Assembly (NCBI RefSeq): GCF_045679555.1
Contig: NC_092115.1
Coordinates: 32,863,596 to 32,927,595, forward strand
DNA length: 64,000 bases
Direction: 5' to 3'
Source of the DNA: Salvelinus alpinus
Lineage: Eukaryota > Chordata > Actinopteri > Salmoniformes > Salmonidae
Of this stretch, positions 1 to 64,000 are shown piece by piece (the first letter of the stretch is position 1; the number at the start of each line of letters is the position of its first letter). Under the pieces are notes generated by a model that was not told the DNA's origin, did no database searches, and saw nothing but the letters and a program-made list of their open reading frames with translations. A program made the position numbers and the translations under genes.

Positions 1-2135
1 AACAGACTTTCAGCATGCTTATAGGGAAGGGCATTCAACATGTGTATGGTACCTTACACAAATGACTGATTTTTGGATGAGAGAAATTGATAATAAGAAG
101 ATTGTGGGAGCTGTTTTGTTAGACTTGTTAGGAATACATGTGTGTTATGGCTTTATATCCCCTGCTATATTGTGGATCGAGATACCTGTCTAACAGGAGT
201 TACAGGAGTTACTTGTCTAACAGGACACAGAGGGTGTTCTTTAATGTAAGCCCCCAACATAATCTAGGTAGAATCAGGCATTCTCCAGGGCAGCTGTTAA
301 GGCCCCTTCATTTTTTCAGTCTTTACTAATGACCTGCCACTGCCACTGACACTGTGTGTCTATATATGCAGAGGACTCAAGACAATACACGTCAGCAAAC
401 ACAGCAAGTGAAATCACTGCAGCAGTTAACAAAGAGCTGCAGTCAGTTTCAGAATGGGTGGCAAGAAATAAGCTGGTCCTAAATATTAAACAAACTAAAA
501 GCATTGTATTTGGGACAAATCATCCACTAAACCCTAAACCTCAACTAAATATTGTAATGAATAATGTGGAAATTGAGCAAGTTGAGGTGACTAAACTGCT
601 TGGAGTAACCCTGGATTGTAAACTGTCATGGTCAAAAGGTATTAACATGTTGAAATCTCCGAGCTGTCTAAGCAACTAGCGCACAGCTCAGACACCCACA
701 CATACCCCACAAGACATGCCACCAGAGATCTCTTAACTTCTTGAGGGCAGGGGGCAGCATTTTCACTTTTGGATAAATAGCATGCCAAAATTCAACTGCC
801 TGCTACTCATCCCCAGAATATACGATATGCATATTATTAGTAGATTTGGATAGAAAACACTCTGAAGTTTCTAAAACTGTTTGAATCATGTCTGTGAGAA
901 TAACAGAACTTATGTAGCAGGCAAAACCCCGAGGACAAACCATTCAGAATTTTTATTTTTTTGATGTCACTAAGGGACTTGCTTGCAGTTCCTACCGCTT
1001 CCACTGGATGTCACCAGTCCTTGGAAATCGGTTGAGGTTATTCCTTTGTGTAATGAAGAAGTAGGGCTATTGTAAATGAGGGTCACATGAAGTACATTTT
1101 TTGAGAGAGGCATGTTACGAAAAAAGTTGCGTCAGTTTGTTTTCTTTTTGTATTGAACACAGATCATCCCGTCTTCAAATTGATCGATTATTAACGTTTA
1201 AAAATACCTAACGTTGTATTACAAAAGTAGTTTGAAAGGTTTTGGTAAAGTTTACATGTAACTTTTGATATATTTTGTAGTGACGTAGCGAAAGTTGGAA
1301 GCTGTGTTTTTCTGGATGAAACGGTCCAAATAAATTGACATTTTGGATATATATCGACGGAATTAATCGAACAAAAGGACCATTTGTGATGTTTATGGGA
1401 CATATTGGAGTGCCAACAAAATAATTTCGTCAAAGGTAAGGCATGATTTATATTTTATTTCTGCGTTTTGTGTCGTGCCTGCAGTGTTGAAGTATGCTAC
1501 TCTCTTTGTTTACTGTTGTGCTATCATTAGATAGTAGCATCTTATGCTTTCGCCGAAAAGCCTTTTTGAAATCTGACATGTTGACTGGATTCACAACGAG
1601 TGTAGCTTTAATTTGGTATCTAACATGTGTGATTTAATGAAAGTTTGATTTTTATATCATTTTATTTGAATATGGTGCGCTGTATTTCCCTGGCTATTGG
1701 CCGGTGGGACGATTGCGTCCCACCTGCCCCAGAGAGGTTAACAGTCCCCAAGTCCAGAACATACTACGTGAAATGCACAGTACTACATAGAGCCATGACT
1801 ACATGGAACTGTGTTCCACATCATGTAGCTCAGTCAATCAGTGAAATCTGATTTGATAAAACTACACCTTATGGAAAAGTGTGGACTGTGACGAGAAAAA
1901 CACACACCCACACACACAGCATTCGCAAACATGCGAACAGACACACTACTCACACACGCATTTTAATATTGTTATTTTGCTGTATTGATTTTATTGATTT
2001 TGGATTGTATATATGTTATGGTGGAGTAGTGCGTAATATTGTGGTGTAATGTATTGTTTTATTATATGTACTTTTGCTGGACCCCAGGAAGAGTGGCAGC
2101 AGCTAATGTTGATCCAGAATAAAAAATATAAAAAA
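1..2135 (+). mobile_element. LINE (non-LTR) reverse transcriptase 3' part, split by a TTAA element
   Basis: Frames on the plus strand read as the end of a LINE reverse transcriptase. There is a REGHST-like start near 25-40, a stretch resembling the YADD box (YAEDSRQYTS at about 362-395), then NKELQSVSEWVARNKLVLN and TKLLGVTLDCKLSWS up to 640. The reading frame resumes after the inserted element with TVPKSRTYYVKCTVLHRAMTTW (1741-1815) and runs into a 3' tail ending in AATAAA-like repeats near 2120. The 5' part lies left of the window and several stops and frame changes are present, so the copy is dead. It resembles L2/Rex-type fish LINEs; the exact family was not settled. Position is probably in an upstream spidr intron. 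Confidence 0.75.
737..1737 (-). mobile_element. TTAA-site non-autonomous DNA transposon, copy 1
   Basis: A 1,001-bp insert lies between two TTAA tetranucleotides (733-736 and 1738-1741). Removing it and one TTAA restores the LINE frame ...RDLLTVPKSR..., which shows the exact insertion point. Ends begin CTTCTTGAGGGC and finish CCCAGAGAGG. The sequence matches, in reverse orientation, the elements at 4219-5217 and 27013-28467. TTAA duplication is used by piggyBac and Kolobok elements; no transposase is present, so either superfamily is possible. Confidence 0.8.
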
Positions 2136-2811
2136 TACCATGACATGGACGTATAACCTCGTTGCATGATTTATGAATGGCAAATGGAATAGGAGATCAT
2201 CTTTATTTAGTCAGTTCGACAGTTTTATTTTTTTAATAAACTATAGTCAACACTTGCTGTTCATTTGTCAATCAACGCACAGTAAATATGCGTCGTGGCT
2301 GGCTATGTGAAACGCGCAAAATAAAATATATGAATGTGTGAAAACAATTAAGCTGAGTCGTGGATTTTGATTAATTGTTACCACCTGCAAAGTCACGAAC
2401 ATCATGCTCTCTCACCTCCATGTAGGCCTAAAGAAATTTGACTGCAAGCAGAGATCTGTATATAATGACGAGATGCTCATGTCTCTGCCCTAACAATGGC
2501 AGTCGTTGTCCCAAAGACGGGAAGGAAGGCGACAAGCTCAGTTTTGGGAAGAATGAATACTCTTGCTTCGCCTCTTTCTCTCTGCTGCGTTTCCGTGTCA
2601 TTGCGCAATTTGTGTCTGACAGGCAGGTGCCTCTCCTATCAATAGATCCCTAGAAAATGCAGATTGTTCATTCTAGTGGGTTTCGACGGAGTAGCGAATT
2701 GAAACCTTTAAATGAAAAGTAGCCTACTTACTATGAATGGGAAAATGTAGCCGGCTGAAAATGAGTCAACCGACTGATTTAGCCGACAACCGGCGCTAAT
2801 GGAAAACACTG

Positions 2812-2852
2812 TAAGAGCGTCTGCTAAATTACAAAATGTAAATGTAAAAATG
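2812..2852 (+). repeat. SINE/LINE 3' tail fragment
   Basis: The string AAGAGCGTCTGCTAAAT followed by A-rich AAATGTAAATG repeats is the 3' tail shared by common salmonid SINEs and their partner LINE. No tRNA-like head is visible upstream, so this is a short truncated copy. Confidence 0.5.
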
Positions 2853-3116
2853 TAATGGTAGAGAACTTCAGAGAAAGATGTGAATCGCTTTCCATTTTCT
2901 TATGCTTACTGAAGCCCAAACTGTGTGTTGGCTATATAGAGTGGGGAGAACAAGTATTTGATACACTGCCGATTTTGCAGGTTTTCCTACTTACAAAGCA
3001 TGTAGAGGTCTGTAATTTTTATCAAAAATCCAGAAAATCACATTGTATGATTTTTAAGTAATTCATTTTCATTTTATTGCATGACATAAGTATTTGATAC
3101 ATCAGAAAAGCAGAAC

Positions 3117-4135
3117 TTAATATTTGGTACAGAAACCTTTGTTTGCAATTACAGAGATCATATGTTTCCTGTAGTTCTTGACCAGGTTTGCACACACTGC
3201 AGCAGGGATTTTGGCCCACTCCTCCATACAGACCTTCTCCATATCCTTCAGGTTTCGGGGCTGTCGCTGGGCAATACGGACTTTCAGCTCCCTCCAAAGA
3301 TATTCTATTGGGTTCAGGTCTGGAGACTGGCTAGGCCACTCCAGGACCTTGAGATGCTTCTTACGGAGCCACTCCTTAGTTGCCCTGGCTGTGTGTTTCG
3401 GATCGTTGTCATGCTGGAAGACCCAGCCACGACCCATGTTCAATGCTCTTACGGAAGGAGGTTGTTGGCCAAGATCTTGCGATACATGGCCCCATCCATC
3501 CTCCCCTCAATACGGTGCAGTCGTCCTGTCCCCTTTGCAGAAAACCATCCCCAGAGAATGATGTTTCCACCTCCATGCTTCACGGTTGGAATGGTGTTCT
3601 TGGGGTTGTACTCATCCTTCTTCTTCCTCCAAACACGGCGAGTGGCGTTTAGACAAAAAAGCTGTATTTTTGTCTCATCAGACCACATGACCTTCTCCCG
3701 TTCCTCCTCTGGATCATCCAGATGGTCATTGGCAAACTTCAGACGGGCCTGGACATGCGCTGGCTTGAGCAGGGGGACCTTGCGCGCGCTGCAGGATTTG
3801 AATCCATGACGGCGTAGTGTGTTACTAATGGTTTTCTTTGAGACTGTGGTCCCAGCTCTCTTCAGGTCATTGACCAGGTTCTGCCGTGTAGTTCTGGGCT
3901 GATCCCTCACCTTCCTCATGATCATTGATGCCCCACGAGGTGAGATCTTGCCTGGAGCCCCAGACCGTGGGTGATTGACCGTCATCTTGAACTTCTTCCA
4001 TTTTCTAATAATTGCGCCAACAGTTGTTGCCTTCTCACCAAGCTGCTTGCCTATTGTCCTGTAGCCCATCCCAGCCTTGTGCAGGTCTACAATTTTATCC
4101 CTGATGTCCTTACACAGCTCTCTGGTCTTGGCCAT
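3117..4135 (-). pseudogene. Tc1-type transposase, one frameshift
   Basis: Minus-strand DDE transposase of a Tc1/mariner element. It starts [20 protein letters not shown] with a paired helix-turn-helix DNA-binding region, then a GRPR-like basic stretch ([14 protein letters not shown]). The catalytic signatures are [10 protein letters not shown] (first Asp), [10 protein letters not shown] (second Asp) and [11 protein letters not shown] (third acidic residue, Glu). 4135-3449 is one open frame of 228 codons and 3443-3117 is the remainder in another frame. The break near 3445-3455 looks like loss of about four bases in LPSVRAL. Apart from that the protein is full length (about 340 residues), so this copy is fairly young. 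Not functional as it stands. Confidence 0.88.
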
Positions 4136-4218
4136 TGTGGAGAGGTTGGAGTCTGTTTGATTGAGTGTGTGGACAGGTGTCTTTTATACAGGTAACGAGT
4201 TCAAACAGGTGCAGTTAA

Positions 4219-5217
4219 CTTCTCTGCGCTACGGATCCCTTCTACGGGATCATTTTCCTAAACAACCGCTGAATTGCAGGGCGCAAAATATTACTAAAAA
4301 TATTTATAATCATGCAATCACAAGTGAAATATACCAAAACACAGCTTAGCTTGTTGTTAATCCACCTATCATGTCAGATTTTGAAAATATGCTTTACAGA
4401 GAAAGAAATCCAAGCTTTTGTGAGTGTATCAATCCATGCTAGAACAGCTAGCCCCAAATTAGCATGGTCACGAAAGTCAGAAAGCAATAAAATTAGTCGC
4501 TTACCTTTGATAATCTTCGGATGTTTGCACTCATGAGACTCCCAGTTACACAACAAATGTTCTTTTTGTTCAATAAATATTACTTTTATAACAAAAAAAC
4601 GCCATTTGGGTTGCGCGTTATGTTCAGAAAACCAAAGCCTCGTTCCGTTCGACGAAAATTCCAAAAAGTATCCTTAATGGTCGTAGAAACATGTCAAATG
4701 TTTTTTATAATCAATCCTCAGGTTGTTTTTAACAAACATAATCGATAATATTTCAACCGGACCGTAACCTATTCAATAAGAGAGAAAAAGAAAATGGAGA
4801 GCTACCCTCTCGCGCGCAGGAACTAGTCAGAGGACACCTGACTACTTTTGAAAAATCTCACTAATTTTTCAAAATAAAAGCCTGAAACTATGTCTAAAGC
4901 CATTGGAAAAGGAATCTGGTTGATACCCCTTTAAATGGAAGAAAGACAGGCCAGGAAACCCAGATAATAAAAAATAAAAAAAATCACTTCCGGGTTAGAT
5001 TATCTCAGGTTTTCGCCTGCAGAATCAGTTTTGTTATACTCACAGACAATATTTTGACAGTTTTGGAAACTTTGGAGTGTTTTCTATCCTAATCTGTAAA
5101 TTATATGCATATTCTACGATCTGGACCTGAGAAATAGTCCTTTTACCTTGGAAGCGTTATTTAACAAAAATTACAACAACAAAAAATATATATAATCTGA
5201 CCCCTAGCGTCAAGAGG
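4219..5217 (+). mobile_element. TTAA-site non-autonomous DNA transposon, copy 2
   Basis: A 999-bp insert in the Tc1 element 2939-5505, flanked by TTAA at 4215-4218 and 5218-5221. Its ends read CTTCTCTGCGCTACGG and, inverted at the right, CCTCTTGACGCTAGGG, giving imperfect terminal inverted repeats of about 16 bp. Same family as 737-1737 and 27013-28467. No coding capacity was recognised. The superfamily could be piggyBac or Kolobok. Confidence 0.82.
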
Positions 5218-5505
5218 TTAATACAGGTAATGAGTGGAGAACAGGAGGGCCTCTTAAAGAAAAACTAACAGGTCTGTGAGAGCCGGAATTCTTACTGGTT
5301 GGTAGGTGATCAAATACTTATGTCATGCAATAAAATGCAAATTAATTACTTAAAAATCATACAATGTGATTTTCTAGATTTTTGTTTTAGATTCCGTCTC
5401 ACAGTTGAAGTGTACCTATGATAAAAATTACAGACCTCTACATGCTTTGTAAGTAGGAAAACCTGCAAAATCATCAGTGTATCAAATACTTGTTCTCCCC
5501 CACTG

Positions 5506-6564
5506 TAGGCTGATACTTCCCTCTTTTGATTATGTCACTTTCTAATGCCATTTTGGTTCTTGATCATATGCAATGTTTATGCCATTGTTTATTCTTTCCT
5601 GCAGCAAGTTCCTCTCCTTGGACATTTGCCTCTCCTTGGTGGCATCATGTGCCCCAGCTTAGTTCTTAGCTATTGTTAAAGTAATTGTCCAGTATAAATC
5701 TGTAATATTCTGTTAACTCATACTCAAATAATGTTGTTGACTCATCCTATACTTGCCTTTGTAGCCAACTCATAAATATGAGAAGAAGAAAAAAACTAAC
5801 ATCAACAGACCATTTCAAAAATGCTTGCTATTTCCTCATAGGATGATGTCATCCTCCCGAGAAAGGATGAGCTGGCCAATCGGCGGACTATTCGCACAAA
5901 TATTTTTATTGACTGTATACACCCACAGTGTTCTTTTGTTGTGGTATGCCCACACCATTCCAACACCGATAAGCTACTTTTTAAAGTACTTAATTACAAT
6001 TTCTTGGAAGGAAAACTATTTTACGCATATTGTTATTAATTATAAGTCATATTTCATAGAAATCTGGAAACACTGGACAGTTAGCTGAACAGACCCCCTC
6101 CACAGAGGGCTGTCTCTTTACTCTCCAGCCATATGGCATTGCTTGACAAAGGAAACAAACATTTATAATTGAAGCCAGACCTGCTGTGCTGTCGTGATCC
6201 ACCAGGCCAATTCTCTGGAACAAAAGACGACATGTTGTTGAGCTCCAGGGAGGGTCCTGCTGGGTCCTGGCTGCAGCAGTAGGCCATAGATGAGGAATGA
6301 GGGGATGCCCACTGGCCACAGGGTGGCACAACGCTGCCTAACCTATAGCTTCCAGGAGGGCCAGCAATAACCTTTGATTGACTAGCAGACTACATAAAAC
6401 CAATTTCTATTTAATTACCTTGTTCAGAGAGCGAATGGCTATTTGCTTGAGGGGAAAGCTTGTTTTTTTTGTTTTTATTTTGTTTTTATGTTAGGCAGAC
6501 TTGACAGTTGCCTGAACATGGACCCTGGACTGGAGCTCTTGATAGAATGGATGGTCGTTGAGAG
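5506..6564. other. Probable spidr intron, no gene seen
   Basis: About 1 kb without a recognisable exon, RNA gene or repeat family. A minus-strand open stretch at 6047-6331 has no similarity I recognise, no splice context and an alternative open frame beside it, so it was not called. Confidence 0.4.
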
Positions 6565-6660
6565 TACTAGTAGTAGTTCCCTTTATTATCCCACAATGGG
6601 AAATTGGTTTGCGGCAGTTTAAGAGACAAACATGAAAATCATAACATCAAATATATATCA
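6565..6660. repeat. Short dispersed repeat fragment
   Basis: TTCCCTTTATTATCCCACAA followed by TGGGAAATTGG is a common teleost repeat fragment. It directly abuts the Tc1 copy at 6677. Family not identified. Confidence 0.35.
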
Positions 6661-6676
6661 CTAAAATACATCTATA

Positions 6677-7935
6677 CTGAACAAAAATATAAAGGCAACA
6701 TGTGAAGTGTTGGTTTCATAAGGTGAAATAAAATATCCCAGAAATTTGCCATAAGGACAAAAAGCTTTTCTCCCCAAAAAATGGTGCACAAATTTGTTTA
6801 CATCCCTGTTAATGAGCATTTCTCTTTTGCCATGATAATTCATCCAACTGTCAGATGTGGCATATCAGAAGCTGATTTAAACAGCATCATCATTACACAG
6901 CTGCACCTTGTGCTGGGGACAATAACAGGCCACTCTAAAATGTGCAGTTTTGTCACACAACACAATGCCACAGATGTCTCAAATTTTGAGGGAGCGTGCA
7001 ATTGGCATGCTGACTGCAGGTATGTCCACCAGAGCTGTTGCCAGAGCATTGAATATCCATTTCGCAACCATAAGCCGCCTTCAACGTCATTTTAGAGAAT
7101 TTGGTAGTACGTCCAACCGGCCTCACAACCGTAGACCACGTGTAAACCATGCCAGCCCAGGACCTCCACATCCGGCTTGTTCACCAGCGGAATTTTCTGA
7201 GACCAGCCACCCGGACAGCTGATGAAATTGTGGGTTTGTCAACCAAAGAATTTCTGCACATATTGTCAGAAACTGTCTCAGGGAAGCTTATCTGCATGCT
7301 CGTCGTCCTCACCAGAGTCGTGACCTTACTGCAGTATGGTCACTGCAGTCACTGTGTATGGCGTCATGTGGGCAAGCGGTTTGCTGATGTGGGGTTATAG
7401 CATACAGCATACACAATTGCATTTTAGCGATAGCAATTCGAATGCACAGAGATACCGTGATCCCTGTCATCCGCCGCCATCACCTCATGTTTCAGCATGC
7501 TAATGCACGGCTCCATGTTGCAAAGCAAAGTACACAATTCCTGGAAGCTTAAAATGTCCCAGTTTTTCCATGGCTTGCATACTCACCGGACATGTCACCC
7601 ATTGAGCATGTTTGGGATGCTCTGGATCAACATGTACGACAGCGTATTCTAGTTCCCGCTAATATCCAGCGACTTCGCACAGCTATTGAAGAGGATTGCA
7701 GGCCACAATCTACAGCCTGATCAACTCCATGTCGAAGGCGATGTGTTGCGCTGCATGAGGCAAAAGGTGGTCACACCAGATACTGACTGGTTTTCTGATC
7801 TACACCCCTACCTTTTTTTTAAGGTGTCTGTGACCAACAGATGCATATCTGTTTTCCCAGTCATGTAAAATCCGTAAATTAGGGCCTAATTAATTTATTT
7901 CAATTGAATGATTTCCTTATTTGAACTGTAACTGA
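6677..7935 (+). mobile_element. Degenerate Tc1-like transposon
   Basis: Starts CTGAACAAAAATATAAAGGC after a TA. It contains the plus-strand transposase N-terminus MSHNTMPQMSQILRERAIGM (6950 on), with RAVARALNIHFATISRLQ as the helix-turn-helix and a GRPR-like NRRPRV. Downstream are scattered C-terminal pieces (SPDMSPIEHVWDALDQ near 7594-7632, followed by VRQR). The central catalytic region is largely deleted and several frames are needed, so the copy is dead. The right inverted repeat is incomplete. Confidence 0.8.
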
Positions 7936-9080
7936 ATTTGTTCGGTGTGTATATATACAAATTGCACTGGATGGACTGGAATAAAGTGCTGGGATGTGCA
8001 AGCATGGCTTCTGCCATTTGAAGTATTATGTTTCTTTAGGAGCCATATTGTTGAATTGCTGCCATGCTTTATTACTTTTAATCAGCCATTAGTCATATAA
8101 TTGAACCCAAGATATCATTGACAATTATTACACTCAAACTGTAGGTGACTTTTTAAAATTACTTTTATTGAGGGATGGGATCCGAGGCAGGGTGTGGAGG
8201 GGGATCACTGTGAGCTGCACGTGGGGACTGGAGTGGTATTTTAGGGTGGTACTGGAGTGGTATATTAGGGTAGAAGGGGAGTCCCGGTCAGCTGACTAGG
8301 CTGTCACTAATTGACTGACCGGCAGGAGTAATTTGACACCTCAGCTCCTGTCCCCTTTGCTCCTGCCATGCTGCTACAGCTGGTAAGCAAACACCACCTC
8401 TCACAGGAAACACATGCACGCACACTTTGTAACACAGTGCACAGCCTTCAGCCGACTGCCTCACTAGTCAACAACCAGATTGAGCTGGCTCAGGTGGGGG
8501 GGTGTCCTGGATGTGGCCATGAGGTCTGGAATTTCAGAATGAACGCATGCCTGCCTCTGCTTGAGTCTGTTAGTCAATGTCCGTATTGCACACTTTGTTG
8601 AGGAATTAGAATTTGCCCAATTGTAACATTTTTCTTCCCATTTAGTCAATTTAAATGATAATGTAGTAATGTGTACTTTGGGTGTAGTAATCCAACATTT
8701 GAAATCTTTGTTCTGTTATTTTAATTTAGTGTTCATTTTAGGCAGTCATTATTGAGGGATTGGGAGCGGAGTTTTTTTTATTTTTTAGAAATATAGGTTA
8801 GTGCAATGTAGGCTTAGTCCATAATCCACTGGCCCAACGTCCCCATTAAGTGATCAAAGGAAGTAGGATGAGTGACCTATGGACCTCTGTTTCCCTCTCC
8901 CCAATTTATATTTCAGTATTCTGGGTAGCCACTTTTCTCTAGTCCTTTTTGTTGTTCGATTTTATAGCCTGTTCCTTTCACATACACAGGGGAGAGAGGA
9001 AACCAGGATTATATTTATGCTAGAAGATGTTTAGTTCCAGTAAATTCAGAATTTAATAAACAAGAAGATTAACTGTTTGC
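7936..9080. other. Probable spidr intron, no gene seen
   Basis: About 1.1 kb of ordinary intron-like sequence. No exon with matching splice sites and no repeat family was recognised. Confidence 0.4.
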
Positions 9081-9205
9081 AGGGAGGGAGTGGGGAAAAG
9101 AGAAGGTGGGGTAGGAGAAGAGGCAGAAAAGAAGACAAGATGAGGGGGAAAGGAGAGGGAGGGAGTGAGGAGGAGGAGAGCATGGGGAAGGAGAGGAGGA
9201 GGAGG
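9081..9205 (+). repeat. Polypurine tract, about 125 nt
   Basis: The plus strand is nearly all G and A with only a few pyrimidines (blocks such as GGGAGGGAGTGGGGAAAAG and GGAGGAGGAGAG). Such tracts can form triplex (H-DNA) or G-rich structures. The open frame through it is a by-product of the composition. Confidence 0.7.
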
Positions 9206-9379
9206 CTGGCTATTTTCACAGAGCTTGGAACACAATGTGCTGCAGGGATCCTGTTACAAGCATGTTTATCACTCTGCGACGTGATTGGTGGACGGTGCAG
9301 AGGAAGGAATCCCTCAATGCCCCCTGTCAATGAGGCCTCTCGGCTGTGTTAATGTGTGGGTCTCTTACTTACTGTGAGG

Positions 9380-9381
<2 letters not shown>

Positions 9382-9475
<94 letters not shown>
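9382..9475 (+). repeat. (GT)n microsatellite, about 47 units
   Basis: An uninterrupted GT/TG dinucleotide run of about 94 nt. Tracts of this length are usually length-polymorphic and can adopt Z-DNA. Confidence 0.95.
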
Positions 9476-9477
<2 letters not shown>

Positions 9478-10235
9478 TTGGACAAGCTCAATGGATCGTA
9501 ATTCCTGGAAGAACCACCGAGTTGCTGAGAGTTCTTGTGATTGCTCACAATAACAAATGCTGAAATCAGCCCGTGACTGAAACTGAGTGGTACTGGAAAA
9601 GGCTAAAAAGAGAGGCTGAATGGGGTATAGTTTTAGTTTAGGGGCTGGATAGATGGGTGGTTATGTCAAGATGGTAATACCACAAGACTCCCTCTCTCCT
9701 TTCTCCCAACTCTATCTCTATCTCTTCACCGATCAGCTTTCACTTTAGGATTTCAGGTTTGAACAGGCTCTGCTGTCAAAAAAAAAAGAGAAACCTGTGT
9801 AGGCTAAGTTTTGTGCCGCAGTTGACTTTAAAACAGCGACTGTTTACGCTGGACAAAATTAGCTATTCCAGTTAAGACTATTTTATGCATGCTCTTATTT
9901 TAGATCTCTGTGGTTGTTTTTCAACATTTGGAAGATAGAAGTTTAGTCAGAAAAATGATAAATGATCTCCCAAATTAATGTAGCTATTAATGTGTATTTG
10001 GTGGAAAATATGCACTAAGATAAACAAATGCACAAATGTCTTGACCGGAGCACAGAGATACTAGCTGACATATGTCAACACTATATTTAGTGTCACTGTA
10101 AACAATTTAATATTAAACTGCTTCTCTGTCCCTCCCTGTGTTGTTTTATTAATCATATTAGACTTAATACAGATAGGACTACACTCTTATAACTGAATGC
10201 AGCATAACTACGCATGGAGGATGATTTTCTGATTA
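9476..10235. other. Probable spidr intron, no gene seen
   Basis: AT-rich unique-looking sequence between the microsatellite and the next Tc1 copy. Nothing recognisable. Confidence 0.4.
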
Positions 10236-11596
10236 CAGTGCAGTCGGAAAGTATTCAGACCCCTTGACTTTTTCCACGTTTTGTTACTTTACAGCCTTAT
10301 TCTAAAATTGATGAGATTATTTTTGTTTTAATCCATCTACACACAATTGAAAAAGCAAAAATAGTTTTTTAGACTTTTTTTGCAAATGTATTAATAATAA
10401 AAAAGCAGGTAACTAAGTATTCAGACCCTTTGCTATGAGACTCGAAATTGAGCTCAGGTGCATCCTGTTTCCATTGATCATCGTTGAGATGTTTCTACAA
10501 CTTGATTGGAGTCCACCTGTGGTAAATTCAATTGATTAGACATGATTTGGAAAGGCACACAACTGTCTATATAAGGTCCCACATTTGACAGTGCATGTCA
10601 GAGCAAATACCAAGCCATGAGGTCGAAGGAATTGTCCGTAGAGCTATGAGACAGGATTGTGTCGAGGCACAGATCTGGGGAAGGGTGCCAAAAAATGGCT
10701 GCAGCATGGAAGGATCCTAAGAACATAGTGGCCTCCATCATTCTGAAATGGAAGAAGTTTGGAACCGCCAAGACTCCTCCTAGAGCTGGCCGCCCTGCCA
10801 AACTGAGCAATCGGGGGAGAAGGGCTTTGGTCAGGGAGGTGACCAAGAACCCGATGGTCACTGACAGAGCTCCAGAGATCCTCTGTGGGGATGGGAGAAC
10901 CTTCTAGAAGGAAAACCATCTCTGCAGCACTCCACCAATCAGGCCTTTATGGTAGAGTGATCAGACGGAAGCCACTCCTCAGTAAAACGCACACGACGGC
11001 CTACTTGAAGTTTGCCAAAAGGCACCTGAAGGACTCTCGGACCATGAGAAACAAGATTCTCTGGTCTGATGAAACCTAAGATTGAAGTATTTTGCCTGAA
11101 TTCCAAGTGTCACGTCTGGTGGAAATATGGCACCATCCCTACTGTGAAGCATGGTGGTGGCAGCATCATGCTGTGGGGATGTTTTTCAGCGGCAGGGACT
11201 GGAAGACTGGTCAGGATCGAGGGAAAGATGAACGGAGCAAAGTACAGAGATCCTTGATGAAAACCTGCTCCAGAGTGCTCAAGACCTCCGACTGGGGTGA
11301 AGGTTCACCTTCCAACAGGACAACGACCATAAGCACACAGCCAAGACAACGCAGGAGTGTCTCTGAATGTCCTTGAGCGGCCCAGCCAGAGCCTGGAGTT
11401 GAACAGGATTGAAAATCTCAGGCTTGATCTGAATAAAGCTGTGCAGAGATACATTTTTTATAATTTATTTGCTATTTTTTTTTATTGTGTGTAGATTGAT
11501 GAGGGGGGGAAAAACTATTTAATACATTTTAGAATAAAGCTGTAACCTAACAAAATGTGGAAAAAGTCTAGGTCTGAATACTTTCCAAATGCACTG
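10236..11596 (+). mobile_element. Degenerate Tc1-like transposon (CAGTGC-end family)
   Basis: The left end reads CAGTGCAGTCGGAAAGTATT after TA, and the right end has the inverse near 11570-11596. The plus-strand transposase is broken into several frames: RHRSGEGCQKMAAAWKDPKN (10659 on), RKTISAALHQSGLYGRVIRR (10906 on), ILWSDET (11062 on) and [20 protein letters not shown] (11140 on). The same family is at 14339-17018 and 25890-30167. The copy is dead. Confidence 0.85.
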
Positions 11597-11811
11597 ATTG
11601 ATAGATGCCCGTGTCTTAAACGGTGTTTAGTCACGATCAGTATTCTGATTAGGATAACTTTAGATTGCTTCACCCAAGAGCAGTGTTTTGGCTTGATCTG
11701 ATTGATAGCAGATGATAATATTTACCACGCAAAAGTTCAATTACTCCCCTTAGGTCATCGTTAGATGAATTACCTGACAAATTGTTTTCCCTAAAATCTG
11801 TATGTTGTTAA

Positions 11812-12325
<514 letters not shown>

Positions 12326-12930
12326 TTGCCATGAAATACATCATGATCCACATATTCAGACTTTTTCAGACATTCCCCATGGACCTCCCATGTATGCAGT
12401 TCCATAATTTAACTGAAAACAAAACTTTGCCTTATTGAGTGATTAAAACTTTGCCTTATAGTCTAGAAGAATGTTTCTTCTTTGATAACCTGTAAGTAGG
12501 TTATGGATTGGTAATTGTCAACAATAAAACACTGTACTGTTCCCTAGCAACGTGGTATGATGTAGATGAGAAATAAACACAGACCAATGTTTACCAACAC
12601 AGTTTATATAGCCAAGCAGGTGGCTGGAATGGAAACTAACAGACTCAAAACGTTCCTAGTGTCTGGGAAATGCAAATGCATGGTTAGCCTTGAACTTTCA
12701 TCTGTTACACACCTCTCCTTCCTACTCCTCCCACTGTTTTTCCTCCCCCTCTCCTGACGGAGGGTATAGAGCACTAAGAGTCCACTCCCCCCTCTGGTAT
12801 CTTTTAACTTGGATTTATGAACAGCACTGTTTACCCTCTAAGGACTGGTACAGTACAGAGGCTGTGTCTGGACTTGAAGGGCTGACTTGAACTCCTGTCT
12901 TTTTCTGCTATCTCCTTCTGCCAAAGTCTC
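12326..12930. other. Probable spidr intron, no gene seen
   Basis: Unique-looking sequence. No splice-bounded open frame was recognised. Confidence 0.4.
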
Positions 12931-13520
12931 CTGCTAACTCATATTAACTCCTCCTGTTGACTCCCTCTGATATCCCTCTGTTAGTCCTAGTAACTCCTTC
13001 TGACTACTTCTAGTAACTCCTTCTGACACCTTCTAGTAACTCCTTATGATACCGGTTTTACAGCTGCACCACCGAGAGCATCCTGACGGGTTGCATCACT
13101 GCCTGGTATGGCAACTGCTCGGCCTCCGACCGCAAGGCACTACAGCCACCCTCTTCTACGCTGCTGCTACTCTCAGTTATTATCTATGTATAGTCACTGT
13201 AATAACTCTACCTACGTGTACATATTACCTCAATTACCTCGACACCAGTGCCCCCGCACATTGACTCTGTTCCGGTACCCCCTGTATATAGCCCCGCTAT
13301 TGTTATTTACTGCTGCTCTTTAATTATTTGTTATTCTTATCTCTTTTTTCTTTTTTTGTGGTATTTTCTTAAATCTGCATCGTTGGTTAGGGGCTTGTAA
13401 GTAAGCGTTTCACTGTTAGGTCTACACCTGTTGTATTCGGCGCATGTGACAAATACAATTTCATTTGAACTCCTTCTGCTATCTCCTAGTAATTCCTTCT
13501 GCTATCTCCTTCTCTTCCTT
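12931..13520 (+). repeat. Degenerate minisatellite split by a LINE tail
   Basis: Loose copies of a unit like CTAGTAACTCCTTCTGAC occur at 12931-13048. The same motif resumes at 13468-13520 (GAACTCCTTCTGCTATCTCC). The LINE fragment 13050-13467 lies between the two halves. Confidence 0.65.
13050..13467 (+). mobile_element. LINE 3' end fragment
   Basis: The first part reads as the tail of the reverse transcriptase (ESILTGCITAWYGNCSASDR, 13073-13132). It jumps directly to the 3' untranslated region with CCCCCTGTATATA and GGTTAGGGGCTTGTAAGTAA, ending GTGACAAATACAATTTCA. The 3' region matches the LINE at 46195-47572. Dead 5'-truncated copy with an internal deletion. Confidence 0.75.
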
Positions 13521-13878
13521 GGTTGCTGAGAGCAGCAGAGTTCTGTGGCAGAACAGCACATCTTGTTTACTAGGCCAACGGCTCTCAATCTCAGCAGCCA
13601 GCCTGTCAAACCAACCTCCAACACCTCAACTTTAAAATGTCAATACAAGCCCAAATCACAAAGCTTTGGGTTTGGTTCATAATGTTTGTTCAGTTAATGT
13701 TATATTCTTACACCCTCACCAACACACATTAATATACCAATACAGATTTTAAATAATAGTCAATGGACTGGCAAATGACTAACTTGTCTTGCAACCTTCA
13801 GTTTATTTCACAAAATTGTACCTGTTTCTATGAGGCCCAGGCTGTGTGTTACGTTCTCCCTGTGTTTGTGTGTTCCAG

Positions 13879-32356
<18,478 letters not shown>

Positions 32357-32681
32357 GATCCCGTGAAATCAATCTGTAGGACTAGGAGGCCTCCTCAGCC
32401 CAGCCAGGCCCAGGCTCTGTACAGAGCATGAATAGTTAGGGTGGAAAAAATAGATCTGTTTGTGCGTTACTGATATGTTAGGACCCTGGAGCTGACAGCC
32501 CAAGGTTAGAACTGAAGGACCAGAGAGGAGTAACATATGTCAGACTATGTCACGTGGGTCCAAATGGTGACTGTAAAATATGCCTGTATGCTGTATATAG
32601 CCGCACGTTTCTTTCAAAGTGTTCCCTTGAATATCTACCTCCTAATCTCTCTCTGAAGATGAATGGTGCTTATACTGTGTC

Positions 32682-32687
32682 AATAAA
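32682..32687 (+). terminator. spidr: spidr polyadenylation signal
   Basis: AATAAA stands 326 nt after the spidr stop and is followed by a GT-rich stretch (TTGTATTATATGTTAGTGTA), as expected for a cleavage site near 32,705. Confidence 0.65.
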
Positions 32688-32932
32688 CCTTGTATTATAT
32701 GTTAGTGTATTTGTTTACCTTTTTCTGTACTTTCTTCCACTAGCTGTGAAAATGTTATTCTCGAGAAGTGGCCCAACTCCAACTGAGGTAGATTCTTGGC
32801 CCCAGCAAATCCATATAAAACATACTTTAACCATGCCAAGTAATTTATAATCACATATGTACTAATATGTTCATCCCAAACACACTCATAGACAATGTTG
32901 ATTTGTATGACTTTTCAGCACTTTTATTAGAG

Positions 32933-32938
32933 ATTCCA
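32933..32938 (-). terminator. cebpd: cebpd polyadenylation signal
   Basis: TTTATT on the plus strand is AATAAA on the minus strand, about 320 nt past the cebpd stop. Transcript ends of spidr and cebpd would then lie about 200 bp apart, tail to tail. Confidence 0.55.
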
Positions 32939-33256
32939 TAAGACAAATATTTAACGTTTTTTTAATATAAACTATATAAAATTCAAACATGCTCTTGTTC
33001 TTACAAAGTTTGGAATTATAAAACATGTACCATATCTGGTATAACAACAACTAAATGAAGTAGTAAAATAATTTAATATAGAAAAACAAATCCCCCAAAA
33101 AGATTATGGCAACAATATGGGAGGAAGCCTACGTTTCCAGTACATTTCCAGTGCCATAAATGTAAGCTTGTTTATAATGCATCTGTTACAGATGGTAAGT
33201 CTGTGTTGAGGTATGTATTTCAAAAGTTCAGTTAATTAGAAAGTAAGATTAATTGG

Positions 33257-34168
33257 TCACCGTCTAGCCCCACCCGTGGTCCCCAAAAACGAGGAGTTGT
33301 GATTGGGAAGCTGCTTGAAGAAATCTCTCAGGCCAGTGAGCTCACTGGTTAGTTGATCGATTGTTTTGTGTAATCTGTCATTCTCTGAACCCAGTTCAAG
33401 CATTTTTTGCTGCATTTCCACGTTGCGTTGCTTTGCTTTGTCCCTACTTTTCCTCACTGCAACGTTATTCCTCTCACGTCTCTGGCGGTACTCTTGGCTG
33501 TACCTGTCAAAATTCTTTTTCCCTTTCTCCTTGCCGACCTTCCGAGGAGAGGAGTGGGCTGATTGGCTTGAGAGAGGCTCTGGGGTTGATGGTGGCGTTG
33601 GTTGTCCCATGGGAAGGCTCACGGAGGTCTGCGCGCAGTTTTTGATCTGGGAAGGTAACGACGAGGACATGTCATTGTCGCTCCAGTCCGATTCCTGTTT
33701 GATCGGTGCACTGAAGACCCCCTTGTCAAATCCACCCTTGAGCTTCCTCTCGAACTCTTTTTGGCTTCCAACTGCGTATGCGTTGGTTGAACAGTTTGAC
33801 AGCTGCTGCATATTGCTGGACGACGTAGTCGAGCTTGGCATGTAGAAGTCTGTCTTCTCTTGCTTCACAGTGTTGAATAAGTCAAGGAAAAGTTCATCGT
33901 TGCAGAGTTCCAGGTGTGGTACTGCTGTCATCGACTCTATGTAGGAGCTGAAGTCGATGGCACTCTCGTCGTCGTACATTGCAGGGGCTGTGTTCAGCTC
34001 GGCCATGGTTGTGTCCTCGCCCGTGCCATGATCACTTCTCCCGGGTTTGCAGACCCCCTGAAGACCCCTGCTCAGCTTATTGTCGTAGAAGTTTGTAGGC
34101 TCCATCGCCCAACTCATGTTGCATTGTGGAGACACGCACTGAGAATCCAGGCTGTATATATCACACAT
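33257..34168 (-). CDS. cebpd: C/EBP delta, bZIP transcription factor
   Basis: An unbroken single exon of 303 codons on the minus strand, stop TGA at 33257-33259; C/EBP genes are typically intronless. The C-terminal bZIP has a basic region at about residues 222-248 ([20 protein letters not shown]) and a leucine zipper at about 250-285 ([20 protein letters not shown]). The N-terminal activation part carries the family motif [16 protein letters not shown] (65-80) followed by [12 protein letters not shown] (87-98). VKQE (101-104) and IKQE (156-159) fit the SUMO-acceptor consensus. C/EBP delta binds CCAAT-like sites as a dimer in the nucleus and acts in acute-phase response and adipocyte differentiation. 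Length agrees with vertebrate CEBPD (about 270-300). The match to DESAIDFS and the position beside spidr favour delta over beta. Confidence 0.93.
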
Positions 34169-34418
34169 GAACTCTGCTTTCTGCCCTCGTGGGATCGGAC
34201 GTCAATAGATTTCGTTACTTAGTAGCCAGGTAGTTGGAACAAGCTTGATACAATGTATCACGCTCACTGTATTACTGGAGCTTCTTCTTCCCTTTCCCCA
34301 ACGTTGCTTCTTTTAAGTGGTGTTTAGGTTTATTCTAAAATAGTGGCGGTATATTAAGGTCTGTAACTTCTCTGAAGTCTCTGTATTTCGCGGAGTGTAT
34401 TTTGTATCTTTCCTCTGC

Positions 34419-34478
34419 TTACGTCAAAGGTTTACCTCCCCCTTTGACAAGCCAGTAGAGTCTAGTTTGAATCACGTG
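34419..34478 (-). promoter_or_regulatory. cebpd: Possible cebpd upstream elements: CRE-like site and E-box
   Basis: TTACGTCA at 34419-34426 is a CRE/ATF-type site and CACGTG at 34473-34478 a palindromic E-box, 250-310 bp upstream of the cebpd start codon. CEBPD promoters are known to use CREB-type sites. No clear TATA box was found. Confidence 0.4.
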
Positions 34479-34479
34479 G

Positions 34480-35052
34480 TCTCCCTAGCTCCCATTTGAG
34501 GAGAGAAGGGTGTGCGCACATGACACCCTCTTTCTATACTACGAGTGTATTGGGGGGATTCGATTATGCTGAACCGCGGGGCACCGGTGTATGACCTGTG
34601 AGGTCAACGGGCAAAAGCGATGAGGTAGCAGCGTCCTCTCAAATCGAACAGTAATCTGCGCCGCTCTGCCATGTCAACGATGCAGCATGGTGCATTGTCC
34701 AGAAACACCACTTTTCCATAAATATGTTTGAATTTTCAATCTAGTTTTCATTGGAAAGGTAGTTAGTGTTTTTCTCAAAGCGGTCACTTGCATGTGAAAA
34801 CATAGAATCCTACTCATTATGCCACATGCTTAATTACTTAACTTTAGTTTTGAGGCGACTACGCCGTGGGCTTTAAACGGCGAACCTGGCTCACGCCCGG
34901 GAGGAAGCCCGGTTCCAAAACGAATGCAATCAACTTTCACCCAGGGCAAAACACGCCAAGGCGCCCGGGCCAGGTGAATCGAATTCCCTAACTGACAAGC
35001 GCACAAGTTCATGCTGCGTATGTGGAGCCAGAGTAGGCATCATCGTGTAAAC
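34480..35052. other. cebpd upstream region, no gene seen
   Basis: Nothing recognisable beyond the E-box region. GC content is raised around 34850-34980 (CACGCCCGGGAGGAAGCCCG), which may be a repeat or regulatory remnant. Confidence 0.35.
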
Positions 35053-35182
35053 CAGTGGTTCCCAACCGTTGGTACCCCTAAAGTACCCCCTCATGTAGTT
35101 TTTACCAGTAGGCCTATGGTCTCATGAGTCTTCTCAAGTACCCACTGTGGGTAGGCCAAGTACCCTTGGTTGGGAACCATTG
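35053..35182. mobile_element. hAT-type MITE, 130 bp
   Basis: Ends CAGTGGTTCCCAACC and its inverse GGTTGGGAACCATTG. Flanked by GTGTAAAC on the left and ATGTAAAC on the right, a 7/8 match for an 8-bp hAT target duplication. Lies about 0.9 kb upstream of the cebpd start codon. Confidence 0.8.
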
Positions 35183-35576
35183 ATGTAAACTGTCAAGTGC
35201 ACGTCTCTGGTCATATGACATTGTGGGCAGTGGAAATGTTACATAATGAGCAATATTTTATATTCACAGATTTGTGTACAGTATGTGCCGTTGTCTATAA
35301 AATAAATGAAATGTCCATGATGGCCCTGGAAAGTAGGTTATCATGGTTATTAATTTGATATAAAGGCATTGTTACTATATAGAAGAATGCAGAGTAATTA
35401 CTTATGATAAGAGCAATTCTGATGTGTTCCCGGAATTTGTTTCATCCCATTCCCATAAATTCTATGAAAACCTAAAGATATGCATTCTGTATTTTGAGTG
35501 ATAGTCGAAAAATGTTGACACATTTCTCATGACGCCACCTTGTGGTAAAGGTTTACACTAGCGCCCCTGAGTGGAA
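35183..35576. other. Intergenic, no gene seen
   Basis: AT-rich, unique-looking sequence between the MITE and the repeat that hosts the Harbinger pair. Confidence 0.4.
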
Positions 35577-36737
35577 TTTTTATTTATTTTTATTTCACCT
35601 TTATTTAACCAGGGGCCTGTTGCACAAAACTAGGATAAGGGATTAAGCCAGGATATCTTGGTGATCCTGGCTCAATTGATCCGTAATCCGGTTGCACTAA
35701 AGATGGATAGGGGGCAGGAGGATATGTTATGGTATAAATTACCATGGAGATTTATTCTGTGGAGCTAGCCTGCTCCAGACCAGGCTAAATTCCAGGATCT
35801 ATTTAATCTCATCCCTAATGTCAGTCAGCAGTCACCACAAATGGAAACCAATAGTTATTTCACTGCTCACTATACATTGTTATCACATATAACTAGACCC
35901 ACTGTTATTATTTAAACGTTTGTGATCATTCATTTCAATGATTTTGGATAAAAAATGATTTTTAGATGATGTTGCTATCATTAGATAATTTACAGTTTCC
36001 CATAGACTATAAGGCTATATATAAAATGATAGAATATTAGGGCCACAGAGGGGAAAAAAACACAAGTCATAATATTGTAACCAGTTGTTTTAAAGGAGGA
36101 CAGTTGTTAAAATGACAGATGTGGGGCATTTCGTGAAATTGTACTTCAGTATGGTTTCATAAACAAAGACATGCTGATGTGCCAGAATATTAAGTATCAC
36201 ATTGTCATAAGTATCAAAACTGTAAAAACAATATGTAGCTTTTCTGCAGAAAGAACCAGCCTCATAAATTTATGACTTTATCCTTTTTCTTCAGTGTGGC
36301 CCTAGTACTCTGTCATATAAACAAATACACATTCCATATGAATATAAAAACACAATGTGTAACATTATGTTCCTTTATTGAATAAGGACAAAACAAAGCA
36401 GGTAAACCATCAGCTCCTTTCGAAACTGAAGTCACAGTGACTCTACAAGATGGAAAGCACAGAATCCAAGCATATTATACAAAATGATACATACACATTC
36501 AAAGGTCTGTATATAACACACCCTGCATGTCTGCACACTAAAATAAATGCAGGACAAATCCATACACATCAACTGAACAGACAAATGAATGGATGCAGTA
36601 GCCTCCCTGCAGCCTTGTATTACACACAGTATACCGCACAAACATCATAAGAGGCCAAATTCGTCAAACGAACCCAAAAAAAACCAAATTCCTCTGCCAC
36701 CGCAGGACATATTTAACCAAAATTGAAAGCACACATA

Positions 36738-38065
36738 CTAACTAAAATAATTCAACACATATTGGTCCCTCAGCAGCCGACCACTGTCGTCATCAGGGAA
36801 GATTGCCGGATTGTCCCAGTCCATGGCTGGTGGCACTCTGGGGGCCCTCTCCTTCCTCAGGCAGGCCACATTGTGGAGGACAGCACAAGCCACAGTAATA
36901 TCACATGCCCTAACAGGGCTGACCCTTAATTTGTGAAGGCAGTGAAAGCGTGCCTTCAGGAGGCCAAAGGTCATTTCAACTCTGGCCCTGGTCCTGGCAT
37001 GGGCATGGTTGTAGGCCTGCTGTGCTTCCTGGGGGTCTGTGAAAGGTGTCAGGAGAAAAGGCTGGCAGCCATACCCCCTGTCTCCCAGCAACACACCAGA
37101 GAATTCACCTGTCAACACAAAATCTCATCATTACTACCTCATAAACACAGTGATATTCTTGACACAGCCATGATGGTTATAAATAGGGGTTGTGTGGCTT
37201 ACCTTGTGATAGGCACTGATAGATTTCAGAGGCCCGAAAGATTCTGGAGTCATGGACTGAGCCAGGCCATTTTGCCACAACATTGCTGATCACACAGTCA
37301 GCATTGCAGACCATCTGAAATCATAAGATGAGGAATATTACACCAATCAATGCACATCACTGGCAATGCAGAGTGTTCGTCAATGGACAATATCAAAAAG
37401 TTATGTTCACCTGAACATTAATGCTGTGAAAGGATTTCCTATTCACAAAATCGGCCTCATGGGCACCTGAGGGGGCTTTTATCCTTGTGTGTGCAGTCCA
37501 CTGCACCAATGACATTGGGGAAACCTGTCACACAAAGTAATGAGTATCCTACTATGTGTTAACAGTTGTCCTGTAATTTGTAGATCCTCTTACCTGCAAT
37601 CCTATAGAACTCCTCTTTGATGTCACAGAGTCTTCTGTGGCCAGGGAAGGAGATGAAGACATCTGCTAATGCTTTGATAGCCAGACACACACTCCTTATT
37701 GTGCGGCAAATTGTGGCCTTGTTCAGCTGTTCTGCATCCCCCACTGAGTACAGGAAGGCTCCACTAGCAAAAAAGCGCAAGGCCACACAAACCATTTGCT
37801 CCACACTCAGTGCATGGCTCCGTGCAGTGCGGTGCTTAATCCTGGGACCCAGTAGTCTGCATAGATACCTGATGCCATCTGCAGAAAACCTGTATCTTTC
37901 ATATAGATGGTCATCAGGGAAGGCCAGTGGGTCCAACCGGTCCCTGAAGACCCTTTCTCGCCTGAAGGCTCTCCTCAGCACAAGTGCTTCTTCATCCACC
38001 ACATCTCGCACGAATGGGCATGCCATTGTCAGAGCAGAAAGGAACACACAATTTTGGGCCTTCAT
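36738..38065 (-). pseudogene. HARBI1-type Harbinger nuclease, copy A, one frameshift
   Basis: Exons on the minus strand: 38065-37594, 37524-37411, 37314-37203, 37108-36738. Exon 1 starts MKAQNCVFLSALTMACPFVR and carries the HTH-like region (SHALSVEQMVCVALRFFASG). Exon 2 begins FPNVIGAVDCTH with the first catalytic Asp. Exon 3 has PGSVHDSRIF (second Asp). Exon 4 has GDRGYGCQPF and RARVEMTFGLLK (the Glu). Exon 2 is 114 nt where 116 are needed; two bases are missing in the Cys-Thr-His-(Ile-Arg) stretch (GCACACACAAGG). Without that the protein would be about 356 residues, close to HARBI1 (349). It cannot make an active nuclease as spliced here. Confidence 0.85.
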
Positions 38066-38246
38066 ATAGGCTAGTGGCCACACCTGGTGCTGGGGGGGTG
38101 GGCAAAAGAGGGCGATGCCTTATAACGATGACTTGGTTGTACTGATTGCTGGGAAAATAAAAAAAACCTTAGAAAGATGCCACCGTCCTGTGTGCTCACA
38201 ATAAGAGCTCATATGTCATGGCTCACTTGACTTTACGAGAATATAC

Positions 38247-39386
38247 CTAATTTTTATTTTGAGCTGTGTCATCTTCTTGGAGCTGGGGGAGGAAAGAAAA
38301 ATAATGATTAATACATTTGTGTTACAGTTAGCATACAGTGTACATTGAAGGCATATCTCACCTCCCTCTCAAGTTTTTTTATTTCAAGGTCCAGTTTCCT
38401 AATTGTCCTCTTTTTTATTTCGGACTCCAGTGCAAGATTTTCCATCTTTTTCTTCTTGTACTGAATGTCTATGTCTGCCAGTTCTATTTGGCGCCGGAGG
38501 TGGTTGCCATACAACTTTCTGATAGCTTGTGAGCTCTGTGAACACAATACAATTAGCGCAGCTGGAATTTGGCAGGATGTGGTGTCCTTTTATTAATACG
38601 CACTATGTTGCCAGGCTGGTTTTCCCACTGTATAGCATCTGGGTCCTGTAAAAGAAATTAGATTTTTTGATTTTGATGAGGACTCCTCACCATTGTAGAG
38701 TAAATAGTACTTTCACAGTCTTAACATGATACCTCATGCCTTCTGGAATCCAGAGAGATGGTCTCCTCCTCATCATCGTCTCCATCATGTGCTGTTGCTG
38801 CTGCACTGGGGCCTTCACCCTATCACATTTAATCGGATTCATATTGAAGCTAGTAGACAAGACATGCCAGGCCTACAGTATGCCTTTGATGGAGTACTCA
38901 CTGGATCAGCATCGTCTGGTGCTTGTGCTGGTGGCTCTAACAGGAACACAGTGCTGCCAGACACTGCAAGGCAATAGGTAAACCAAAGTCAGACAGTCCA
39001 AATTGATTCAATATGAATGTGGTTGTATCCCATGTAGAGATGGAAGGACATACCTTGAATGAAGCGGGTGGCATCTTGGGAGGAACCTATGCTCGTCTCT
39101 TTCCCCCCAGGGATCCCCTCTAAGACGGGCCTGCCTTTATTTAGCTCCAAGGCCATGTCCTCTGCTGGGGTAAGGTCAGCCTTTGGTGACCCACCACCCG
39201 TGCCTTGTCTGTGGGTATTCTTTTTCACTGCTAAAACAGTACAGACAATGTGTGAGCAGGCACCTTCTGGGTACAATATATGCTTGTGCTTTGTTAAATA
39301 TTAGTCAGGGACCATACCATTCTGCAGAATGTTCTTGTATTTGATTTTGACCTGCTGCCATGTCCGTTTTGGCCCGTTCATGTTTA

Positions 39387-39428
<42 letters not shown>

Positions 39429-39847
39429 TTAATGGAGTCACACTGCAAAAAATTACTTGGTATTTTTGTCTTGTTTTCAGTAAAAATATCAAAAAATTTA
39501 TCATAGCTTTATACAGTGTGATGGAGTTACTTTACACAATTTCACTCATATCTGCAGTGCATTTCAATTAAAAATTTAACCGTTTCATAATTACAGTACA
39601 ACTGCATTTTTGGAGATGTGAATTAAATATTTGAATTGTAATTGTGATGTTTCAGCGGAGCGGTGAGTGTGTAATTGTGCACTACTTACGCATTCAAGCG
39701 GTCTGCAATACTTTGCCACGCTTTTTCTCTTTGCTTTATCACTGTGGCGGTGTTGCCTTTCTTCTTAATTATATCTTTTACCTCCTCGTATGCCTCCATG
39801 AGGATTTGTGCTTCCGACGGGGAAAAGTACGCGGCTCTAGTTGCCAT
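38247..39847 (-). CDS. Harbinger Myb/SANT-like DNA-binding protein, copy A, intact
   Basis: Eight exons on the minus strand with GT/AG borders and matching phases: 39847-39690, 39388-39318, 39230-39054, 38963-38902, 38819-38733, 38645-38604, 38535-38362, 38282-38247. They total 807 nt, 268 residues plus stop. Residues 1-76 form a Myb/SANT-like trihelix domain (start MATRAAYFSPSEAQILMEAY, then EKAWQSIADRLNALNMNGPK and RTWQQVKIKYKNILQN). An acidic stretch DDDEEE follows near residue 172. Residues 200-257 form a charged coiled coil (RRQIELADIDIQYKKKKMEN). In known Harbinger elements this partner carries the nuclease to the nucleus and to the element ends. No break was seen, so it could still be made. 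Confidence 0.85.
39390..39427 (+). repeat. (CA)n run in a Harbinger intron
   Basis: About 18 CA units at the end of the first intron of the Myb-like gene in copy A, next to the acceptor of its second exon. Absent from copy B because of the deletion there. Confidence 0.85.
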
Positions 39848-40074
39848 GGTAAATCAGTTAATCTGTGATCTGTGGCGGGGTCTATTTGAGTGAGCCGTGA
39901 GCGCGCACCTATCCAGGATTGGTTTCACCTGGCTTAATGAATCCGTGTCTGCTCATCCTGGCTTGGTCTTTGTGCAACCAATTAAGCCTGGACGCACATG
40001 TTTTGGCTTCATTGAGCTCAGCTGAGTCATTTATCCCGGATGTCTTAATTCTACTTTTGTGCAACAGGCCCCAG

Positions 40075-40114
40075 GTCGCAATTGTAAATGAGAACGTGTT
40101 CTCAATTTGCCTAC
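40075..40114 (-). repeat. 40-bp spacer between the Harbinger copies, inverted
   Basis: It begins GTCGCAATTGTAAATGAGAA and ends CTCAATTTGCCTAC. The inverse joins cleanly to the outer flanks (TTTAACCAG before, CTGGCCAAG after) as the uninterrupted host repeat. So the spacer is flipped relative to both flanks. Confidence 0.85.
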
Positions 40115-40158
40115 CTGGGGCCTGTTGCACAAAAGTAGAATCCGATTAAATGTGATAG

Positions 40159-40731
40159 GGTGAAGGCCCCAGTGCAGCAGCAACAGCACATGATGGAGAC
40201 GATGATGAGGAGGAGACCATCTCTCTGGATTCCAGAAGGCATGAGGTATCATGTTAAGACTGTGAAAGTACTATTTACTCTACAATGGTGAGGAGTCCTC
40301 ATCAAAATCAAAAAATCTAATTTCTTTTACAGGACCCAGATGCTATACAGTGGGAAAACCAGCCTGGCAACATAGTGCGTATTAATAAAAGGACACCACA
40401 TCCTGCCAAATTCCAGCTGCGCTAATTGTATTGTGTTCACAGAGCTCACAAGCTATCAGAAAGTTGTATGGCAACCACCTCCGGCGCCAAATAGAACTGG
40501 CAGACATAGACATTCAGTACAAGAAGAAAAAGATGGAAAATCTTGCACTGGAGTCCGAAATAAAAAAGAGGACAATTAGGAAACTGGACCTTGAAATAAA
40601 AAAACTTGAGAGGGAGGTGAGATATGCCTTCAATGTACACTGTATGCTAACTGTAACACAAATGTATTAATCATTATTTTTCTTTCCTCCCCCAGCTCCA
40701 AGAAGATGACACAGCTCAAAATAAAAATTAG
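40159..40731 (+). pseudogene. Harbinger Myb-like gene remnant, copy B (last four exons)
   Basis: Exons 40159-40245, 40333-40374, 40443-40616 and 40696-40731 correspond to exons 5-8 of the copy A gene. The DNA-binding exons are deleted. What remains is the acidic segment and the coiled coil (SSQAIRKLYGNHLRRQIELA). Confidence 0.85.
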
Positions 40732-40912
40732 GTATATTCTCGTAAAGTCAAGTGAGCCATGACATATGAGCTCTTATTGTGAGCACACAGGACGGTGGCA
40801 TCTTTCTAAGGTTTTTTTTATTTTCCCAGCAATCAGTACAACCAAGTCATCGTTATAAGGCATCGCCCTCTTTTGCCCACCCCCCCAGCACCAGGTGTGG
40901 CCACTAGCCTAT

Positions 40913-42240
40913 ATGAAGGCCCAAAATTGTGTGTTCCTTTCTGCTCTGACAATGGCATGCCCATTCGTGCGAGATGTGGTGGATGAAGAAGCACTTGTGC
41001 TGAGGAGAGCCTTCAGGCGAGAAAGGGTCTTCAGGGACCGGTTGGACCCACTGGCCTTCCCTGATGACCATCTATATGAAAGATACAGGTTTTCTGCAGA
41101 TGGCATCAGGTATCTATGCAGACTACTGGGTCCCAGGATTAAGCACCGCACTGCACGGAGCCATGCACTGAGTGTGGAGCAAATGGTTTGTGTGGCCTTG
41201 CGCTTTTTTGCTAGTGGAGCCTTCCTGTACTCAGTGGGGGATGCAGAACAGCTGAACAAGGCCACAATTTGCCGCACAATAAGGAGTGTGTGTCTGGCTA
41301 TCAAAGCATTAGCAGATGTCTTCATCTCCTTCCCTGGCCACAGAAGACTCTGTGACATCAAAGAGGAGTTCTATAGGATTGCAGGTAAGAGGATCTACAA
41401 ATTACAGGACAACTGTTAACACATAGTAGGATACTCATTACTTTGTGTGACAGGTTTCCCCAATGTCATTGGTGCAGTGGACTGCACACACAAGGATAAA
41501 AGCCCCCTCAGGTGCCCATGAGGCCGATTTTGTGAATAGGAAATCCTTTCACAGCATTAATGTTCAGGTGAACATAACTTTTTGATATTGTCCATTGACG
41601 AACACTCTGCATTGCCAGTGATGTGCATTGATTGGTGTAATATTCCTCATCTTATGATTTCAGATGGTCTGCAATGCTGACTGTGTGATCAGCAATGTTG
41701 TGGCAAAATGGCCTGGCTCAGTCCATGACTCCAGAATCTTTCGGGCCTCTGAAATCTATCAGTGCCTATCACAAGGTAAGCCACACAACCCCTATTTATA
41801 ACCATCATGGCTGTGTCAAGAATATCACTGTGTTTATGAGGTAGTAATGATGAGATTTTGTGTTGACAGGTGAATTCTCTGGTGTGTTGCTGGGAGACAG
41901 GGGGTATGGCTGCCAGCCTTTTCTCCTGACACCTTTCACAGACCCCCAGGAAGCACAGCAGGCCTACAACCATGCCCATGCCAGGACCAGGGCCAGAGTT
42001 GAAATGACCTTTGGCCTCCTGAAGGCACGCTTTCACTGCCTTCACAAATTAAGGGTCAGCCCTGTTAGGGCATGTGATATTACTGTGGCTTGTGCTGTCC
42101 TCCACAATGTGGCCTGCCTGAGGAAGGAGAGGGCCCCCAGAGTGCCACCAGCCATGGACTGGGACAATCCGGCAATCTTCCCTGATGACGACAGTGGCCG
42201 GCTGCTGAGGGACCAATATGTGTTGAATTATTTTAGTTAG
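40913..42240 (+). pseudogene. HARBI1-type Harbinger nuclease, copy B, same frameshift as copy A
   Basis: Exons 40913-41384, 41454-41567, 41664-41775 and 41870-42240. The protein segments are identical to copy A wherever compared (exon 1 and exon 4 frames). The two-base loss in exon 2 is the same, so the defect predates the separation of the copies or was spread by gene conversion. Confidence 0.85.
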
Positions 42241-43610
42241 TATGTGTGCTTTCAATTTTGGTTAAATATGTCCTGCGGTGGCAGAGGAATTTGGGTTTTT
42301 TTGGGTTCGTTTTTTGACGAATTTGGCCTCTTATGATGTTTGTGCGGTATACTGTGTGTAATACAAGGCTGCAGGGAGGCTACTGCATCCATTCATTTGT
42401 CTGTTCAGTTGATGTGTATGGATTTGTCCTGCATTTATTTTAGTGTGCAGACATGCAGGGTGTGTTATATACAGACCTTTGAATGTGTATGTATCATTTT
42501 GTATAATATGCTTGGATTCTGTGCTTTCCATCTTGTAGAGTCACTGTGACTTCAGTTTCGAAAGGAGCTGATGGTTTACCTGCTTTGTTTTGTCCTTATT
42601 CAATAAAGGAACATAATGTTACACATTGTGTTTTTATATTCATATGGAATGTGTATTTGTTTATATGACAGAGTACTAGGGCCACACTGAAGAAAAAGGA
42701 TAAAGTCATAAATTTATGAGGCTGGTTCTTTCTGCAGAAAAGCTACATATTGTTTTTACAGTTTTGATACTTATGACAATGTGATACTTAATATTCTGGC
42801 ACATCAGCATGTCTTTGTTTATGAAACCATACTGAAGTACAATTTCACGAAATGCCCCACATCTGTCATTTTAACAACTGTCCTCCTTTAAAACAACTGG
42901 TTACAATATTATGACTTGTGTTTTTTTCCCCTCTGTGGCCCTAATATTCTATCATTTTATATATAGCCTTATAGTCTATGGGAAACTGTAAATTATCTAA
43001 TGATAGCAACATCTAAAAATCATTTTTTATCCAAAATCATTGAAATTAATGATCACAAACGTTTAAATAATAACAGTGGGTCTAGTTATATGTGATAACA
43101 ATGTATAGTGAGCAGTGAAATAACTATTGGTTTCCATTTGTGGTGACTGCTGACTGACATTAGGGATGAGATTAAATAGATCCTGGAATTTAGCCTGGTC
43201 TGGAGCAGGCTAGCTCCACAGAATAAATCTCCATGGTAATTTATACCATAACATATCCTCCTGCCCCCTATCCATCTTTAGTGCAACCGGATTACGGATC
43301 AATTGAGCCAGGATCACCAAGATATCCTGGCTTAATCCCTTATCCTAGTTTTGTGCAACAGGCCCCTGGCCAAGATAAAGCAAAGCAGTTCGATACATAC
43401 AACAACACATAGTTACACATGGAGTAAAACAAACATACAGTCAATAATACAGTGAAAAATAAGTCTATATACAATGTGAGCAAGTGAGGTGAGATAAGGG
43501 AGGTGAAGGCAAACAAAATATATATAAAAATAAATAAAAATATAAAAAGGCCATGGTGGCGAAGTAAATACAATATAGCAAGTAAAAAAATAATAAAAAA
43601 TAAAAAATAA

Positions 43611-43820
43611 AAAAAATGTCGGGAGAAACGATATCAGATGATGGGCGGATTACCCAGACCTTCAGTAGAACACAATTATTACAATGGAAATAATAATGAA
43701 ATACTTACAAAAATAAGAATATTAATGTATTCCATTTAAAATGTTAACCGTACTGATTGTAAGACACTCCGGAATCCCCTTGATGTGCAAATGCTAATGT
43801 AGAGCGCACACGTAGTTTAG
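43611..43820. other. Intergenic sequence before the mcm4 promoter
   Basis: AT-rich unique-looking sequence just downstream of the repeat that hosts the Harbinger pair. Confidence 0.4.
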
Positions 43821-43826
43821 CTTCGC

Positions 43827-43907
43827 TATTGGTGCAAAGTTTCCCGGGACTAAAACGTCACACCCACAATTTCGCGCCAAATTCATTGCAGTAGCACTAC
43901 GTAGTAG
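43827..43907 (+). promoter_or_regulatory. mcm4: mcm4 promoter and non-coding first exon
   Basis: An inverted CCAAT box (ATTGG, 43827-43831), an E2F-like TTTCCCGGGA (43840-43849), an ACGTCA half CRE (43855-43860) and a perfect E2F site TTTCGCGCCAAA (43870-43881) lie within 60 bp. A good donor (GTAGTAG|GTAAGA) follows at 43908, so the first exon ends at 43907 and carries no ATG in frame with MCM4. E2F control at the G1/S boundary is known for MCM genes. Confidence 0.75.
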
Positions 43908-44476
43908 GTAAGAAAAGTAATTTTAAGATACTGTAGCTAGCTATTTCTAAGGTTATTAAAGGCTAAATTAACTAGGTCGTTGTTTATTAAATGTTTTATG
44001 TTAGATCAAATTCAGATTACCTAATTTATGTGTTTGGGAGTGTTCACCGGATTTTTTAAATTGTTAACTTGCACTAGCTAGCTACTGTTTAACAATTGTC
44101 TTGAACATGCCAGCCATCAAAGTATTTGATAAAAAATGATTAGAAATATATAATTAGAGAATGTACCTAGTTAAGGATTTACAATAAATATTTTATTTTT
44201 AGTTGACAAGCTCTTTCGGGAAGTTTAGTTGACTTCCCAGCTAGCTAACTGGCTAGGATGCATTGTTTCATTACACGTCGAAAAGAATGCAAGTAGCTAC
44301 CAACAATTTACTAGTTAGCTATTGACATAACTAACTACAGGCTTTGTTATTAGCTAATTCAAGCTCAACTCAGCTATGTGTTACTTACTGGTTGCATTGT
44401 TATTTTACGAGTCAAAGGCGAATACATTTAACGTTATTTAACCAGATTTCTTTTCTAGGACCTGTGATCATTCAGA

Positions 44477-60917
<16,441 letters not shown>

Positions 60918-61112
60918 AGAAACTTGCGTCTCCCCTTACCTTGTACAGTCATTGAATTTGCACTTATTTCCCTGAACCAGCAGCTTTCTCTCTACAGAAT
61001 ACTGATCTGTGAAGAATGTTTGACCACATTAATGTTAATGACTCAGTCAGGACTAACATTGTATGCTTCATCATTACTGATAGTGCTTGGTGGCTTTGAT
61101 GTTTTGGTGAGC

Positions 61113-61118
61113 AATAAA
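61113..61118 (+). terminator. mcm4: mcm4 polyadenylation signal
   Basis: AATAAA lies 196 nt after the mcm4 stop codon and is followed by a T-rich stretch (TGCTTTAGTATGTCATTTG). Confidence 0.7.
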
Positions 61119-61289
61119 GAAATGCTTTAGTATGTCATTTGGGATGTTTCAGGTTTGGAAGAATGCTGATGCCAGGGCTACAATGCAACACTATAACAAG
61201 GTGTGCCATGATTATAGGCAGTGTGCACTTAAGACTGTGTGTTACCCAGCCTAGACCAAAAAGAGCACGCATAGCAAAAGCATAGTAGC

Positions 61290-61360
61290 CAGGAAAAACT
61301 CCCTAGAAGGTAGAAACCTAAAGAGGAACAGGGGAGGAGATCTGGCTGTACCAGTTTGAG
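61290..61360. repeat. Short dispersed repeat fragment
   Basis: AGGAAAAACTCCCTAGAAGG, then AAACCTAAAGAGGAACAG, is a fragment of a common salmonid repeat. Confidence 0.45.
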
Positions 61361-61668
61361 GTACTGTATGTTCATAGCATTCTCAAGCTTATTTAGTAGC
61401 TATGCAGTTGGTGTAATGTGCCCCTCCTGATTGTCCCAATGCAAGACCACCTTGTCAGCCACATTATTGGTATGACTGTTGGCTTTAATTGACTCTTGTC
61501 CAACCCCCACCCTTAACCCCCTAATTAGTAGTATACTCGAATACATGCAAAGAACCAGCAGGTGGGAGCGGTTTCTGCAAACATGCCTGAGGCCCAACAC
61601 ACCCCTATTTCATAGACTGCGGTCAAATAATCGTGATGTCACTGTGCTTCTGGATTTGGCTGAAGAAG

Positions 61669-61684
61669 ATGGCGGCGGCCTCAG
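61669..61684 (+). CDS. ube2v2: Candidate first coding exon of ube2v2
   Basis: ATGGCGGCGGCCTCAG before the donor GTTTGT encodes MAAAS and the first base of a Gly codon. Human UBE2V2 exon 1 likewise codes for a six-residue start (MAVSTG) that ends in phase 1 before VKVPRNFRLL. In human UBE2V2 follows MCM4 on the same strand, as here. The exon is only 16 nt, so the call rests mostly on synteny, start context and phase. UBE2V2 is the partner of UBE2N (Ubc13) for K63-linked ubiquitin chains. The rest would be right of the window. Confidence 0.5.
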
Positions 61685-62264
61685 GTTTGTCTGCTACACT
61701 GGGAAATATGTAAAGATTCTAAATATTAGTTGTACCTGTGAGTCATAGTATGTATTTACTTGAACACAATCTGAAAGCGATGCCGGGGGTCTGAAATGCT
61801 TGCAGCAAGCTAGCTATCGGCAATTATTGGCGAAGGTTAGCTAGTAACAAACTGTTGCTAACAGCCACCAGATTTATCTGATAAGATGTGTATTTTCATT
61901 ATTAAGTTGGTCACAAACTAGCATAATGATTTGATAGGTCAACCTAGCCTACTACCAAGTAACATAGCGTCTCTTTGATACAGTTAGCATAGTTAGCTAT
62001 ATAACTAACGTTACTAACTTGGATCATGGATGTTACAATTAGCTTGCTAGTTAAAAGCAAACAAAATTTGCCCTATTTCAGAATAGACCACTGGTTTTCA
62101 TAATTTGCTAGCTAACGTTTCTCCACACGCGCGTGCATCTACTAGCTACATAATGATAGATGTGATTGAACAAAATATTGTTGGTATCCATTATTACTGG
62201 TTAGCTGAGGAACGTTCAATCGATACTTGTAAACATAAATTCTGAAACCGCGTACCTCTACCTA
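61685..62264. other. Probable ube2v2 intron 1, no gene seen
   Basis: GC-poor sequence rich in TAGCTAGC-like motifs common near salmonid promoters. No repeat family or exon recognised. Confidence 0.4.
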
Positions 62265-62500
62265 TGTTTGTCCTGTACAACCGTGGTCCTTTTGCTGAAA
62301 TTCATACCTTTTAATAACATTTATCGAATATAACCATTGACTTTTTAATAATTTGTGTTGCTCAACTGTAGACATAGCGGCCTTCAGTATGTAAGTTGAG
62401 CAACACAAATGAGGAAAAAGTCAGTGGTTGTATTCAATCAGTTTTAATTTAGTATGGATTAAAGCACTCCTCAGACGGACCGCGGTTGTACAGGACAAAC
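62265..62500. repeat. Foldback inverted repeat, arms about 105 bp
   Basis: Left arm 62265-62367 (TGTTTGTCCTGTACAACCG ... TTTGTGTTGCTCAACT) and right arm 62394-62500 (AGTTGAGCAACACAAATGAG ... CGGTTGTACAGGACAAACA) are imperfect inverses. They are separated by 26 bp (GTAGACATAGCGGCCTTCAG...). The inner 16-17 bp and the outer 20 bp pair almost perfectly. Confidence 0.75.
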
Positions 62501-63029
62501 AGGCGTAGCCATGGTATATTGGTCCGTTAATACAGGACTAAAGGCCCCACTGCATTACTTTTGTTTAGATATATGCAATTTTTATTCAGATTTTTCAGAG
62601 GTTGCTGCAGCACCTCTACTTCCCGCGGCTATAATCATATTGTAGGTACAGTTTTCAGAATTGACATTTTTACAAGTAACGTTATTGACTGATGGTGACT
62701 CAATGTTGTTGATGGTGACTCAAATCGCACGACCGGCTATAAAAACTCAACTCCGCCTCAATATAAGAGAACGGAATTGAGCATTCCACTAACGGTTTGG
62801 TGTAGCACCGACAATTCTAGACCAACCTTAACTTGGCAACATTATCTTCATTCTCGAGCTGCCAAACATGTGTCTTCTAAAATGGCCGTGTGCAGTTGCA
62901 TGTGGTAGGTTTGTATTTAGAAAATGTTCCGTTATTAAAATAAATATATTTTTCTTCAGGAAGTAATCCAGCAGTGTGTACTCCATCTTGTCAATTTCAA
63001 ATCTTCTCTCATTGATTGAGACAGGTGGA
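62501..63029. other. Probable ube2v2 intron 1, no gene seen
   Basis: Unique-looking sequence with one short tandem repeat (GATGGTGACTCAA at 62691 and 62711). Confidence 0.4.
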
Positions 63030-63225
63030 TCTAATACAAAATTGATTCAAATTCACATACACCAAATACAACATACACATTCCCGTGACTTATGTACAAG
63101 CCCTTAACCAACAATGCAGTTTTTTTTTAAAGCACGAAAAATGTGTTAAATAAACAAATGGAAAAATAGTAACAATAAAATTGAGGCTATATGCAAGGGG
63201 TATCGGTACGGGTTAGTCAAGCTAA
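63030..63225 (-). mobile_element. LINE 3' untranslated fragment
   Basis: ACAAGCCCTTAACCAACAAT on the plus strand is the inverse of the 3' region of the LINE at 46195-47572. Only the 3' end remains. Confidence 0.6.
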
Positions 63226-63249
63226 TTGTGGTAATATATATAAAAAATA

Positions 63250-64000
63250 AACATCCTCTCACTGTCAACTGTGTCAACTTTATTTTCAGGAAACTTAACG
63301 TGTAAATATTTGTATGAACATAAGATGCAGCAACTGAGACATAAACTGAACAAGTTCCACAGACACGTGACTAACAGAAATGGAATCATATGTCCTTGAA
63401 CAAAAGTAAGTCAGTATCTGGTGTGGCCATCAGCTGCATTAAGTACTGCAGTGCACCTCTCATGGACTGCACCAAATTTGCCAGTTCTTGCTGTGAGATG
63501 TTACCCTAGTCTTTAGATATCAGCTGATGTAAGAAGGGCTATATAAATACATTTGATTCCACCAAGGCACCTGCAAGTTCCCGAACATTTGAGGGGAATG
63601 GCCCTAGACTTCACCCTCCGATCCAACAGGTCCCAGACATGCTCAATGAGATTGAGATCTGGGCTCTTCGCTAGCCATGGCAGAACACTGACATTCCTGT
63701 CTTGCAGGAAATCACGCACAGAACGAGCAGTATGGCTGGTGGCATTGTCATGCTGGAGGGTCATGTATGGATGAGCGTGCAGGAAGGGTACCACATGAGG
63801 GAGGAGGATGTCTTCCTGTAACGCACAGCGTTGAGATTGCCTGCAATGACAACAAGCTCAGTCCGATGATGCTGTGACACACCGCCCCAGACCATGATGG
63901 ACCCTCCACCTCCAAATCGATCCCGCTCCAGAGTACAGGCCTCGGTGTATCGCTCATTCCTTTTGACGATAAGCGGGATTCCGACCATCACCCCTGGTGA
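63250..64000 (-). mobile_element. Tc1-like transposon, C-terminal part, cut by the window edge
   Basis: The left end is near CACTGTCAACTGTGTCAACT (63260). The minus strand reads CTLERDRFGGGGSIMVWGGV (63900 region), then PYMTLQHDNATSHTARSVRD (second Asp) and SPDLNLIEHVWDLLDRRVKS (Glu), in two frames. About 50 bp of a foreign repeat tail (AGCTGATGTAAGAAGGGC at 63522) interrupts it near 63510-63558. The N-terminal half lies right of the window. Confidence 0.82.

Follow-up and report, generated by a model that had tools for sequence, protein, structure and literature searches.

In the NuwaI group of the PHIS superfamily (PMC4482050), DNA transposons combine a DDE_Tnp_4 transposase, a separate Myb/SANT gene, terminal inverted repeats and a CWG target duplication. 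The element considered here shares all four features, and no difference is apparent in the element itself, although CTA flanks one copy, at C2:28.2 Mb, on either side. Near-identical arms, multi-kilobase homogenisation and occasional spacer inversion characterise gene-converting palindromes such as P6 on the human Y, and recurrently inverting repeats (PMC3723533, PMC3961182). Our palindromes appear to share these features, whereas here the arms are transposons of ~4.5 kb, the intervening segments measure 40-756 bp, and one genome holds several young replicates. The Galileo inversions of Drosophila (PMC2775673) likewise involve inverted DNA-transposon copies with exchanged target duplications (seen here at one locus, C1), and the same two rivals, ectopic recombination and hybrid insertion, are weighed there; in our case the inverted segment is tiny, lies between neighbouring copies and comes without demonstrated chimeric arms. 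Sister-chromatid and reversed-ends transposition of Ac/Ds and hybrid insertion of P elements (PMC3744419) would yield this structure in a single step, but here one of four testable pairs is unflipped and the pooled outer arms are not identical. Template switching between inverted repeats (PMC8604942) also homogenises arms and inverts spacers, though there the repeats are short and lie in yeast genes.

Two facing Harbinger copies with a flipped centre

Within the 64-kb window, the whole stretch of Salvelinus alpinus DNA that was analysed, the original prediction described two near-identical Harbinger copies, A and B, that face each other and mirror each other over ~3.2 kb. The coordinates and the arm alignment agree with this to the base. 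The layout of the pair (locus C30) is as follows.

35596..35612, + strand: left flank, host repeat CACCTTTATTTAACCAG, ending in the target duplication CAG (site 1)
35613..40071, + strand: copy A, a full-length element of Harbinger type with its outer terminal repeat on the left and its inner one on the right, genes on the - strand
40075..40114, - strand: spacer, the 40-bp host-repeat centre, inverted relative to both outer flanks
40118..43365, - strand: copy B, inverted and internally deleted copy of the element
40138..40145, no strand: junction of the 1,211-nt deletion in B, beside the inner terminal repeat
43366..43512, + strand: right flank, host repeat CTGGCCAAGATAAAGC.. preceded by the CTG target duplication of site 2

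The inverted arms comprise 2,175 + 701 + 363 nt at 99-100% identity, and over the 3.2 kb, 3 substitutions and two 3-nt indels distinguish A from B, besides the deletion in B. Each copy has its own CWG target duplication, as had been proposed: CAG around A (35610-35612 and 40072-40074) and CTG around B (40115-40117 and 43366-43368). The right flank is an 80% match to another copy of the host repeat over 43354-43512. The sequence missing from B is equivalent to 38837-40047 of A, and a 4-nt ATTC microhomology can be read at the junction. An exact 28-nt pattern spanning this junction was found once in the genome, and B therefore does not come from a deleted subfamily that has spread.

The coding features of the two copies are consistent with the family assignment.

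36738..37124, - strand: transposase exon of copy A, C-terminal part of DDE_Tnp_4 (Pfam PF13359, E = 3.2e-16)
37485 (A position 1873), no strand: 2-nt deletion common to A and B, a predicted frameshift in a putative transposase exon
37559..38119, - strand: open reading frame upstream in copy A, putative N-terminal transposase exon
39301..39847, - strand: Myb/SANT gene of copy A, exons 1 + 2, limits approximate and intron placed by eye
41854..42240, + strand: transposase exon of copy B, DDE_Tnp_4 (PF13359, E = 3.2e-16), translation identical to that of A

In both copies the PF13359 match covers profile positions 77-158 of 158; no Pfam family matched the 37559..38119 frame, and a comparison of the transposase exon with solved structures gave no match at E 0.01. 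The Myb/SANT gene matches PF13873 with E = 4.4e-17 for the two joined exons and 4.7e-11 for exon 1 alone, and is absent from copy B through B's deletion. Terminal inverted repeats (GGGCCTGTTGCACAAAA..) occur at all four ends of A and B, with CAG or CTG on both sides. With the DDE_Tnp_4 and Myb genes, the terminal repeats and the 3-bp duplication all present, the Harbinger identity is borne out, and A and B are copies of a young PIF/Harbinger element with CWG target duplications. The NuwaI-type CWG duplication holds in the family, with the copy flanked by CTA and a CCG junction at C2:112.75 as exceptions. Mean divergence is 1.73 substitutions per kb (91 pairs of 14 copies), and the family is young and star-like. 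We had considered the 2-nt deletion to be private to the C30 arms, a view that was dropped; since the same allele is present at 10 further places in the genome, it may have been inherited by both arms and not converted.

Insertion sites and orientation of the host repeat

The spacer at 40075-40114 had been described as the exact inverse of what the outer flanks require, and its position is exact. Using exact matching to the pattern of the uninterrupted repeat (TTTAACCAGGTAGGC, 20-32 bases, GCGACCTGGCCAAG), we found 14,427 matches in normal orientation in the Salvelinus alpinus genome and none in the flipped orientation. A short imperfect palindrome lies within the 40 bp. This makes it conceivable that a host repeat carried the flipped segment before any insertion, a finding named in the original prediction, for an outgroup, as a refutation, but the exact-pattern counts, which were made in this genome alone, lead us to reject a flipped repeat without Harbinger here and to give that origin almost no credence. 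A scan of viral contigs found no copy of the host repeat.

The proposal that the insertion sites are neighbouring CCWGG sites of one host repeat was upheld. Exact junction patterns identified at least 11 host repeats occupied at site 1 and at least 12 at site 2, both lower bounds, as such patterns miss variant junctions. The idea that the W of the site sets element orientation was dropped, as both orientations occur (7:4 at site 1, 6:6 at site 2). Two host repeats were occupied at both sites, against 0.009 expected under independent insertion, and in two pairs inner ends faced each other within 1 kb, against 0.01 expected; a search for facing terminal repeats whose target triplets lie 0-30 bases apart gave none. 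Given the excess of doubles, the arrival of the second copy was probably local or coupled, and a chance independent insertion is unlikely. The predicted history, two insertions followed by a recombinational flip, keeps its sites, its flip and exchange as the best-supported cause, with this amendment. That A and B are unrelated chance insertions without exchange, alike solely through the youth of the family (1.73 substitutions per kb), is contradicted by the flip and would leave the doubles and the arm pattern described below unexplained; we consider it very improbable.

The same excesses fit birth in one step by alternative transposition (hybrid-element insertion or sister-chromatid transposition), in which opposite ends on two sister chromatids would act together and insert at a neighbouring CCWGG of the linked flank. 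By our derivation, the product would read outer-E-inner, inverted spacer, inner-E-outer; its target duplications would be those observed, its arms identical and its flip obligatory, so that flip, coupling and arm likeness would follow from one event. Such reactions are known for P elements and Ac/Ds (PMC3744419, PMC2775673); among titles and abstract openings on Harbinger and alternative transposition, no such case was recognised.

Sister pairs and differences between arms

Besides C30, at least four close facing pairs were found in the same genome, at C24, C6, C1 and C2:41.2 Mb. The C24 pair has the architecture and left flank of C30 with a different spacer sequence, which is flipped too. At C1:61.6 Mb the copies are separated by 756 nt, target triplets included, the target duplications are exchanged (A CAG/CTG, B CTG/CAG), and the spacer is inverted relative to an uninterrupted repeat copy within the window:

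27052..28311, + strand: uninterrupted copy of another host repeat, the reference for the C1 spacer

The C2:41.2 Mb pair has 262 nt between its copies, ordinary target duplications and a spacer that is unflipped relative to a paralogous empty site. Spacer orientation was therefore testable in four of the five pairs and is flipped in three (C30, C24 and C1), which is compatible with repeated flipping, although three of four are too few to tell 50:50 flipping from births that are always flipped.

The fifth pair, C6, has CTG on both outer sides, and its flanks are contiguous in a 67% paralogue (C9:5158351-5158649) that continues for 38 nt beyond the junction, the next right-flank match lying ~9 kb on. 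This palindrome may have moved as a single composite, taking 40 bp of the host repeat with it. Its descent from C30, suggested by the identical 40 bp, was dropped: the variant is common among the empty repeats listed and occurs in single insertions. A broader reading, that neighbouring CCWGG sites of an abundant repeat act as a nursery in which one-step alternative transposition yields palindromes whose 40-bp core is always flipped, and that these then evolve in concert and can exit as composites with host DNA on board, as C6 seemingly did, strikes us as doubtful.

Pooling the five pairs, we counted 16 differences between arms in the outer 1.4 kb and 2 in the inner 3 kb, whereas seven single copies carry 10 private variants in the outer and 22 in the inner part (Fisher p = 1e-4). 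The 1.4-kb boundary was picked after C30 had been seen; leaving out C30, where the pattern was first noticed, the counts are 11 outer and 2 inner (p = 0.002). Positions 3226-3262, 3770-3830, 4276-4300 and 4455-4470 and indels over 40 nt were masked, and neighbouring changes within 12 nt were scored as one; a second run that also masked the variable stretch 1030-1075 gave a weaker contrast (11:2 against 9:22, p = 0.001). C6 contributes one outer difference only. The test left out the C2:14.86 Mb pair (outer ends facing, one copy truncated), four facing pairs 7.5-12.4 kb apart and one divergent pair on C2 (junctions only), the direct tandem array at C2:107.1 Mb, the direct pair at C1:17.69 Mb (positions only) and partial copies. 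At C6, C24, C1 and C2:41.2, the two arms share variants absent from the other 26 of the 28 aligned copies checked. At C1 and C2:41.2 the homogeneous stretch lies mid-arm and does not reach the centre, with one difference each near the inner end (3885 and 4403). The contrast between outer and inner parts is suggestive of gene conversion between arms, a process that would invert the spacer when it ends in a crossover, and the five pooled pairs support the conversion anticipated in the original prediction.

These data also bear on one-step birth, which would flip every pair and make arms identical at birth. C30 is flipped, but C2:41.2 is not and has ordinary target duplications. Divergence in the outer 1.4 kb is about the same for arms (16 differences over 10) as for single copies (10 private variants over 7), in a family as young and star-like as this one. 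Arm conversion would thus be needed even with such a birth, as the pooled outer arms differ about as singles do. One-step birth had been our leading model until C2:41.2 proved unflipped and the contrast between outer and inner parts emerged; it now ranks second, and we regard it as possible but unlikely.

In a further explanation, the double insertion is real but its arms were merged during assembly or polishing, which would make the inner homogeneity, and perhaps the flip, spurious. The homogeneous parts are indeed those far from unique flanks, including the mid-arm stretches at C1 and C2:41.2, where unique-looking sequence borders each arm on both sides. Yet the arms retain their own deletions or SNPs and resemble each other, not the family consensus, while single copies keep private variants mid-element; a fold-back would mirror the flanks, which differ, and the C1 flip with its exchanged duplications would be hard to produce by polishing. 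Such an artefact appears improbable.

Proposed history and significance

We favour, as the probable history, insertion at neighbouring sites followed by recombination between the arms with conversion, spacer flip and deletion in B. A young PIF/Harbinger element would have entered a CCWGG site in an older, highly abundant repeat. A second copy, whose arrival was probably local or coupled, would have landed in reverse orientation at the adjoining site, 40 bp from the first. The two copies would then have recombined as arms of a palindrome; non-crossover events would transfer sequence between the arms, chiefly within the inner 3 kb, and a crossover, or a polymerase template switch, would turn the 40 bp over. 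Loss of 1.2 kb beside the centre of copy B would have left the palindrome asymmetric. Observed are the structure, the flip, its recurrence at other loci, the spatial distribution of arm differences and the single genomic occurrence of the deletion junction; how the arms recombined, in which order the steps fell and why B suffered its deletion are what we infer.

The processes are of known kinds, and the interest lies in the replicated natural set. Most work on conversion and inversion between inverted repeats has used either yeast constructs or the large palindromes of sex chromosomes. In this genome a single young family offers several natural replicates: their arms match in family and length, thousands of empty repeats give the ancestral spacer orientation, and single copies serve as controls. 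About 1.4 kb separates the C30 pair from the 5´ end of a bZIP open reading frame, which we take to be C/EBP-like, and instability of the pair could matter for this neighbouring putative bZIP gene. Rates of conversion, flipping and central deletion could become measurable from ordinary long-read population data.

Structure of the C30 pair and orientation of its spacer

The stretch 35613-43365 (contig C30; window at C30:32863596-32927595) holds two mutually facing copies of one DNA transposon, each with its own CWG duplication, as the original prediction had it:

35613-40071, copy A, target duplication CAG on both sides
40075-40114, 40-bp spacer between the facing inner ends
40118-43365, copy B, reversed, target duplication CTG on both sides

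Element ends are named by sequence, 'outer' being GGGCCTGTTGCACAAAACTAGGAT and 'inner' GGGCCTGTTGCACAAAAGTAGAAT. Both copies match DDE_Tnp_4 (E = 3.2e-16), and copy A matches Myb_DNA-bind_5 (E = 4.4e-17), a domain lost from copy B. Copy B lacks 1,211 nt present in A (38837-40047), with 4 nt of microhomology at the deletion; outside it, A and B differ by three substitutions and two 3-nt indels. A bZIP open reading frame, which we take to be C/EBP-like (33257-34201, -; Pfam bZIP_2, E = 2.8e-13), has its 5´ edge ~1.4 kb away from the palindrome; an MCM P-loop exon lies at 57980-58465 (+) in the window (E = 1.8e-55). The CWG target duplications fit those of PIF/Harbinger-like elements in the NuwaI group (PMC4482050), and Harbinger elements are reported from salmonids (PMC9179366); to judge by its repeats and genes, this genome is probably a salmonid's.

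Outside the pair lie the host-repeat flanks TTTAACCAG and CTGGCCAAG. Exact-pattern searches of the genome (G000, 2.37 Gb, 928 contigs) found the uninterrupted host repeat, with GTAGGC..GCGAC between the flanks, at 14,427 places, and its flipped form without Harbinger, the original prediction's proposed counter-example, at none. The 40-bp variant of C30 is frequent among the matches listed (100 empty repeats). The host repeat was thus normal beforehand, and its centre was inverted when or after both copies arrived, which upholds the claim of a centre inverted relative to its outer flanks.

Other inverted pairs and coupling of insertions

A pattern search for facing terminal repeats 26-50 bases apart returned six places: three in a C2 tandem array plus pairs on C6, C24 and C30, the last three with a 40-bp spacer. 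The array (C2:107120398-107140675, loci L019-L021) has four direct copies with ~45 bp of another host repeat between them, and its internal target triplets are mismatched (CTG/CAG). The C24 pair has host flanks as at C30 and a flipped spacer of different sequence. At C1:61.6 Mb, where 756 nt (target triplets included) separate the copies, the target duplications are exchanged (A, CAG left and CTG right; B, CTG left and CAG right), and relative to an uninterrupted copy at window 27052-28311 (80% and 72% identity) the spacer runs in the opposite sense to the right flank. The C2:41.2 Mb pair (262 nt between copies) is unflipped, its left flank, spacer and right flank being collinear in the paralogue C12:33574000-33574905. 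Spacers are therefore flipped in three of the four scorable pairs, C6 being left out of the count.

Hybrid-element or sister-chromatid transposition, as described in PMC3744419 and PMC2775673, would give the exact C30 product in one step, an economy that recommends it; we nevertheless consider it less likely than exchange between arms, since the C2:41.2 pair is unflipped and arm conversion would be required anyway. Copies should be identical under the hybrid-element model, whereas ectopic recombination should leave chimeric ones (PMC2775673). The present family is too young for chimeric arms to be visible. Judged by titles and the beginnings of abstracts, with subscription literature mostly outside the scope, searches returned no Harbinger case of alternative transposition and none combining Harbinger with an inverted palindrome and gene conversion.

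The C6 palindrome (C6:9636922-9645712, L015 and L016) comprises two copies around 40 bp of host sequence, without host-repeat flanks. CTG stands on both outer sides, and the flanks align across the junction in a C9 paralogue (67% identity, only 38 nt beyond the junction; the right flank does not match again until ~9 kb further on). This contiguity, though a weak test, and the CTG on both sides suggest that the two copies and the 40 bp between them may have inserted together, as a composite carrying host sequence.

Site 1 of the host repeat is occupied in at least 11 repeats (outer end outward in seven, inner in four) and its neighbour, site 2, in at least 12 (six and six), exact junction patterns making these lower bounds. 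Two repeats (C30 and C24) are occupied at both, against 0.009 expected under independence. Among the matches listed (100 of 800 exact inner ends; C1, and C2 to 129.6 of 131.0 Mb), facing neighbours <1 kb apart numbered two against 0.01 expected. Within 15 kb we counted six facing pairs (those two included; 0.16 expected), two divergent pairs (0.16) and three direct pairs (0.32), though the wider pairs are partly related through segmental duplication and are not all independent counts. The C30 double insertion is no chance pair; new copies seem to land close to old ones, or to arise jointly with them.

Facing pairs with 7.5-12.4 kb spacers and common flanks, at C2:108.07, 108.90 and 113.93 Mb (L046-L053, L058-L061, L068-L073), look like element-bounded segmental duplication: two of them share a 2-kb flank in inverted sense (99.0% identity), and two share 1.5 kb of spacer in opposite sense (98.5% identity), with breaks at the element ends. 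At C2:14859651-14868228 (L041-L043), two copies have their outer ends facing with almost no DNA between, one lacking some 350 bp of its outer part.

Arm differences and exchange between inverted copies

Differences between the C30 arms are confined to the outer 1.2 kb. We aligned 20 copies (10 arms, seven single copies, three from the C2 array) and set an outer/inner boundary at 1.4 kb, after the C30 pattern was known.

Arm differences by pair (outer:inner)
C30, 5:0
C24, 4:0
C6, 1:0
C1:61.6, 3:1
C2:41.2, 3:1

Pooled, the five pairs show 16 outer and 2 inner differences (unmasked alignment of 6,963 and 14,009 bases), compared with 10 and 22 private variants in the seven single copies (Fisher p = 1e-4). 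The contrast persisted with a variable stretch masked (11:2 vs 9:22, p = 0.001), without C30 (pairs 11:2, p = 0.002), and on leaving out any one locus (p = 0.0002 to 0.002). With 16 outer differences in 10 arms against 10 private variants in seven singles, the pooled outer arms resemble separate copies (C6 less so), whereas the inner arms of each pair look like a single copy. The two inner differences (element positions 3885 and 4403) are close to the inner ends, so the homogeneous stretch at C1 and C2:41.2 lies mid-arm. Assembly merging of arms would also produce mid-arm homogeneity; we consider it unlikely, given that each arm retains its own changes and that private variants persist mid-element in single copies.

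Among 28 aligned copies, variants carried by both arms of a pair and by none of the remaining 26 were found at 333, 713, 2446 and 2835 (C6), 2551 (C24), 3956 (C1) and 2907 (C2:41.2); 3886 (C24) and 2547 (C1), common to both arms, are each found in one or two further copies. The C30 arms share a 2-nt deletion in a transposase exon (A position 1873, window 37485). The genome has this allele at 12 places, 10 of them outside the C30 pair, which makes it a rare shared state at C30. A lineage whose transposase is presumably frameshifted thus seems to have spread, perhaps moved in trans.

Our best reading is local arrival of an inverted second copy followed by exchange between the arms. Non-crossover events would make the arms alike over much of the inner 3 kb; the spacer would be inverted by crossovers or template switches. 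The flipped spacers and alike inner arms support the original prediction of recombination between inverted copies that flips the middle. Template switching in yeast yields homogenised arms and inverted spacers (PMC8604942), 11 of 16 analysable human inversions between inverted repeats show signs of recurrence (PMC3961182), and in human Y palindrome P6 conversion and inversion both occur, conversion being far commoner (PMC3723533). That inversion is rare in P6 speaks against easy flipping, but P6 is far larger than these pairs.

A long palindrome that breaks at its centre is expected to suffer asymmetric loss beside it. The copy B deletion starts at the inner terminal repeat, its junction being found once in the genome, and in the C6 right arm a separate deletion of about 165 nt adjoins the inner terminal repeat; no deletion lies beside the centre in the C24 arms. 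The two central losses would fit palindrome breakage, though two cases prove nothing.

The C30 pair is real, and was correctly described and well interpreted from the start. Its component parts, element and processes alike, are of known kinds. What makes the case interesting is that young palindromes of this sort are replicated, with the ancestral orientation of the spacer known, and that one of them, at C6, seemingly moved as a unit.
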